Below are positions 1 to 64,000 of a DNA stretch of 64,000 nt, piece by piece. The notes below the pieces were generated by a model that was not told the origin of the DNA, did no database searches, and saw nothing but the letters and a program-made list of their open reading frames with translations. Source of the DNA: a virus; IMG/VR virus record IMGVR_UViG_3300047200_000500, positions 1 through 64,000 of that record; one strand, given 5' to 3'. How positions within the stretch are numbered: the first letter of the stretch is position 1; every line of letters starts with the position of its first letter. The translations under genes were made by a program, and so were the position numbers.

Positions 1-283
1 AAATAAGGTTTATGCACTTTACAACCCAGACACTGGCGAAATCATTCCTGGGCAGACCTTTATTACTGAACAGTACTATGCACAGACCTATTCAATCATG
101 CGCCGAGCACTTCTGGATATACAGATCTTGGAACTGACGCAGGCATTAAACGTAGCAACGGCATCCCTTACCTCTCTTCAGTCAGCCGATCCCGTAGATG
201 ACGCAGCCGTAGCAGCAGCCCTGGTCGTCCAGACCGCAGCCCAGATCGCTTTGGATACAGCAAAGGCACTGCTCCCCCAGTGA
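1..283 (+). CDS. C-terminal fragment of an unidentified protein (5' end outside window)
   Basis: The reading frame is open from base 2 to the TGA at 281-283, so the ATG at 98 is probably internal and the gene starts before the window. The visible 93 residues end in an Ala/Thr/Leu-rich, probably helical segment (ALNVATASLTSL, then an AAVAAALVVQ run). Base composition is clearly richer in G and C than the neighbouring genes, as in the SSB gene further along, which may mean high expression. A long perfect hairpin follows. I do not recognise the family. Confidence 0.6.
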   Translation, partial: NKVYALYNPDTGEIIPGQTFITEQYYAQTYSIMRRALLDIQILELTQALNVATASLTSLQSADPVDDAAVAAALVVQTAAQIALDTAKALLPQ

Positions 284-307
284 TAACTGTGGTAAGATGT
301 AATAGTT

Positions 308-354
308 TGTTGCAGCTTGTATAATACCTGGTCCAAGCCATACAAGCTGCAACA
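308..354. terminator. Strong hairpin after the first gene
   Basis: Bases 308-322 are the exact reverse complement of 340-354 (15 bp stem, 17-base loop). No T-run follows on either strand, so it is not a textbook intrinsic terminator; it could end, process or stabilise the upstream message. The rest of 284-404 shows nothing else. Confidence 0.55.
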
Positions 355-404
355 GGAAGCTGATGTTCATTGATTTAATAAAAATTTTACGAAGTAAATA
401 AAAC

Positions 405-845
405 ATGGCCAAAGAAATAACAAATCATGTACTTATTAATACATATAAAGCTCTAACCATTTTAGAATCGAAAACTTTTGATGGTCAAGTTTCATATGCG
501 ATATATGAAATGATTTCTAATTTTAAATCTAAAGTAGAAGTAATAGAAAAATTCAAAAATTCGTTAATTTTAAAATATGCCGAAAAAGATGACAAAGGGC
601 AAAGTACTAATGCTATAAAACCAACAGATAAAAATTGGTCAATGTTTTTAACTGAATTAGACGCTATCATGAATAAAGCTGTTATTCTTGATTTTGAAAT
701 TTTTGCATTTAAGAAAGAAAATTATAATTTATCGCAAAATAAAGATATACCACCATTTGTTTTTAGTGCATTAGAATGGACAAATGTTAAAGAAGAAGTT
801 AAAGAAGAAGTGAAAGAAGAAAAATCAAAGAAAAATAAATCCTGA
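405..845 (+). CDS. Hypothetical protein with charged Lys/Glu tail
   Basis: A 146-residue protein, mostly predicted helical, ending in a repeated EEVKE segment and a Lys-rich tail (about residues 127-146). No catalytic motif is seen. The ATG at 405 follows a short AT-rich leader with no clear ribosome site. It converges with the zinc-finger gene on the other strand and overlaps its end by 21 bases. Function unknown; a weak resemblance to small phage proteins such as DUF1617 is not strong enough to name it. Confidence 0.7.
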   Translation: MAKEITNHVLINTYKALTILESKTFDGQVSYAIYEMISNFKSKVEVIEKFKNSLILKYAEKDDKGQSTNAIKPTDKNWSMFLTELDAIMNKAVILDFEIFAFKKENYNLSQNKDIPPFVFSALEWTNVKEEVKEEVKEEKSKKNKS

Positions 846-1574
846 TCCATTGCATTTAGCACAAATTTTGCTGTTGATTTGAGTTATTCCACTGCCCTTA
901 CATAAAGGGCATTCTTTGGCGGAACCACCACCACCTCCGCCAATTCTTCCACCTCCGCTGGCACCACCTCTAATTAAGTCAAATGTACGTTTATCAACTG
1001 CAGTTATAACTTTATTTATATTGTCAGAATTTGAATCAGCCACAGCTATAGCCGTGGTTCCCATGTCACTTCTTGAAATATGCACATTATCAATAGTTTT
1101 AACTTTTTTATTGGTCTCTGTTATAATTTTATTGTCCTTACCTTTAATAGAACTAAATGCAGGTAAAGAAGAAGCAGCATAATCACCTGCTCCATCTTCA
1201 AAACTAACATTGGCACTAGCAGATTTTAAATTTCCATCAACTGATTTAAAACCATCATCAACTGTTTCCGATTTTGTTATGGAAGTTGATTTTACAATCG
1301 GTTGATCATCTTCTACTTGAGGCGGTTTAAAATTACCACCAAGCATTTTTATTAATTCATCCTTACTAACATTCATCGATTTTGCCATATCCTCTATTTT
1401 AGTAATCAATTCTTTCTGTTGATTCTTGCCAGATTCAATTTTACCAATGATCATCTGTTTGATGATTTTCATCGGGTGCTCATCGGCCAACTTCTCTGAT
1501 ACAAGATAAACTTTACCGTCAACCATAATTTCTGTTGTCGGTCCTTCTTCTCCAGAAACAAAGCATACTGGCAT
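825..1574 (-). CDS. Protein with C-terminal DnaJ-type zinc finger
   Basis: The frame is open further upstream, but the ATG at 1574 is preferred because it follows a GGAG ribosome site and avoids overlap with the divergent gene at 1603. The 249-residue protein has a polar, Ser-rich middle, a Gly-rich linker (GGASGGG then GGGGGG) and, at the C-terminus, two CxxCxGxG motifs (CPLCKGSG and CAKCNGSG). This is half of the usual DnaJ cysteine-rich domain, so one zinc site is likely. No J domain is present. It may be a zinc-dependent assembly or folding factor; the role is inferred. Confidence 0.7.
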   Translation of the reverse strand: MPVCFVSGEEGPTTEIMVDGKVYLVSEKLADEHPMKIIKQMIIGKIESGKNQQKELITKIEDMAKSMNVSKDELIKMLGGNFKPPQVEDDQPIVKSTSITKSETVDDGFKSVDGNLKSASANVSFEDGAGDYAASSLPAFSSIKGKDNKIITETNKKVKTIDNVHISRSDMGTTAIAVADSNSDNINKVITAVDKRTFDLIRGGASGGGRIGGGGGGSAKECPLCKGSGITQINSKICAKCNGSGFIFL

Positions 1575-1585
1575 AATCAGACTCC

Positions 1586-1601
1586 GTATATAATTATATA
1601 C
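1586..1601. promoter_or_regulatory. Palindromic divergent promoter/operator
   Basis: Perfect 16-base palindrome (GTATATAATTATATAC) lying between divergent start codons at 1574 and 1603. Read on either strand it gives a TATA-type element like those before many other genes here. The plus-strand ATG is only one base past the palindrome. Confidence 0.5.
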
Positions 1602-1602
1602 C

Positions 1603-1962
1603 ATGACAGATAAAATAACAATTAATATAGTCGATATAGGGTTTAATATCAATGAAGAAATACAAAAAACATTAAAAGCTGAAATTTCTAAAGAGACATT
1701 AGATGACATAAACGATGTCATGACGGCTATTTCTAGTAAACCAGAAAATAAAAAAGCAGTAGAAAAAGTAGAAACTGAAAAGAAACTTGAAGAAATAATT
1801 CAACACATATTGATAAATGGTAAGATAACAAAAGATGAATTATCTAAGAAAATTCCAGATAAGAACATCATAAGCATAATTGGCTTACTTAGAAATTTTG
1901 CAACTAAATTTCACAATAAAGAATTAATTAAACAAAAAGATTATTATATATTTGTAAGTTAG
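1603..1962 (+). CDS. Hypothetical protein, possible winged-helix C-terminus
   Basis: A 119-residue protein. The N-terminal half is acidic and helical with a Lys/Glu-rich middle. The C-terminal 50 residues (IIQHILINGKITKDELSKK and a following helix-strand pattern) look like a winged helix-turn-helix, but this is a judgement from pattern only. It overlaps the end of the convergent UDG-like gene by 35 bases. Its ATG almost abuts the palindromic promoter, so its message may lack a leader. Confidence 0.6.
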   Translation: MTDKITINIVDIGFNINEEIQKTLKAEISKETLDDINDVMTAISSKPENKKAVEKVETEKKLEEIIQHILINGKITKDELSKKIPDKNIISIIGLLRNFATKFHNKELIKQKDYYIFVS

Positions 1963-2527
1963 TTTCCGATAATTTAATTAATTTTAACATTTGTTCTAGA
2001 CTAGTATCATCACAACAATAAGTTTTATATCCATTGTTTTTATCTAATTTACCTGGCAGATATTCGACACCAATGGTGTTAGCTGATTCAACATCAAAAA
2101 TTATTATCAATTTAAATAAATCACGACTAGCTTCCATTTCTAATTCAAAATACGGACATTTATTTTTAAACTTTGTCTTATTGTAACATTTATTAATACT
2201 TGTTTTATAGATCGATTTAAAATCAATTCCTGTTTTATCAAATAGTGGTTTAAGATTATTAAATAATCCACTGGATATATCAATTTCATCTGGTGAAAAT
2301 TTAATTAACATTATTTTATTGAAATTTAATGGATTTGGACAATGTGGATCATAATGAGTGTTATTGAGAACACATTCTGTGTCACCAAGTTCACAGAGTG
2401 AACACGCTTGAATACATCTTGATAACTGCCTTAGATAGCGTTCAAATTTTTGTTCTTTTGTCTCTGAACCGGCATCTGATTTTGTTATTGGCTTAGATTT
2501 ATTAGTTGGTTCATCTTTAGTCGTCAT
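1928..2527 (-). CDS. Uracil-DNA glycosylase-like protein (family 4/5-like, degenerate)
   Basis: Start chosen at the ATG (2527) that overlaps the upstream stop as ATGA. From that start, Cys42-x2-Cys45 near the N-terminus and Cys114/Cys124 further on match the pattern of iron-sulfur uracil-DNA glycosylases, as do a strand-loop IMLIKFSPDEIDISSG followed by LKPLFDKTGIDFKSIYKTSINKC. In active enzymes the first motif reads like GEAPGxxED; here it is changed, so catalysis is doubtful. It could bind uracil or a modified base, or act on an unusual substrate. Family assignment is by eye and tentative. Confidence 0.45.
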   Translation of the reverse strand: MTTKDEPTNKSKPITKSDAGSETKEQKFERYLRQLSRCIQACSLCELGDTECVLNNTHYDPHCPNPLNFNKIMLIKFSPDEIDISSGLFNNLKPLFDKTGIDFKSIYKTSINKCYNKTKFKNKCPYFELEMEASRDLFKLIIIFDVESANTIGVEYLPGKLDKNNGYKTYCCDDTSLEQMLKLIKLSETNLQIYNNLFV

Positions 2528-3480
2528 GAAATCATAATCTTCTGCTTGTTTATTAACTTTCCTATTCTCTTCAAGCAACTTCCTATATCCATCAAGGGAT
2601 CGCATTGTGCATTACTTCCTATTAATACTATGTTTTTATCTTCAAAAAATTTTTTATCATATTCATAAAGTACTGGAATCGCATCATTTATAAAATGAGT
2701 GTCCAAGATATCAAATGAATTACTAAATACTGTCTTAAAAATATTATATGGATTATCATAATAATCTTTATAAACTTCTACTAAATAAATTCCATTTTTA
2801 ATTCGTGTACATTTATTAAATGGTATCACACTATCACATACTAATACTTGATTAGCTTTTTCTAAATCAATTTTTTCATCTTTTATTACATAATAATAAC
2901 ATGGAACACTTTCACTTCTATTGGAGATTCCAACCATATCTGCTAATGGATTGAACGGTATGGTTGAAATTAACTGATCATATTCTAATGTGGTATGTCC
3001 AGTATCCGTTTTTAACCATATACAATTGTCTTTTATAAATTCTATGCCTTTAACACTTTGATGTTCAGAATAATATGACTTGATGTTGTTGAGATTATGT
3101 TTAACTAAATATTTCCATAATGTTGAAGTACTAAAATTAAAAGCAGTAAAATCAGTCTTAAAATATTGACGTGATACAGGATTTATTTCAATGTTCGATT
3201 TTTCTAAAAATGAATCAACAAAAGTAGAACTATACAGTAGTTGACCACCAAATGAAAACGGCCTTTTATAAAACATTGGAATTTTATCAAACGGCCAGTC
3301 CTTAACTAAATCTGCTATTATGTTATCATAAACAATATAATTATCACCCCAGCTTATTTTGTCTGTATAAAACCTACTTGGACCAAGAGGTATAATATTC
3401 CAATCATCTCCCAGTATTTTCCTACACGCCAAGGCTACCAGCCCACTGCCTAGGATATATTTTTTAGATCGGTTCCACAT
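2524..3480 (-). CDS. FAD/NAD(P)-binding oxidoreductase-like protein
   Basis: The frame extends to a TTG at 3492, but the ATG at 3480 is the more likely start. The N-terminus (KKYILGSGLVALACRKILG) has the Rossmann GxGxxA pattern of flavoproteins, and the C-terminus (NIVLIGSNAQCDPLMDIG) resembles the second dinucleotide-binding segment of amine-oxidase/UDP-galactopyranose mutase-type enzymes. Length (318 residues) suits a small member. The substrate cannot be read. It lies in a minus-strand run with tight overlaps to the genes on either side, which suggests one message. Confidence 0.5.
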   Translation of the reverse strand: MWNRSKKYILGSGLVALACRKILGDDWNIIPLGPSRFYTDKISWGDNYIVYDNIIADLVKDWPFDKIPMFYKRPFSFGGQLLYSSTFVDSFLEKSNIEINPVSRQYFKTDFTAFNFSTSTLWKYLVKHNLNNIKSYYSEHQSVKGIEFIKDNCIWLKTDTGHTTLEYDQLISTIPFNPLADMVGISNRSESVPCYYYVIKDEKIDLEKANQVLVCDSVIPFNKCTRIKNGIYLVEVYKDYYDNPYNIFKTVFSNSFDILDTHFINDAIPVLYEYDKKFFEDKNIVLIGSNAQCDPLMDIGSCLKRIGKLINKQKIMIS

Positions 3481-3913
3481 TAAATAACCCAAGTTTTACA
3501 GGATCAATGAAGTCTGATTCTGGTTCTAAATCAGGATTAATTATTTGTATTTTGTTATCTTTTGGCCCTTCATCAACCATTTTAGTTATAATATGTTTTT
3601 TATTTGCCACTATTTCAACTTTAGTAGTGTCTGGTTTTGCTTTATTAATAACTTCTATTTTATTACTTTGTTCTATTAATTCAAGCTTTGACTCAACATT
3701 TGGCTCACATTGTTTACATTTAAAAATAAATGTCCCAACATTATCCTTAATATCAACATCATATTCGTTTAACGATGAACATTTTGGGCATGTGGTCACA
3801 ATTTTTGTAATTGAAATAGGCTGACGATTTTCATCATAAGTGAAATCAATGGGCCTAGCCCGATGTTTAACCCTGGCTATTTCAATTTCTATTAGATTGA
3901 ATAAATTACTCAT
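3464..3913 (-). CDS. Zinc-ribbon protein
   Basis: 149 residues. CPKC near residue 42 and CKQC near residue 66 form a zinc-ribbon pair; the rest is polar, with a Lys/Glu-rich linker and an acidic C-terminal part. No enzyme motif. It abuts the following minus-strand gene at 3914 without a gap and overlaps the start of the oxidoreductase. Likely a nucleic-acid- or protein-binding adaptor, but no function can be named. Confidence 0.65.
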   Translation of the reverse strand: MSNLFNLIEIEIARVKHRARPIDFTYDENRQPISITKIVTTCPKCSSLNEYDVDIKDNVGTFIFKCKQCEPNVESKLELIEQSNKIEVINKAKPDTTKVEIVANKKHIITKMVDEGPKDNKIQIINPDLEPESDFIDPVKLGLFNVEPI

Positions 3914-4282
3914 TTATTTCCTTATTTTCTCATTGTTAGATTTTGCTACATTAACTACTTGTTCACGCAATTTAGAGAAACAACTGTCGCATATTTTAAA
4001 TGTTACATTACTATCAACATCATTATGGTCTGGATGTACTGTTATATTATTTATTTCGACATCATTGTTTACATTAGTGTTAGATCCACACATTTTACAT
4101 GATGGTTTATTAACATTAGCTAGTATCTTTGTTAATGCTTCATTTCCTATATCTAAATCCAATACTCTGCCTTTATCTTTATTGTTGATAACAACAGTAT
4201 GGTATACTAATTTATTGTCTTTTATTAAATAATCATTTCCTGACAAGTCACAAATAATTCCTTTTTTACTTGGGTGGAGCAT
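3914..4282 (-). CDS. Small zinc-binding protein
   Basis: 122 residues with CKMCG near residue 62 and CDSC near residue 98, giving a four-cysteine zinc site separated by a long insert. It overlaps the end of the polymerase C-half gene by 17 bases, so it is probably cotranslated with it. Function unknown. Its position directly after the polymerase gene hints at a replication accessory role, which is inference only. Confidence 0.6.
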   Translation of the reverse strand: MLHPSKKGIICDLSGNDYLIKDNKLVYHTVVINNKDKGRVLDLDIGNEALTKILANVNKPSCKMCGSNTNVNNDVEINNITVHPDHNDVDSNVTFKICDSCFSKLREQVVNVAKSNNEKIRK

Positions 4283-6731
4283 TTTTGTTCCTTAATGTCA
4301 TTACACTACAGTTTCTTTGTAAATTAAATGAATGATATTTTTCATTCCACTGCACGGGTACACGGACACCATTTCCAACTTTATAAATTTCTTCATCTTG
4401 AAATCTTATTGAGTCTTCCCAAATTTTTATTGGGTATGTTTCTATGCCATCACTTACTTGATAATTTCTAAATTTTTTACCATTTTTAGTTCTGTTATCT
4501 ACAAATCCTTCAACTATTCCGTCAACGTAATAATCTCCTTCTATTTTAGCATTTTCAAAATTATATTCACTATCATATTCAAATAATTGCATTGGATCAG
4601 TCCAATAAACTCCAAGATATTCTTTCTCGAACATTAATTTTTCTTTTAAAGTATAATCAACAGTTAATGCAATTACATCATTTATTGTTGGAAAATCATA
4701 CCTTGGGCCAATTTTCGGTTCCCAATTAGAAATCTTAGCAGGAATTTTCTTTTTTGGAAATGCTTTTTTGAATTCTGTTGCTTGTCTTTCCTGTTCAATT
4801 TTTATTTTGTCACCAGACCAATCTTTTTCTAATAATATCTTATTAACATCTTCCCTTACTTTATCAGTTTCTTCACTTTTCGATGTATATTTATAAATAT
4901 ACCAGTGCCACAAACCTTTCCTATTTGGCTCTATGTCATCAAAAGCGCCAAGTTTTATTAATCTTTCAGATATAGACTTACTCTTGCCATATTTTATTAT
5001 AAAATCATTAATATCAGAACAAGCACCACCATCTTTACTATATTGCAATGCTGCATTTTCTCCAATACCTTTAATCATGGCTAAGCTAGGATATACATTT
5101 AAATTTTTATCAATCACAAATTTATCTGAAAACATTCCAATTCTTAATGGTTTAAATTTAACTCCTTCTGATTTTGCAACACTCACATGTTTTGGAACTT
5201 TATCAGGGTGGCAATATGTTAAAATTGATGCCCAAAATTCTGGAGGATAATGAGCCTTCAACCATAGTGACCGATATGCTACAATTCCATATGCCATTGC
5301 ATGTGATAAATTGAAACAATATCTTCCAAAATCAACCATTCTTGACCAATATCCTTGAGCAGAATAAAAATCTGATTTTGGGTATTTTCCTTCTTCATCT
5401 GGTTCAGTTGGATCATTTTTAAAACCATTTTTAACCATAGCAGCAATAATTCTAGGTCCAAGCTTTAAGACTTCTTCTTTTTTCTTTTTAGAAACTGCCT
5501 TTCTGGCTTTTTCTGCTTCTGGAGCAGTTAAACCACCAAACTTCATCCACATTGCAGTTAGTTGTTCTTGGTAAACTACCACCCCGAAAGTTGATGCTAA
5601 CAGTTCAGCTACTCTTGGATCTTCTTTTTTCTTCCAAGATTGTTTAGTGTCATCTCTACGAGCAGCCCACTCTGGTATCATTGCCATCGGGCCTGGACGT
5701 GCCATTGCAGTATATGCTACAAGATCAAAAAATGATTTCACTCCATTTGTCAATACACCCTTAGCTACAGGAGTGTCAAATTGGAAGACGGCATCAGTTT
5801 TTATTTGATCTGCCATTTCTATAGCTTTAGGATCATTCATTAATATTTTAACTTTAGTTCCATCAGACAATACCTCATATCCAAAATATGGCTCATCAAC
5901 AGTTGGATCGCTGACACTCCAATCAATTGTTATATCACGAGTTTGTTTTATCAATTGTTCAGTATAAACATTATAAGCCATTGTTTTTAAACCAAGAATA
6001 TCAAATTTTACAAGACCAAATTTGCTCAATTGAGATGAAGCTAAACCTTCTGTCCATTGACTAACATGTTTACCGTTAATAATGCTCATTGGTACAGTAT
6101 CAGCTAAATTAACACTACTAATGATAACCCCACCAGCATGTTGACCTTGAGATTTTATTCTACCCCTCAGTTTTAGCGCCAATTCAATTACTTCACGATT
6201 AGTTTCATAGTACAATCTAAATTCTTCATTAACTGCTGTTATATCATCCAAATCCATATCATCATATTCATTTGGTAAATTCTTGGTTAAAATTAAAGCT
6301 TTGTCCATGTCACCACTGAGAATTCTAACTGAATCAAGAATAGCCTGTTTAGTCCCTAACGTATTCCAGTTACCAACTGTACAAACTTTGTCACATCCAA
6401 ATTTGTTAGATATAAACTGTTTAATTGGATCACGGGCATAGGGAAGCATATCTGAATCAATATCTGGAAATTCCGCTTCATAAGTTATTACATGATTTAT
6501 GTTGTTGACTATTGGATCAACATTGGTTATTTTTAATAAAAAAGGTAACACTAAACCATTCTTATTTGTGTCGTATTTCTTTTTATCAATTACCATCTGC
6601 ATATAATAATCGTTGGCAGCTTGCTTTTCTATTTCCTTTAATTCAAAATCTAATCTTTTAACATATTCTGGGCCAAGTTTTTCTGCCGTCTTGGTAGCAA
6701 ACGACATTATATCGGACCATTCTATAGCCAT
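4266..6731 (-). CDS. dnaE: DNA polymerase III alpha, C-terminal half (palm catalytic Asps, fingers, OB fold)
   Basis: 821 residues. After about 85 lead-in residues come the PDIDSD catalytic motif (two metal-binding Asps), then GLVKFDILGLKT (the third Asp) and the fingers and helix-hairpin-helix regions, then an OB-fold-like C-terminus. Everything before the first catalytic Asp, including the PHP domain, is missing and is encoded instead at 23157-24704. No intein motifs occur at the N-terminus. The lead-in contains a stretch (GLVLPFLLKITNVDP) that resembles the end of the N-half, so the break is overlapping. The two products presumably assemble into one replicative polymerase. Confidence 0.9.
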   Translation of the reverse strand: MAIEWSDIMSFATKTAEKLGPEYVKRLDFELKEIEKQAANDYYMQMVIDKKKYDTNKNGLVLPFLLKITNVDPIVNNINHVITYEAEFPDIDSDMLPYARDPIKQFISNKFGCDKVCTVGNWNTLGTKQAILDSVRILSGDMDKALILTKNLPNEYDDMDLDDITAVNEEFRLYYETNREVIELALKLRGRIKSQGQHAGGVIISSVNLADTVPMSIINGKHVSQWTEGLASSQLSKFGLVKFDILGLKTMAYNVYTEQLIKQTRDITIDWSVSDPTVDEPYFGYEVLSDGTKVKILMNDPKAIEMADQIKTDAVFQFDTPVAKGVLTNGVKSFFDLVAYTAMARPGPMAMIPEWAARRDDTKQSWKKKEDPRVAELLASTFGVVVYQEQLTAMWMKFGGLTAPEAEKARKAVSKKKKEEVLKLGPRIIAAMVKNGFKNDPTEPDEEGKYPKSDFYSAQGYWSRMVDFGRYCFNLSHAMAYGIVAYRSLWLKAHYPPEFWASILTYCHPDKVPKHVSVAKSEGVKFKPLRIGMFSDKFVIDKNLNVYPSLAMIKGIGENAALQYSKDGGACSDINDFIIKYGKSKSISERLIKLGAFDDIEPNRKGLWHWYIYKYTSKSEETDKVREDVNKILLEKDWSGDKIKIEQERQATEFKKAFPKKKIPAKISNWEPKIGPRYDFPTINDVIALTVDYTLKEKLMFEKEYLGVYWTDPMQLFEYDSEYNFENAKIEGDYYVDGIVEGFVDNRTKNGKKFRNYQVSDGIETYPIKIWEDSIRFQDEEIYKVGNGVRVPVQWNEKYHSFNLQRNCSVMTLRNKNAPPK

Positions 6732-6751
6732 ACTTTATAATATACTTTGAT

Positions 6752-6759
6752 TATAAATA
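6752..6759 (+). promoter_or_regulatory. TATAAATA late-promoter-like element
   Basis: An exact match to the T4 late promoter core, ending five bases before the ATG at 6765. With a gp55-like sigma factor encoded in the window, this is a plausible late promoter that would give a nearly leaderless message. Confidence 0.45.
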
Positions 6760-6764
6760 CTGGT

Positions 6765-7262
6765 ATGAAAATGTATAAAAATAAAGAATTAATATGTGAC
6801 ATACCTGATAATTTATTGATAAATGATACAATAATTAATAAAAACAAAATATACATGATAACATCAAGAACATGGGATAATGACGATCAAGAACTATACT
6901 GTAAAGTAGAAGAATTAAAAGAAAATACACTATCCATAAGTGAGATATTAAAAGAAATATATCAATCAAATTATTTTGAAACTGTTGGGAGTAACACCAA
7001 TAATATTCAAGATAATCCTAAAACAATAATACTTTTAACAATAGCAGGATTGATAATGGAGCCTGAATATTTCAGTAACCATCATAAACGGTATAAAAAT
7101 AATATTCTGACACATTGGAATAACAAGAAAACACCATGGAATGAAATTTTTGATGACAATCCGCCAATATATATCAATGATTTGTTAGTTATTAAATCGA
7201 CAGCTGTAAAATTATTGACCGATTTAAAAATTAATAAAAATTTGTGGCCTAAATTAACATAA
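6765..7262 (+). CDS. Hypothetical protein
   Basis: The open frame begins at a TTG (6747), but the ATG at 6765, just after the TATAAATA element, is preferred; a second ATG lies at 6771. The product is about 165 residues with no recognisable domain. It overlaps the end of the convergent PurZ-like gene by 14 bases. Lone plus-strand gene in a minus-strand region, so it has its own promoter. Confidence 0.6.
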   Translation: MKMYKNKELICDIPDNLLINDTIINKNKIYMITSRTWDNDDQELYCKVEELKENTLSISEILKEIYQSNYFETVGSNTNNIQDNPKTIILLTIAGLIMEPEYFSNHHKRYKNNILTHWNNKKTPWNEIFDDNPPIYINDLLVIKSTAVKLLTDLKINKNLWPKLT

Positions 7263-8475
7263 CCTTATCATCAGTCTTTGCGCCTGTCCCAATAAATAAC
7301 GTCTTTGCTCCATATTTATTGGCAACTTTACTAATGTTTTCATCGAGCCATTGTTTGGCTTTATTAGTTAATTTGTCTGAACCATTTCCACGAACTCCGT
7401 TCATTTTACCATCAACATAATTCATAAAATTGATAGATAAGAATATGTTACGGCCAGTCCTATTAAACTTTATTGAATCATCTAAACCAAGCTTCGTGAA
7501 TGTTGCAACACGTCTTGGTAGTTTTGTGACACTGGTAATTTCCATTATTTTAGTTTCTGATTCACTTAGTTTCGTGACATGATCCCAATCAACTTCAGTT
7601 TGATCTTCATACCATCCACCCGAATCGCCAATATATGTTTCAAATTTCTTACCAGCTATTTTATACTCTTCAACTTCTGCCCATGTTAAGAATTTACCAC
7701 CATCTCCAATATACTTAAAACTGCTAATTCTAATTGGGAATGTCCTATAATTAAGAATCACGTTTCCAGCATAAATTGGTGGAAGAAACATGCCATCAAG
7801 AGCAGCAGATACCGTTACATTTCTATTGGTACATGCTGGATGAAATTTATAATTCAAACTAAGTGGAAATCCTTGAGCTATTTCAAGAAGTCCTTTTTGA
7901 CCAGCATCAAGTCTTGAAATTATTTCATTTGAAACATCACATATCATTTCTTTTAATTCTGGTACATCCTTAGCATATAAGGTGTCCTTCCTTCTCAACA
8001 TTTTTCTAACTCTTGCCGGGCCTGTACCATGACAAGTAGAACCGTTTTTCTTAGTACCATCCTCTAACTTATTATATTTATTACCATCAAAATCAACTTC
8101 ACCTCTTTCATATGCCATATCTTTTTCTTGAATAATAGTAGCAAGTGGGTGAATACCAATCTTACTGATTGGAATGTTATTTTCTTCTATTTCTCTAAAA
8201 AGTGCTGGTAGTTCGATCGCTGCATCTGGCCCGATAAAAATTTTTTGATATTTATTTTGATAAGCACAACTATTGAAAGTCTGATAAAAATATGATTTGC
8301 CATTGTCAAGTTTGATCCAATGGCCTGCCTGAGCACTAAAAGCGTTGCACGCAAAATCATAATCAGCATGTTCACAAATGAATGACGCAATAGCTCCCTT
8401 ACCGCTAGAGCCTGGTGAACCATCCATTAATATTGTTAATTTGCCATTCTCAAATACAAAATTAGTGTCAAACAT
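7249..8475 (-). CDS. purZ: Adenylosuccinate synthetase family enzyme, PurZ-like
   Basis: 408 residues, matching PurA along its length: an N-terminal P-loop (GSPGSSGKG, about residues 19-27), a CHGTGPAR motif, and LEIAQGFPLSL followed by an NVTVSAALDG substrate loop. In PurA the loop is GDEGKG with a catalytic Asp; here that Asp position is Ser23 and the next Glu is also Ser. From what I recall of the phage Z-genome enzymes, loss of this Asp is typical of PurZ, which joins dGMP and aspartate on the way to 2-aminoadenine. A good AGGAG site precedes the ATG. The partner enzymes DatZ and MazZ are not seen in this window, so a plain PurA-like role remains possible. Confidence 0.7.
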   Translation of the reverse strand: MFDTNFVFENGKLTILMDGSPGSSGKGAIASFICEHADYDFACNAFSAQAGHWIKLDNGKSYFYQTFNSCAYQNKYQKIFIGPDAAIELPALFREIEENNIPISKIGIHPLATIIQEKDMAYERGEVDFDGNKYNKLEDGTKKNGSTCHGTGPARVRKMLRRKDTLYAKDVPELKEMICDVSNEIISRLDAGQKGLLEIAQGFPLSLNYKFHPACTNRNVTVSAALDGMFLPPIYAGNVILNYRTFPIRISSFKYIGDGGKFLTWAEVEEYKIAGKKFETYIGDSGGWYEDQTEVDWDHVTKLSESETKIMEITSVTKLPRRVATFTKLGLDDSIKFNRTGRNIFLSINFMNYVDGKMNGVRGNGSDKLTNKAKQWLDENISKVANKYGAKTLFIGTGAKTDDKVMLI

Positions 8476-8570
8476 GGTTTTATTCTCCTAGATTGTTTAA
8501 ATACTTGCAAAGTTATTTTTGAATCAGTATGATTATGTAAAGCATTTAACTAAAAACGCAAATTTATAAT

Positions 8571-9512
8571 ATGAATACATCACCAAAACTAGATGATCAA
8601 GCAATACAATATATAATTACAAATTATAATCACCGCAACTCTTCTGAATTAAGCAAAAAATTTAATGTGCAATTATCAACAATAGTTCACCATTTAAAGA
8701 AAAACAATGTTTATATAAAAGTCATGCCAAAACTCAATAATAACGACAAAATCAATATAATAAATGATTATAAAAGAGGGATTGATGTTTTAAAATTATC
8801 TAAACAATATGATATAGCTGTACAAAATGTTCATCGTTTATTAAAATTAAACAACATAAAAATACGTAATTCAAGAAATAAAAATGGTAGATTATATGAC
8901 TTGAATGAAAATTATTTTAGATCAATAAAAAATAGCGATGTTGCATATATAATAGGGTTAATAATAACTGATGGTAATGTAATGATTAGATATAACGGAT
9001 GTTACCTATCGATAACATTACATATAAACGATAAATATATTCTTGAAGAAATAAGCAAAAAATTAAGTTACAATGGCCCATTATACATTTATAAAAATAG
9101 AAATGCATGCGCATTAAAAATATGTTCTAAAATATTATGTGACGATTTAAAAAAATATTGCATTGTACCAAATAAAAGTTTAACTGTAAAGTTTCCTGAT
9201 ATTAACAAATATTTTTATCATTTTTTGAGAGGAGTTATTGATGGTGACGGTTCGATAATGATGTCACAAAAACGTAATAGACCAGCAATAGTTATATATA
9301 GTGGATCTTTTAATTTTACTAATGGCTTATATAAAAAATTATGTAAATTAAAAATGGAACCGGTATTTCAAAAAGTTAATGATAGAGCATACAGAATAAT
9401 TATCGGAAAAAGAAAACCAATAGTAAAATTATTAAAATTGTTATATAAAAATGCGAATATGTTTCTAATAAGAAAAAAAGAAATGGCTAATAAAATTATA
9501 GATCAATTTTAA
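8571..9512 (+). CDS. LAGLIDADG homing endonuclease with N-terminal helix-turn-helix segments
   Basis: 313 residues. Two LAGLIDADG motifs are visible: IIGLIITDGNV (about residues 127-137) and FLRGVIDGDGS (about 218-228), each with its acidic metal ligand. Two helix-turn-helix-like stretches precede them (about residues 20-45 and 75-97), probably adding DNA contacts. The gene stands alone between the PurZ-like and dCMP deaminase genes, oppositely oriented, and its end overlaps the deaminase end by 17 bases. It is very AT-rich. No host gene is interrupted, so it is free-standing. Confidence 0.88.
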   Translation: MNTSPKLDDQAIQYIITNYNHRNSSELSKKFNVQLSTIVHHLKKNNVYIKVMPKLNNNDKINIINDYKRGIDVLKLSKQYDIAVQNVHRLLKLNNIKIRNSRNKNGRLYDLNENYFRSIKNSDVAYIIGLIITDGNVMIRYNGCYLSITLHINDKYILEEISKKLSYNGPLYIYKNRNACALKICSKILCDDLKKYCIVPNKSLTVKFPDINKYFYHFLRGVIDGDGSIMMSQKRNRPAIVIYSGSFNFTNGLYKKLCKLKMEPVFQKVNDRAYRIIIGKRKPIVKLLKLLYKNANMFLIRKKEMANKIIDQF

Positions 9513-10029
9513 TCATTTTAATTTTTAATTTTTTTAGCATCTTATCAGAAACTTCATCATATGGATATATATCCATATAACATACAGTTTTTATTTTACT
9601 TGGTAAAATAACATTTTTAACACAATTGTGACATGGGTAATTTGTTATAAACATTTTTGATGTTTTTGGATTAAATCTATCAATTGCTTTTATGAAATTA
9701 TTTTGCTCGGCATGTACCACATAAGCATATTTGTTATGTTTATCATCTTTATTCCTATTGTCCCATAACAAAACTTCGTCTGGGAAACCAACTGGAAAAC
9801 CATTATATCCAAGAAATAACGCTCCACTGTCATAATCATAAATTGATGAACCAACTTTTGTATTTGGATCTTTTGACCGAATTTGTGACCATAAATATGT
9901 AATTAACATTACTGATTTATCAATATCCAACTTACTTTTATAACATTTATTTACAATGTTATTTTTAAAATTTAAAATTTTATTAATATCTAGCTTGGTA
10001 TCTTTGCTATTACGTTTTGATTCATCCAT
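9496..10029 (-). CDS. Deoxycytidylate (dCMP) deaminase
   Basis: 177 residues of the zinc-dependent cytidine/dCMP deaminase fold: HAEQN (His106, catalytic Glu108) and PCHNC (Cys133, Cys136) supply the zinc site, and KVGSSIYDYDSGALFLGYNGFP is split around the usual substrate strand. The enzyme turns dCMP to dUMP for dTTP synthesis, as T4 cd does. About 30 extra N-terminal residues overlap the upstream zinc-ribbon gene, so a later start is possible. It fits with the PurZ-like and deoxyribosyltransferase-like neighbours as nucleotide metabolism. Confidence 0.9.
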   Translation of the reverse strand: MDESKRNSKDTKLDINKILNFKNNIVNKCYKSKLDIDKSVMLITYLWSQIRSKDPNTKVGSSIYDYDSGALFLGYNGFPVGFPDEVLLWDNRNKDDKHNKYAYVVHAEQNNFIKAIDRFNPKTSKMFITNYPCHNCVKNVILPSKIKTVCYMDIYPYDEVSDKMLKKLKIKMIKIDL

Positions 10030-10334
10030 ATAAGTTTATTTCCTTTAAATAAAATACGGGCATGCAGATGATCCAATTCTTTAACAAAACCATCTTTTAA
10101 AAATAATGGATGTTTTGTATCAACGCACATTACAGAATCACCTATTTTAAAATTCGGCAAAATAACTTCAAGAAAATTGTGAAACGGTACACCAACAGAA
10201 CAAATATCATCGCTTGTTGCTAATGAATGGTTAAATCTGTAAATGTTACCACAATTAGAACAATTAAATATTATATGTTCTGATGTAACTTCACTTTCTT
10301 TTTCATTAAAATGTTTACAATATGGACAATACAT
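9990..10334 (-). CDS. Zinc-ribbon protein
   Basis: 114 residues. CPYC at residues 3-6 and CSNCG at about 25-29 form a classic N-terminal zinc ribbon; the remainder is beta-rich with no catalytic motif. Its end overlaps the deaminase start by 40 bases. Function unknown. Confidence 0.65.
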   Translation of the reverse strand: MYCPYCKHFNEKESEVTSEHIIFNCSNCGNIYRFNHSLATSDDICSVGVPFHNFLEVILPNFKIGDSVMCVDTKHPLFLKDGFVKELDHLHARILFKGNKLIWMNQNVIAKIPS

Positions 10335-10335
10335 G

Positions 10336-10971
10336 TCATAATTTAGAAGCGTGCATTGAAAACATTACATTGTTTAATAACGAAATGTTTTCTGGCGCTG
10401 CCTCAAGTTTAATTTTAGCTTGAGTCATACCAATCCCTTCTCTAATTAAATTACCAACTTCTAATCTATTTTCAAACGTAACATTGACCGGAGTTACAAT
10501 TCTAATTAAATCAAATTTGATATCTTTATAACTTTCTTTAATTGCTTTGATACAATTTTCTATATGCTTGGTTCCATATGCAGTGTTAATAATCCATCTA
10601 ATAGCCATTGCTTGATTGTATTGCTTCAAGAAATTACTTACAGATTTCATCTCATTCATTAATTCTGTGTAATTTTTATTTTTAGAAAGACCTATTTCAC
10701 ACCCATTAATGTTGCCATAATTTATTTTATGCATCATTTTATTAAGGCCAAAAGTTAAGCCAAGCAAATCAATTTCAACCATGATACTATATTTAGAATT
10801 TAATCTTGTCCTCATCAAAGCAATTAAGTCACAAAATTCTGGTGATACAATTATTGCCGGGCATTTATATTTTGTGGCAAGTAAATCAATTTTAGTAATA
10901 TCTGGAAAACTTCTTTCTGGAGTTAAAATATATGGTTCAACTTTTACTGATTTATCAAGAGTTAATGGCAT
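10336..10971 (-). CDS. Hypothetical protein, possibly a TIM-barrel aldolase-like fold
   Basis: 211 residues with alternating strands and helices (for example IMVEIDLLGLTFG, GCEIGLSKNKNY, AIRWIINTAYGT, FDLIRIVTPVN). The pattern recalls deoxyribose-phosphate aldolase-type barrels, but I cannot see the catalytic Lys with confidence. It lies one base from the zinc-ribbon gene in the nucleotide-metabolism run, which is why a sugar- or nucleotide-related role is worth considering. Confidence 0.5.
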   Translation of the reverse strand: MPLTLDKSVKVEPYILTPERSFPDITKIDLLATKYKCPAIIVSPEFCDLIALMRTRLNSKYSIMVEIDLLGLTFGLNKMMHKINYGNINGCEIGLSKNKNYTELMNEMKSVSNFLKQYNQAMAIRWIINTAYGTKHIENCIKAIKESYKDIKFDLIRIVTPVNVTFENRLEVGNLIREGIGMTQAKIKLEAAPENISLLNNVMFSMHASKL

Positions 10972-11016
10972 GGTTTATCCACTTGTTGTTTAAGAATATC
11001 CAGGACAAATTATCTA

Positions 11017-11580
11017 CTATGCTGGCCAATTATTGGGTAAGAATATCCATTTTAACTTATTTGGTTCGATTATTCCTGAATGTATTTTTATCAAATATTC
11101 TGTTAAATCATTCATTGGGCCAAAAAATGTTGTATTTATTTCAAATTGATCACCGAACTGTACTAATCTCCACATCGAATCTATTTTATCTTTATCATCA
11201 GTAAAAAACAAAACTGGTTTATTTTGATCACTGGCCTTCGCTAATTCATGAAAAGTACCAACAGTAGGGCCACCTATTTTACAAATTACAAAATCACAAG
11301 CCGAAACCAATCTTAAACAAACATTTTTTATTGAATTATTCCTGTCGAAAATATGTGATACTTTAGTTACTGCAAGATTATCAAAATTGTTATTAATGTA
11401 GTTTCTGTCAGCTTTTTGATCATCACCAGTAACACTAGACATCCAAGATGGTTTAATTAATGGATCCCATACTTTAATACCAAGTTTTTTAAGTTTTGGA
11501 GTTATTTTAACTCTCCAATCATCATCATGGTTCTCGATTGGTCCTGCCAAGTACGCCTTAGTATTGTTTAATAAATTCAT
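11017..11580 (-). CDS. Nucleoside 2-deoxyribosyltransferase-like protein
   Basis: 187 residues. The N-terminal AYLAGPIE (residues 9-16) and the later CDFVICKIGGPTVGTFHELA, with a candidate nucleophile Glu at about 112, are the two signatures of the nucleoside 2-deoxyribosyltransferase fold. Members swap or hydrolyse the base on a deoxyribonucleoside or its phosphate. In phages they help salvage or prepare unusual nucleotides, which would suit a PurZ-like neighbour. The substrate is unknown. Upstream on this strand is a GTATTTTATAAAAC element just before the ATG. Confidence 0.65.
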   Translation of the reverse strand: MNLLNNTKAYLAGPIENHDDDWRVKITPKLKKLGIKVWDPLIKPSWMSSVTGDDQKADRNYINNNFDNLAVTKVSHIFDRNNSIKNVCLRLVSACDFVICKIGGPTVGTFHELAKASDQNKPVLFFTDDKDKIDSMWRLVQFGDQFEINTTFFGPMNDLTEYLIKIHSGIIEPNKLKWIFLPNNWPA

Positions 11581-11600
11581 GTTTTATAAAATACAGCCTA

Positions 11601-12530
11601 TCATTTAGATAAATCTAAAATTTTTTGGATTGCATCTTTGTGGTCCCATTTATTGAATTTTTCTACAAAAGAAAATGGATTATAACTTGAACAGAAATAA
11701 AATTTCTTCCTCATTTCTTCTGATAAAATAGTTGCAGCGTGATTATAATGATTTGCTTCATATGTAAATCTTTGGATTCTTATTTCAGTATCAACATCTG
11801 GATTAAAACCATTTCCATAATGATGAGTTTTCCCATTGACAGCACACATATCTATACCAAATATAAATATCTTATCAAAATTCATAAATAATGCTGTTTG
11901 CATATTGGCATAAACACTACTCCTTCCTATATAATATCCATTAGTAATATCAATATTAAAACCTTGTCCTTGTATCGCCTTTATTAAAATCTGGTTTGAT
12001 CTTCTTGCTCTTACTCCTATACTATTTATCAATAATCCATTATATGATTCAAATTCTAATTTGTTCCTTTCATATTGACTTTGGTCACAAAATGCCCAAT
12101 AATCAGTTGGCCATATATAACTTATAGGTTTGTTTATTACCATTGTTCTGATATTTTTACCATTTTTTAAAGGTGAAAAATCAACTTCATTCGCAGACGG
12201 ACCACAAGCTATCATCACAAGTATTTGTCCAGTTCCAGAGTTTTTTAAACTCATTAACCTATTATAGTCTGCATCTCTAGTTATTGGGTTTTGTTGACTT
12301 CTGTTTACTTGTCTTATTGTTTTGTTGCTTACAAGTGGTTTATTTATTGGTTTGTGATTATTATTTACAAGAATTCTTGTTTGCGGTAACTGTTTTACAA
12401 ATAATCTAGAATTTTGAAGTTCTCTAGGTGGTTCTAAAACTTTTCCTATTCTTGGAATAGGCGGCTGAACACGTTTTATGATATTTTTGATATCTCTTTG
12501 CCTAACAACTGGAATAATTCTTTTGTTCAT
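11601..12530 (-). CDS. DUF115/sialyltransferase-like protein
   Basis: 309 residues. An N-terminal 85-residue basic, Pro/Asn-rich region is followed by a domain beginning ILVMIACGPSANEVD, with IFIFGIDMCAVNGKTHHYG later. This layout resembles DUF115 and the CstI-type sialyltransferase fold, where GPS and GxD segments build the nucleotide site. The protein at 17946-18968 has a similar plan. It may transfer a sugar or pyrophosphate group. The donor and target cannot be read. Confidence 0.5.
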   Translation of the reverse strand: MNKRIIPVVRQRDIKNIIKRVQPPIPRIGKVLEPPRELQNSRLFVKQLPQTRILVNNNHKPINKPLVSNKTIRQVNRSQQNPITRDADYNRLMSLKNSGTGQILVMIACGPSANEVDFSPLKNGKNIRTMVINKPISYIWPTDYWAFCDQSQYERNKLEFESYNGLLINSIGVRARRSNQILIKAIQGQGFNIDITNGYYIGRSSVYANMQTALFMNFDKIFIFGIDMCAVNGKTHHYGNGFNPDVDTEIRIQRFTYEANHYNHAATILSEEMRKKFYFCSSYNPFSFVEKFNKWDHKDAIQKILDLSK

Positions 12531-12543
12531 TCTATATCTTTGT

Positions 12544-13002
12544 TCAATCAGAAGAATTTACGCCATCAGAATGATCATAAAAATTTGAGATATGGCTAAG
12601 CAATTCCGGGGCTTTCTCTTGAACTACTTGACGAACGAATGCGGAGTGATTCTTTTTTCTTCTTTTATCACTGTTTTTGAAAGAACAGAGAAGTCTTTGA
12701 ACAGTTGTAGTGACCAAGTTAAACACAGGACTACCACCTTGACAACTAGGCTTAAACTTCAACCTTCCAGTTCTAATCTTTTCAAAAAGTTTAGTGACAG
12801 CTTCGTTAGCAAGATTGCAATGTTCTTCATCATCTTTCGGCCTGAAATTTTTAGAGATACCTAAACAAATAAGATATAACATTTCTGACATGTGCTTCCA
12901 GTTTCGGTCATCACCAGTGTCCCTCCACCCAGCCCACCACTCTTCTAACTCTTTGGAATTAACATAAAATTTTGTTGGCTTCTTCGGCTTAATCAGTTTC
13001 AT
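12544..13002 (-). CDS. Late-transcription sigma factor, T4 gp55-like
   Basis: Start set at the ATG at 13002 (152 residues); the longer open frame would overlap the divergent gene. The opening KPTKFYVNSKELEEWW matches the KYYVNPNDF-type start of T4 gp55. The central helices (LANEAVTKLFEKI, then SPVFNLVTTTVQRLLCSF with a Lys/Arg cluster) match the sigma region-2 part that binds core RNA polymerase and melts the promoter. A TGTATTTAAGG element precedes the start, like sites before other genes here. Confidence 0.7.
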   Translation of the reverse strand: MKLIKPKKPTKFYVNSKELEEWWAGWRDTGDDRNWKHMSEMLYLICLGISKNFRPKDDEEHCNLANEAVTKLFEKIRTGRLKFKPSCQGGSPVFNLVTTTVQRLLCSFKNSDKRRKKNHSAFVRQVVQEKAPELLSHISNFYDHSDGVNSSD

Positions 13003-13005
13003 TAA

Positions 13006-13016
13006 CCTTAAATACA
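13006..13016 (-). promoter_or_regulatory. Late-promoter-like element before the gp55-like gene
   Basis: Reads TGTATTTAAGG on the minus strand, four bases from the ATG. It shares the GTATWTAA core seen before many start codons in the window. Only 22 bases separate this start from the divergent one at 13025. Confidence 0.4.
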
Positions 13017-13024
13017 GGACAAAT

Positions 13025-14212
13025 ATGAGCAGCAGTGTCGGAATGCAAATGCCAGGGTTGTATCTTCGTGGTTCATTAAAAAGAACTATGAGAGATGTAG
13101 ACCCAGAAATGAAAGCAGAAGTCGAAGAAATTATTAGCATGGTTTATAGTGATCCACAGTTGCAAGCATGTAAAATTCAATTTAAAAATGCTTTAAGAAA
13201 TACTATCGGCGGTGACTACAGATCGGATCAAGAGTCTGCTGATCAAGAATTTTTAGTAGCAGTATGGAGAGCAGCTGTTGCAGCAAAATGTGGATGGGGC
13301 AAACATCCAGCATCACAATCAACAATTGATGACAAAATACAAAGAAAGAAATTTTTTCAAACCTGGGTTTTTAACTATTTGAGACAAATGTTGTTAGAGA
13401 ACAAACCAGCAATTCAAAAAATTGAAACATATGATAATATACCAACGTACGAACATGTAAAAAACGAAATAATTCAATCTCTAGATGGTCATCAAAGAAT
13501 TATAAAAGAATATACATATGGTGAATGTGAAATATCAGTAAACACTAATATATTACCTACTTCAATAATAGCAAAACTGAATGTTCTAAGTGAACATTAT
13601 TGTGACAAAAATATCGACATTACTATTAACGATGATAAAATATTAGTCCTATCATCGTTTGAAATATTAAAAAAGAAATTAATAGAATTGTTAAATCCTA
13701 AGATAGATTATGATTCTGTTGTGAAATTCAGTGTAAGTGTCGATTTAAATCTTGTTTCAACTGAAATAATAAAATCAATGAACGAATTATTAAATAAGTA
13801 TTTTACTAAATTAGGCATAAAAATTACAAATAATTCAATTGAAATAGATAATTATGATAACGCAATATGTCAAAAGAAAGTTATCAAATCAAGTAGAGTT
13901 ATCATCAAATCAGTTCATAGGAATGACAACGATGAAGAAAATTGCATTCCGGAGATTGCCGATATGAATCCGGAAGAATTTAAGGACCCAGATACTATTA
14001 AAGTGTTTTATGAAAGTCTTTCAGATGATGCTAAAAAAATTGTTGATGTTATTATTAATCAACCAGATGAATATGAAGAAACATTTAAAACAAAGAAACC
14101 TGTACAGAAATATATTAGTGAATATCTTGGTTTTGAGCTAAATTATACTAAGCAATTATATTCAGAAATGAGAATAAAATATGTTAATTTAATTGGAAGA
14201 TCAAAAGATTAA
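13025..14212 (+). CDS. Sigma-70-like factor, probable
   Basis: 395 residues. Residues about 60-125 (SADQEFLVAVWRAAVAA, then KKFFQTWVFNYLRQMLLE) fit sigma region 2, where a 'fxTWvxxYlRq' helix contacts the -10 element. A long, poorly conserved insert follows. The last 70 residues (LSDDAKKIVDVIIN, KPVQKYISEYLG, YSEMRIKYVNLIG) fit a region-4-like helix-turn-helix. The gene is divergent from the gp55-like gene, with an AGGA ribosome site. If correct, the phage encodes two sigma-like proteins side by side. Confidence 0.45.
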   Translation: MSSSVGMQMPGLYLRGSLKRTMRDVDPEMKAEVEEIISMVYSDPQLQACKIQFKNALRNTIGGDYRSDQESADQEFLVAVWRAAVAAKCGWGKHPASQSTIDDKIQRKKFFQTWVFNYLRQMLLENKPAIQKIETYDNIPTYEHVKNEIIQSLDGHQRIIKEYTYGECEISVNTNILPTSIIAKLNVLSEHYCDKNIDITINDDKILVLSSFEILKKKLIELLNPKIDYDSVVKFSVSVDLNLVSTEIIKSMNELLNKYFTKLGIKITNNSIEIDNYDNAICQKKVIKSSRVIIKSVHRNDNDEENCIPEIADMNPEEFKDPDTIKVFYESLSDDAKKIVDVIINQPDEYEETFKTKKPVQKYISEYLGFELNYTKQLYSEMRIKYVNLIGRSKD

Positions 14213-14670
14213 TACTTACCCATTAGTGGAGTTGTACTCATTTTTTGTCCAGATTTTTTATTAATATCATAAATGTTCGATGAATCGCCAATAAAATCAA
14301 CTATAACATCGATAATCTTTTTAATAGAAATCGGCCCATTAAAATCTTTTATTACATTTCTATTGTTTTGAATATCTGTAAAATTTTTGTGATCGGTATA
14401 TCCTAAGAAAATTCTTTTATTACCAAGTATGAACATATTCCATGCAACTTTAATAGTATTATCAATCAAGTCTATATCTTCTATGTTATATGCAACTTCT
14501 ATTGTTTTATTTGAAAAAGATTGTTCATTTAAATCTTGTAAAGATGGTGGATAAGCACATATTTCGAATGTCTTATCATACCCTTTATCATTGAAATATT
14601 TAACTAATGATCTACGGAGATATTCTCTCTGTAATATCCTAGTGATATCATCTTTGACTTTTTTATTCAT
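14209..14670 (-). CDS. Hypothetical protein downstream of gp46
   Basis: The open frame starts at a GTG (14691), but the ATG at 14670 overlaps the gp46 stop by eight bases and is more likely; the product is 153 residues. It has an alpha/beta pattern without known motifs. Being translationally coupled to gp46/gp47, it might assist end processing, but no family is recognised. It overlaps the end of the convergent sigma-like gene by four bases. Confidence 0.6.
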   Translation of the reverse strand: MNKKVKDDITRILQREYLRRSLVKYFNDKGYDKTFEICAYPPSLQDLNEQSFSNKTIEVAYNIEDIDLIDNTIKVAWNMFILGNKRIFLGYTDHKNFTDIQNNRNVIKDFNGPISIKKIIDVIVDFIGDSSNIYDINKKSGQKMSTTPLMGKY

Positions 14671-16906
14671 TAACAATGTATGAGTTCCCACCTTTATTTT
14701 TTACTTTAATCTGGTGTGGAAATTTATCTCTCATTATTTCTTTATGAGAAATTATAAATATATTGGTCAACCCACTATTTCTCTTAATAATGTCATCATT
14801 TAATAAAGTGACCAATCTATTAGTAGTAAATGGGTCTATTCTCCCATCAACTTCGTCTAATACCATCAAATTACATTGTGGTCCGAATACACTAGCATGT
14901 AAGTCGTTTAATGCGAACATAATACTTAAATCGATTCTCTTTTTTTCTCCTCCAGAATGAGTTTTGTATCCCCATCTGTCTATTTTAACATTTAAAAATT
15001 CGTCGAATTCAACTTTATCTTCTATTTCAAATGTGTCAAAGTAATATTTAATAAATTTATTAAATGTTGGGATTATTTCACTAATCCAGAATGCCCTCAT
15101 TTTCTTTTTATTATAATAACTATCTCTTATATAATCAACATGCATCTTTAATTTTCTTTGCTTATTTAATTCATCCTGTTGCTTTGATATATCAATTGTA
15201 ATATCATTAAGATTTGATTTTTTACCAGAAACTAATGATTCATATGGGTTTTCCGAATTTTTTATTTCGTTAATCCTGATTTGTATTTTTAATATTTCTT
15301 CTTTAATTCTAGAATTTAATTTAATTATTTCAGATTGTTTTATTTCTATGTCTTTTTTAAAATTATTATATTCATTTAATTGGTCTTTTGCTTCCTCAAT
15401 TGTCATTTGTGGTCTTGTTAAATCAACAATTTCTATTGATTTGATCTGATTTTCAATATCCTTAATGCCTGCTGCTAATTTTAATCTAGACTCATTTAAT
15501 GGATTTATTTTTAATTTTATTTCATCAGCTTCTTTGATGTTAAACTTTAATTTATCAACACTAATTTCTGGTTCATCGATTGATTCAAGTTTAATTATTA
15601 TCTCTGAGATTTCAGTTTTCTTATTTTCTAATTGTGACACTGTTGGAATCATTGAATCAATCTTTAAAGTTTTATCATTTATTATTGAGCAAACGTGGTC
15701 ATTAGTAATTTCATGAAAACATTTGGGACATAATTGTTCTTCTTTTATATTAGTAATGTTTTTAATATCATCTCTTAATTTTTGAGTATTAAATTTTAGA
15801 TCACGAACATCATCATTTATTTTTATAATATCATTTCTTAATTCTTTTAGTTTTTCAGACGCTTTGTTGAATTTATCCCATGATCCAATCAACAAATTTT
15901 CATCGATTAATTTAATATTATCTAATTTAGTAGTTAGATCTTTAAGTTCCCACCCAGTATTATTTAGTTTGTTTTCAAATTTTGATTTTAACTGATTTAA
16001 TCCTGTTATTTTAGTTAAATTGGCATCATTTGTTATTTTTGTTTTTTCATATGAATCCCATTGCTGTTTTATTTCATCAATATTCGATAATGTGAAATTT
16101 TTTATTTTACCATTTAATTCATCTATTTGCTTTTTAATATTATCAATTTGTTTATCAATAATAGACTTGTTATTTAACAGTTCTAATTTGATATTATTAA
16201 TTTTTATTGTTTTATTTTCATCAAATTCTTTGGTCTTTAATAATAATCCATTTATTTCATGTTCAAGAGAACTTTTAGAATTGTTTAAACTGCCAATTTT
16301 AGTTTCTAATACAGAAATATCTTCAGTAAGTTTGGAAACTTTATCTTTAGCTGTTAACGCAATTGCATTAAATGATGTTATTTTAATAAATCTTTCAAAA
16401 ATTGTTCTACGTTTTGCATCACTGACATTTAAAAACCCTTCGCTTAATTGACCATAAACTACGCTTACAATGAATGTCCTATAATCAATTTTAAATAAAT
16501 TGTTTAAGAAATCTTGACTAGGTACAGTTGTTGATCTTGTTATATCTTCTCCATTTTTAAGAATTATTAATTCATTACTACCAGCAACCTTTCTAGTACG
16601 AATTATTTCATATCCATCAGTAGTAGTTATTTTAGTTGAACAATTTTTTCCAGTATGCCAATTTACTACACTATCTCCTGGTTTTTCAAGATATGTAAGA
16701 TGACCAAATAAACACCATACAACTGCTTCTATTAGTGAAGACTTGCCGGAACCTATTCTTTTTTCATCACCTGGGTTAGATAAATCGTTTTCTTCAAATT
16801 CACCTAATATTTGTGATATCCCAGCATATTTGCTCAATAAAACTTTTGTTACATAATCACCATATCCAAGAAAATTTTTAAATTCAATTGATTCAATCGA
16901 TATCAT
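14663..16906 (-). CDS. SbcC/Rad50-type ATPase, T4 gp46-like
   Basis: 747 residues. Walker A is GSGKSS (about 52-57), the coiled-coil zinc hook is CPKC (393-396), the ABC signature is SGGEKKRIDL, and Walker B is LMVLDEVDGR. The two coiled-coil arms between these are unmistakable. With gp47 it forms the nuclease complex that resects double-strand ends to load recombinase. The start overlaps the end of gp47 by 14 bases, showing cotranslation. Confidence 0.95.
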   Translation of the reverse strand: MISIESIEFKNFLGYGDYVTKVLLSKYAGISQILGEFEENDLSNPGDEKRIGSGKSSLIEAVVWCLFGHLTYLEKPGDSVVNWHTGKNCSTKITTTDGYEIIRTRKVAGSNELIILKNGEDITRSTTVPSQDFLNNLFKIDYRTFIVSVVYGQLSEGFLNVSDAKRRTIFERFIKITSFNAIALTAKDKVSKLTEDISVLETKIGSLNNSKSSLEHEINGLLLKTKEFDENKTIKINNIKLELLNNKSIIDKQIDNIKKQIDELNGKIKNFTLSNIDEIKQQWDSYEKTKITNDANLTKITGLNQLKSKFENKLNNTGWELKDLTTKLDNIKLIDENLLIGSWDKFNKASEKLKELRNDIIKINDDVRDLKFNTQKLRDDIKNITNIKEEQLCPKCFHEITNDHVCSIINDKTLKIDSMIPTVSQLENKKTEISEIIIKLESIDEPEISVDKLKFNIKEADEIKLKINPLNESRLKLAAGIKDIENQIKSIEIVDLTRPQMTIEEAKDQLNEYNNFKKDIEIKQSEIIKLNSRIKEEILKIQIRINEIKNSENPYESLVSGKKSNLNDITIDISKQQDELNKQRKLKMHVDYIRDSYYNKKKMRAFWISEIIPTFNKFIKYYFDTFEIEDKVEFDEFLNVKIDRWGYKTHSGGEKKRIDLSIMFALNDLHASVFGPQCNLMVLDEVDGRIDPFTTNRLVTLLNDDIIKRNSGLTNIFIISHKEIMRDKFPHQIKVKNKGGNSYIVNE

Positions 16907-17942
16907 CTTCTTCCTCTATTTTAGTCTGTGATCTTATGTCTTTTTCTAGAAGCAATAAAACATTTTTATCTAGTCCTTCTGGTTTGTCATAATCTATCCA
17001 TGATTCAAATATGTCTTTACCTTCTTTCATTATTGAATTTTTGTCAATTTTTATTATTTTGTCTTTTGGTTTTACTATTATTATTTTTAAAGCCCCAGCA
17101 TCTTTTAATATCTTTTTAATTTCTGACTCGTCCTGGCCTTCTTTTAATAATATTTTTACATTGTTTCCTTTAACATTTTTAATAATAGAATCAACATCAT
17201 CTGATGTTATAAAATCGGGCGGAGACGATGAATCATCATTAGGCAAATCATTAAATTCCACAAACTGATGGTCATTAATCTTTGGGTCATAAACAAAAAA
17301 TCCATGAGTTACTAATCCCTCATCAAATCTGAACGGTATTGGACTACCTGGGACCCAAGATTTTTCACCAACTTTTTGATGACAATGGAAATGTCCAGCG
17401 TATATTCTTGAAAATTTTGTTTTATCGAAATTAACTATACTCCAATTTTGAATTAAGAAACACATATTATAAGTAGCATTAGTAATTCCAACATGTGTCA
17501 GCAAAATATCATCTTCAGAAGCTTTATCATTGACAATATCAATAATTTTCATAAATGTTTGTTCTGATTCTACAAATGGAATGCACCAAAATTTTCTTCC
17601 GCCATATTCAAAATTAGAAACATTCTCTATTAAGTTAATGAATTTTCCAAATGGCTTTAATGCTGTAATTTCCCAATTAAATCTATTAAACATGTCATGA
17701 TTGCCAGGAAATAACACCATTTCAACATTATTATCGCACATTCTTTGAAATAATTCAGTTATAGCATTGCTCACATCATGAGTTAAATATTCTCTATGAT
17801 GTGTTAAATCTCCTAACATAAAAATTTTCTCAATTTTTTCTCTAATACAATAATCAAGCATTTTGTTAAATGCCCATTTTAAATCATCCAGTCTCTCTGG
17901 ATGACCAAAATGCCAATCAGCAGTTATTATTATTTTATTCAC
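16893..17942 (-). CDS. SbcD/Mre11-type nuclease, T4 gp47-like
   Basis: 349 residues of the calcineurin-like phosphoesterase family: DWH at 9-11, GDLTHH, GNHD, LLTHVG and AGHFHCH supply the two-metal active site. Residues after about 220 form the capping and partner-binding region and are rich in Asp/Ser and Lys. It is the nuclease partner of the neighbouring gp46-like ATPase, overlaps that gene, and lies four bases from the upstream gene's stop. Confidence 0.95.
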   Translation of the reverse strand: MNKIIITADWHFGHPERLDDLKWAFNKMLDYCIREKIEKIFMLGDLTHHREYLTHDVSNAITELFQRMCDNNVEMVLFPGNHDMFNRFNWEITALKPFGKFINLIENVSNFEYGGRKFWCIPFVESEQTFMKIIDIVNDKASEDDILLTHVGITNATYNMCFLIQNWSIVNFDKTKFSRIYAGHFHCHQKVGEKSWVPGSPIPFRFDEGLVTHGFFVYDPKINDHQFVEFNDLPNDDSSSPPDFITSDDVDSIIKNVKGNNVKILLKEGQDESEIKKILKDAGALKIIIVKPKDKIIKIDKNSIMKEGKDIFESWIDYDKPEGLDKNVLLLLEKDIRSQTKIEEEDDID

Positions 17943-17945
17943 TCA

Positions 17946-18968
17946 TCATAATATACATGAAGTTGCAGCTTTAGAACGATCGAATTTATTTATCCCTCTG
18001 ATTTCATTATTTCCAATATTAAAAATCCTAAGTTTATTCACAGAATTTTTAATAATATCATCATAAATAACAAAATCAGCAGACATAGGATCAAAACCAT
18101 CAAGGAATATCGTTCTGTATCCCATAACAAATAATATTCTAATACTTGTAATCATACTACTGTAAGCCATTGTTTCATTATGAAAAAAACAATCTTCATA
18201 CCAAAAATTATCATATTGATATTTATTGTTTCTCATAAAATAATAAGTAAAAGGGCTATGAAAATTAAACACTCCATCTGGTCTCAATATTCTGGCATAT
18301 TCTAATGGCATTATTTTAACAGCTGCCGATTTTAATGTTTTGATATTAACACTATCAAATTTTAAGATGATCTTCATCTGTGATTCAAATTCATTATCAA
18401 CAGCTACACAGTGACATCTATTATAAGGTGTTGAACATTTATTTCCAACCAATATTACAGATGATCCCTTGGCATTATCTTCTAAATGAACTTTATGACC
18501 TTCTGCATCCCAAAACATTGGAACCGGAAATTGCACTCTGCCAATCACGAAACTAGTGTTTGGTTCTTTCCCCCATTCTATAGTGTGGAAATCGTTTTTA
18601 TTCTTACCTTTATTTTCAACCCATGATAATTTTAAATTATGCGTTTTATGTGCACCAATAGATGATGTTAATTTGGATAAATCAACATTTTCTTCATTAA
18701 ATTCTGATTTAAGATCTTCTGCCTGGTGTTCTTCCATTTCACCACCAACAGTGTTTTTTTGGCTTTCTTCTTTAATGTTGATTTTTGCAACATTTATTTC
18801 TGTAATATTGTGTTTTACAACATTTTCTGTATTTAAATTTTGAGGTTCTAATATGGTAGGTTTAGGTAACTCTGGTTCTGGATTTTTAAAAATTGGTAAT
18901 AATGGTCTAGCTTTCAACATTCCATTTTCATGTCTATCTTGTATTATTTTACGCCAGTTTTCAGTCAT
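17946..18968 (-). CDS. DUF115/sialyltransferase-like protein, second copy
   Basis: 340 residues. A polar, low-complexity N-terminal region of about 110 residues precedes a domain with SSVILVGNKCSTPYNRCHC and, near the C-terminus, IRILFVMGYRTIFLDGFDP. The plan matches the protein at 11601-12530 (GPS-type loop early, G-x-D late), so the two may be distant paralogues. A sugar- or nucleotide-handling enzyme is likely, but the exact reaction is unknown. It sits directly upstream of gp47 on the same strand. Confidence 0.45.
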   Translation of the reverse strand: MTENWRKIIQDRHENGMLKARPLLPIFKNPEPELPKPTILEPQNLNTENVVKHNITEINVAKINIKEESQKNTVGGEMEEHQAEDLKSEFNEENVDLSKLTSSIGAHKTHNLKLSWVENKGKNKNDFHTIEWGKEPNTSFVIGRVQFPVPMFWDAEGHKVHLEDNAKGSSVILVGNKCSTPYNRCHCVAVDNEFESQMKIILKFDSVNIKTLKSAAVKIMPLEYARILRPDGVFNFHSPFTYYFMRNNKYQYDNFWYEDCFFHNETMAYSSMITSIRILFVMGYRTIFLDGFDPMSADFVIYDDIIKNSVNKLRIFNIGNNEIRGINKFDRSKAATSCIL

Positions 18969-19014
18969 ATTTTAACTACTATTTAAAATAAACATAAACA
19001 GGATATAAAACTAA

Positions 19015-20667
19015 ATGGTAGATCAGAACAAAATAAAAGAATGTTTTCCATATCCATCTGCAAGAAAAGGCCAGATGGAGTTGATAGAAAAAGTTATAAA
19101 TTCATTTGATAATGGTAAGAGGTTTGTTATAATAGAAGCCCCTGTTGGTGCTGGTAAGTCTGCTATTGGATATACTGTTGGAAATTATTATGATACATAT
19201 TATTATATTACAGCACAAAAATTATTGCAATCACAGTTGTCAAATGATTTTGGAGAAAATGGTAAATGGATTAATGATATTAGGCAACCAATGATAGAAT
19301 TAAAAGGTCGCAACGCATATTCTTGTAATTATTATGAAAGAAAACTTGAAATAGAAGAACGATTTCTTTCTTTAGCTGAGAAACAACACTTTCAAGATTT
19401 ATCTAAATTAGGAATTGATTGCGCACGTGGTGAATGCAAGAAGAAAAGTAAAAGTAAATTAAAGTTTTGTGAAGATACAGAGCACGGTATTCATCATTGT
19501 CCATATTTTATTCAGCGCGATAAAGCAATAGAAGCTGCAGCAACGTTAATGAATTTTCATAGTTTTATTTTTCAAACTGAAGTTTCTCAAACACCTTGGC
19601 CTTATAAAGATTTATTGATTATTGATGAAGCTCATCTTAGCGAGTCAGTATTGATGGATTTCATATCGTTATCATTTGCTGATACCCCATTTAAAATTGA
19701 GTTTCCAAAACTTGAAACTGCTGAAGAATATTTAATATTTTTTGAAGAAAATAATATTGCCGATTTAATAGCTGAAAATTTAAAAAACGCAATTGCATCA
19801 AGAAAAGACGAAGATGAAGAATATTGGAAAGGAATTATTGTAAAATATGTTAAATTTAAAACCTCAATTGTTGATGGTGAAGATTGGGTTGTCAAATATG
19901 AAAACAAGGGAAATTATAGAACAATAGAACTTAAACCTTTATTTGTAAGGAAATTCGCAAATAATATTTTGTTTAATAAAGCAGAAAAAGTGTTAATGAT
20001 GAGTGGAACCATTTTAAGCGCTAAGATAATGGCCGATTGTCTTGGTATTAAACCAGAAGATTATGAATTCATTTCAATTGATAGTCAATTTCCAGTTGAA
20101 AACAGACTAATTCATTATCAGCCAAGTGGTAGTATGAGTTATAGAAACAAACAAAAAACAATGCCGAAAATAATGTCTGATATTGAATATATTTGTAATG
20201 AACATGTTAAAGACAAAGGAATAATTCACACTCAGAGTTTTGATCTTACAGAATATGTTATGAAAAATTCAACTCATAAATTAAAAAGTAGATTCTTTTT
20301 TCAAAAGAATTATCCAAATAAAGAAGCAATGTTAGCTTCTCATTCTGCGAGTGAAAACGGCATAATTATAGCACCTGCAATGCATGAAGGTCTTGACTTA
20401 AAAGATGATTTGTCACGTTTTCAATTAATATTGAAAGTTCCATATCCATCATTTGTTGAAAATCCTCAATTAGAAATGAGAATGAAAATATCTAGTGATT
20501 ATTATAATTATCTAACAGCAATGAAAATTGTACAAAGTTATGGACGTAGCATTAGATCAGAAACAGATTTTGCGAAGACTTACATTTTAGATGAAGATTT
20601 TAAATCTTTCTTTGCGCGATCAAAACAAATTTTACCAAGATGGTTTAAACAAGCCATTGTTTGGTAA
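19015..20667 (+). CDS. DinG/XPD-family iron-sulfur helicase
   Basis: 550 residues. Walker A is EAPVGAGKSA (41-50), the DEAH box is at 204-207, SGTILSA is motif III, and QSYGRSIRSETD is motif VI. Five cysteines between motifs I and II (104, 136, 141, 152, 162) can supply the four ligands of the iron-sulfur cluster typical of DinG, XPD and Rad3. It should unwind DNA 5' to 3', perhaps in repair or R-loop removal. The gene is alone on its strand, convergent with RNase H, with two bases between. Confidence 0.88.
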   Translation: MVDQNKIKECFPYPSARKGQMELIEKVINSFDNGKRFVIIEAPVGAGKSAIGYTVGNYYDTYYYITAQKLLQSQLSNDFGENGKWINDIRQPMIELKGRNAYSCNYYERKLEIEERFLSLAEKQHFQDLSKLGIDCARGECKKKSKSKLKFCEDTEHGIHHCPYFIQRDKAIEAAATLMNFHSFIFQTEVSQTPWPYKDLLIIDEAHLSESVLMDFISLSFADTPFKIEFPKLETAEEYLIFFEENNIADLIAENLKNAIASRKDEDEEYWKGIIVKYVKFKTSIVDGEDWVVKYENKGNYRTIELKPLFVRKFANNILFNKAEKVLMMSGTILSAKIMADCLGIKPEDYEFISIDSQFPVENRLIHYQPSGSMSYRNKQKTMPKIMSDIEYICNEHVKDKGIIHTQSFDLTEYVMKNSTHKLKSRFFFQKNYPNKEAMLASHSASENGIIIAPAMHEGLDLKDDLSRFQLILKVPYPSFVENPQLEMRMKISSDYYNYLTAMKIVQSYGRSIRSETDFAKTYILDEDFKSFFARSKQILPRWFKQAIVW

Positions 20668-20669
20668 CG

Positions 20670-21083
20670 TTATTTTCTAACGTCAACTAATTTACCTTCT
20701 TTAATTGCACTTATAGCCATATTCTTGCATAATTCTGTTAATTCTGTTTCAGTTTTATCAAATGTCACATTTTTTGTTTTAATAATTTCTTTAATTTCAT
20801 CAATTAAATCTTTGTTGCTTGATGGTACCTGAATATATTTATTATTTTCTTTTTTGAATATATTAATCACATAATCATTTTTTGTAAACACTGTTATATC
20901 GGGGTTCGATTTTACACTAAGTAACGCAAGTTTTAATGCTAACAAATCAGCTTGGTTAACAGAAAATTTTCCATAGGCAAAAGATCTTAACCATTTATTA
21001 TTTTGAGATATCAGTATTATAGCAAAACCGGAACCTTTATTCGGAAACGATCTGCCATCTATATGAATGTTTATATTTTGCAT
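20670..21083 (-). CDS. RNase H-fold protein, ribonuclease HI-like
   Basis: 137 residues. HIDGRSFPNKGSGFAIIL gives the first strand pair and catalytic Asp, QADLLALKLALLSV the helix with the next acidic residue, and VFTKNDYVINIF the third segment. The second acidic position reads Asp rather than Glu. The likely job is removing RNA primers or RNA-DNA hybrids. The minus-strand start is preceded by an AT-rich TAAATATTTT element. Confidence 0.7.
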   Translation of the reverse strand: MQNINIHIDGRSFPNKGSGFAIILISQNNKWLRSFAYGKFSVNQADLLALKLALLSVKSNPDITVFTKNDYVINIFKKENNKYIQVPSSNKDLIDEIKEIIKTKNVTFDKTETELTELCKNMAISAIKEGKLVDVRK

Positions 21084-21121
21084 AAAATATTTACTTAAAC
21101 TTTAATTCAAAACATATTCAA

Positions 21122-23122
21122 TTATAGAGTGTTCCATGTTACCGTAAATGTTGATGGGTGCCCTGATTCAAAGCATCGATCATATGGATGTGTATTAGTG
21201 ATTGTATAAGATGTGCCATCTGGAATGCATGTTGTTGGGTTTGTACTATAATAAGAAGGGATACCGGCAATCCATCCACTATTGCCAGACACACCGCATC
21301 CAGAACCAAAATCAAAGCTTTCGGCATAAACCCAATGTCTCTTGTTTAACCAATCAATATAAACATAAACTCTAGTCTGGGAAGTACCAAAAACATTATC
21401 AGAATAATATGTCAATTGACAAACATTGTATCCCAAAGGTGTTGAGCCAGACAAACTTGTTTTTATTGTAGATACGGTAGCCCAAGCAGAGGTAGAACTA
21501 TAACCAGGATATAAATCAGTTTCAGTAAAGTGGAATCGATGTCCGGTGAAAACACAACCATTTGTTCGACATGGGGCATCTGCTGAAGTTGAAGATGGCG
21601 ATAATGGCGATAATAATGACTCCGATGATGGTGATAACGGCGATACCGATGATAATGACTCCGATGATGGTGATGCTAATGACTCTGATGATGGCGATAA
21701 TGGCGACACTGATGATAATGATTCTGAAGAATCAGATGATAATGATTCCGATGAATAAGATAATAGTGATTGAGATGAATCAGACGAATGCGATAAAGAT
21801 GACACTGATGATTTTGACACTGATGATTTTGATGACATATTAGATAAACTTGCAGACTGGTCAGATTGGCCAGACTGGTCAGATTGGCTAGTTGAACTAG
21901 ATGAACTACTTAAAGATCCAGAAGACAAGCTGCTTAAATCATTATTGTACACTTTCTTTGGAACAAATATGCTCATACTTCCATCACACGGTCCATTACC
22001 CGAATTACCACAAAACCAGAATGGTATAGCACAACTATTAACTTTAGGTTCTGGATTAGGCAATATCTCAAATGGAAGATTTAGTTTGCTATACCAATCA
22101 AAGTTTGCCATCCCGTATCTTGATTGATCATAACATCCAGGAAGTGGGGTCCATTGAGGGAGATCAAGTGCAATTTTATCTAATATTATTTCTGGACTTA
22201 CAACTTCGATTATTTTACATGATGAAGTAGTAACCTCAACACCTATCCAGTTGCTGCCACTTAACAATTCTTGAGCGTTAACACCAAATGCACAATTAAT
22301 GATATTTAAAACTTGTTTGTTATATATAAAATTAGTTCCAATAAAATTAAAATCCAACACTGCATCTTTTACTATATCAATTTCATTTAAATAACTAGTA
22401 GCCACAACATAGTTTGTACCATCATTACCGTTATACCCTGGTAATCCTACTTGACTTATCTTTAAAATAGTGGATGGATCATTAAGTTTAGCTTTTAAAT
22501 TGTTTCCATTTAATGTTATATATTTAAAATAATGATTTTCATCAGTATATTCACCATTTAATGATAGTAATATTTCAAAAATTTTAATTCTGTACTTGTT
22601 ATATCCACGTATTGATAGTGGTCCAAAATTTTCATTATCAATATAAACGTTTACATCTATTACTCCACTTGAACTTGATATAAATTTTTCATTTGGAGCA
22701 GCTATTCCATTTTTACCAGTTTGACCTGTTTGGCCGATTTTTCCTGTTTGACCTACACAAAAAGTCCTAGCATTTATTTTAGAATTTAATTGTGATTTGT
22801 TAACTTCTACCCATAAAATATTACCATCAAAAATGAATTTCAATAGTTTGTCACTATTGTTTAATAAATAAAAATATGCTTTGCCATTAGTTAATTGGAA
22901 TGTTTTTAATTCTCCTTTATTAAATAAATTATATAATGATGATAGTTTATTTAATATTTTTGGAGTTATTAATCCATCGTTATTTTTATTGACAACTTTT
23001 TCTTTAATTAAATTACCAAATAATTTCCAAGTATTATCTTCCTTATTGAAGACAAGATAATCTTGATCAGCAGAATAATCTTGACCATCACTTGGATTAT
23101 TAGGTAATTTTACAGTAGCCAT
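21122..23122 (-). CDS. Fibre-like virion protein with collagen-like and Ser-rich segments
   Basis: 666 residues. A short collagen-like Gly-x-y run sits at residues 124-139, a second at about GLPGYNGNDG. A Ser-rich, low-complexity linker covers about residues 391-518. The last 150 residues are a Cys-, Tyr- and Trp-rich beta domain. Such a chain is typical of phage tail fibres or capsid decorations that bind the host. A start element (GTAAATATAATG) lies just upstream. It lies between dnaE's N-half and RNase H, an odd place for a virion gene. Confidence 0.7.
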   Translation of the reverse strand: MATVKLPNNPSDGQDYSADQDYLVFNKEDNTWKLFGNLIKEKVVNKNNDGLITPKILNKLSSLYNLFNKGELKTFQLTNGKAYFYLLNNSDKLLKFIFDGNILWVEVNKSQLNSKINARTFCVGQTGKIGQTGQTGKNGIAAPNEKFISSSSGVIDVNVYIDNENFGPLSIRGYNKYRIKIFEILLSLNGEYTDENHYFKYITLNGNNLKAKLNDPSTILKISQVGLPGYNGNDGTNYVVATSYLNEIDIVKDAVLDFNFIGTNFIYNKQVLNIINCAFGVNAQELLSGSNWIGVEVTTSSCKIIEVVSPEIILDKIALDLPQWTPLPGCYDQSRYGMANFDWYSKLNLPFEILPNPEPKVNSCAIPFWFCGNSGNGPCDGSMSIFVPKKVYNNDLSSLSSGSLSSSSSSTSQSDQSGQSDQSASLSNMSSKSSVSKSSVSSLSHSSDSSQSLLSYSSESLSSDSSESLSSVSPLSPSSESLASPSSESLSSVSPLSPSSESLLSPLSPSSTSADAPCRTNGCVFTGHRFHFTETDLYPGYSSTSAWATVSTIKTSLSGSTPLGYNVCQLTYYSDNVFGTSQTRVYVYIDWLNKRHWVYAESFDFGSGCGVSGNSGWIAGIPSYYSTNPTTCIPDGTSYTITNTHPYDRCFESGHPSTFTVTWNTL
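21570..21950. repeat. Degenerate Ser-codon repeats in the fibre-like gene
   Basis: Short GATGATGG/GATAATG-like units repeat through the Ser-rich linker and make antisense frames look open. The repeats are within the coding frame, so length change by slippage would alter only the linker. Confidence 0.7.
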
Positions 23123-23156
23123 CTAACATTATATTTACATTGCGTATTATATTTAG

Positions 23157-24704
23157 TTATTTATCCATACTAATATTTAACATATTACCACCTCTAGAAC
23201 GACTAAGGAAACGATCAAATGAAAGTCCAAATTTAAGTGGATCCATACTATTTGTGATTCCAAGTAAGAAACAAACCAAACTCCCACCTGCCGAACCACG
23301 CGATGGTCCAGTTGCCCATCCACTATCATGACTAAATTTAATAATATCTCTCATGATCAAGAAATAAGATTCAAACCCCTTTTCTATAAATCTATCTAAT
23401 TCAATTTTGGCTTGCTCCGCATAAGTAACCATCTTGCTATCAACTTCATATCTTGTGGTATCTTTATACATTCCATTTCTTATTAAAGCTTTCGCCACCA
23501 ACCCCCTCAATATATTAGCTGCATCATCAACATGTGGAAGTTTTGGTTTAGTATCAGCTTTAAATGGTGAACACTTATTAGCTATTTCAAGTGTCATATC
23601 ACATGCTTTTTCAAATTGCTCATTGTTCATTATTTTATCATACCAACATTCTTTATGAGTTGCTCTTAATTCAGCACGATTTTTTAAATATAATTCGGAA
23701 CTAAAATCTTTAATCCCCTTTAAAGTGGTATTTCTCTGAATGGCCAATAATGCTTTATACAAATTAGCATCTTGTCTATTAGCATAATAAACATCATTTG
23801 TAATAACGCACTTTAATTGCTTATTATTGTCTTCCTGATATGAATCCAACAGGCTCATTAAAGTTGACATTCTATCGATATCTGAACCCCAAGGACTGTC
23901 TTGACATCTCATGGTTAGTTCAACATAAAAATCATCGCCAAATTTTTCATCAAACCATTTCATGTAATCATAAGCGCACAGTGTACCATATTCTGGGTAT
24001 TCGATCCCTTTTGTATACCCGAGTTCTATCATTTTATCTAATAAAGTTCCAGATAATATTATCAAGTTCCCATTATTAAACTTTTCAAGCATTTTTCTAG
24101 TAATACGTGGAGTGTAATAAAACCCATCAGACCACGACATTAAATTTAAATTTAACAATTCTTTATATCCCTGCTCGTTTTTAGCTAAGATCGTTATAAT
24201 CGGGGTTTTATTTTTAGAACAAGCATTAATTAAGAACGGGTGATCTTTTAATTGGTTTACAACTTTTTCTATATCATCTCCATCATCATTTTTTTCGATT
24301 GTAATTTTTTCAGATAATTCGCGTCTTTTAACTTCGTAATCACTAAAATAAGCTGATATACCAGCAATAAATTTAATTTTAGTTGATTTTGCAGATGCAT
24401 AACAGTCTGGTATACTTGACATATACCCAACTTCTGTTATTCCAAGAGTATTAACATTTAAGAATTTAGCTTTATTGAATATGTCTTCTGGTTCATCAAC
24501 TCCAGAAAGTGGGCTGAACTTAGTGTGAACATTTAAGTGTATAAAATCGCCGTTACCATATTTTTCTTCGCATTCTTCACGAGTAAGACTGAGCGATCTT
24601 TTATGAACTTTTCTGCGATAATATTTTAATAATACTTTTTGATTGTATGCTTCTTTGAATGATTTATCGTCTCCAAATACTCCGAAATTTAAAACGTCAC
24701 TCAT
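23157..24704 (-). CDS. dnaE: DNA polymerase III alpha, N-terminal half (PHP and start of palm)
   Basis: 515 residues. The PHP domain opens with HLNVHTKFSPLSG (E. coli HLRVHSDYSMIDG); VITNDVYYANRQDANLYKAL matches the later PHP part; GPSRGSAGGSLVCFLLGIT is the palm loop. The chain stops at FDRFLSRSRGG plus ten residues, just before the catalytic Asp motif, which is in the gene at 4266-6731. Several PHP metal ligands are replaced (GITEVGY for TDH, NDVYY for NDVHY), so this domain is probably not a nuclease. It overlaps dnaQ by four bases (ATGA), so the two are translated together. Confidence 0.9.
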   Translation of the reverse strand: MSDVLNFGVFGDDKSFKEAYNQKVLLKYYRRKVHKRSLSLTREECEEKYGNGDFIHLNVHTKFSPLSGVDEPEDIFNKAKFLNVNTLGITEVGYMSSIPDCYASAKSTKIKFIAGISAYFSDYEVKRRELSEKITIEKNDDGDDIEKVVNQLKDHPFLINACSKNKTPIITILAKNEQGYKELLNLNLMSWSDGFYYTPRITRKMLEKFNNGNLIILSGTLLDKMIELGYTKGIEYPEYGTLCAYDYMKWFDEKFGDDFYVELTMRCQDSPWGSDIDRMSTLMSLLDSYQEDNNKQLKCVITNDVYYANRQDANLYKALLAIQRNTTLKGIKDFSSELYLKNRAELRATHKECWYDKIMNNEQFEKACDMTLEIANKCSPFKADTKPKLPHVDDAANILRGLVAKALIRNGMYKDTTRYEVDSKMVTYAEQAKIELDRFIEKGFESYFLIMRDIIKFSHDSGWATGPSRGSAGGSLVCFLLGITNSMDPLKFGLSFDRFLSRSRGGNMLNISMDK

Positions 24705-25276
24705 TGTTTAGGCTCGTCAAAGCTAATTGATTTCATCAATTTTGACATACATTGAGCGGAAGCTATAGCGTCAGCCAAAGCTGCATGTGCTTTAGCATTT
24801 TCTACTTTAAAATGATCACATATTACGCCTAAACTATCTCCTAAATGAGATATCTTCTTTTTGATTTTATAAGCTAGCCATAATGAAATTAAGTCTATCC
24901 AATTATTGTGAATATATGGGAATACATGATAAATATCGCACTGTGAGAAAATAAAACTTTTATCAAATTCGGCGTTTTGTGCCACCATAATTGGCTTGCC
25001 ACCAGGACTTACTGATTTTAACCAATCATTCCATTCTTTTAATCCAACTTCTGGATGAACAGCAGTCTTATCCCATACTGCCTGATTATAATGCCCTATT
25101 TCTAATGCGTCAGGGTTTGCCTTATCCATATGTTGAATGATAAATCGTTTATGGAAAACATTTCTGGCATCAACAGAAAAATCATCCTTTATCAATATGC
25201 AACCAATTTCGGTAATCTCAGCGCCATCAACTGGATCTAATCCAGTGGTTTCAGTATCGAGAAAAATAATAGGCAT
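24701..25276 (-). CDS. dnaQ: DnaQ-type 3'-5' proofreading exonuclease (Pol III epsilon-like)
   Basis: 191 residues of the DEDDh family: DTETTG (7-12), QNAEFDKSF in the middle, and HAALADA near the end provide the four acidic residues and the catalytic His. It is coupled by an ATGA overlap to the alpha N-half, matching its role as the proofreading subunit. The degenerate PHP site of alpha makes this the probable only proofreader. The promoter-like TGTATTTAAA lies five bases before the ATG. Confidence 0.92.
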   Translation of the reverse strand: MPIIFLDTETTGLDPVDGAEITEIGCILIKDDFSVDARNVFHKRFIIQHMDKANPDALEIGHYNQAVWDKTAVHPEVGLKEWNDWLKSVSPGGKPIMVAQNAEFDKSFIFSQCDIYHVFPYIHNNWIDLISLWLAYKIKKKISHLGDSLGVICDHFKVENAKAHAALADAIASAQCMSKLMKSISFDEPKQ

Positions 25277-25280
25277 GATT

Positions 25281-25290
25281 TTTAAATACA
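25281..25290 (-). promoter_or_regulatory. Late-promoter-like element before dnaQ
   Basis: TGTATTTAAA on the minus strand, ending four bases from the dnaQ ATG. Same core as the elements at 42521, 48463 and 13006. Confidence 0.4.
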
Positions 25291-25291
25291 G

Positions 25292-25323
25292 TTTGGCCCG
25301 CCCAATTTATAAGGCGGGCCAAA
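25292..25323. terminator. GC-rich hairpin after the histone-like gene
   Basis: An 11 bp stem (25292-25302 with 25313-25323), whose inner 8 bp are all G or C. It separates the small histone-like gene from dnaQ. No clear T-run follows on the minus strand, so it may stop transcription only partly or protect the upstream message. Confidence 0.55.
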
Positions 25324-25330
25324 AAGATTT

Positions 25331-25546
25331 TTACTTGGCTTTGCTTGGTTTGATGATTTCTTGAATGGCCTGCCGTATCGGCGTAATGCTCTTTTTGATA
25401 CCGTTGAAATTATTTCTGGCGTTCCTGGCTGCTGACTTGTTACCTTCCATAATCTTGGGAATTAATACCTCAGTTTCAGTGACTAAGTTCTTGATTGATG
25501 TAAACAGTTCGTTTACTGTGGTTTTGTAATCAGGGGTTTCGCTCAT
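25331..25546 (-). CDS. Small histone H1-like (Hc1-type) protein
   Basis: 71 residues. The C-terminal half, GNKSAARNARNNFNGIKKS followed by spaced basic residues and KPSKAK, matches the short Hc1-like proteins of Chlamydia and Bacteroidetes, whose core is GNKxAGxRARK. These bind and compact DNA. The gene is richer in G and C than its neighbours and is followed by a strong hairpin, both signs of high expression. A nucleoid- or DNA-packaging-related role is inferred. Confidence 0.55.
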   Translation of the reverse strand: MSETPDYKTTVNELFTSIKNLVTETEVLIPKIMEGNKSAARNARNNFNGIKKSITPIRQAIQEIIKPSKAK

Positions 25547-25549
25547 GTT

Positions 25550-25813
25550 TTATTCCTTGGGTTGGTTGTTTTCTAATTCTTCGATTAGCTTTGTAAATTC
25601 TTTGTCATCTAATATTATAAATTCAGTATATTCATTTATTGCAGATAATTTTATTTTTAATATTTCGCGTTTCTTAATTGGTCTATTTATATACTTAGCC
25701 GACTTTAGTCTGTCAGAAAGTATTTTTCTTACAATATTTTCTAATTTTGGATTATTTTTGGTATTGTAATTTATTGCCAAGTTGGCAAAGAATAAGTCAT
25801 TTACTTGTCTCAT
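25550..25813 (-). CDS. Hypothetical basic protein
   Basis: 87 residues, Lys- and Ile-rich, with two likely helices and a short acidic end. No motif is recognised. The start overlaps the end of the next upstream minus-strand gene by 17 bases, and the stop lies three bases from the histone-like gene start, so all three are probably on one message. Confidence 0.6.
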   Translation of the reverse strand: MRQVNDLFFANLAINYNTKNNPKLENIVRKILSDRLKSAKYINRPIKKREILKIKLSAINEYTEFIILDDKEFTKLIEELENNQPKE

Positions 25814-26192
25814 TGTTCAATGATTTAAATTTGGCTTCATCCCAAAAATCAACTACTTTGCGTGATTTTGTTTCATATGCCATATAATTACCAAATTCAT
25901 ATTTTTCATTAACTTTTCTGATATAATAATCACTACCACAATAAATCCAATAACCAATTTTAGAATTAGGATCAAAGTTTTTTATTTTGGTACCATTCAT
26001 TTTTGGCTGATTAGAAACTACAAACATGAATTTCTGTTTGGCATTAGGATTCTTTTTTAAATAATTTGTATCAACTTGACATCCGCCCTTTTCATAAATT
26101 TCAATAAGTTTGGGTTTCAATAGTTTATCAATAATATCGTCATCTACTTGTTTGAATACTTGAAGGTATTTGGGTATAGCGATTTTGGCCAT
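25797..26192 (-). CDS. Hypothetical protein
   Basis: 131 residues with two beta-rich stretches (KFMFVVSNQPKM, IGYWIYCGSDYYIRKVN). It loosely resembles small WGR-type or ligand-binding domains, but no assignment is justified. It begins a three-gene minus-strand run ending with the histone-like gene. AGTATATAGAGT directly precedes the ATG. Confidence 0.55.
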   Translation of the reverse strand: MAKIAIPKYLQVFKQVDDDIIDKLLKPKLIEIYEKGGCQVDTNYLKKNPNAKQKFMFVVSNQPKMNGTKIKNFDPNSKIGYWIYCGSDYYIRKVNEKYEFGNYMAYETKSRKVVDFWDEAKFKSLNNETSK

Positions 26193-26204
26193 ACTCTATA
26201 TACT
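26193..26204 (-). promoter_or_regulatory. Late-promoter-like element
   Basis: AGTATATAGAGT on the minus strand, abutting the ATG at 26192. Similar to AGTATATATAAC before the start at 51514. A message from here would be leaderless or nearly so. Confidence 0.35.
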
Positions 26205-26219
26205 AGCAAAGGTAGAAGT

Positions 26220-26228
26220 GTATTTAAG
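26220..26228 (+). promoter_or_regulatory. Promoter-like element for the structured RNA
   Basis: GTATTTAAG, the same core as elements before protein genes. It would place the RNA 5' end near 26234, where the first long-range stem begins. Alternatively these bases form the first small hairpin (GTATT/AATAC). Confidence 0.35.
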
Positions 26229-26745
26229 AATACGGTCTGTTTAAAACGTTCCCTTATTCTCCCAAGGATAAGCATGCAGCAATGCATGGGTTCAGACCTT
26301 AAACTCAACCGGTTCACGATTTGGGATTCGTTCTAAGAACGTCTTAAAATCCTGGAAAGACAGAGTGCCCCCGGTACAGTTAGCTAATTTACTGCCGGTC
26401 CTTTACGCAGCTACCATCGGTCGATGGGTTACCCATTTCACTATGGGTTTGCGGAGCCTAGGAACTCCGCAGCAGTTGGGCCTTTTCCAGGTCAGGGAAC
26501 TCCAAAGCCTTTTAATAGGCAACATAGGTTCAGTACCTGGCACTCCAAGCGAGATCCAACTCGCAAAAGAAAATACCCGTTGGTTTAAGACCAATGGACA
26601 AAATAAAAACAACTAAAAAATAACCAATCAGCGTAAGCTGGGTTTAGCTAGTTTTCGAAAATAATATTTGTCCTCCTGACTTGCGGGATTTAAATTTTCT
26701 TTTGCCCTCTAAGAACCTAAAATTCTTAGTTGCAGTTGGAGGGAA
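26220..26745 (+). ncRNA. Large highly structured RNA, unclassified
   Basis: About 530 bases with no good gene and visibly more G and C than the surroundings. Stems in order: GGTCTG 26234-26239 with CAGACC 26293-26298, enclosing CTTAT/ATAAG (26253/26268) and CATGC/GCATG (26273/26284); CGTTC/GAACG (26329/26337); CCGG-CAGT with ACTG-CCGG (26371-26398); a 7 bp TGCGGAG/CTCCGCA stem (26450/26465); GCGAG/CTCGC (26549/26560); an 8 bp stem (26577-26597); CAGC-GTAA-GCTG (26629-26640), a GNRA tetraloop only on the plus strand; CTAAGAA/TTCTTAG (26709/26723). The 5' end carries a GTATTTAAG promoter-like site. Size and style recall the phage-borne ornate RNAs ROOL and GOLLD; identity is not established. 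Confidence 0.6.
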
Positions 26746-26764
26746 TTAGATCTATTTCAATCAA

Positions 26765-28186
26765 ATGTATTTCATAAAAATGAATAATTTATTTATTAAA
26801 AAAGCAAAACAAATTCACGGTAAAAAATATGATTATTCATTAGTTAATTATATTAATAATAGAATTAAAATAAAAATTATATGCCCAGTACATGGAGAAT
26901 TTGAACAAATACCACGTGATCATCTAAGTAAAAAAGGATGTATTAAATGTGGTTTAAATTTTAAATCAAAAGATGATTTTGTTAACAAAGCAATTGAGAT
27001 TCATAAAGATAAATATGATTATTCAAAAGTTGATTATAAAACTAGTAAAATTAAAGTAAAATTAATATGTAAAAAGCATGGTGAGTTTGAACAAAGACCA
27101 AACGATCATTTAAAAGGATATGGTTGTCCAAAATGTGGCTTTAATTTGTTATCGAAAAATGATTTTGCAAATAAATCTTCTGAAATTCATAATGACAAAT
27201 ACGATTATTCAAAAGTTGATTATCAGAATAATAAAATTAAGACTAAAATAATTTGTCCAGTTCATGGTGAATTTGAACAAACACCTGTCAATCATTTGCG
27301 TGGTAACGGTTGTCCAAAATGTGGCGCAGAAATTGTTATATCTAAGGCACACCAAGAGATAATTGATTTAATTGAAGAAGATAAAATTATTAATGATCGT
27401 GAAACAATAAAACCAAATGAACTGGATATTTATATCCCTTCTAAAAATATTGCTATTGAATTCAATGGTTTATACTGGCATAGCTATGACGAATTAGAAT
27501 CTAAAAAAGAAAAGTTTAAACATCATAACAAATCTTCAATTTGTTATGATAAAGGAATTCAATTAATTCAAATTTTTGAAGATGAATGGTTGTTTAAAAA
27601 AGAAATTGTAAAATCAATATTGAATGCAAAACTTGGTATTAATAATAAGATATTTGCTCGTAAGTGTTTCATAAAGGAATTAACATCAAATGAATTTAAT
27701 GAATTTTGCAATAATAATCATATTCAAGGTAAGCTTAATTCAGTAATAAAACTAGGATTAATACACGAAAATAGACTAGTTTGCGTTATTGGTTTTAATA
27801 AACACTGTGAATATGATTATGAATGCACAAGATTTTGCAATGAGCTTAATATCAACATCGTAGGTGGAGCAAGTAGACTATTTAAATATTTTTTGAATAA
27901 ATGGAAACCAAATTCAGTTTTATCATTTGCTGACAGACGATATAGTAATGGTGGTTTATATAAGCAATTAGGATTTAAATTAATTAATGTAACAAGCCCT
28001 GGTTATTTTTATACTAAAGGACTAAATAGATTATCACGCCAAAAATTTCAAAAACATAAACTTGAGAAAAAATTAGAAAATTTTAATTGGGGCCTTTCAG
28101 AATCACAAAATATGTTTAATAATGGATATAGGAGGTTATGGGATGCTGGGCATTGGAAATTCGTATGGAATGTAGATAATATATGA
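26765..28186 (+). CDS. Homing endonuclease: three zinc-ribbon repeats, Vsr-like nuclease, Mom-like domain
   Basis: 473 residues. Three 58-60 residue repeats (each with KYDYS, a C..HGEFEQ segment and KCG; DUF723 type) fill residues 8-187. A PD-(D/E)xK nuclease of the Vsr/EDxHD kind follows (NELDIYIPSKNIAIEFNGLY, then QIFEDEW). The last 150 residues (VCVIGFNKH, TRFCNEL, LSFADRRYSNGGLYKQLGF) resemble the GNAT-like fold of Mom. The gene follows the structured RNA and overlaps the next gene by four bases. Start 26765 or the ATG at 26780. Confidence 0.75.
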   Translation: MYFIKMNNLFIKKAKQIHGKKYDYSLVNYINNRIKIKIICPVHGEFEQIPRDHLSKKGCIKCGLNFKSKDDFVNKAIEIHKDKYDYSKVDYKTSKIKVKLICKKHGEFEQRPNDHLKGYGCPKCGFNLLSKNDFANKSSEIHNDKYDYSKVDYQNNKIKTKIICPVHGEFEQTPVNHLRGNGCPKCGAEIVISKAHQEIIDLIEEDKIINDRETIKPNELDIYIPSKNIAIEFNGLYWHSYDELESKKEKFKHHNKSSICYDKGIQLIQIFEDEWLFKKEIVKSILNAKLGINNKIFARKCFIKELTSNEFNEFCNNNHIQGKLNSVIKLGLIHENRLVCVIGFNKHCEYDYECTRFCNELNINIVGGASRLFKYFLNKWKPNSVLSFADRRYSNGGLYKQLGFKLINVTSPGYFYTKGLNRLSRQKFQKHKLEKKLENFNWGLSESQNMFNNGYRRLWDAGHWKFVWNVDNI

Positions 28187-28533
28187 ATGAAAATGAAATG
28201 AATATGCATCTAATAAAAGCAAAAGAATTAGTAGATGAAGCAATTAATCCATTAGAAAACAGATTCAATCTTGATAAAAGTAATGATCCAAAAGATGGAG
28301 ACTCTATCGCTCAATTAATAAGCAAATTGAGTTATACTGTTAATCAAATGTGGACTGGTCAGGACGTTCTCTATCGTATTAGATTTATGACAAAAGAACA
28401 ATTCCTTGCCGAATATAGTAAGAAACCAATCGAATTACATGATATTCTTAAGAGAGCTTGTGATTTGAATGTCCAAAGAGCTAACTTGATGGATGCGATT
28501 GATAAAGAGATTATGAAAGTCAAGGCTAAATAA
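28183..28533 (+). CDS. Hypothetical helical protein, DUF4254-like end
   Basis: 116 residues, all helical. The last 20 residues (LNVQRANLMDAIDKEIMKV) fit the 'LNxxRNxLxxxID' signature that ends DUF4254 proteins, and the next gene product has a similar segment, suggesting tandem duplication. It overlaps both neighbours by one to four bases. Function unknown. Confidence 0.6.
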   Translation: MNENEMNMHLIKAKELVDEAINPLENRFNLDKSNDPKDGDSIAQLISKLSYTVNQMWTGQDVLYRIRFMTKEQFLAEYSKKPIELHDILKRACDLNVQRANLMDAIDKEIMKVKAK

Positions 28534-28739
28534 TGGATACAATAGGAAATGCTATTGATAAGCTGTTCACTGTTAATCTAAAATTAATTAATAGTGATTT
28601 TAAAAATATTTCAAGAATTGATAATCTCAATACTCAACAGGTGGCGTTAATGGCTGAAATAGACAAAAATATAAACAAAGTTTTTAGTGGAGAATTATCT
28701 GAAAATGATATGGTGCGTCCCCAGCATAAAACTTACTAA
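28533..28739 (+). CDS. Small helical protein related to its upstream neighbour
   Basis: 68 residues. IDNLNTQQVALMAEIDKNI parallels the end of the 28183 gene product and the DUF4254 signature. The start codon shares a base with the previous stop, so the pair is translated together. Function unknown. Confidence 0.55.
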   Translation: MDTIGNAIDKLFTVNLKLINSDFKNISRIDNLNTQQVALMAEIDKNINKVFSGELSENDMVRPQHKTY

Positions 28740-28766
28740 TATCAAAAATAAGTTTAGGAATAACAC

Positions 28767-29393
28767 ATGACAAAGACTATCAATCCTGTTATTGAGAATA
28801 TCGTTAGTATTATCAAGTCAAGCAATTTGACTTTTGAAGAAAGATTAGCTGTTGTCCAAGACGTAAAAATCATAAAGCAATATTACAAATCAGATAAAAT
28901 GGATCTTTTAAGTGGTTTAAATAAGATTAATGAAACGATTTCAAAAACTAAGGGATGCAATGTTAAATTTATTTCTTATGTGGGTGAATCAATTAAAGAT
29001 CTCAGAGAGGAATTATCACCTCAGTTAATGAAGTCACTTTGTGAGGCTGATGAAAATATTGGTGCTGATAAAGAAGGGAATCTTCAAAAGGGTGAGGGCG
29101 AAAGCGAGTTAGATTTCAAAAAGAGACAAGAAGAGCAAGAAAAAATTCAAGATAAAAATGTTGATGCGTTTCAACAGGCTCAAGAAAAAATGAAAAAGGG
29201 TGAGACTAAACCGCTTGCTAAAGCTCTTCGCGCTAAGGGTATGTCGCAACAAGAATTAGCAGATAAGCTTGATGTTCATAAATCAACAATAAGCAGATTA
29301 AAGACTGGTAAGAGAAACCCCAGCTTTGAAATGATGGCCGAATTAGGTGAGACTCTTGGTTCTGTGGAAAATCTTTTCCCAGAACTTAAGTAG
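28767..29393 (+). CDS. XRE-type helix-turn-helix regulator
   Basis: 208 residues. The C-terminal 60 (AKGMSQQELADKLDVHKST, then LKTGKRNPSFEMMAELG) are a textbook HTH_3/Cro-type DNA-binding domain. The N-terminal part is helical, and a Lys/Glu-rich linker joins them. It probably regulates transcription or acts as an antitoxin-like partner. The next gene, which has a DUF1016-like stretch, may be the partner, but no toxin is evident. Confidence 0.75.
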   Translation: MTKTINPVIENIVSIIKSSNLTFEERLAVVQDVKIIKQYYKSDKMDLLSGLNKINETISKTKGCNVKFISYVGESIKDLREELSPQLMKSLCEADENIGADKEGNLQKGEGESELDFKKRQEEQEKIQDKNVDAFQQAQEKMKKGETKPLAKALRAKGMSQQELADKLDVHKSTISRLKTGKRNPSFEMMAELGETLGSVENLFPELK

Positions 29394-29406
29394 TATTTTA
29401 TAGTTC

Positions 29407-30267
29407 ATGAGTATAGAAGATCTTGAAAATCAACTTGGTGTCCAGTCTAGTGAAAAAACACCAGAACAAATTAGGGATATCACTGCTAAGATTCCAGAAG
29501 AAAGAGCATCTACTAATTTAGATGATGCTCCTGAACCTATTATTAAAGTAAAGGATAAACCAGCACCTGAGATGCTGGAAAATCCCATTGTTAAAGAATG
29601 TCACCAGATTTATAAAGATGGTCGTACTAATGATGTGGAATGGAGATGGCAATTAGGCGAGAAAATTGACGGAATTTATACTGACACTTCTGATAAGAGT
29701 GAAGGTGTTCTAAAGGCTATCAGTTTTGTTCTTGATATTTCTACTTCAGATCTTAGTAGGTTTAGAAAATTCTATAAATCGTTTAAATTTGAAGATGTCA
29801 AAAAGAAAATTGACCAGGGATATTCATGGTCTCATTTTAAAATTTTAAATGATATAAAAGATACTCTTATAAAAGACAGAATCATCAATCAAATTGATAC
29901 TAAAGGTGAAGCACCTAAGACGAACGAACTCCAGGATGTAGTAAACAAGGAAAAAGAACAGCAGCTGGATCGTGCCGCAGCCTCATCTAGTGAAGATTCA
30001 AAGAAAAGTAGTATTCCATCACCTTCTAGGCCCATAAACAGTGCACTTAAGGTAGTAGAAAAGCTTGGTGATTATCTTGGTGATATTTATATTCAGATTG
30101 AATCTGGTATAGATTTCGCATCAGAAAAACAAGAAGAAAAGTATAATGAATCATTTAATGATTTAAAAGTCAGATTGGGTGAAATCATAGAAATGTCAAA
30201 TAAAATAATTAATGGGAAAAATATAACTGATGAAAAGCCCACTAAAAAAGAAGAAAATGGACCTTAA
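29407..30267 (+). CDS. Protein with DUF1016 N-terminal-like domain
   Basis: 286 residues. Residues about 75-170 (WRWQLGEKIDGIY, STSDLSRFRKFYKSF, YSWSHFKILNDIKD) follow the pattern of the DUF1016/YhcG N-terminal domain. The nuclease half of YhcG is missing; a Ser-rich linker and helical end replace it. The promoter-like AGTATTTTATAG lies just before the ATG. It may bind DNA, but the function is not known. Confidence 0.5.
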   Translation: MSIEDLENQLGVQSSEKTPEQIRDITAKIPEERASTNLDDAPEPIIKVKDKPAPEMLENPIVKECHQIYKDGRTNDVEWRWQLGEKIDGIYTDTSDKSEGVLKAISFVLDISTSDLSRFRKFYKSFKFEDVKKKIDQGYSWSHFKILNDIKDTLIKDRIINQIDTKGEAPKTNELQDVVNKEKEQQLDRAAASSSEDSKKSSIPSPSRPINSALKVVEKLGDYLGDIYIQIESGIDFASEKQEEKYNESFNDLKVRLGEIIEMSNKIINGKNITDEKPTKKEENGP

Positions 30268-30364
30268 AGAAGAAACTGGAAGAATAGTCCGATCTACTAT
30301 GTCGGCATCGGCTAACAAAATTGTCGAGTTAATCAAAAGTTCAACTACTCAGGTGAAGAAATAA
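30257..30364 (+). CDS. Possible 35-residue protein
   Basis: ATG at 30257 gives a 35-residue frame (MDLKEETGRIVRSTMS start, Lys-rich end) that overlaps the stop of the previous gene and the end of the convergent glycosyltransferase gene. A helical, charged peptide. No clear ribosome site; translation is uncertain. Confidence 0.3.
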   Translation: MDLKEETGRIVRSTMSASANKIVELIKSSTTQVKK

Positions 30365-31022
30365 AATTAGCAGTAGTTCTACCTTTCCAATTCCTTCCTA
30401 ATTCGTCATTTCCTAAATGTATCGTGTTAATCTTTAAATTTTTTCTATTTTCGTCTGGCCATTTTCTTAAAAACATCCTATCTGATCTTCCGGCATGACC
30501 ATGATTTTCGTCATACCATTTATTATCTAAACTGGTTATTATTTTAGATTTACAATTAATCAGTTGGAAAAATCCCACTCCTATTGCTAATCTGTGACCT
30601 TGCAATGTCCATGACATATTAATTGTTCTGGTATCGCGATAATTTAACCATTCATGATATGTTGGACATATATACCTATGAGTTCCATAAATATTATCAA
30701 CATTTAAAGTTTGTTTATCTAGAGTTTCTCTAAAATTAAATGGTAAAAACATATCTGCATCTGTTATTAGAACCCAATCATTATATTTTATATGTTTAAC
30801 GCCATCATTTATTGCTTTACCTTTATTAAATTTATCGCCGTTTTCGTATAATCTATCTGTGAAAATTGTTTGTATTCCATAATTGTCACATAAATCAATT
30901 GTGTTTTTATCTTCTTTTGTTGTGACTATTATCATATTGTCAAAATGATTTTTATTAAAATCTAATATGCATGATAAATAATCAGAATAATTAACACATA
31001 CCAACAGACATTCTAGTTTCAT
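30345..31022 (-). CDS. Glycosyltransferase, GT-A fold
   Basis: 225 residues. The order NMIIVTTKEDK, FNKGKAINDGVKH and VLITDADMFLP is that of family-2-type glycosyltransferases: the DAD motif binds the metal and the nucleotide sugar. A C-terminal acceptor region is rich in Trp, Tyr and His. It ends a four-gene minus-strand run with 4-base overlaps (33968 to 30345), probably one message for building a glycan. Confidence 0.8.
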   Translation of the reverse strand: MKLECLLVCVNYSDYLSCILDFNKNHFDNMIIVTTKEDKNTIDLCDNYGIQTIFTDRLYENGDKFNKGKAINDGVKHIKYNDWVLITDADMFLPFNFRETLDKQTLNVDNIYGTHRYICPTYHEWLNYRDTRTINMSWTLQGHRLAIGVGFFQLINCKSKIITSLDNKWYDENHGHAGRSDRMFLRKWPDENRKNLKINTIHLGNDELGRNWKGRTTANFISSPE

Positions 31023-31531
31023 TTTGAATAAATTCCTACACCTGTTCTATCATTAAATGAAGCTCTTAATTTATAATTGTTCTTTTCTAAATAATTTCTG
31101 GAAGATTTACCTGATCTAGCGTGCCAATCATGTATCATGATGAAACTGTTATCATTAATCATTTTTTGAGATTCGACAAATTCAATGGCTTTATCTCTAA
31201 AAAGACCATCTCCACCTGGCGGATATCCAGCACTTGAGTCGATAAATACAAAATCATAAACATCTTGCGGTATTTGGTGCCAAGTTGTGGTAATAATGTT
31301 TATTTTTGGGACATTTTTTAAAGTATCAATGATGCATTGTTGATAATGTTCCATTGCAACATAGATTTTAGGTTTTAAAGATTCATTAATAACCCATGAA
31401 GTTATTCCACATCCAAATTCTAATACCTTACAATTTTTAAAATTGCATGATGTCAGATATGTTGATATCCATATTAATTCTTTTTCTGTCGGAGCTAATT
31501 TAGAAAAAGGAAATGTTTTTGGAAAAATCAT
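31019..31531 (-). CDS. Class I SAM-dependent methyltransferase-like protein
   Basis: 170 residues. VLEFGCGITSW is the glycine-rich SAM motif I, and YDFVFIDSSAG gives motif II; SFIMIHDWHAR resembles the post-II strand of Methyltransf_24-type enzymes. Between two glycosyltransferase genes with overlapping ends, it may methylate a sugar of the glycan. Target not readable. Confidence 0.65.
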   Translation of the reverse strand: MIFPKTFPFSKLAPTEKELIWISTYLTSCNFKNCKVLEFGCGITSWVINESLKPKIYVAMEHYQQCIIDTLKNVPKINIITTTWHQIPQDVYDFVFIDSSAGYPPGGDGLFRDKAIEFVESQKMINDNSFIMIHDWHARSGKSSRNYLEKNNYKLRASFNDRTGVGIYSK

Positions 31532-32379
31532 GTGTTTTCCTTAACTAGCTTTATTAATAATTTAGACATGCCAGTTGGTGAAAAATAATCACGATATAGT
31601 TGTTTTGATGCTTCAGAAAATGGCCCTGGATTTACATCTCTCAATTTTAATAAATCAAGTGGGTTAGTTAAATGATAAAAATGAATATTTGGCTTCATTT
31701 CAAAAGGATAAGTTGGGATATAACTTAATGCTATTGGCATGCCAAGTGATGAAAATTCTACTTCTCTTCTATTCTTTCCATCGTGATTTCTTTGTTTACC
31801 TTTAAGAATTATTCCCCATTTACATTCTGATAAAATATTCATGTAATCATTTTGAGGATCAGTACTCACATAATCAGTTTTAGTATAAAAGTCTTTGTGT
31901 TTAGCAGCTTCATTAACCCAAGGTTGGCGTCCAAATCTATTGTTTCTACCTGTTATTGATCCAATATATTTATGATTTTTATATGGATTCCAACTTATTC
32001 TGCCAAGTTCAAAATGATGAGTCGGCATGACAGTCCATGGTAAAACTTTAATACCAGTTTTTTCTGGAAATGTTTTATCCCAATATTCATGTTTATAATA
32101 TTGAATTTTAAAAATTATTTTTATGTCTTTTAAAATAGTGTTAAATAAACCATTATCAAGATAATGACAAGTTGGACTCCATGTGTCCCAAGTATCCAAT
32201 CCTATTCTAACACCATCTAATTCTAATGTACACCAATTACCATTTCTAACTCCTGGAATGTTTTTGTATGGGAAATCAAATTCTGATATTTCAAACAAAT
32301 TGCTCCTGGCCAACATTTTACATAAGGTCCAATTCCACCCATTATAATCTTTGTAGTTTTTCTGTAATAATAGTTTCAT
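31528..32379 (-). CDS. Glycosyltransferase-like protein (GT-B type)
   Basis: 283 residues. The C-terminal half (SITGRNNRFG, NILSECKWGIILKGK, RREVEFSSLGMPIAL) resembles the donor-binding half of GT-B transferases such as exostosin/CgeB types, where an Arg/Glu pair after 'sk.gl' binds the nucleotide. The N-terminal half is Trp-rich. It overlaps both neighbours by four bases in the glycan run. Confidence 0.6.
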   Translation of the reverse strand: MKLLLQKNYKDYNGWNWTLCKMLARSNLFEISEFDFPYKNIPGVRNGNWCTLELDGVRIGLDTWDTWSPTCHYLDNGLFNTILKDIKIIFKIQYYKHEYWDKTFPEKTGIKVLPWTVMPTHHFELGRISWNPYKNHKYIGSITGRNNRFGRQPWVNEAAKHKDFYTKTDYVSTDPQNDYMNILSECKWGIILKGKQRNHDGKNRREVEFSSLGMPIALSYIPTYPFEMKPNIHFYHLTNPLDLLKLRDVNPGPFSEASKQLYRDYFSPTGMSKLLIKLVKENT

Positions 32380-33968
32380 ATCTTATACTCTTGCCTGATC
32401 CCATTAACAATTTCTTTTAATGAATTTAAATCAGTGTTATTGTTAACTCCTAATTTTTTAAAATTATGCCAACACCAAGAACGTTCCGGTAATCTGGTGG
32501 CCATGTACCATAAATATGTATCGTGGCTAGGAACTGGCAATTTTTCTCCAGCTAATGATGCCGCTTCTATAACAAACTCTGTTTTATGAAGGCAGAAGAA
32601 TGATGCAAATCTTTTATGCCCATATCTGTGGCTATTTGTAGCTTCTGTTCGTTGTTTTTCATCCAGGTATATTTCGCCTTCAATATCATTAGCTTCAGCC
32701 CAATCATCTAATTTGCATATCCAAGATCCAGGTTTACTATAACGCCATTTGTGGCCTGCCATATCATAATCATAAAAATGATCTAATATTACATCGTCTT
32801 TATTACTAAAATAAGCATCTCCATCGATTTTTATCCAATATGGTGTTTCAACAAATGCTGCGGCACCAAACACAAATGATGACAACATTAATTCCCTGGC
32901 AGATTCAGAATTTTCCATGCTCCATGGTATTAATTTCACTTCTCTGCCAGTTATTTCTTTTATAAATGCCAATTCGGTTTCTGGCGATTTGAAACCATTG
33001 TGGAACACTATCATTGGATATTTTGCTAATTGTGGTTTCAGTTGCCAAGTTGGCAAAACGGTTTTAAGCTTTTCTAGATATGGTGGATTTACTGCAGTTA
33101 CTATTGTTGTTGATTTATCAATAATCATTGGTTTTTTCCCTGATTTTAAATAGATTCTCAGTTGTTTGTCATTTCCGGTTATATCTTGAATGTTCATGAA
33201 TTTTTTATTTAATGCATCATTAAATTCATTAATCCATATGTCACCATTATAAATTAATGAATTATCCTTACCAATCCTACAGTGTTTTCTCCCATGATAA
33301 TGAATTATTCTAACATCTTTATCTTTAGGATTACTGTATTTACAGGAACAATTAAATTTTTGATCAACAACTATATGTTTATATTTATGTAATACAACTT
33401 GCATTCCTGTTTCATCTGGTATGAAATTTTCTCTCCCAGGAGTTACATTCTTACACCAATCTTTCATAAATTCACAATTCTTTTTGAATGCAAATATTCC
33501 ACAATTTATTGCTGGTGCTGGTTTTAAAGCAATTTCAATTAAATTTGGATATATATTTCTCCAACTTTCTGTCCTTTTTACTATAGCACGTGTTTCAGTG
33601 GTCCAATTGCAAAATTGTGGAATTGCAAAATCATGTTTTTCTGCTAATTCGAATAATTCTTCTATATTACCTTTAACAATTGTATCAGAGTCTAAAAATA
33701 TTGATATATCATATGGTGTATGGTCATTTATAGATGCTTTTTGAAGAAATACTGAATTTTTTCCTTCTATAATATTTGGGAAATTAACAAATTTTACATC
33801 AATATTTAAACCACAATTTTTGAAATTTGAACAAAATTTATTTGATTCGTCACCTGTTGATATTATAGTGATTGGACCATTGTAATGTTTCCTCAAACTC
33901 CAAATTGCTATTACTAGTCTTACTAAACATTTACTTCCAGAATTGAAATATATGACACCTTTGTTCAT
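32376..33968 (-). CDS. Two-domain glycosyltransferase
   Basis: 530 residues. Domain 1 (about 1-250) is GT8-like: VIYFNSGSKCLVRLVIAIWS, then SIFLDSDTIVKG with the DxD motif, and a NCGIFAFKK segment. Domain 2 (about 280-520) has IVTAVNPPYLEKLK and WIKIDGDAYFSN, again a metal-binding DGD. So two sugar transfers may be done by one chain. It starts the minus-strand glycan run; GAGG precedes the ATG, and AGTATATAGC lies further up. Confidence 0.8.
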   Translation of the reverse strand: MNKGVIYFNSGSKCLVRLVIAIWSLRKHYNGPITIISTGDESNKFCSNFKNCGLNIDVKFVNFPNIIEGKNSVFLQKASINDHTPYDISIFLDSDTIVKGNIEELFELAEKHDFAIPQFCNWTTETRAIVKRTESWRNIYPNLIEIALKPAPAINCGIFAFKKNCEFMKDWCKNVTPGRENFIPDETGMQVVLHKYKHIVVDQKFNCSCKYSNPKDKDVRIIHYHGRKHCRIGKDNSLIYNGDIWINEFNDALNKKFMNIQDITGNDKQLRIYLKSGKKPMIIDKSTTIVTAVNPPYLEKLKTVLPTWQLKPQLAKYPMIVFHNGFKSPETELAFIKEITGREVKLIPWSMENSESARELMLSSFVFGAAAFVETPYWIKIDGDAYFSNKDDVILDHFYDYDMAGHKWRYSKPGSWICKLDDWAEANDIEGEIYLDEKQRTEATNSHRYGHKRFASFFCLHKTEFVIEAASLAGEKLPVPSHDTYLWYMATRLPERSWCWHNFKKLGVNNNTDLNSLKEIVNGIRQEYKI

Positions 33969-33980
33969 TTTAACCTCATA

Positions 33981-33990
33981 GCTATATACT
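33981..33990 (-). promoter_or_regulatory. Promoter-like element for the glycan run
   Basis: AGTATATAGC on the minus strand, followed by a leader with a GAGG ribosome site before the ATG at 33968. Divergent gene starts at 34026. Confidence 0.4.
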
Positions 33991-34025
33991 TTATAGAAAA
34001 TTTAAAGTAGTTAATAAAGGGATAT

Positions 34026-34466
34026 ATGGACATACTTTGCAACCTCAGTCATAGATTAATTAATGAAAAATATCAAGATTGTCGCATGTTTTGGATTTAT
34101 CCAATGCCAGATGACAAAAATGTTAAATGGGAGATATTTTTAACTAGTAAACCAATTTCAGGAGAAGATTTAAGCAATTGGCTTGTCGTTTTACATAAGC
34201 TAAAATTAGGTTGGAAAAAAGATTTCTCACAATGTAGAGATGCATATCAATCATTGCCGAGGGGAGTAATAGTTGATAATTACATGTATCATGGAAATAA
34301 TTGTCCCAGGAATTGCCCTTTATCTGAAGTAGCTAAAGAATATGGCGGAGAGTTGGGTAAAAATTTAACGCCAGTGTATAAAAAAGAATATGGGATAAAC
34401 AAACAACATTTGGAAGCAATGGAAAGTGTAATAGGAAATGAATTAGGCTTAATTTATACAGAGTGA
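34026..34466 (+). CDS. Hypothetical protein
   Basis: 146 residues, Trp-rich in the N-terminal half, with CPRNCPL near residue 95 that might bind a metal. A purine-rich AAAGGGAT site precedes the ATG. Not recognised. It is the first plus-strand gene of a short run ending with the transglycosylase. Confidence 0.6.
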   Translation: MDILCNLSHRLINEKYQDCRMFWIYPMPDDKNVKWEIFLTSKPISGEDLSNWLVVLHKLKLGWKKDFSQCRDAYQSLPRGVIVDNYMYHGNNCPRNCPLSEVAKEYGGELGKNLTPVYKKEYGINKQHLEAMESVIGNELGLIYTE

Positions 34467-34529
34467 GATATTAACTTTCAAGAGAATCTTGCTAAAAATA
34501 TTATGCACGATAAACTCTTGGAGATCACT

Positions 34530-34886
34530 ATGACCGATACATCAATCAAAAGCGTACCCATTCGCTACCTTCACCATAAGCTTCCTTGTGGTAGAGTAAT
34601 CAGCATTGGTTTTACTGCACCAGCAGAGAAAAAAGGTAAAATTTTAATGGCATTTTCTTTTTGTTCAGAACATGATAATTTTTCACGTAAACTTGCTCGT
34701 GAACGTCTTAATAAGAGAATTGAGTTTAAGCACCCCAAGGTGATAGAGACTGAACAGAAAGATGGTCAGCATATTAATGATGTTGTAATAAAGACATGGA
34801 ATGATAATAAGGACAAGCTTACTCCAATAAAGTGGCTTCAAACGGCATATCCTAGTGGTGTAATGATTGATCGACCCACTCGATGA
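34530..34886 (+). CDS. Hypothetical protein, GC-richer gene
   Basis: The frame opens at an ATG at 34503, but the ATG at 34530 has a GGAG site six bases upstream and is preferred (118 residues). The middle (KILMAFSFCSEHDNFSRK followed by LARERL) is helical and basic. No family is recognised. The gene is richer in G and C than its flanks and is followed by a strong hairpin, like the SSB and histone-like genes, so high expression is likely. Confidence 0.6.
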   Translation: MTDTSIKSVPIRYLHHKLPCGRVISIGFTAPAEKKGKILMAFSFCSEHDNFSRKLARERLNKRIEFKHPKVIETEQKDGQHINDVVIKTWNDNKDKLTPIKWLQTAYPSGVMIDRPTR

Positions 34887-34917
34887 TAAGGTCTATTATC
34901 TGAATATTTATGTTAGG

Positions 34918-35520
34918 ATGGTACTGCACATATGTGTAGTATGTGCAGTACTGTCTACTATTAAAATTTATAGTGATATGTTTCTAAATGAAACATCATT
35001 AGAAACATCATTGTCACCAGAAGTATTATTGCCGCTGGAAGCGCCACAAATTGTAATGTCTGTTTCCGCAACAAAATCTCAAGTTGTTTCACAGCCAGTT
35101 CTACCGGTTAAAGTTGTCATAGCGAAAAATGAAAAAATACCAGATTGGGTAATTCAAGGAATATTGCAGGTTGAAACTAGATCATCAATTGGTAAAAATG
35201 GCAATATTAAATATGTTGATAAGCGCAGAGGATTGGCTGGTGAAAGAGGACCATTTCAAATGAGAAAGTGTTCATTTGACACAATCAAAAAGCGTGGTGA
35301 TCAATTTTGGATGTTGGAAACTGATACAGAATTTGCACAGGAAAAAGCAGAAGAATATTTGATGTATTTATACGATCATCATGCTAATAAAAATTGGAAG
35401 ACTACTGTTGCAATGTGGAATACTGGACCAAATGCATATAATGGATTATATAATATTGGTAGAAAATATGCCAGCTTAGTTTACAAAAAAGGATTGAAAT
35501 TGGTCGATCAATTTTCGTAA
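34918..35520 (+). CDS. Membrane-anchored lytic transglycosylase (SLT-like)
   Basis: Start uncertain: the open frame begins at a TTG (34867); the ATG at 34918 gives an immediate hydrophobic segment ([17 protein letters not shown]), a signal anchor. After a Pro/Val-rich linker comes an SLT-type domain: [15 protein letters not shown] with the catalytic Glu, [12 protein letters not shown], and [11 protein letters not shown]. It should cleave peptidoglycan glycan strands, either at infection or lysis. It overlaps the end of the convergent UXS gene by 13 bases. Confidence 0.75.
34921..34951. terminator. Hairpin after the 34530 gene
   Basis: A perfect 12 bp stem (34921-34932 with 34940-34951) with a 7-base loop. 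A T-run does not follow. It overlaps the start of the transglycosylase coding region, so it could also hide that gene's translation start. Confidence 0.5.
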
Positions 35521-36446
35521 ATTACCTTTTTAAAATAATCGATTGTTTTAATTAATCCTTCGTTTAAATTAATTCTTGGCTCCCAACTAAGTAGTTTTTT
35601 AGCCATATTAATATCTGGACAGCGTTGTTTTGGATCGTCTTGTGGTAGTGGTTTAAATATTAATTTAGATTTTGATTTAGTAAGTTTTAATATTTTTTCA
35701 GCCAATTCAATTATCGTAAATTCGTTTGGATTTCCAATATTAATTGGACCATGATGTTTTGATTCCATCATTTTTACAAATCCATTGATCATATCATCAA
35801 CATATTGAAAAGATCTGGTTTGTTTTCCTTCGCCATAAATAGTAATTGGCCTATTACGCAAAGCTTGTATTATAAAATTGCTTATAACTCTGCCATCATC
35901 AACACTCATGTTTGGGCCATAAGTATTAAAAATTCTAACTATTTTAGTGTTAACTTTATTTTGAATATGATACGAATGGAATAAAGTTTCTGCGCAGCGT
36001 TTTCCTTCATCATAGCAACTTCTTGGACCTACTGTATTAACATTTCCCAAATATGATTCATTTTGTGGGTGAATTTCTGGGTCACCATAAATTTCAGAAG
36101 TAGAAGCAAGTAATATTTTAGCTTTTACACGTTTAGCTAATCCTAAAAGATTTATACTACCATGAACACTTGTTTTAACAGTTTGAACAGGGTCACGTTG
36201 ATAATGAATTGGAGAAGCAGGGCAAGCTAAATTATAAATTTCGTCAACTTCAATGAATAATGGAAATGTCACATCATGTCTTATTAATTCAAATTTTCGA
36301 TTACTAGTTAGATCAATAATATTATTTTTATTACCAGTATAAAAATTGTCTACACATATTACTTCATTACCTTCTCGTAATAATTTTCTGCAAAGATGGT
36401 TACCTAAAAAACCGGCTCCACCACAAACCAATATTCTTTTATTCAT
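35508..36446 (-). CDS. UDP-glucuronate decarboxylase (UDP-xylose synthase)
   Basis: 312 residues of the short-chain dehydrogenase/epimerase family. GGAGFLG (9-15) binds [21 protein letters not shown] and [11 protein letters not shown] (Tyr-x3-Lys active site) are near-exact signatures of UDP-glucuronate decarboxylase rather than of other epimerases. The product UDP-xylose is a donor for the glycosyltransferases encoded nearby. A GTATATAGG element lies just before the ATG. Full length for the family. Confidence 0.88.
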
Positions 36447-36465
36447 TACCTATATACAAATAAAA

Positions 36466-36753
36466 TTACTTTAAGACGTGTTTTTTCAATATATTAACTG
36501 TTTTTTCTAATAATTTATCGTAATTAATTTCATTTTGGCTAAATACTAATTTCTTTTTCTTGTGAACATCTTTAACAAAATTAAACAACTCATCTTTAGA
36601 TAATTTATGGGGATTTTGAAATGGGGATTTTGCGTTTTTTACAATATCATGCATTTCACCTAATAATGATTTTTCAAAATCGATCCATTCACTCCATAAA
36701 TTTTCTATTTCTTTTAAATCTTTTTGATCAGTTATTTCTAAATTTTCAGACAT
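36466..36753 (-). CDS. Hypothetical helical protein
   Basis: 95 residues, mostly helical and rich in Lys and Glu. No motif. It starts two bases after the end of the coiled-coil gene at 36755, on the same strand, so the pair is probably coexpressed with the fibre-like protein upstream. Confidence 0.6.
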   Translation of the reverse strand: MSENLEITDQKDLKEIENLWSEWIDFEKSLLGEMHDIVKNAKSPFQNPHKLSKDELFNFVKDVHKKKKLVFSQNEINYDKLLEKTVNILKKHVLK

Positions 36754-36754
36754 G

Positions 36755-37597
36755 TTATGTATCCTTGCTGTGAGTGAGCATTGAAATTTCTGTCTTCTCC
36801 TGCATTAATTTAGATTTAAGAATTTTAGCGCTGCTACCTTTAAATTTTTGATACATTTCTTCTAAAAAAGTAGTGACTAAATCATACCCAACTTCCTTAC
36901 CTGATGTTATTAATTTACCTTCATAATCTAAAAATCTTATTATTTCTACTTGGGCCGCAGCACCGTTTATTCCAATTTGACTAAAATAAATATGATTACC
37001 TTCATCAACTATGCCATTTCTCGCTCTTGCCGCTGTTATTGCTTGATCAAATGCTTTTTTAATATGGTATTGTTCTTCTTCTTTTTCAAAATCTAATTCA
37101 TCAAATGAGGTGATTTTCAATTCCTTTAGTATTGATTTATATTGTAATATGTGATTGGTAACTTTTCTAACCGCGCCAGCTATATATGACTTTGAAGATT
37201 CAAGTTCTGCCATTTTTTGTTCTAAGTCAACACATAATAATTCTTTATTTAATTTATCTTTAGTTTTTTTAATATCTCTTTGTAAAATTTTTATTTCAAT
37301 TGCTTTCTTTTTATTTTTAAAATATGCTTCTTGAAGAGCTTCTTTACTTCTGGTAATTTCTGATAAAATTTGTCTTATGTTTCTAAGTGGTGTCGGATGA
37401 GAAACAGTTAGAATATTATCCATATATTGAGATTGGGTTTTATAAAATATTGAAGTAGCTCTTTGTATTTCTGGCAGATTGGTTTTTATGATTTCAACCA
37501 TTTTTCCATGGTTTGGAATATTATTTAAAACTTCATTTACGTTTATTTCAATTAATCCATATTCTTGTTCGTTGTTTTTCATATTCATTAAATACAT
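36755..37597 (-). CDS. Coiled-coil protein next to the fibre gene
   Basis: 280 residues. Residues about 75-170 are a charged heptad-like coiled coil (RSKEALQEAYFKNKKK and beyond). The rest is mixed. The ATG abuts the stop of the fibre-like gene. Position suggests a fibre chaperone or connector, but there is no family match. Later ATGs at M4 or M6 are possible starts. Confidence 0.6.
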   Translation of the reverse strand: MYLMNMKNNEQEYGLIEINVNEVLNNIPNHGKMVEIIKTNLPEIQRATSIFYKTQSQYMDNILTVSHPTPLRNIRQILSEITRSKEALQEAYFKNKKKAIEIKILQRDIKKTKDKLNKELLCVDLEQKMAELESSKSYIAGAVRKVTNHILQYKSILKELKITSFDELDFEKEEEQYHIKKAFDQAITAARARNGIVDEGNHIYFSQIGINGAAAQVEIIRFLDYEGKLITSGKEVGYDLVTTFLEEMYQKFKGSSAKILKSKLMQEKTEISMLTHSKDT

Positions 37598-39751
37598 TTA
37601 TAAGCCACCATGGCAATTAGAGCAAGCTGATACTATATATCTAGCTACAGTTAAATCTCCAAAATCTGTTGCATTACCAGTTGATGCTATTGTGACATAA
37701 TCGATGACATTTTTTGCTGTACCTCCTTGATTTCCCCCGCCAAATACTCCTCTTAGTGAACTAGAACATGCAGAACCCCATCCTTTATCAGTTGTTAAAT
37801 CTCCAAATGTTGTAGCATTACCAGTTGAAGCTATTGTTATATAGTCTATAAAATTAGCACTTTCTATGCCACCACCAAATAATCCTCTTGTTGAATTTGA
37901 GCAACCAGCTGGAGTACGTCTTGAAATCGCTAAATTTCCAAAATCTGTAGCATCTCCAATTGAAGATATAGTAACATAATCAATTGTATCAGTTGGTCCA
38001 GTTCCACCACCAAATACCCCACGTGTTGTACTAGAAGAACTGCCTAATGACCCTCTGGCAACAGTTAAATCGCCAAAATCTGTAGCATTACCAGTTGAAG
38101 AAATTGTAATGTAATCTATGACATTACTAGCACTGCCACCCCCAAATAGCCCTCTTGTAGAACTAGAGCAACCTGCAAAACCATCTCTTGCAACTGTCAA
38201 ATCTCCAAAATCAGTTGAATTGCCACTAGTTAATATTGTTACATAGTCAATAATATTTATTGGTGCAAATGAATCATCTTGACCACCACCGAATACCCCT
38301 CTGGTTGAACTTGAACATGATGCTGTGCCATACCTTGAAACTCCTAAATCACCGAAGTCTGTAGCATTACCAGTAAAAGCTATTGAAATGTAGTCAATGA
38401 TATTAGTGATAACAGATAATGCAGTATTATAACCACCTCCAAATATTCCTCTTTGCGAATCGCCAGATGATGAAGATTCAGACGATAAACTTCGTGAAGA
38501 TGTACTAGAAGATGAATTAGATGAAGGTGAGGTAGGTGTTGAGGCAGTTGACTTAGAGGATGAACTTGATGAATTAGATGAAGGTGAAGTAGGTGTTGAA
38601 GCAGTTGACTTAGAAGATGAACTTGATGAATTAGAAGTGGGAGAGGTGGGAGAAGTAGGTGTTGAAGCAGTTGACTTAGAAGATGAACTTGATGAATTAG
38701 AAGTGGGAGAGGTGGGAGAAGTAGGTGTTGATAAAGAAGATGATTCAGATGAAGGCGAGGTAGGAGAAGTAGGCAATGAAAGAGTTGATAAAGAAGATGA
38801 GCTTGATGAATTAGAGGTGGGAGAAGTTGGATATGAAGGAGTTGATAAACTTAATGATTCAGATGAAGGTGAGGTAGGAGAAGTAGGCAATGAAAGAGTT
38901 GATAAAGAAGATGAACTTGATGAATCAGAAGTTGGATATGAAGGAGTTGATAAACTCAATGATTCAGATGAAGGCGAGGTAGGAGAAGTAGGCAATGAAA
39001 GAGTTGATAAAGAAGATGAGCTTGATGAATTAGAGGTGGGAGAAGTTGGATATGAAGGAGTTGATAAAGAACTTGATGAGTTAGATGAAGTAGTTGATAA
39101 ACTTGATGATTCAGATGAAGGCGAGGTAGGAGAAGTTGGAGATGAAGGAGTTAATAAAGAGAGTGATGATAGTGATGAAGATAATGAATTATTGTAAGAC
39201 TTACTGGAAATTGATAGAGAAGAATCAGATTCTGATTTACTTGATGGAAAAGATTTTGAGGAAGACGAATTTGAATCATTTGATGAAGATGAAGAATAAT
39301 TTATCTCTGTTGGACCGCTAGATCCAGTTGTTGTTTTTTCAAAATGGACGAATAATGATGTTATATCTCCATAATCTTTTTGATAAATTAATAATTTGTT
39401 GTTTTTATAAAATTTACTTTCTTGTATTGATTTAATGTAGTTTACTATATCATCTAAATTGTTAATATCAATTTTATTATTTATAAACAAATAAATGCCA
39501 TATCTTGGTTTTAATAATTTACTTGTTTTTATTAAAGAGTCTTTAACCAATCTATAAACAGTGTATTCATCTGAATTTATTGATAATAATGTTATCCCTG
39601 TTAACTTTATTGATAATTTTTTATATTCATTGTTACACACTAATTCATAGTGATTATTGTTATAACTATATAAATCATCTATTTTTATTACTAATAATAA
39701 CTTGTTTAATCCTATTTCAGACGGAGAGGTTGGTTGGCCGAGGTTTGTCAC
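37598..39751 (-). CDS. Virion surface/fibre protein: Ser/Thr/Pro linker plus six-repeat beta-propeller
   Basis: 717 residues. The N-terminal 150 form a folded region with no known match. Residues about 150-430 are a Ser/Thr/Pro-rich linker of near-identical blocks (SPTSP, SSSSLSTLSLPTSP). Residues about 430-717 contain six 40-50 residue repeats, each R-G-[VLI]-F-G-G-G ... IDY[IV]TI ... GNATDFGDLT, the pattern of a Kelch-like six-bladed propeller. Such a stalk-plus-head plan suits a host- or glycan-binding fibre. Confidence 0.75.
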   Translation of the reverse strand: MTNLGQPTSPSEIGLNKLLLVIKIDDLYSYNNNHYELVCNNEYKKLSIKLTGITLLSINSDEYTVYRLVKDSLIKTSKLLKPRYGIYLFINNKIDINNLDDIVNYIKSIQESKFYKNNKLLIYQKDYGDITSLFVHFEKTTTGSSGPTEINYSSSSSNDSNSSSSKSFPSSKSESDSSLSISSKSYNNSLSSSLSSLSLLTPSSPTSPTSPSSESSSLSTTSSNSSSSLSTPSYPTSPTSNSSSSSSLSTLSLPTSPTSPSSESLSLSTPSYPTSDSSSSSSLSTLSLPTSPTSPSSESLSLSTPSYPTSPTSNSSSSSSLSTLSLPTSPTSPSSESSSLSTPTSPTSPTSNSSSSSSKSTASTPTSPTSPTSNSSSSSSKSTASTPTSPSSNSSSSSSKSTASTPTSPSSNSSSSTSSRSLSSESSSSGDSQRGIFGGGYNTALSVITNIIDYISIAFTGNATDFGDLGVSRYGTASCSSSTRGVFGGGQDDSFAPINIIDYVTILTSGNSTDFGDLTVARDGFAGCSSSTRGLFGGGSASNVIDYITISSTGNATDFGDLTVARGSLGSSSSTTRGVFGGGTGPTDTIDYVTISSIGDATDFGNLAISRRTPAGCSNSTRGLFGGGIESANFIDYITIASTGNATTFGDLTTDKGWGSACSSSLRGVFGGGNQGGTAKNVIDYVTIASTGNATDFGDLTVARYIVSACSNCHGGL
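38450..39190. repeat. Tandem repeats coding the Ser/Thr/Pro linker
   Basis: Blocks of roughly 60-120 bases recur several times (for example units with GAGGTAGGAGAAGTAGGC and GATGAACTTGATGAATTAG). They are in frame with the fibre gene on the minus strand and also open a spurious plus-strand frame. Copy number could vary between isolates. Confidence 0.8.
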
Positions 39752-39941
39752 GTTGGCCCGATTGGTTAGTGCCTAAGAAATCTTGTTGATCTGGTTTTAC
39801 TGGAGTGTCTTGATTGCCTGATCTATTTATTTTTTCTGATTCATCTTTTTGGTTTGTTGCTATATCTTTATTAATAGTTGATTTAGCAGTTCTGTACTTG
39901 TCGATGGATTGCTGCAGTTTATTTATATTATCAAGCTTCAT
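39717..39941 (-). CDS. Small hypothetical protein
   Basis: 74 residues, polar, Gln/Lys/Asp-rich and probably disordered after a short N-terminal helix. It overlaps the start of the fibre gene by 35 bases and the end of the next upstream gene by 11 bases. It may be a tail-associated helper. Not recognised. Confidence 0.5.
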   Translation of the reverse strand: MKLDNINKLQQSIDKYRTAKSTINKDIATNQKDESEKINRSGNQDTPVKPDQQDFLGTNQSGQRDKPRPTNLSV

Positions 39942-40428
39942 TTTTAACTGGCCTAGTATTTTTTGGTTCTATGCCAGTAAATGGTTCATTCTCACCACTA
40001 AAAGTTTCTTTAGAAGTTGGAGTTGGTGGCTTATTATTTGGTGTTTCCATTGACTTTTTGATTTTATCAAGATTACTTGGGTATCCAACATCTTCTTCTT
40101 TATATGATTTAGCAATTTTTTCAACAGCAGAAGTTGCAATATCAATATCTTTTTGTGGAACTCCTTGGGCCTTTAATTCATTTGATAACATATGTCCGAA
40201 ATGATTATCATTAATCCACTTAATACTATGAATTTTTCTGAATGAACTAGTTAATGGAAGGAAATAATCAGAGTCCTTTGCTTCTAATGCGAATTTGTCG
40301 TTTATTTCTTCCCATTGAAATTGTACATTGTGATCAGCTTCAGATGGCTTTTTGTGTTCTTCAGTGATAGGGACTAATTCTAACATGTTTTTGAATGTCT
40401 CAAGTAATAATTTTTCATTTTGGTTCAT
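39931..40428 (-). CDS. Hypothetical protein with disordered tail
   Basis: 165 residues. The N-terminal 115 are mixed alpha/beta; the last 50 are Pro/Thr/Asn-rich and likely disordered. No domain recognised. First gene of the minus-strand fibre run. On this strand GTATTTAAA-like elements are not clear, but CTATTTACACAGGGC lies just upstream of the ATG. Confidence 0.6.
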   Translation of the reverse strand: MNQNEKLLLETFKNMLELVPITEEHKKPSEADHNVQFQWEEINDKFALEAKDSDYFLPLTSSFRKIHSIKWINDNHFGHMLSNELKAQGVPQKDIDIATSAVEKIAKSYKEEDVGYPSNLDKIKKSMETPNNKPPTPTSKETFSGENEPFTGIEPKNTRPVKNEA

Positions 40429-40467
40429 GATTTAGCCCTGTGTAAATAGATTTGATTAGGTAAAAAT

Positions 40468-40731
40468 ATGCAAAGAACTACTTTTGAAAGATTTGACATA
40501 GTATCAATTATTACTACTAAAAATGTTAAGTGGATGTGCGATTTGCCTGGTAAGTACCCAGATCCTAAAGGACCTTGGACAATAGTATGTACATTTCCTA
40601 GATCTGGTGAAATATTAATACAAAAGAACACTGCTTTAGCTAGAATTCCTGCAGCTGACACAATAAAAGTTGCAAATTATGAATTAGAGAATGTATTTAA
40701 TAAAATCGACGAATTACCTAAAGGAATATGA
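40468..40731 (+). CDS. Hypothetical protein upstream of recA
   Basis: 87 residues, beta-rich (FDIVSIITTKNVKWMC, PWTIVCTFPRSGEILI). A TTAGGTAAAA leader precedes the ATG. Its stop overlaps the recA-like ATG by four bases (ATGA), so it is translated with recA. No known family, but the link suggests a role in recombination or DNA binding. Confidence 0.6.
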   Translation: MQRTTFERFDIVSIITTKNVKWMCDLPGKYPDPKGPWTIVCTFPRSGEILIQKNTALARIPAADTIKVANYELENVFNKIDELPKGI

Positions 40732-41759
40732 CCATGGCTAAGGACAAAGAAAAAGTTAAAACGAAGGAAGAAATAGAGGATCTTGATTCAGTTCTTAAAG
40801 AAATTAATGGAAAAGATGGCGGATTAATTAAACTTGGTGGTGAGACAGATAAGGTAGAATCACTTACAACTGGGTCAATATCGTTAGATCGAGCTATTGG
40901 CATTGGTGGTTTTCCAAGAGGTAGAATTATTGAAATTTATGGTCCAGAAGCTTCAGGAAAGACCACAATTGCTCTTGGTGCCATAGCAGAAGCCCAAAGG
41001 GCTGGTCATAAAGTAGCCTTTCTTGATATGGAACATGCTCTTGACCCCAAAATGGCTAGGGGTATTGGTGTTGATTGGGATAAACTTCTTTTTTCTCAGC
41101 CTAATTATGGCGAGCAATGCCTTGATATAGCTTGTAAATTAGTTGCGACTGGCAAATTAGCAATCGTGGTTATTGACAGTGTGGCTGCTCTTATTCCTAA
41201 GGTTGAATTAGATGGTGAAATGGATGATGTTCAAATGGGTGCAATGGCCAAGATGATGGCTAAAGGTCTTCGTAAGCTTGTTCCAGTATGCCAAGAGACT
41301 GGTACAATGGTAATATTTATTAATCAGCTTCGTGAGAAATTGGGAGTGATGTTTGGAAACCCAGAAACTACTCCTGGGGGTAAAGCTCTTAGATTTGCCG
41401 CTTCAGTTAGATTAGATGTTAGAAGAAAAGAACAAATCAAAGATGGTGAAAGAGTTCTTGGAAATCATCTTAAAGTTAAGGTGGTCAAGAATAAGGTAGC
41501 TGAACCGCACCATGTGGCTGAAGTTGATCTTTATTTTGGTAAGGGTATTGATAATTTGAAAGATGTTATTGAATCTGCCATTGAATTAAATATCATTATT
41601 AAAAAGGGTTCTAGTTATTTTGAATATGGTGACATTAAAGCTGCTGGTAAGGATAAATTAATCTCTGCTCTCAATGCTGAACCAGCCAAACGTAAAGAAC
41701 TTGAAGATGGTGTTCGTGCCAGATTTGGAGAACTTAAGGTAGTAATTGAGTCTGATTGA
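40728..41759 (+). CDS. recA: RecA/UvsX-type recombinase
   Basis: 343 residues, closer in look to bacterial RecA than to T4 UvsX: SLTTGSISLDRAIGIGGFP, Walker A GPEASGKTT (72-80), LAIVVIDSVAAL (Walker B), INQLREKLGV with the L2 region, and TTPGGKALRFAASVRLD. It forms the filament for strand exchange and for recombination-dependent replication. The next ATG at 40734 is an alternative start. It is GC-richer than its neighbours, consistent with high expression. Confidence 0.96.
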   Translation: MTMAKDKEKVKTKEEIEDLDSVLKEINGKDGGLIKLGGETDKVESLTTGSISLDRAIGIGGFPRGRIIEIYGPEASGKTTIALGAIAEAQRAGHKVAFLDMEHALDPKMARGIGVDWDKLLFSQPNYGEQCLDIACKLVATGKLAIVVIDSVAALIPKVELDGEMDDVQMGAMAKMMAKGLRKLVPVCQETGTMVIFINQLREKLGVMFGNPETTPGGKALRFAASVRLDVRRKEQIKDGERVLGNHLKVKVVKNKVAEPHHVAEVDLYFGKGIDNLKDVIESAIELNIIIKKGSSYFEYGDIKAAGKDKLISALNAEPAKRKELEDGVRARFGELKVVIESD

Positions 41760-41790
41760 TTGGATAGATCGATAGTTCAAATCTAAGTAA

Positions 41791-42522
41791 ATGACAACCA
41801 ATAATACTAATATTATTGATATTCCAAAACCAAGATTTGGCATAAACCAGATAGTTTATATCAGGGAGAGTGCTCTTAATGGTTATTTGGAACCTCAAAG
41901 AATAGTACTGGCATATTTTGATCCTGACATAGGTAAGTATTGGTATTCTTTTAAATTTAAAAAATCTCCGCCAGTTACTCAAACAGTTGGCGATATTATT
42001 GATCTAAAAACTAAAAACCAAATCCAAATATTGGAAGATGATTTATGTAAATATGAGGAAGCACTTACTTTAAAGAGCAATTTTTTAACTGCGGAATTAA
42101 AAAAGACATCAGACCAATTACATGGTATAACTGGTGGACCAGAAATTGATGTTTTTGGTAATAATCATAATATTACAGATCATGACCTAACGCCAAGTCC
42201 AGATGACTTTACAGATTTTGGTGAACAAGTAGTTGATGATGATCTTGCCCATGGGTTAATTAGACCGCTTGAGATAAGAAATAATGGAAATTTTGATCTT
42301 CTTTTATTAGGTAATCCATTAGTTAAAATTGTTGGAGATGATGATTTCTCAGTAATTTCTCAACCAGTTGGTACAATTTCAGCAGGCACCACTTCTGTTT
42401 TTAGAATAGCATTCAAACCATTAATTATTGGTAGGAGAGTAGCAACAGTTCTTATAGCGTCCAATGATAGTAAAGACAGTATGTTTACTTTTGTTATTCA
42501 AGGGCAGGGTATTTCTCCATAG
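41791..42522 (+). CDS. Protein with HYDIN/SPD2-like Ig domain
   Basis: 243 residues. Residues about 130-243 follow the choice-of-anchor-D/HYDIN pattern: FTDFGEQ, LEIRNNGNFDLLLLG, DFSVISQPVGTISAGTT, FRIAFKPLIIGRR, and VIQGQG. Such domains stick to proteins or surfaces. The N-terminal half is unassigned. It lies between recA and the gp41 helicase, an unexpected place for a surface-type domain; it may be a virion protein. Confidence 0.6.
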   Translation: MTTNNTNIIDIPKPRFGINQIVYIRESALNGYLEPQRIVLAYFDPDIGKYWYSFKFKKSPPVTQTVGDIIDLKTKNQIQILEDDLCKYEEALTLKSNFLTAELKKTSDQLHGITGGPEIDVFGNNHNITDHDLTPSPDDFTDFGEQVVDDDLAHGLIRPLEIRNNGNFDLLLLGNPLVKIVGDDDFSVISQPVGTISAGTTSVFRIAFKPLIIGRRVATVLIASNDSKDSMFTFVIQGQGISP

Positions 42523-42532
42523 TATTTAAATA
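42521..42532 (+). promoter_or_regulatory. Late-promoter-like element before the helicase gene
   Basis: AGTATTTAAATA, ending four bases before the ATG at 42537. No ribosome site fits between, so a message from here would be leaderless. Confidence 0.4.
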
Positions 42533-42536
42533 TTCT

Positions 42537-43841
42537 ATGTCAGAGTTTAGCAAGTTTGAAGAAGAAAATATAATCCTATTAGCTTTAGAAAGTCCTGAAT
42601 TTTTTCATAGAATAGCTTCATTCATGAAGGCTGAATATTTTGTATCTGAAGAAGCACAATATTTGATGAAGTTATATTGTGAATATTATGAAAAATATGA
42701 TGAAGTTCCAACTAGAGAAATGGTTAAGAATATGGTTTATAAAGAATTGACTGTTGATGATCCAATATCAAAACCAATCATTGAAATAATTGACAGGGAA
42801 TTAGATCCAAGAAATGCTCCATTTATTAAACAACATATAATTAAATGGGCCAAACAAAAGCAAATTTCATTGCTTTATGATGATACAGTAATGGAAAGAG
42901 TTAAAGCTGGTGATTTTGAATCAATAGAACAAATAGTTGATGATGCGGCTAAAATCAGTGACACTATTATTAGACCGTTTAATTTTTTCAAAGATGTGGA
43001 TCAATTATTTGAAATTGAAGATAGAGATTATTTTACAACTGGGTTTCCAAGAATTGATAAAGAGATACATGATAAGGGGCCATGTAGGAGAGAGGTGATT
43101 TGTTTTGTTGCACCAACTGGTGTAGGTAAAAGTTTTACAATGGCCAATGCTGCAATAGCTAATGTAATGGCTGGAAGAAATGTGCTTCATGTTTCACTTG
43201 AAAATGACGAAAAAGTAACTGGAAATAGGTATCTTGGAGCGTTCACTAATTCACCAATAAGAACAAGAGTTGAAAATAAAAATGATATTAAAGAAAAAGT
43301 TAGAAAGATTAGAACATCAACTAATTCAGACTTGTATATTCTGTTTTTTCCAACAGATTCTATTACTGTTGATACAATTGAATTATCTATGAAGGAGTTA
43401 CGTAAACAATATAATTTTGTTCCTGATGTTTTGTGTGTTGATTATCTTGAATGTTTATTATCAAAGGTTTCATCTAAAAACAAAGATGATTATGGAAGAC
43501 AAAAATCAGTATCAAGTGAATTCAGAGCATTAGTTGCTAAAACCAATACTTTGGGAATAACCGCTAGCCAATCTAATAGAAGTTCGGTTAGTGGAGAAGG
43601 TGGCCCAATTAATTTAGATAAGTTGGCAGAATCGTTTGGAAAGTCAATGCCGATGGATGCGGTGATAAGTTTGAACCAAACAACTGAAGAATATACAGGA
43701 GCTAATGCTGGGCAACAATCTCATATTGGACGTATAAGATTATTTATGGCTAAAAATAGAAATGGTAGAAAGGGATTCATAGTTAATACTAGTATTAACT
43801 ATGCAACAATGAAAATGATGGAAGATTCAACATCTTCATGA
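42537..43841 (+). CDS. Replicative DNA helicase, DnaB/T4 gp41-like
   Basis: 434 residues. An N-terminal helical domain is followed by a RecA-like motor: Walker A APTGVGKS (192-199), VLHVSLENDEKV (H1a), VLCVDYLECL (Walker B), and TASQSNRSSVSGEGG (H3/H4 area). It should form the hexameric fork helicase, working with the primase at 57166. Fits T4 gp41 in length. Confidence 0.9.
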   Translation: MSEFSKFEEENIILLALESPEFFHRIASFMKAEYFVSEEAQYLMKLYCEYYEKYDEVPTREMVKNMVYKELTVDDPISKPIIEIIDRELDPRNAPFIKQHIIKWAKQKQISLLYDDTVMERVKAGDFESIEQIVDDAAKISDTIIRPFNFFKDVDQLFEIEDRDYFTTGFPRIDKEIHDKGPCRREVICFVAPTGVGKSFTMANAAIANVMAGRNVLHVSLENDEKVTGNRYLGAFTNSPIRTRVENKNDIKEKVRKIRTSTNSDLYILFFPTDSITVDTIELSMKELRKQYNFVPDVLCVDYLECLLSKVSSKNKDDYGRQKSVSSEFRALVAKTNTLGITASQSNRSSVSGEGGPINLDKLAESFGKSMPMDAVISLNQTTEEYTGANAGQQSHIGRIRLFMAKNRNGRKGFIVNTSINYATMKMMEDSTSS

Positions 43842-43844
43842 GAT

Positions 43845-44381
43845 ATGAAAATGACTAGACGATCTATAAGAGAATGGAATTTGATGTATCATTATATAAC
43901 ATTGACAGATGGCAATATTGCTGAAATTGGAGCACATAAAGGTGATACGACCATATTAATGGCAACAAATTTTCCAAATAAGACAATTTATGCTATTGAT
44001 TATACTGGCGGAATTACAATGCCAAAAGATCAGCAACATGAAAAACCACCTATAGTTGCTGAACGTGCTGTTCATATGCCAAATGTTACGGTTATAGATC
44101 ATAATTCAAGAACTTTGGACTTTAATAAATTAAATAATATAACAACGTTTTTTATTGATGGTGACCATTCATATCAAGGTGTAAAATCTGATACAGAAAA
44201 TTCTATTAAATATTTAAAGTCACATAATGGTGGATATATATTAATGCATGATTATAGACTTGATGATAAATATCCATGGATGGGAGTTAGAAAATATGTT
44301 GATGAATTGAATGAATTTGAAATAATAAAACCTTCACGTACAGTTTTGGCTATATTTAGCGTTAAGAAAGTTAAAATCTAA
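43845..44381 (+). CDS. Class I methyltransferase-like protein
   Basis: 178 residues. IAEIGAHKGDTT is the SAM-binding motif I; ITTFFIDGDHSYQGVKSD and GGYILMHDY match the Methyltransf_24/CmcI-type family, with a metal-binding Asp/His set. The substrate might be a sugar hydroxyl. It overlaps the end of the convergent radical-SAM gene by 11 bases. The ATG comes three bases after the helicase stop. Confidence 0.65.
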   Translation: MKMTRRSIREWNLMYHYITLTDGNIAEIGAHKGDTTILMATNFPNKTIYAIDYTGGITMPKDQQHEKPPIVAERAVHMPNVTVIDHNSRTLDFNKLNNITTFFIDGDHSYQGVKSDTENSIKYLKSHNGGYILMHDYRLDDKYPWMGVRKYVDELNEFEIIKPSRTVLAIFSVKKVKI

Positions 44382-45141
44382 GCCCTTCTTCTTTATTGTC
44401 CATCATTTTGTGTTTAAATTTTTTACCAGATGTTCCTAAGCATGATTTACAACAATCAAGTGGATTTTCATCTTTTATGTAATTGATCAATCTATTTTCT
44501 AGATCATTTTGATGAATTATGCAACCATCGTTTTTGTATTTTCTATTAATATTTCTAATTTTATCATAATTTTCTTGAATTAATGGTTTTGCACATTTAT
44601 AATAATAACCATTGCTAAATGTATGACAACTCCACGAATTAGTTATTTCACATTCATTGTATGTTTTTAACGTAGTTTGTTCGTCATTATCGTATTGTAA
44701 ATTGGTCAATCTAAAAGTATCATGAATTTTTAATTTGAATCTGAATTTGCTATTTAATTGTCTTTTGATTAATTCTTCTTGTATCTTGAAGTAATCAGCA
44801 TTTTTATAAATGCTAACTTCAATAAAGTCTAAATTATTGAATAATTCATCATTTTGTCTATGTAATAAAAGACCATTTGTGCATATTCCAATATCGTTTG
44901 ATATATTTGTCGATTTCGCAAACTTTAAAAAATCAATCAGTCTGTTATCTAATAATGGTTCACCACCAAGTATTCTGAATTTTTTTACTTTCAGCACCTT
45001 AGATAATTTTGTAATGTCTTGTTTAAATGATTCGAAATTAGCTTTATCATTTTTAATAAATGGCGAATCCCTGGTGCATCCCAAACATGTGTTGTTACAC
45101 ATATTTGTTATATTGAATTCAATGTATTTTCTAATAATCAT
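44371..45141 (-). CDS. Radical SAM enzyme
   Basis: 256 residues. CNNTCLGC (Cys15, 19, 22) binds the catalytic iron-sulfur cluster, and RILGGEPLLD is the glycine-rich SAM motif; GICTNGLLL follows. Several more cysteines near the C-terminus (CAKP, CCKSC) suggest a second, SPASM-like cluster. These enzymes make peptide or cofactor changes by radical chemistry. No substrate peptide is evident beside it. Divergent from the gene at 45156 with only 14 bases between. Confidence 0.85.
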   Translation of the reverse strand: MIIRKYIEFNITNMCNNTCLGCTRDSPFIKNDKANFESFKQDITKLSKVLKVKKFRILGGEPLLDNRLIDFLKFAKSTNISNDIGICTNGLLLHRQNDELFNNLDFIEVSIYKNADYFKIQEELIKRQLNSKFRFKLKIHDTFRLTNLQYDNDEQTTLKTYNECEITNSWSCHTFSNGYYYKCAKPLIQENYDKIRNINRKYKNDGCIIHQNDLENRLINYIKDENPLDCCKSCLGTSGKKFKHKMMDNKEEGLRF

Positions 45142-45155
45142 AGTATTTGAATCAT

Positions 45156-45458
45156 ATGGATTTCTTAGTTATCAATGAACATAAACAAAAAATTAATTAT
45201 TATTTGTTACCTAAAAAATCTAATGATGATCTATTAATAAATATACCGCTTATTATATTAGAACCAATTGCAGATTGGATTAATAAGAAATTTAAGTCAG
45301 ATGTTTATTTATTGTTGGGTATTTCGAAGTACACATTGAAAGATGCATATGTTAATGAACATAAAATTTTTATAAATAGATATAGTTTAGAATCTCGTGA
45401 AATAAAGGTTAAATTTAATATCATGATCAGTGGATATATAAAAAGTATTTCAAAGTAA
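45156..45458 (+). CDS. Hypothetical protein
   Basis: The frame opens at a TTG (45147); the ATG at 45156 is taken, giving 100 residues. Beta-rich in the middle, Lys-rich. Not recognised. It begins just after AGTATTTGAATC, which also faces the radical-SAM gene, so the message is probably leaderless. Confidence 0.55.
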   Translation: MDFLVINEHKQKINYYLLPKKSNDDLLINIPLIILEPIADWINKKFKSDVYLLLGISKYTLKDAYVNEHKIFINRYSLESREIKVKFNIMISGYIKSISK

Positions 45459-45467
45459 GGAGAATAT

Positions 45468-46175
45468 ATGCATTTTGTCATTGGTACACCAATGTATGGA
45501 GGAATGTGCACTAGTGAATATGTTCAGTCATTGTTAGCTTTAAAAAGTGGAATGGAACAAAGTGGTCACAAAGTTACTTGTATTTTTCTTGGTAACGAAA
45601 GTTTAATACAACGTGGACGCAATACTGTTGCTTGGCATTTTTTGAATACTGACTCGACACATCTTATATTCATAGATGCGGATATTAAATTTAGGCCAGA
45701 AGATGTCGCAAAAATGATAATGGCAGATAAGCCGATCATTGTTGGACCAGCACCAATGAAAGGAATTAATTGGGATCGTGTAAGAGATGGGGCATTACAT
45801 AAATATGATAATTTATCTAAATTGACTGGAATTTTTGCTATTACAGAACTTGAAGGCCATGTCATGAAGAATAGTAACGAACCGTTTCAAATAAAACATG
45901 GCGGGACAGGATTCATGATGATTCGCAGAGATGTTTTTAAAGATTTATCAAAACATGTCGGAAAGTATAATAATGGTGGATCTAGTATACCGCCAGGATC
46001 TGAAGTGTTTGATTTTTTTCAAGTTTGTGTTAAAGATGGCATATTGTTATCTGAGGATTATTTCTTTTGTGATAAGTATAGATCAATTGGCGGAACAGTT
46101 TGGGCTGCACCGTGGTGTGAATTAGGTCATTTTGGCTCATATTTGTTTAGTGGCTGTTATTCTAGTAAATATTAA
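45468..46175 (+). CDS. Glycosyltransferase, GT-A type
   Basis: 235 residues. The N-terminus HFVIGTPMYGGMC starts a Rossmann-like fold, NESLIQRGRNTVAWHFL and LIFIDADIKF give the nucleotide-sugar and metal (DAD) sites, and HGGTGFMMIRR the acceptor part. This compact version is common in large phages. A ribosome site AAGGAG precedes the ATG. It probably adds to the glycan made by the other transferases here. Confidence 0.75.
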   Translation: MHFVIGTPMYGGMCTSEYVQSLLALKSGMEQSGHKVTCIFLGNESLIQRGRNTVAWHFLNTDSTHLIFIDADIKFRPEDVAKMIMADKPIIVGPAPMKGINWDRVRDGALHKYDNLSKLTGIFAITELEGHVMKNSNEPFQIKHGGTGFMMIRRDVFKDLSKHVGKYNNGGSSIPPGSEVFDFFQVCVKDGILLSEDYFFCDKYRSIGGTVWAAPWCELGHFGSYLFSGCYSSKY

Positions 46176-46189
46176 ACAAGAGAGATAAA

Positions 46190-46879
46190 ATGCCCAAATA
46201 TCAATATTCATGTGATAAATGTTCTGTACATTGCCCTATTGATGGTGGCAGTACATCAAGCAATTCGCAAATTAAAAATTATGACCCTGAAATGATGAAG
46301 CCTGGATATCATCCAGAAACCGGAGAATACATATTTTTTATTGAATGTACAATGAATGATAAACCCGCTAAACCAAAATGCCCAAACTGCAATTCTAATA
46401 AAAATGTTCATGTCAATTTTACAGATATTGGTGTGCAATGTTATGTTAGAGGTGACGGTCTTGTAAAAGACAAAGCTGGTGCTAGAAGAGATATGAATAG
46501 ACATAAGTTAAAACATGAAGATCCATATGCCACAATGAGAGTAGCAGGTGAAAAAGATTATTTAGATAATAAATTTAGACGTGGTGGAATAAATATTGAA
46601 ACTAAGAGTAATACAACTTCTATAAAAGTTGCCCAGGGGAAGAGAGCATCAGAGTTACAAAAAGAAGTAAATTCATTAAATGACATTGAAAAGAAAATTA
46701 TAGTTCACGTTTTTAAAAATGAAGAATCGACTACCACAGAGTTGTCAAAGTATTCAGATGATATAAATAAATATCTTACTGGTTTAAATAATAAGTATAT
46801 ATATTACAATTCAAAAAAACAAATTTGGTCAACGCTTGCTAGTGGTAATGGAATATATGAGACTATTATCGGTATTTGA
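46190..46879 (+). CDS. Zinc-ribbon protein, FmdB-like N-terminus
   Basis: 229 residues. PKYQYSCDKC near the start and KPKCPNCNSN at about 62-72 form a zinc ribbon like that of FmdB-type regulators. The middle is basic and probably disordered; the last 70 residues may form a winged helix. A GAGAG leader precedes the ATG. It ends six bases before the PolA-like gene. Function unknown. Confidence 0.6.
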   Translation: MPKYQYSCDKCSVHCPIDGGSTSSNSQIKNYDPEMMKPGYHPETGEYIFFIECTMNDKPAKPKCPNCNSNKNVHVNFTDIGVQCYVRGDGLVKDKAGARRDMNRHKLKHEDPYATMRVAGEKDYLDNKFRRGGINIETKSNTTSIKVAQGKRASELQKEVNSLNDIEKKIIVHVFKNEESTTTELSKYSDDINKYLTGLNNKYIYYNSKKQIWSTLASGNGIYETIIGI

Positions 46880-46885
46880 TAATGG

Positions 46886-47998
46886 ATGATTGTTATCGTA
46901 GTTTCATGGAAAAATGATAAACCTACTAAATATTCTATATTTAAAGATAAAATATTAATTAAATCATCTGATCTCTGGAAATCCGGCACAAACAAGAAAA
47001 TAATAGATGTTAAAAAAGAAGAAAGCACTTTAATAAAATTATTGTTATCTCTTGATGAATTCGTCATTGTTAATTTTAAAAAATTTATAGATTATTTTAA
47101 AATAATTGAATTTAATACTGTTTATGATTATCCTGGTGATATTGAAGATGATAAGCATTTAGAATTTGTCGAGGCCAATTGGGAAGAATTTGGCAAAGTG
47201 TGGCAAAAATTAAGATCACAAGCTGCTATTGTTTATCATAAACTAGAGAGGAAAGGTGTAATGTATGAACACAAATTAATGAAACCTGCATATGATATGA
47301 ATGTCTTTAGCGGAAGGTCAAGTACAACAGGGTTTAATATTCAAGGTTGTAATAAAGAATTTAATATTACACATATTAATCCTAGAAATAATGTTTTTAT
47401 TCATTTTGACTGGATGGCTGCGGATCATAGAATAGCAGCAATTTTATCAAATGATCAAGATTTACTTGGGTGCTATAAAGATTCGGATCCTTATACTTAT
47501 ATAGTTAACATTTTGGATGGTGAAGTTGACAGAGATCAGTGTAAAAGTGAGTTCATGCAGGCTGTATATGGGCTAAATCCAGACCATGAAATTTTATCTG
47601 TATTCCCATCATTTCGTGATTGGATTGCGGAAAAGGTTAAAGAATTAAATGATATTGGATATGTCAGGTCAATGCTTGGTAGAAAATATGAAACCGATAA
47701 AACTGTAAAAGGAAACAGAAGGGCATTTAATAGTATTATGCAAGGTGGTGTGGCCCATGCTATGAATAATGTAATTTATAAGATAGATCATGAATTTGGT
47801 GAAATAATTTTAACAGAACAACATGACTCTCTTACTTTGTGTGTGAATGAATTGATGATTGTAAAAACTATTAAGGGCGTATCTGATATTATGCTACATC
47901 CATTTCATGGTATTTTAGAAAATAACCCCACTATGCCATTGCGTGTACACATAGGTAAACGTTGGCGTGAGTACAAACAAGTAAAGGAGATAAGATGA
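46886..47998 (+). CDS. Family A DNA polymerase domain (PolA-like, no exonuclease)
   Basis: 370 residues. Motif A is FIHFDWMAADHRIAAILS (Asp175; PolA DYSQIELRI). Motif B is RDQCKSEFMQAVYG (216-229), which keeps the Arg, Lys and Tyr-Gly spacing of the PolA O-helix, but the Phe/Tyr position is Met224. Motif C is EQHDSL with Asp-Ser in place of Asp-Glu. NSIMQGGVAHAMNN is the intervening helix. No 3'-5' exonuclease or 5' nuclease domain is present. It may act in repair, primer extension or as a relic. It overlaps the UvsY-like gene by four bases. Confidence 0.7.
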   Translation: MIVIVVSWKNDKPTKYSIFKDKILIKSSDLWKSGTNKKIIDVKKEESTLIKLLLSLDEFVIVNFKKFIDYFKIIEFNTVYDYPGDIEDDKHLEFVEANWEEFGKVWQKLRSQAAIVYHKLERKGVMYEHKLMKPAYDMNVFSGRSSTTGFNIQGCNKEFNITHINPRNNVFIHFDWMAADHRIAAILSNDQDLLGCYKDSDPYTYIVNILDGEVDRDQCKSEFMQAVYGLNPDHEILSVFPSFRDWIAEKVKELNDIGYVRSMLGRKYETDKTVKGNRRAFNSIMQGGVAHAMNNVIYKIDHEFGEIILTEQHDSLTLCVNELMIVKTIKGVSDIMLHPFHGILENNPTMPLRVHIGKRWREYKQVKEIR

Positions 47999-48459
47999 GT
48001 TGGTGGGATAAAGAAATACCTCAAGAAATTTCTGATGTACTTGTCATTTTAAGAGTTAAAATAAATGGTAAACAAGTAACTCGTGACTGGCGTAAAGATT
48101 GTGGTATTGATTATGATAGACTAGAAGATGATTTAGCTGATATGTCTAGCATATATTCTTTTTGGACAGCGGTTTTATCAGAAGCCAGGAAAAATTTAAG
48201 AATAGTTGAGTATCAAATTGATATTCGTAAATCTAAAGTGATGAGAGAAATTAAAGTACCAGAAGGTGTAAAATTAACAGTTGCAGATAAAGAAAGTATA
48301 ATTAATATAGATCCAGAAATGGGTGCACTTGTGGTAAAACAAATAGAATTAGAAAATATTGTACAAAAATTGTTTGGAATAGTAGATTCTTTGAAAATGA
48401 AAGCGGATAATTTAAGATCACTTGCGGGATTTAAGAGAGCAGAACTTTCTGGAAGTTAG
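47995..48459 (+). CDS. UvsY-like recombination mediator
   Basis: 154 residues. The order matches T4 UvsY: a helix with YSFWTAVLSEARKNL (UvsY YSKWLNKHSSIKKE), TVADKESIINIDPEM (UvsY TVLSADKDVLKVDT), and a C-terminal helix ending LRSLAGFKRAE (UvsY IQDMRAFEAG). UvsY helps the recombinase displace gp32 from single strands. Its place just before the gp32-like gene, and downstream of recA, supports this. Identity is low, so the call is by pattern. Confidence 0.6.
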   Translation: MSWWDKEIPQEISDVLVILRVKINGKQVTRDWRKDCGIDYDRLEDDLADMSSIYSFWTAVLSEARKNLRIVEYQIDIRKSKVMREIKVPEGVKLTVADKESIINIDPEMGALVVKQIELENIVQKLFGIVDSLKMKADNLRSLAGFKRAELSGS

Positions 48460-48462
48460 GCA

Positions 48463-48473
48463 AGTATATAAAG
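48463..48473 (+). promoter_or_regulatory. Promoter of the SSB gene
   Basis: AGTATATAAAG. Unlike most such sites here it lies about 58 bases from the start codon, so it leaves room for a structured leader. Confidence 0.5.
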
Positions 48474-48482
48474 CAACGAACC

Positions 48483-48524
48483 GCAGAAAATGGCCAAACG
48501 GCCATCTGCAAGTAAACCCAGGAG
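48483..48524 (+). promoter_or_regulatory. Leader hairpin and ribosome site of the SSB gene
   Basis: ATGGCC (48490-48495) pairs with GGCCAT (48500-48505) around an AAAC loop, extended by GCAG 48483-48486 with CTGC 48506-48509. A strong AGGAG (48520-48524) follows. T4 gp32 represses its own translation by binding a structured leader; the same could occur here. Confidence 0.45.
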
Positions 48525-48530
48525 ATCATC

Positions 48531-49580
48531 ATGTCAGGCATCAATAAGTTAGATAAACAAAAGCTCTTAGAGCGCATGCGTGCTAAGCAGCAAGAACAGT
48601 CAGGATTTCATGATCCTACTGAGTGGCGACCACCCAAACTCAAAAAGGATGAGGAGAAGAGTTACAGAGTGATTGTTCTTCCGCCCCTGGAAAAGGGCGA
48701 TACGTGTACTGGTGGTACAGCCACTGAATCTATGGATTTATGGTATCGTGTGCACGGGCACCATTTCATAAATAAGAAACGTTATGAATGCCCACGTGTT
48801 CATCCAGAGAAGGGTGATTGCCCATTGTGTACAACTGGTTTCGATTTGATGCGTGAGACTGATGATAAGAAAGTAAGGTCTGCTCTTGCTAAGGAATGGT
48901 TATCAAGACAGAACTATGCTGCCAATGTTTATTTTGAAAATCATAAGGATAATCCAGAAGATCTTCGTGGTAGAGTATTCTGGTGGTCAATTCCTGAGGG
49001 GGTATTCTTAATTTGCGATAAGGCATTTAAGAATGATGACCCAGGTGATGATGACAATCCTAAGGCTCATGGTCTGTTCTTTGATCCTGATGCCGCTTTC
49101 CCATTAGTGATAGAAGTGAAAGTGAAGAATGATTTTAATAATTATGAAGGGTCACATTTCATTGGTAAGCCTCGTGCTATTGCTTCCACTCAGGAAGAAA
49201 TAAGTGCAATTCTTGCCAAACGCCATGATGTGATGAAGAAATTTGAAGATCGTGATATCAAAGTGTTAAACAAGATTCTTGAAGATAAGATCGGTGGCAC
49301 AACTAGTGGAGATTCTGGCTCATCAAATAGGCCAACTGATGGAGATGAGGGGTATATTGATCAGAAAAAGACTGAACAGAAGACTGAACAGAAGATTCAG
49401 ACCGAATCCAAGAAGACTGAACAGAAGACTGAACAGAAGACTGAACAGAAGACTGAACAGAAGACTGAACAGAAGACTAAGCCTGCTGATCCTCCAAAGG
49501 TTGACCCCCCTAAAGAGGAAGAGGCAGAAGATCCTGAATTAGCCGCTCTTCTTGCTCAGCTTAACAGCGATAAGAAGTAA
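48531..49580 (+). CDS. Single-strand DNA-binding protein, T4 gp32-like
   Basis: 349 residues. The zinc site is H75/H77 with Cys87, Cys97 and Cys100 (spacing 10 and 3, as in T4 gp32 Cys77-87-90). A basic N-terminal LDKQKLLERMRAKQQEQ stretch suits cooperative binding, aromatic residues follow in the OB fold, and the acidic C-terminus (EEEAEDPELAALLAQ) suits partner docking. Between them lies an EQKT repeat linker. The gene is GC-rich for the window, has a strong ribosome site, and ends at a strong hairpin, all fitting high output. Confidence 0.9.
   Translation: MSGINKLDKQKLLERMRAKQQEQSGFHDPTEWRPPKLKKDEEKSYRVIVLPPLEKGDTCTGGTATESMDLWYRVHGHHFINKKRYECPRVHPEKGDCPLCTTGFDLMRETDDKKVRSALAKEWLSRQNYAANVYFENHKDNPEDLRGRVFWWSIPEGVFLICDKAFKNDDPGDDDNPKAHGLFFDPDAAFPLVIEVKVKNDFNNYEGSHFIGKPRAIASTQEEISAILAKRHDVMKKFEDRDIKVLNKILEDKIGGTTSGDSGSSNRPTDGDEGYIDQKKTEQKTEQKIQTESKKTEQKTEQKTEQKTEQKTEQKTKPADPPKVDPPKEEEAEDPELAALLAQLNSDKK
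49371..49475 (+). repeat. 12-base tandem repeat in the SSB linker
   Basis: ACTGAACAGAAG occurs twice at 49371-49394, then, after a 21-base break, five times at 49416-49475. It encodes TEQK units in the flexible linker before the acidic tail. In frame, so copy changes would not break the gene. Confidence 0.85.
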
Positions 49581-49601
49581 TAATTGAATTAGTGGTTTCA
49601 A

Positions 49602-49637
49602 TTAAACCCCCCTGGATTAATGTCCAGGGGGGTTTAA
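49602..49637 (+). terminator. Strong hairpin terminator of the SSB gene
   Basis: A perfect 15 bp stem (49602-49616 with 49623-49637) with six consecutive C/G pairs and a 6-base loop. A short T-rich stretch follows (TTGTATTTT), which doubles as a promoter-like site for the next gene. Confidence 0.8.
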
Positions 49638-49653
49638 CTTGTATTTTAGAAAA

Positions 49654-50490
49654 ATGGACATTTTAATAGATGGAAAAAATGTGGCGTTTAGAGCAATTTT
49701 TGCGTCAATGGATAAGTTAACAGGAAAACCAAAGACTGATCCTTTAATAATAGCATTTAGAATGCTTTGCAAATGGCGTAGAATTTATAAACCTGATAAT
49801 TGGGCTATTTTTTGGGACGTTCCTAAAGAAAGATTGTGGAGGAAGAAATTGTACCCTCCTTATAAAGAAGGAAGAAGCAAATCATTCATAGATAAAGATT
49901 CTTTAAATGCTTTGATGATGAAATTTACAACTATGATGATGAGTATCTGCCATAACATTAAAATGACCCAATTTATTAAAGATGAAAATGAAGCTGATGA
50001 TTTAATTTACGCTTATGTAAAAGCTTTTCCAGATAAAGAGTTATTAATTGTTTCTAGTGATGGAGATATGGTACAAACATTGTTAAAACATAATAATGTT
50101 AAACTTCATGATCCTAAAAATAAAGATGTTTTATATGAGGATAAACCAGAATATGATCCAGTTATAGTTAAATGTCTGTCTGGTGATTCTAGTGATAATA
50201 TTGATGGATATAGATTGGTTGGTGAAATAACAGCTAAGAAAATAATTCGTGATGGTAAATTAGAAAAATTTTTAGAAGAAAAAGGTAGAGAAATGTTTGA
50301 TCTCAATAAAAAACTGGTTGATTTTGACATGAATGATCATATTAATAGTAATATAGAATATATAAAATCAATTAAAAAGAATGAAAAATTTGACCTTCAA
50401 GAAATTAATAAAATAATTGATAAATATGAATTAAAGGAATTTAAGTCATTAATTTCAGATTTGATAATACCGTTTAAATATAATCCTTGA
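49654..50490 (+). CDS. 5'-3' exonuclease / flap endonuclease (T4 RNase H-like)
   Basis: The frame opens at a TTG, but the ATG at 49654 is chosen (278 residues). MDILIDGKNVAFRA holds the first metal Asp, DENEADDLIYAYV and VSSDGDMVQTL the central acidic cluster, and LSGDSSDNIDGYRLVGEITA the helix-hairpin-helix that binds duplex. This is the FEN family that removes RNA primers and flaps. Placed right after the SSB gene, as fits a replication operon. Confidence 0.9.
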   Translation: MDILIDGKNVAFRAIFASMDKLTGKPKTDPLIIAFRMLCKWRRIYKPDNWAIFWDVPKERLWRKKLYPPYKEGRSKSFIDKDSLNALMMKFTTMMMSICHNIKMTQFIKDENEADDLIYAYVKAFPDKELLIVSSDGDMVQTLLKHNNVKLHDPKNKDVLYEDKPEYDPVIVKCLSGDSSDNIDGYRLVGEITAKKIIRDGKLEKFLEEKGREMFDLNKKLVDFDMNDHINSNIEYIKSIKKNEKFDLQEINKIIDKYELKEFKSLISDLIIPFKYNP

Positions 50491-50517
50491 GGTAAATATA
50501 ATTAAGAGGTAATACCC

Positions 50518-50784
50518 ATGGCAGCAGCAGACGTTGAAGTAGTGAACATAATAAGAGTAAGAGTGGATGATGTTGGTACTGTGTACACATCAGATACTTT
50601 AAACAGATCAATTGCGCAAAATCTTAAATTTACTGATGACTGGAGAATTGAACCAGATTCTACTATTCCAGAAACTGCTGGATATCCAACATTAAAAGTT
50701 TTTTTAAAAGCAATGGCCAGCAGGGGTACCCCACATAGACCAATGTTTATCTCTCAGAATTTGGTTGTAACTGTTAAGGTTTAA
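50518..50784 (+). CDS. Hypothetical protein
   Basis: 88 residues, beta-rich with an Ala/Asp-rich start. AAGAGGT precedes the ATG, a clear ribosome site. No family recognised. Its end overlaps the convergent nuclease-like gene by 11 bases. Confidence 0.65.
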   Translation: MAAADVEVVNIIRVRVDDVGTVYTSDTLNRSIAQNLKFTDDWRIEPDSTIPETAGYPTLKVFLKAMASRGTPHRPMFISQNLVVTVKV

Positions 50785-51514
50785 GTTTCTGTATCACAAT
50801 ATCGGATATAATTGAATTTTCAGTCGGCCACGGTTCAGTTAATTCTTTAGCTGTTTCCAATGACATTATTATTTTAATGGGTTTAGGATTATGTATTTCT
50901 TGCTGCGCTTTAAACTCTTCTTCCTCTTTTATTAATTTTTCTCTTTCAATTCTTGCCACTAATACTAATTCCCACCATTTAATTATATCATTTTTGTTTA
51001 TTACTATCCAAAACCCTATTTTTCCATGACTGAATATGGCACAATGTGCCAATTGTTTATTCTTATCAAGTATACTATTTTTCCAGGTAGAAATAGTGTG
51101 ATGATATAAAGTTAATACAGATGGATATCCGCCACTCCAATTATGTATTGATAATTTATCTTGAACACTGTTTTTGAGTTGATTGTATATCATTTCGGAA
51201 TTTTCATTATGGAATACCCAGATATCACTAGTTTTAGAAATTATTTTATTATTTTCCACTATTGGAAGAGTTAAGATATTTACTAATCCTTTTTTCTTAT
51301 CGTCTTTTAAAAATTTTTCCCAAAGACGAATAGCACTAAGATATGAATGTGATCTTTTTACTTCACAGAAAATAGTATTATGAGCACAGTCTGATCTTGT
51401 GGTGCCAGAATTAGCCCCACTTAATGGTATACGCCCTGATAAAGTACCTGTACGAAAACTACCTAGCCAAATTCCGGCTTTTGATTCGCTTGATTTCCAT
51501 ACAACATTTTTCAT
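50774..51514 (-). CDS. PD-(D/E)xK nuclease-like protein
   Basis: 246 residues. GRIPLSGANSGTTRSDCAHN followed by TIFCEVKRSHSY matches the core of Hjc/VRR-type nucleases: a Ser-Gly-Ala strand, an Asp and an E-x-K pair. The rest is unfamiliar, with an acidic, Lys-rich end. It may resolve branched DNA or cut DNA in repair. AGTATATATAAC directly precedes the ATG. It is alone on the minus strand among plus-strand genes. Confidence 0.55.
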   Translation of the reverse strand: MKNVVWKSSESKAGIWLGSFRTGTLSGRIPLSGANSGTTRSDCAHNTIFCEVKRSHSYLSAIRLWEKFLKDDKKKGLVNILTLPIVENNKIISKTSDIWVFHNENSEMIYNQLKNSVQDKLSIHNWSGGYPSVLTLYHHTISTWKNSILDKNKQLAHCAIFSHGKIGFWIVINKNDIIKWWELVLVARIEREKLIKEEEEFKAQQEIHNPKPIKIIMSLETAKELTEPWPTENSIISDIVIQKLKP

Positions 51515-51526
51515 GTTATATATACT
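51515..51526 (-). promoter_or_regulatory. Late-promoter-like element
   Basis: AGTATATATAAC on the minus strand, abutting the start at 51514. Same class as at 26193. Confidence 0.35.
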
Positions 51527-51571
51527 AATGAAAATATATAGTTAATAAACACCTGTTAAAAGGAATAATAT

Positions 51572-51790
51572 ATGGGATGTGGATGTAACAAAAATCAAGT
51601 TAAATCTATTCCTCAATTAAATGTCCAACAGAAGAAAGTTGTCAATGTTGTATCGAGTAATTTAAGAAAATGCATTAAATGTTCATCTAATATGACTTAT
51701 AAGCAGCAATTCGTAGCCAAGTTGCGTGGATACATAAAAATATGGGAGTGTCAAAATAAATCATGCAACTTCAAGATAGTTGGTCCCTGA
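51572..51790 (+). CDS. Small zinc-ribbon protein
   Basis: 72 residues. CGC near the start, then KCIKCSSN and WECQNKSC form a four-cysteine zinc ribbon. AAAGGA precedes the ATG. It overlaps the next gene by 28 bases. Function unknown. Confidence 0.65.
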   Translation: MGCGCNKNQVKSIPQLNVQQKKVVNVVSSNLRKCIKCSSNMTYKQQFVAKLRGYIKIWECQNKSCNFKIVGP

Positions 51791-52158
51791 TACAATATTT
51801 AATAATATGGGCTTCATTTGCTTTATTAACTGAAGCAATAGTTGAGATATTAATAAATGCTGGACCACTTGAAGGATTCAGAGGATGGGTTGCTAGAAGA
51901 GGAAAAATTTTGTATATTGATTTTGCAGAATTAATCACTTGTGGATATTGCTGTTCAGTGTGGGTTGCTTTTGCCTTTGCATGGATTTTACCTTCTTTTA
52001 TATTTAGTGATGCAAAATTTTGGGATAGTTATCCAGTGCTTAAAATTGTAGTCTTATTCTCTGATAAATATTTATATTGGTTTTTTAATTGGATAGTATT
52101 GCATAGATTGTCTAATATTGTCCATATTAAACTGAAACCAGTAAAGATAGAGGTGTGA
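51763..52158 (+). CDS. Membrane protein, DUF1360-like
   Basis: 131 residues. Three to four hydrophobic segments (about 10-30, 60-80, 95-115) and the central motif ELITCGYCCSVWVAF fit DUF1360-type phage membrane proteins, where a Cys-x2-Cys-x-x-W pattern is conserved. Role unknown; it may sit in the host inner membrane. Overlaps the preceding zinc-ribbon gene. Confidence 0.6.
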   Translation: MQLQDSWSLIQYLIIWASFALLTEAIVEILINAGPLEGFRGWVARRGKILYIDFAELITCGYCCSVWVAFAFAWILPSFIFSDAKFWDSYPVLKIVVLFSDKYLYWFFNWIVLHRLSNIVHIKLKPVKIEV

Positions 52159-52159
52159 A

Positions 52160-52603
52160 ATGAAAAAAGAATTTAAGTGTGTCGAAATACGATGTGTAAA
52201 TGATATCAGAAAGGCTTTGATACCATTTACAAAAAATTATAATAAAAATGATGTAGTGTTAAATGGTGAAATTGAGTGGACTGATGAAGATAAAAATGTT
52301 AAAATGAAAACTAGTTTTTCCGCTAACAATAAAGAACTTGGCTTAAAGGATCTTTTAATTGAGGGGTTTGAACAAGTCAAAGAACAAGATAAAGTTTGGA
52401 ATAATTTGCATGACGCTCTTGAAGATGATGAGTATTCTGTAACTCTTCCTCGCATTAATATCAATGATTTTCACATGCCCATTGATAGATTAATAAAAAT
52501 TAGACTTGGCGGAAAGAGAGAAGGATTAACAGTTGTCTGGGTAATCGATGGTAATAAATACATATTTGATCCTTATACTTGTGAATTTATGGGGGATCAA
52601 TGA
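52160..52603 (+). CDS. Hypothetical protein
   Basis: 147 residues, mixed alpha/beta with an acidic middle. No known motif. Its stop overlaps the next start by four bases, in a plus-strand run from 51572 to 56280 that ends in two glycosyltransferases. Confidence 0.6.
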   Translation: MKKEFKCVEIRCVNDIRKALIPFTKNYNKNDVVLNGEIEWTDEDKNVKMKTSFSANNKELGLKDLLIEGFEQVKEQDKVWNNLHDALEDDEYSVTLPRININDFHMPIDRLIKIRLGGKREGLTVVWVIDGNKYIFDPYTCEFMGDQ

Positions 52604-52881
52604 GAGGAGGAGATGTTGAGGTTGAGTTATTAAAATATGCAGATTTATCAGAATGGAAACCTAAAATTGGTGACATGGTTTTTCATGATGGGTTTATATT
52701 TAGATGGTTTGCTATAATATATCAAGTGAATAATGATATGTTATCTGTTAAAAAATCTGGTAATTTAAGATTGTTAATGCAAGGTGAATATGAGGAAACG
52801 ATATTAAATTTCAGAAAAATTAAGAATTCTATGGTTGGATCATTCAGTGTCATAGGCCACAATAATGTTTATTATGTATGA
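52600..52881 (+). CDS. Hypothetical protein
   Basis: 93 residues, beta-rich (IGDMVFHDGFIFRWFAIIY). It overlaps both neighbours by four bases. Not recognised. Confidence 0.6.
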   Translation: MRGGDVEVELLKYADLSEWKPKIGDMVFHDGFIFRWFAIIYQVNNDMLSVKKSGNLRLLMQGEYEETILNFRKIKNSMVGSFSVIGHNNVYYV

Positions 52882-53408
52882 ATAATTATCAATTACCTAG
52901 TTTTGTGGATTATCCTGAATTTTTTAATGTCAGAGAGTATTCAAGTTTATTTAATAATTTGTTTTCATATATTATCAGTCCATATCCTATTGATAATGGA
53001 TATTCTATTTATATAGGGTCTAGAAATGATTATGTTTTTGTAAGATTATCTGATTTTAAATCTAGTGAATTGGATATTACTGACCATAAATACAAATCAA
53101 TATTAAAACATGTTGATAAATTATTGAATATAATGAAAGTGGCAAAAATTAGAGAATCTTGTTATTATTTTTCAAATCAAAATGATCCAATATTGGTAGA
53201 TGTGATGTTATCAGCGAATAAGTTTATGGGTCCAGGAATGATAAGGGATGTTTTTTCTAAAACTGTTCCAACTCAAGAAATAATGAGTGTGGAAAACTTA
53301 ATGATTGATAATTACGATAATTTCAGTGGGAAATATATTAAACCAAGCAGATTTAAATATGTGATAGAAAAAGAATATTTTAGACCATTATATGGAATGA
53401 TTAAATGA
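52878..53408 (+). CDS. Hypothetical protein
   Basis: 176 residues, Tyr/Ser-rich, with no motif seen. It overlaps both neighbours by four bases (ATGA), so it is translated with the two-domain glycosyltransferase that follows. A virion or adaptor role cannot be ruled out. Confidence 0.6.
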   Translation: MNNYQLPSFVDYPEFFNVREYSSLFNNLFSYIISPYPIDNGYSIYIGSRNDYVFVRLSDFKSSELDITDHKYKSILKHVDKLLNIMKVAKIRESCYYFSNQNDPILVDVMLSANKFMGPGMIRDVFSKTVPTQEIMSVENLMIDNYDNFSGKYIKPSRFKYVIEKEYFRPLYGMIK

Positions 53409-55285
53409 AATATCTTTTTCAAAACCACAATAATTATACAATACAGATACCAGATAAGGCAGGGAAAACAGTAATATTTGTTAAAGGTCAAAAAATAATT
53501 TTAGATGAATACTTTAGAAGATATGTACCAAAATATTTATCAGTAATTAGGACAATAGATAATAAAATGGAAGTAAAAAGCGTTTCACTTATAAATGGGA
53601 ACCAATTAAATAATGTAAAAAACATTGTTATTAATAACGCTGTTATTAAATCAGTTATTAAACCAGTTGATGCTGTTAATTATAACAAGTCATCTAATAA
53701 AAATCTTTTAGCGAAAAAAATAGTTGGCAAAATAGTTGGAAAAGTGGGACAGTCTGGGATTAGAGCTACTGAATTCTCAGTCGCTAAGATTAAAGAAGAT
53801 ATAATACCAATTTCCAACAATATAGGAGTTGGAATATTAAGTTATAACCGTTTAAAATCATTAGCTGGTTTAATAACTTCAATCAGAAAATTTACTGATC
53901 TCACAAGAACCACTGTATTTGTTAGTGATGAAAGTACTGATCCAGCAGTGTGGGAATGGTTAAGAAATCAACATGACATAATCACATTTCATAATCCAAG
54001 AATTGGAATAGCTGGTAATACAAATAGGACACTGAGATGCCTTGATAGATTTAAGTATAAATTGCTGTTAAATGATGATGTAGAAATATTAGCAAATGGA
54101 TGGGATGTTTTTTATTTTAATAAAATGGCCACAACTGGTATAAAACATTTTTGTTATAGACAAGTCGGTGTTTATAATGCTTCTAGACCTCCTCCCAATC
54201 ACAATGGCATAATAACAGTAAATGATAAACCACATGGGGCAGTTTTAGCTCTACATGATGATGCATTTAAAAAAGTTGGATTCATGGACGAATCGTTTGG
54301 AATTTATGGTTATGAACATGTTGATTATAGTGACAGAATTTCGCGGGCTGGATTTGCACCTGCTGGATATCATGATGTAGCTGGGTCTGAAAAGTTTTTT
54401 AAAATTTATGATGATAAAACGTCTGATGAACAAAAGGGTGAACATTTTTGTAAGGCAAAGGAACTGTACAATAATATTAAAAATGATAAATCTAGAATCT
54501 ACATAGGCACTTCGAATAAAACTGAACTTCCTTCAGTGTCTTATATTATACCATTTAGAGACATTGGGAGGGCAGAGTGCATTGAAACAGTGGTTCAAAA
54601 TGTTAGAGCACAAAGATTCCCAGTTATTCAAATTATTTTATCAGAACAAGATGATAAAGAGGTGATGAATAAGGACAAACTACCTTCTGTTAATTATGTG
54701 TTTTCAAAAAATCCAAATGTTAATTTACCATTTAATAAATCACAAGCGTTTAATGATGGTGTTAATCTTGCAAAATATGATAATTTAATTCTTCATGATG
54801 CAGATATGCTGGTACGTGGCGATTATACAACAATAATTGATAAATTATTAAAAGAATATGAATCTGTTCATATTGGGGCAGATGTTTGTTATATGACAAA
54901 GGAATCAACTGATAAAATAATTTCTATTTATAAAATAGATGAAAATAGTGTTGAATCAGATAGAATAGTTAGTTATTATGAGGGAGGATCACTTGGAATT
55001 AGGAAAGGCACTTACATTAAAATAGGCGGATTTTGTGAATCATTTGTTGGTTATGGTGTTGAAGATTGTGATTTTTTCTGGAAAATAAAGAATCTAACTA
55101 AAATGTTTAATGAAAGATCTATAAGTTTATTTCATTTATGGCATGGTAGAACATCTGGTTGGGAAACGTACCACATAAAGAACAAACAAATTGGTAGCAA
55201 TAGAACGTCAAATGGAATCAATAAAGCCGCAGCCGATGATTCATGGTTTTTATCAAATAAATTTAAACTGAAAGATAGTAAATGA
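53405..55285 (+). CDS. Two-domain family 2 glycosyltransferase
   Basis: 626 residues. After about 120 basic residues come two GT-A domains: the first has VGILSYNRLKSLAGLITSIR and LLLNDDVEILANGWD; the second, SVSYIIPFRDIGRAECIE and LILHDADMLVRGD, with the DxD-like metal motifs. A GYEHVDYSDR/GYGVEDCDF pair marks the acceptor sides. Two transfers in one chain, as with the gene at 32376, implies a disaccharide or longer glycan. Confidence 0.8.
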   Translation: MKYLFQNHNNYTIQIPDKAGKTVIFVKGQKIILDEYFRRYVPKYLSVIRTIDNKMEVKSVSLINGNQLNNVKNIVINNAVIKSVIKPVDAVNYNKSSNKNLLAKKIVGKIVGKVGQSGIRATEFSVAKIKEDIIPISNNIGVGILSYNRLKSLAGLITSIRKFTDLTRTTVFVSDESTDPAVWEWLRNQHDIITFHNPRIGIAGNTNRTLRCLDRFKYKLLLNDDVEILANGWDVFYFNKMATTGIKHFCYRQVGVYNASRPPPNHNGIITVNDKPHGAVLALHDDAFKKVGFMDESFGIYGYEHVDYSDRISRAGFAPAGYHDVAGSEKFFKIYDDKTSDEQKGEHFCKAKELYNNIKNDKSRIYIGTSNKTELPSVSYIIPFRDIGRAECIETVVQNVRAQRFPVIQIILSEQDDKEVMNKDKLPSVNYVFSKNPNVNLPFNKSQAFNDGVNLAKYDNLILHDADMLVRGDYTTIIDKLLKEYESVHIGADVCYMTKESTDKIISIYKIDENSVESDRIVSYYEGGSLGIRKGTYIKIGGFCESFVGYGVEDCDFFWKIKNLTKMFNERSISLFHLWHGRTSGWETYHIKNKQIGSNRTSNGINKAAADDSWFLSNKFKLKDSK

Positions 55286-56280
55286 AAATATTAGTTGCAC
55301 GTCCATCTGGTGGAGCTTATCTTTATATTGCTAGGGGTTTTATAAATGCATTTAATGCAATAGGATGTCATGCTAAATTTTGGGATGGAGATGAAAAAAC
55401 TTGGACAGATACAAAGCCAGATTTGTATATCGGTTGCAGTGGACATCGTAAAATAATTCCACAAAATCGTGGTAATGTAAAAGTTGCTATTCATGTTAAT
55501 CCATATGGCACAAGACTTGAGCCTTTGCATGGTGTCGATATAAACGAACCAAAAGAAGCAATAAATTGGACTTTATCACAAAAGCCCGACGTTGTGTTTG
55601 GTTATGGTCACCAAGATGATGCTTCAACTTTTTGGTCAAATTGGTCTAAAAATCATAATATAAAGTTCATTGGAGTTCCAACCGCTGCTGATCATACTTT
55701 GTATTATTCTTTGGAAATTGAAAAGAAAGTTAACAATATTGTTTATCTTGGCGGAAGATGGCCATATAAAGCCAATAAAATTGATCAATGGTTATTACCA
55801 TTAACTAAAGTTACAAATATTAAAATAATGGGTTGGGGAGGGTGGCAAGGTGTTAATGGTTATACTGGTGTCATTCCTGATTCAGATAGCGGAAGAGAAT
55901 TTTTAGCTAGTGGAAAGGTTGGTCCGTGTATGTGTGAGCCTCACACTACAAAATTTGGTATTGATATCCCAGAAAGATTTTTTAAAGTAGCGTTATGCAA
56001 AACACTTCCAGTTGTTGATTTTATTCCCAATTTTAATAGATATTACGAATCCGACACGTTTTTGATGGCCAGGGATCCGAATGAATATGTTGATTTGGTT
56101 TGTAATTATGCTAACAATCCAGCTTTTGAAAAAGCTCGTATCGAATTAACTGAATCAATTTTTAAACAAACTAGATTAAATCATACTTATATGAACAGAA
56201 TGAGAGATTTATGTGCAGGATTAGAAGTTCAAGAATTAGTTGAAAAATTTGATTCTAAAATTAAAGAAATCAATAATTAA
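55282..56280 (+). CDS. Glycosyltransferase, CgeB/GT-B-like
   Basis: 332 residues. NNIVYLGGRWPYKANKIDQW begins the donor domain; IPERFFKVALCKTLPVVDF and the following DPNEYVDLV region match CgeB-like GT-B transferases. The N-terminal domain has DVVFGYGHQDD. Start overlaps the two-domain transferase by four bases, so both are made together. Confidence 0.7.
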   Translation: MKILVARPSGGAYLYIARGFINAFNAIGCHAKFWDGDEKTWTDTKPDLYIGCSGHRKIIPQNRGNVKVAIHVNPYGTRLEPLHGVDINEPKEAINWTLSQKPDVVFGYGHQDDASTFWSNWSKNHNIKFIGVPTAADHTLYYSLEIEKKVNNIVYLGGRWPYKANKIDQWLLPLTKVTNIKIMGWGGWQGVNGYTGVIPDSDSGREFLASGKVGPCMCEPHTTKFGIDIPERFFKVALCKTLPVVDFIPNFNRYYESDTFLMARDPNEYVDLVCNYANNPAFEKARIELTESIFKQTRLNHTYMNRMRDLCAGLEVQELVEKFDSKIKEINN

Positions 56281-56543
56281 CCACCTATTCTTCGTATAAC
56301 ATTTTCTCTGCATGTAGTGTGGGCTGCCTTTAATAATTTTGTTGCAGCTATGTCATCCGGAAAATAACTTATAATTGATTTTCCCTTAACTATAAATACA
56401 CCGGCATATTCAGTTATTTTATGCTTCTTCATAAGTATTGACATTTCTTCTGTAAATTTATTTATAGCTTGCTTATCGTTATCTGATATGGCATTTTTTT
56501 GTTTATCAGTTTTTAAAGAAGTTTTCTGGATTTTGTCATTCAT
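56277..56543 (-). CDS. Hypothetical protein
   Basis: 88 residues. A Lys/Asp-rich helical start is followed by a small beta-helix part (YAGVFIVKGKSIISYFPD). Not recognised. Its start is 15 bases from the divergent GTG start at 56559. Confidence 0.55.
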   Translation of the reverse strand: MNDKIQKTSLKTDKQKNAISDNDKQAINKFTEEMSILMKKHKITEYAGVFIVKGKSIISYFPDDIAATKLLKAAHTTCRENVIRRIGG

Positions 56544-56558
56544 GGTATTTTATATACT
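56544..56558. promoter_or_regulatory. 15-base bidirectional promoter
   Basis: The only DNA between divergent starts. It reads GGTATTTTATATACT on one strand and AGTATATAAAATACC on the other, each a late-promoter-like element. Neither gene can have a ribosome site, so both messages are probably leaderless. Confidence 0.45.
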
Positions 56559-57173
56559 GTGGACAAACTCGTTCTAAAAGTTGCTCTTGAATATAAAAAT
56601 TCAATTAGCAATTGTGGTGGCCATTTTAGCTTTCCAAAAGCAGATAATATAATCAATACTTATTCATATAGGACATTTAATGCATTTGTTAATAGATGCA
56701 GATCAGATCGCTTGGAAGACAATCAGATATTAGAAATGGTTCGTATAATTGTTAAATATATGCACAGACACAGGATAATGAAAAAAGGTGTTGGGATATT
56801 GTCAAGCCCTGATATTATTGATATTTGTGTTAACGAATTAAAAGGTAATATAAATAAATCTGATAATGTCACAAAATTGATTATTGAATCTAATGATTTT
56901 TTAAATAAACAATCTAATAAGATTGAATTTTTATTAAAAAAGGTAAACAAAAATGGGTTCTCTAATTTGGTATTTCTTAGATGTAAAGGAATATTACCTG
57001 ACGTTTTTATCTGTTGTTCAAAATCTTGCATGAATGTTTATTTTAAACTTGATATAAGTGATAAATCGATGATGTTGGAACCTAAAAATTATATGATTTT
57101 GAAAATGAAAATTATTAATATTGTCGGCATCGATCATATAAAAGAAATAATGGGTGATGATTCTAATGTATAA
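56559..57173 (+). CDS. Hypothetical protein with GTG start
   Basis: 204 residues from a GTG (MDKLVLKVALEYK). Helical in the first 120 residues with His/Arg clusters (KYMHRHRIMKKG). The last 60 are beta-rich. Not recognised. It overlaps the primase start. Confidence 0.55.
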   Translation: MDKLVLKVALEYKNSISNCGGHFSFPKADNIINTYSYRTFNAFVNRCRSDRLEDNQILEMVRIIVKYMHRHRIMKKGVGILSSPDIIDICVNELKGNINKSDNVTKLIIESNDFLNKQSNKIEFLLKKVNKNGFSNLVFLRCKGILPDVFICCSKSCMNVYFKLDISDKSMMLEPKNYMILKMKIINIVGIDHIKEIMGDDSNV

Positions 57174-58203
57174 ATTTAACAAAAATAAATATTTAGCTGC
57201 CAGATCTAAAAATTCTGGATTTATACAGCCAACACCTGATCAAATAGAGAACTGGATTACTAGGAATTTTGAATATAAAACTGGGAATGAGGATCAAATT
57301 AGAATTTGTAATCCTGATGGTGATACAGAATTTAGATTGTGGATTTCAAGATCTAATGCTGTAGTACACGATTTTAGGCCAAACCACCAACAATTTGATG
57401 GATCTTTTTTGAAGTTTGTTTCCAAGTATAAAAACATAACTTTTAGTGAGGCAGTAAAAGAAGTATGCGGTAGTTCTCCTGTCATAACAAGGTACATGGA
57501 TTCAAAAGAAAAGAATGAAATACAAAATGATGATCCGATTAAAATGCCAGATGGGTCAGTATTGTTGAAAGATTCTATTGGTAAAGCAAGAGACATATGT
57601 ATGAATTATTTAACTAAAGTGCGTGGTTTTTCGGAAGACATATTGTTCAAGGCTAAAATCAATATTTGTGGCACAAGCATGATTATTCCATATTTTCAAT
57701 ATGACATGCTAGTGTTTTGGCAAATGAGATCATTGATATCAAAAATTTTCAAGTTTCCAGATGAGACTGAAACTAATAAAAAAGCTGGTGATTTTATTTA
57801 TGGTTTTGATGATATAGAACCTTGTGCTGAAGTAATTGTTGTAGAATCAATATTTAACAGTTTGAGTGTTGGCACTAATTGTACTGCCACTGGAGGTGCA
57901 ACATTGAAGGATGGGCAGCTTAAATTGTTAAAATCGTTAAATCCAAAAACTGTGATTCTTGCGCCAGATCGTGATGAAGCTGGTGTAAAATCGATTCAGA
58001 AAGATTTCTTTCATTTAAATAAAATGAGAACTGGAGATTTATTTAAAAACATCTATTATGCGATACCGCCAATAGAAGTTGCTAAAGCTGGTAAAAAAGA
58101 TTGGAATGATATGTTATTAATGGGATATGATATTTATAAATTTATACAAGAAAATAAAAGGATTGTTAATTCAAGATTATTATTTGATGGTATTAAGATT
58201 TAG
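57166..58203 (+). CDS. DNA primase with TOPRIM domain
   Basis: Start probably the ATG at 57166, which overlaps the previous stop; GTG 57154 and ATG 57157 are alternatives. About 345 residues. The TOPRIM core is EVIVVESIFNSLSV followed by TVILAPDRDEAG. Upstream, residues about 30-100 align with the CHC2 zinc-binding domain (FLKFVSKYKNITFSEAVKEV), but most zinc cysteines are gone. It should lay down RNA primers with the gp41-like helicase. Confidence 0.85.
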   Translation: MYKFNKNKYLAARSKNSGFIQPTPDQIENWITRNFEYKTGNEDQIRICNPDGDTEFRLWISRSNAVVHDFRPNHQQFDGSFLKFVSKYKNITFSEAVKEVCGSSPVITRYMDSKEKNEIQNDDPIKMPDGSVLLKDSIGKARDICMNYLTKVRGFSEDILFKAKINICGTSMIIPYFQYDMLVFWQMRSLISKIFKFPDETETNKKAGDFIYGFDDIEPCAEVIVVESIFNSLSVGTNCTATGGATLKDGQLKLLKSLNPKTVILAPDRDEAGVKSIQKDFFHLNKMRTGDLFKNIYYAIPPIEVAKAGKKDWNDMLLMGYDIYKFIQENKRIVNSRLLFDGIKI

Positions 58204-58483
58204 ACGGTATTGGCGCATGATATAATATATTTATTCTGCTTAAATATATTTCTCTATAACCTTTTTTATATGCTATTGGAGTATTTTCTCGTAACCATTT
58301 TACCTTATTTTGAAGATTATAATTATATAGTTTGTTCATATTGTTTCTGATAATAGCTGCTTCATGTTCATTAACAGCATTGTCTAATATACATATTAAT
58401 TTTTGGTTAAATTCACCTATTTTTATTACTATCAACTCTTTTTTCTCAGTTCCAAATTCATATTTTAATTGCATTAACATCAT
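58193..58483 (-). CDS. Hypothetical protein
   Basis: 96 residues, helical middle with a basic end. Converges with the primase gene, overlapping its end by 11 bases. Not recognised; a later ATG is also possible. Confidence 0.5.
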   Translation of the reverse strand: MMLMQLKYEFGTEKKELIVIKIGEFNQKLICILDNAVNEHEAAIIRNNMNKLYNYNLQNKVKWLRENTPIAYKKGYREIYLSRINILYHAPIPSKS

Positions 58484-58563
58484 GTCATATTTATTTTTGA
58501 TAATTCTTTTAGATAAATATAAGTATTTTATACCTGAATATTATTCATGGGCAAATATAAAAT

Positions 58564-60057
58564 ATGACTGAAAAAATAGAAATCATTTGTGAAAATTGCG
58601 GAAAAAAAAGATTAATAACAAAAAAATCTTTTTTAAGAAACAAACGTGATGGTATTAAAAAATGTATGCATTGTTATAATGATGAAAATTATAAAAGCAT
58701 GATGTCAATAAAATCAAATAAAGCTTGGTTATCAGAAGATTTAAAAAATAAAGTAAGAAATATTTCAAAAAATTGGGCATATAATAATAGAAAAATTATA
58801 TCAGAAAAAATGAAAGAAATTTGGAATGATGATGATTACAAATTAAATCAGATAATAAAACAAAAAATAACTCATCCAAAAATTATTAAAATATTAAAAT
58901 ATAAAAAATCTATTGATGAGTTAAAAAACGAAGCATCAAAAAAAACTAGTGAAATATGGAAAAATAAAAATTATATCAATAAACAAATTGAAATACATGA
59001 ACATCAAAAAGTTGATAATGATTTTAAAAGAAAAATATCGGAATCATTAAAAATAAAATGGAATGATGAAGATTATAGAAATAAAATGAAAATAATGTTT
59101 TCTGAAAGATTAAAAAAATTATGGAAAAACGATGAATATAGAATAAAAGCTATAAAAGCGATTGAATCAAGTAAAGGTAAAGTTTCTAGTATTGAAATTG
59201 TTTTAAGTTCTATTTTAGATGATTTAAAAATCAAATATGAATTTCAAAAATCAATCGGGTTTTTCATATTTGATTTTTTATTACCAGATTATAATATATT
59301 AATTGAGTGTAATGGTGATTATTGGCATTCGTTACCGAAAGCTATTAAAAATGATAAAGCTAAATCATCATATATTACAAATAATTTTTCAGAATATAAA
59401 CTACATTATATATGGGAACATGAATTTAAATGTAAGGATAAAGTTGTTGAATTAATTAAATATTGGACAGGAACCAAATTTGATATGATTGATTTTGATT
59501 TTAAAGATTTGATTATAAAAATTACTGAATTAAAAGATGCTAGATTATTTGTTGATAAATACCATTATTCTGGAACAATAGGAAATTCAACATATAGATA
59601 TGGTTGTTATTTAAATAATGAATTAATAGCTTTATGTTCATTTGGAAATATAACGAGAAATGAATCAGCAATAAGATTAAATATGAAACTTAACGAATTG
59701 CTTGAACTTACAAGATTTTGTATTCATCCAAAATATCAAAAGAAAAATTTTGCAAGTTGGTTAATTAGTAGATGTATTGATGAAATTAAAAAACTTAATA
59801 AATATAAGTGTTTAATATCTTTTGCTGATACTACTTTTAATCATAATGGTACAATATATAAGGCATCAAATTGGATAAATGATGGAGTTGTTTCTCCAAG
59901 TTATTGGTATATTGATAAAGATGGATATGTGATGCACAAGAAGACATTATGGGATAATGCAAAGAAAATGTCTATGACTGAGAATGAATATTCATGTAAA
60001 TATTGTTATAAGAAAATCTCTGGAAAAGAGAAAATCAGGTATGTTTATTATTTGTGA
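58564..60057 (+). CDS. Homing endonuclease: zinc finger, repeat DNA-binding region, Vsr-like nuclease, Mom-like domain
   Basis: 497 residues. An N-terminal zinc finger (CENC, CMHC) is followed by four spaced 'S..[LMT]K..W.[DNK]..Y' units (about residues 75-200), like NUMOD3 DNA-binding repeats. The nuclease part (FFIFDFLLPDYNILIECNGDY, then LHYIWEHEF) is of PD-(D/E)xK/EDxHD type. Residues about 320-450 (YHYSGTIGN, LTRFCIHP, FASWLISRCIDE, LISFADTTFNHNGTIYKASN) match the GNAT-like Mom family. Very AT-rich and lying between the primase and the baseplate genes. Confidence 0.75.
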   Translation: MTEKIEIICENCGKKRLITKKSFLRNKRDGIKKCMHCYNDENYKSMMSIKSNKAWLSEDLKNKVRNISKNWAYNNRKIISEKMKEIWNDDDYKLNQIIKQKITHPKIIKILKYKKSIDELKNEASKKTSEIWKNKNYINKQIEIHEHQKVDNDFKRKISESLKIKWNDEDYRNKMKIMFSERLKKLWKNDEYRIKAIKAIESSKGKVSSIEIVLSSILDDLKIKYEFQKSIGFFIFDFLLPDYNILIECNGDYWHSLPKAIKNDKAKSSYITNNFSEYKLHYIWEHEFKCKDKVVELIKYWTGTKFDMIDFDFKDLIIKITELKDARLFVDKYHYSGTIGNSTYRYGCYLNNELIALCSFGNITRNESAIRLNMKLNELLELTRFCIHPKYQKKNFASWLISRCIDEIKKLNKYKCLISFADTTFNHNGTIYKASNWINDGVVSPSYWYIDKDGYVMHKKTLWDNAKKMSMTENEYSCKYCYKKISGKEKIRYVYYL

Positions 60058-60072
60058 AGATAAATATAAAAG

Positions 60073-62298
60073 ATGAAAATAAATGACAATATCAATAAGA
60101 TATATACAAAGTTTAATCGTGAACGTTTGCAATCGTCATTGTTCACACGTTATCCTGGACATTATAGAGCATTAGTTGTTGAAACAAATGATCCATTAAA
60201 CATGCATAGAATCCGGTTTATAATGCCGGAGCAACACAATTTTGATCTTAAGGATAAACCAGAAAGTTGTCCGTGGGCTGTCCCAGCATTTCCACATGGT
60301 GGAAAGGGTGCTGGAGCATGGTACAGTCCATGTATCGGGGATTATGTTTGGATAGCTTTTGAAAAACAACATCCTTATGGCCCAATTTGGATAGGCCATG
60401 CTGAACCTACAAGACGTAGATTTTATAAATTACATGCTTTATTTCATAAGTCTAATGTTTATGTTGATGACGAGGGTAAGCCAAAAGATATTGATAAGAT
60501 AGATTGGGAAGATACATATCTCTCAAAAGATAATAGACCATATTCGCAGGGATTAAAAGACAGATATGGTAACATGTTTTTAATGGAAATGACTGGTTTT
60601 CATCCAGTAGAACACGAAAAGAAAGCTGCGACTGCTGGATCTGATGCCATAAAAAATTCTCCACAAGCATATAATGAACAATTAGAACAGCCTAAGAATA
60701 ATAATCCAGATTTAAAAATGATGGCGTTGGTTTCTAAATATGGCCATTATTTTGTAGTTGGTGATCAGGGATATGATTGGAAGTCAGAATTTGATGGCGA
60801 TTTTGATAAAGACCACGATAAAGAAAAAACAAGAACTAGTAACCTTAAAAAATTACTGAATGAAAATGAACCAGATAGTTCAAATAAAGATCAAAGAAGA
60901 GTTGAAATAAGAACTAGTTATGGTCATAAATTTGAATTAAGAGATGTTGGATGGTCATCTAAAAAAGGATGGGCAGCTAGTAGTGGTGCAGTCGAATCGC
61001 AAAGCAGACCAGACGATTTATTTGCTAATTCTAATCGTCAATCGTTAGACGACAAATTGGATGAGAGATGGATTAAACTGCGCACTAAAGGTGGAATGTT
61101 GTTACAATTTATGGATATGGGTTTTAACCCAAAGGAGGATGATTTTATAAAACGTTCAAGAGTTGAGGAAATTGGCGGTAAAGTTGATGAGGAAGAAAAT
61201 AATTGGCAAGATCGTGATGCTAGACAAATGAGGTTTATAACCAGATGGGGAACTAAATTTGTACTTGATGATCGTGGAAGTGATGAGAGTCAAGCTGACA
61301 CGAAAGAATCAAAACATGCTAATGGTTGGCTTATTAAAGGAAGAAGAAAAGCAACTTGGACTAATTTTTTAAATAATGCAGATGATGAAAGTTTAAAGAA
61401 TAGAGTATTAAAAAAAGTAGATCGCTCATCACCAGCTTATACTCCAAAACATAAAGATATATCAACTGAGTTAGGATTTGGAATTGATGTTAATGAGAAA
61501 AATGAATTAAATAGAATGTTATTGTATACACCAATGGCTAAAGCTATTGAATTAAATGATAGATTCGGATATGTCTTTATAACCACTGATATGCCAAAAT
61601 CAATAAGTAGACCATGGATGTACAAAAAAGAAAATGAATTTGCAACTGCCATATGTATGGGATGTGATGATCCTGAAAATAACACACATTGTCTGAAGTT
61701 AGATAGGTCTAATACATATAATGTATTATCAACACCACTTGATCAATCTTGGGAGGCAAGAGATGGATTTGATCCTTCATTAGAAGGATTCATGGAAGCA
61801 CGCGATATGGATAATCGTGCTTTGATTATGAGCAAATATTTACAACTTGCCGCATTACATGACCCGACAATATTAAAATATTTAGTTCTAGATGATTCAA
61901 CTGCTTTTATATTATTGCATAATGTTCAAAATAAAATTCAAATTTTTTCTTCAGCTGATGTTGAAATAAAGTCCGCTGCCAATATAAGATTGGATTCTGC
62001 ATCTGATACTACTATTAAATGTTCTAAGTTCATTGTCAATGCTAGTGGTACTGAGTTTGTGGTTGATGGCCAAGGATTTGGTTCAAACAATCCAATGTTT
62101 GCACCAGAAAGTCATGCTCTTCATATCGGTACTATGATAGGTCCAGGTGCTGGTCCAAGTTCTCCCAAGGGTGGTACTGCTCCGCCTGTAACCAAGGAGA
62201 AAACACCAAATATGATACCGGCATTTAGAAAGAATAAAGTTAATGGCCCTTACAATGATGTATCAGAAGAGATAATTAAGGGTGAGGAACAAATTTAA
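60073..62298 (+). CDS. Baseplate hub/spike protein, T4 gp5-like OB-fold
   Basis: 741 residues. The N-terminal HYRALVVETNDPLNMHRIRF, CPWAVPAFPHGG and YSPCIGDYVWIAFE make the OB fold typical of gp5/VgrG spikes. The long central part repeats RYG/[ST]YGH-x-F strand units, as in other large-phage spike proteins. No lysozyme domain is seen; that function may be carried by the transglycosylase at 34918. It begins the structural block. Confidence 0.75.
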   Translation: MKINDNINKIYTKFNRERLQSSLFTRYPGHYRALVVETNDPLNMHRIRFIMPEQHNFDLKDKPESCPWAVPAFPHGGKGAGAWYSPCIGDYVWIAFEKQHPYGPIWIGHAEPTRRRFYKLHALFHKSNVYVDDEGKPKDIDKIDWEDTYLSKDNRPYSQGLKDRYGNMFLMEMTGFHPVEHEKKAATAGSDAIKNSPQAYNEQLEQPKNNNPDLKMMALVSKYGHYFVVGDQGYDWKSEFDGDFDKDHDKEKTRTSNLKKLLNENEPDSSNKDQRRVEIRTSYGHKFELRDVGWSSKKGWAASSGAVESQSRPDDLFANSNRQSLDDKLDERWIKLRTKGGMLLQFMDMGFNPKEDDFIKRSRVEEIGGKVDEEENNWQDRDARQMRFITRWGTKFVLDDRGSDESQADTKESKHANGWLIKGRRKATWTNFLNNADDESLKNRVLKKVDRSSPAYTPKHKDISTELGFGIDVNEKNELNRMLLYTPMAKAIELNDRFGYVFITTDMPKSISRPWMYKKENEFATAICMGCDDPENNTHCLKLDRSNTYNVLSTPLDQSWEARDGFDPSLEGFMEARDMDNRALIMSKYLQLAALHDPTILKYLVLDDSTAFILLHNVQNKIQIFSSADVEIKSAANIRLDSASDTTIKCSKFIVNASGTEFVVDGQGFGSNNPMFAPESHALHIGTMIGPGAGPSSPKGGTAPPVTKEKTPNMIPAFRKNKVNGPYNDVSEEIIKGEEQI

Positions 62299-62302
62299 TT
62301 AA

Positions 62303-63010
62303 ATGATCATTAATTTTCCAACAGCATTATACACATCGGTATTACCGGGGATTAATCAACCTGGGAATATAACTTATACTATATCAAATCAAAACCCGCC
62401 CAAATCGACCAGTACATTTTTACAACTTCCAAGAACTGAAGAAATTAGAAAATCACCTCAAGCAACATATACAAAATCAGAAAAACGAAAATTCTATAGT
62501 GATCTTATATTTAACATAACCATTCCATCATTATCAACTGAGGGTAATGGGTCTAATACATTCGAAATAGGTCAATTTTTAGATTTTACAGATAATACCG
62601 AAGTGCAATCTGATCCATATTCTCTTGCATCAATAGAATTAAGACAAGACACTGGTGTCGTTAATTATAAAAAGTATGGCCTAAGCAAGAGTGAATATGA
62701 TAATATTGTTAATATAGCTGAACAAAAGATGAATGATATATCTGATGAAATAAATGTGGTAGGAACTAGATTAAATGATAATAAAGAAAATATCTCTTCT
62801 AATCAATCAGATATAAATGAATCAACTAAGCTTTATGATAATATCGTTTTAGTTTTGGGTTCTGATAGCGATGAAGCAAAGAAAGTTCAAAGTAAAATTG
62901 ATGGATACAATCAATTAAAAGCAGATTTATTAACAGAAAGAGATAATCTTTTAACCAATCTTGATGCACTTAGAACCGATTTATCCAAGATTCGTGAGGT
63001 TGTAAGATAA
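62303..63010 (+). CDS. Hypothetical baseplate-associated protein with coiled coil
   Basis: 235 residues. The first 120 are beta-rich. The last 110 are a coiled coil (SKSEYDNIVNIAEQKMND to the end). Its stop shares a base with the gp25-like ATG. Position suggests a baseplate wedge or tail protein. Confidence 0.6.
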   Translation: MIINFPTALYTSVLPGINQPGNITYTISNQNPPKSTSTFLQLPRTEEIRKSPQATYTKSEKRKFYSDLIFNITIPSLSTEGNGSNTFEIGQFLDFTDNTEVQSDPYSLASIELRQDTGVVNYKKYGLSKSEYDNIVNIAEQKMNDISDEINVVGTRLNDNKENISSNQSDINESTKLYDNIVLVLGSDSDEAKKVQSKIDGYNQLKADLLTERDNLLTNLDALRTDLSKIREVVR

Positions 63011-63420
63011 TGGCTAAACTGTGGGGCACTAATTTTCCTTTTTATAAAGGAAATACTCTTCTTGGAACTACTAATAAAGTGTTACCAAGACAGGAAGATT
63101 ATAGATTAATAAGAAATGATTATTTACAAGGATTAATGACCATTAAAGGTGAAAGATGGTATAGGCCAGACTTTGGTGGTGATATTCCAAGACTTCAATT
63201 TGACCCAAATGATGTTAATAGCAGAACTGCTATCGAAGATACTATTAGAGAATATACTATCAAATACCACCCAATGATAAGATTGTCAAATATTCAAATT
63301 GATGATGACATTAATGTTCCAAATAAAGTTGGAATTAAAATATATGGTAAGTGGGAAGTAACATCAGCTATGAGCGATCAACTTTTGGCAAGCATAATTA
63401 TCCCAGTCACAGGAGTATGA
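63010..63420 (+). CDS. Baseplate wedge protein, T4 gp25-like
   Basis: 136 residues. LIRNDYLQGLMTIKGERWYRPDFG and RTAIEDTIREYTIKYHPMI are the two core segments of the gp25/lysozyme-like wedge family; the C-terminal strand is also as expected. It builds the inner baseplate of contractile tails. It starts on the stop of the preceding gene. Confidence 0.85.
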   Translation: MAKLWGTNFPFYKGNTLLGTTNKVLPRQEDYRLIRNDYLQGLMTIKGERWYRPDFGGDIPRLQFDPNDVNSRTAIEDTIREYTIKYHPMIRLSNIQIDDDINVPNKVGIKIYGKWEVTSAMSDQLLASIIIPVTGV

Positions 63421-63423
63421 TAA

Positions 63424-64000
63424 ATGGCCGTTACTACTGATACTATAAATGTTGCAATAGTATTGCCAGATTCCCCAGAGGAAGTTGGTGTAGTTTTACC
63501 ATCGTCTAGTTTAAGACGTATTGATTTTTCTGCACTAGAATTTGAAACCGCTAGAAGAATGGCGATTGAATATGTAAAAACTTACTTCAGTGCTGACTTT
63601 AATGATTTTGTTCTCAGCAATGGTACAATAATGTTTGTTGAACTTGTTTCCGCTATGACTGGAATATTATCAGAACGTTCTGATATAGTTGCTGATGAAG
63701 CTTTTTTACCGACTGCCCAATCAAGAACTGCCGTTTCTCAGCATTTGGAATTAATTGGCCAAACATTAACAGTTGCTTCTCCTGCTGTAGCTGACATAGA
63801 ATGTACAATTGGCACTCCTTCATCTTTTGATATAGCTATCCCACCTGGCTTGATATTTTCTTTAACTGGACCAGATGGTAGCCCGTTAACTTATGAATTA
63901 TTTAGATCACCAGGAGATTATAGTAGTGATATTGTAATTCCACGTGGTAAAAGAGGGATAGTTGCATTTGCTATCGAAGGACAATTTGGTTCAGATGTTA
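63424..64000 (+). CDS. Baseplate wedge protein, T4 gp6/J-like, N-terminal part
   Basis: Open from the ATG at 63424 to the window end (192 codons so far). LRRIDFSALEFETARRMA, TIMFVELVSAMTGILSERSD and SRTAVSQHLELIGQTL fit the start of gp6/baseplate-J proteins, which follow gp25 in many phages. The 3' end lies outside the window. Confidence 0.8.
   Translation, partial: MAVTTDTINVAIVLPDSPEEVGVVLPSSSLRRIDFSALEFETARRMAIEYVKTYFSADFNDFVLSNGTIMFVELVSAMTGILSERSDIVADEAFLPTAQSRTAVSQHLELIGQTLTVASPAVADIECTIGTPSSFDIAIPPGLIFSLTGPDGSPLTYELFRSPGDYSSDIVIPRGKRGIVAFAIEGQFGSDV

Follow-up and report, generated by a model that had tools for sequence, protein, structure and literature searches.

A stretch of the + strand running from about 26234 to 26697-26745 probably represents a genuine structured, non-coding RNA of a phage, and the explanation we favour, with a confidence slightly better than even, is that it is a stand-alone, trans-acting one. 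The window, by which we mean the whole stretch of DNA that was analysed, comprises bases 1-64000 of a 169,621-base IMG/VR virus record. Judged by its terminase, which matches T4-like phages, the record is a T4-like tailed phage; the best terminase match is Flavobacterium phage immuto (29.5% identity), from which a Bacteroidota host may be guessed. Few large structured RNAs are known from phages, and to our knowledge ROOL and GOLLD are still without established function. If the present RNA were another independent class, its predicted start, together with a promoter class that tells of timing, would help show what such RNAs do; as one sequence without relatives, its first value is that of a well-delimited candidate. 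The locus is composed as follows:

25797-26192, - strand: divergent gene of 131 amino acids (codon score +0.26)
26220-26227, + strand: promoter motif GTATTTAA, of the class GTATWTWA, recognised by enrichment upstream of genes
26234-26745, + strand: candidate structured non-coding RNA of about 470-510 nt (fold z -4.05, non-coding, in the sole large GC-rich gap)
26765-28186, + strand: Hef-like free-standing homing endonuclease with zinc-finger repeats (Pfam DUF4379, 1.6e-10; DUF723, 1.1e-6)

The non-coding gap and its folding

Between the divergent gene and the homing endonuclease lies a gap of 572 nt (26193-26764; G+C 0.42). When ORFs were catalogued across the entire record, it proved both the longest and the most G+C-rich of the true non-coding gaps, the next-longest having about 350 nt or less and a G+C near 0.3. 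This ranking leaves out gaps made by cutting the record into pieces, and also an apparent large gap at 167-169 kb, which is occupied by a fibre-like ORF that runs off the end of the record. The preliminary description had held that some 530 bases here carry no plausible protein and are clearly richer in G+C than their surroundings, and both statements are borne out: the G+C is 0.44 in the RNA region and 0.21-0.30 on both flanks, and the ORFs inside the gap score like non-genes, with codon log-odds of -0.26 to -0.46 (phage ORF median +0.22) and a GC3 of 0.44-0.49 (phage ORF median 0.22). A protein-coding gene in the gap was accordingly rejected: codon use is not phage-like, a Pfam scan of the ORFs gave no match, and a PHROGs scan of three of them gave a single match, at E 0.09.

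Measured against dinucleotide-preserving shuffles (n=100), the + strand folds far better than expected (-161 kcal/mol vs -136.1 +/- 6.2; z -4.05, 0 of 100 as good), and the - strand of the same region does so more weakly (z -3.32). Non-overlapping perfect hairpins of at least 5 bp number nine, about 2.5 times expectation (3.7 +/- 1.7 in shuffles, 2 of 300 of which reach nine), and a perfect 12-bp long-range pairing is present, a length that 4 of 300 shuffles attain; the count of other long-range pairings of at least 7 bp is ordinary (62 of 300 shuffles). Two segments, 26480-26600 (z -4.31 on + vs -1.69 on -) and 26545-26710 (-3.65 on + vs -1.85 on -), have strand-specific z values, and for that reason the 3' half, on the + strand, is the best-supported structured part. 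For 26232-26360 and 26345-26548 the local z is only -1.9 and -2.5, with the strands alike. The many stems described earlier are thus real insofar as perfect hairpins exceed those of shuffled sequence, but the local folding of the 5' and central parts is weaker than that account implied.

These weaker parts, in which much of the folding reaches a z of only about -2, are what one might expect if the region had arisen by chance or were a relic, G+C-richer DNA that was imported or has decayed and whose hairpins are incidental, and conservation cannot be shown. We nevertheless regard such an origin as distinctly unlikely, as z stays at -4 against shuffles that control for composition, a phage-type promoter is precisely placed, and there is no protein trace.

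Promoter, predicted start and neighbouring genes

The promoter-like sequence previously placed at the 5' end (in its longer form GTATTTAAG, 26220-26228) stands up well, for within 50 nt upstream of genes its class reaches a density of 1.97 per kb, about 20-fold above coding DNA (0.094 per kb in sense, 0.067 in antisense), and in 11 of 17 upstream copies GTATWTWA ends 5-7 nt before the start codon, the distance being exactly 6 nt in eight of these cases. A relative that is about 75% identical at the nucleotide level preserves one GTATWTWA promoter with its spacing; among those so preserved there are a GTATATAA promoter and an AGTAAATATAAA promoter. Copies of GTATWTWA are found before DnaQ, the C part of DnaE, a DnaB-like helicase and other replication-type genes. 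A second class, GTAAATA, lies similarly close to the start codon (mostly 3-8 nt before it) and is found before ORFs adjoining the terminase and before a fibre-type gene; we infer that GTAAATA is a late class and GTATWTWA an early or middle one.

Because the motifs lie so near the ATG, transcripts probably begin at or beside it, and this closeness, along with a Shine-Dalgarno-like sequence in only 22 of the 176 genes of the whole record, suggests that leaderless transcripts are widespread in the phage. The 6-nt spacing rule puts the predicted transcription start at G26234 (+/-1), the first base of GGUCUG; the transcript of a stand-alone RNA would therefore open with the very base that starts a helix, a coincidence that is not built into the spacing rule.

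The neighbour described earlier as a homing endonuclease was correctly recognised: it is 37.8% identical to the 'putative Hef-like homing endonuclease' of Tenacibaculum phages PTm1/PTm5 and appears to carry an EDxHD/Vsr-type nuclease part, and its start is likely the ATG at 26780, 5 nt behind a candidate promoter, GTATTTCA. Free-standing homing genes of the T4 type commonly lie between conserved genes (PMC2988022). Being directly upstream of this gene and on the same strand, the RNA might be its long structured 5' leader, the transcript continuing into 26765-28186 and the fold restraining or regulating translation; GGAGGG at 26738-26743 can pair in a 3' hairpin, and T4 homing endonucleases are regulated at the levels of transcription and translation (PMC2988022). 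We consider a leader unlikely, however. In three Hef-like relatives from other phages the gap upstream of the endonuclease is 11, 50 and 87 nt (at most about 90 nt before the start), so for those three the RNA is ruled out as a fixed component of the endonuclease cassette; moreover, the other DUF723-like ORF of the record (122473-123900) starts directly after an ORF, a terminator-like site is present at 26674, and, having a candidate promoter to itself, the endonuclease has no need of the RNA as a leader. The endonuclease is probably a neighbour unrelated to the RNA. On the other side, the 131-aa gene is preceded, at a distance of 3 nt from its ATG, by a promoter-like GTATATAG, and it has no relatives in Pfam, PHROG, INPHARED or IMG/VR.

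The position of the gap in the genome bears on another explanation, a replication-origin-associated element in which the transcript would serve as an R-loop or primer, or in which the hairpins would act as DNA at the origin. The genome-wide cumulative GC skew has its minimum at 26750 (250-nt steps) with a flat bottom at 25000-27000, and DnaQ and the N-terminal part of DnaE are 1-3 kb away. Yet the genes change strand at the very place of the minimum, and at 38500 the curve dips again almost as far (-776 vs -804), so the skew is accounted for by gene direction; known origin signatures were not identified, and the 3' half folds in a strand-specific manner, as an RNA would. An origin element is therefore rather unlikely in our judgement.

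Three further features of this part of the phage genome were observed. At 38500-39000, inside the ORF 37598-39751 on the - strand, an abrupt G excess on the + strand raises the cumulative skew by about 150 in 500 nt. DNA polymerase III alpha appears to be split into two genes 16 kb apart (23157-24704 and 4266-6731, both on the - strand), one part holding PHP and the start of the polymerase NTPase domain and the other the rest, with an overlap within that domain. Between DnaQ and a 71-aa Hc1-like gene lies a GC-rich inverted repeat (25277-25330), ggcccgccttataaattgggcgggcc, followed on the - strand by GTATTTAA and then the DnaQ start; the fold z on the - strand is about -3.0 to -3.5.

Predicted anatomy of the RNA

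The candidate RNA can be divided into a 5', a central and a 3' domain, with the following elements:

26234-26298, + strand: 5' domain, GGUCUG/CAGACC closing two hairpins (from pair probabilities)
26329-26341, + strand: hairpin CGTTC-TAA-GAACG (pair probability 0.87-0.95)
26351-26545, + strand: central domain of up to four hairpins plus hairpin 26507-26520 (from pair probabilities)
26380-26387, + strand: self-complementary loop segment UUAGCUAA (read from the sequence)
26457-26462, + strand: self-complementary CCUAGG in the loop of hairpin 26449-26472 (read from the sequence)
26563-26705, + strand: 3' domain with the perfect 12-bp helix GCAAAAGAAAAU/AUUUUCUUUUGC (probability 0.91-0.95)
26674-26700, + strand: terminator-like hairpin TCCTGACTTGCGGGA followed by TTTAAATTTTCTTTT (from a pattern scan; weak)

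The sequences of the GGTCTG/CAGACC helix proposed earlier are present, at 26234-26239 and 26293-26298, and enclose hairpins 26253-26272 and 26273-26288 (pair probability 0.93-0.98). The helix itself has a probability of 0.99 if the transcript ends at 26300 and of 0.02-0.7 in longer transcripts; partition functions for different transcript ends conflict on long-range helices. Where one GNRA tetraloop had been noted we find two: GCAA at 26279-26282, which caps hairpin 26273-26288, and GUAA at 26633-26636.

In the central domain, the hairpins across 26414-26472 (26414-26427, 26431-26448 and 26449-26472) and 26507-26520 have a probability of at least 0.92, and 26371-26398 one of only 0.4-0.7. Two possible long-range pairings, 26351-26358/26484-26491 (8 bp) and 26363-26369/26539-26545 (7 bp), would together form a pseudoknot, which we propose tentatively because pairings of such length are no rarer in shuffles. 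The segment UUAGCUAA, which is also complementary to 26644-26650 (7 bp), might make a kissing contact, and the CCUAGG loop might allow dimerisation. The 12-bp helix of the 3' domain encloses hairpin 26577-26597 and an arm, 26611-26653, that bears the GUAA tetraloop. The 3' end of the RNA is placed loosely, at 26697-26745. One possible end, weakly indicated, would be the terminator-like site, whose hairpin part is 26674-26688 and whose U tract doubles as the 3' strand of the 12-bp closing helix; such sites number two in the region, both strands counted, against 0.5 expected.

For the stand-alone RNA we propose that the phage promoter fires early or in mid-infection, as its motif and spacing suggest, and that the 5' domain, by computation, closes co-transcriptionally; the remaining domains—a cluster of hairpins in the centre and a 3' arm rich in A—would then fold, as computed with some uncertainty. 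The RNA would work as a folded molecule rather than as a message: our guess is that it acts as a scaffold or decoy for a protein of host or phage, perhaps in an oligomeric form held together via the self-complementary loops.

Known RNA families and the sampling of relatives

In style the RNA resembles the large ornate phage RNAs, although membership in any class is not demonstrated. With ROOL (RF03087; model length 574) it shares a phage-borne location, size, many hairpins and the lack of a protein; it differs in having neither a match to the covariance model nor nearby tRNAs. ROOL assembles into an RNA-only cage. Both ROOL and GOLLD are often near tRNA islands (PMC12286853), a tendency that is not strictly defining. 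GOLLD (RF02032) is likewise a large phage RNA with many stems, and the symmetric kissing loops known from it are conceivable here; the candidate has no match to its model, however, and many GOLLD members exceed 800 nt. Moreover, GOLLD rises during lysis (PMC12286853), whereas the promoter class of the candidate is that found before replication genes. OLE RNA, also large and ornate, is dimeric through a symmetric self-complementary loop contact (PMC12286853), but OLE is not a phage RNA and the candidate has no Rfam match. As a genuine though minority possibility, we suggest a large phage RNA of a class not yet described, made when the replication genes are expressed and not at lysis, multi-domain and possibly forming a self-associating particle.

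The suggestion of a ROOL- or GOLLD-like RNA in the preliminary description found no support, as neither covariance model matched anywhere in the whole record at E<=10 and ARAGORN reported 0 tRNA or tmRNA genes in the window and the rest of the record, on which ground a tmRNA or tRNA was rejected as well. The silence of the ROOL model is weak evidence alone, control genomes being silent too; ROOL was also absent from full Rfam scans of the region. Searched against Rfam for these families and for group I and II introns, as had been advised, 7 kb gave no match at E<=1, and the region itself at E<=10 gave only HIV_GSL3 (E 2) and algC (E 8.3), both at chance level and far below gathering scores. 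No Rfam intron model matched the region at E<=10, nor did the RF01998 (group-II-D1D4-1) model; with the gap lying between two divergent intact ORFs and no interrupted gene around, a group I or group II intron was rejected, and by eye the order of the group I intron pseudoknot does not fit. A divergent member of ROOL, GOLLD, group I/II introns, RNase P RNA or tmRNA, beyond detection by the models, would agree with the size and style of the RNA and with the adjoining homing endonuclease; against the negative Rfam, ROOL, GOLLD and ARAGORN results, and with no interrupted gene nearby to mark an intron, we hold it to be highly improbable.

Homologues, which the preliminary description had hoped to gather, were found in none of the INPHARED, PLSDB, IMG/VR and GTDB scans nor in 396 sampled Bacteroidota genomes, and its statement that the RNA has no clear relative holds across phage, plasmid, IMG/VR and sampled Bacteroidota sequence. 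Blastn against 50,697 phage and 72,556 plasmid records (INPHARED, PLSDB) returned nothing at E<=1 and two chance-like matches at E 7. Exact-pattern scans, IMG/VR and GTDB included, gave chance seeds only, with alignments barely extending past the seed, and the eight matches checked all lie inside long open frames. Two single-sequence covariance models (R1 and R2) found only the RNA itself among 8 named phages, 6 related contigs and the 396 genomes; they are insensitive to distant homologues because they rest on one sequence. Within its own genome the element has no repeated copy at E<=0.001, the matches there being 15-base chance ones (E 0.27).

In IMG/VR only three closely related contigs were found, with a terminase that is identical in one and 83% identical in two. 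They align collinearly with stretches of the record lying in the range 51.9 kb to 95.8 kb, and none covers the RNA region (26193-26764); with the 131-aa gene, DnaQ, the N part of DnaE and the terminase as baits, only three closely related contigs were recovered, none reaching that region, and no terminase relatives were found in GTDB genomes. As so little of this phage group has been sampled, the lack of RNA relatives is weak evidence.

Elsewhere in the record, an ORF at 58564-60057 on the + strand matches the Pfam Mom family (1.1e-28) and, weakly, REase_MTES_1575; the relative of about 75% identity apparently lacks it, the alignment blocks flanking the ORF at positions 58522 and 60065 of the present phage's own sequence. 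At the record end (piece L015, 1896-5621) a large serine-rich ORF runs open, with G+C climbing to 0.57 at the end and repeats reminiscent of BspA/DUF285-type surface or fibre proteins.
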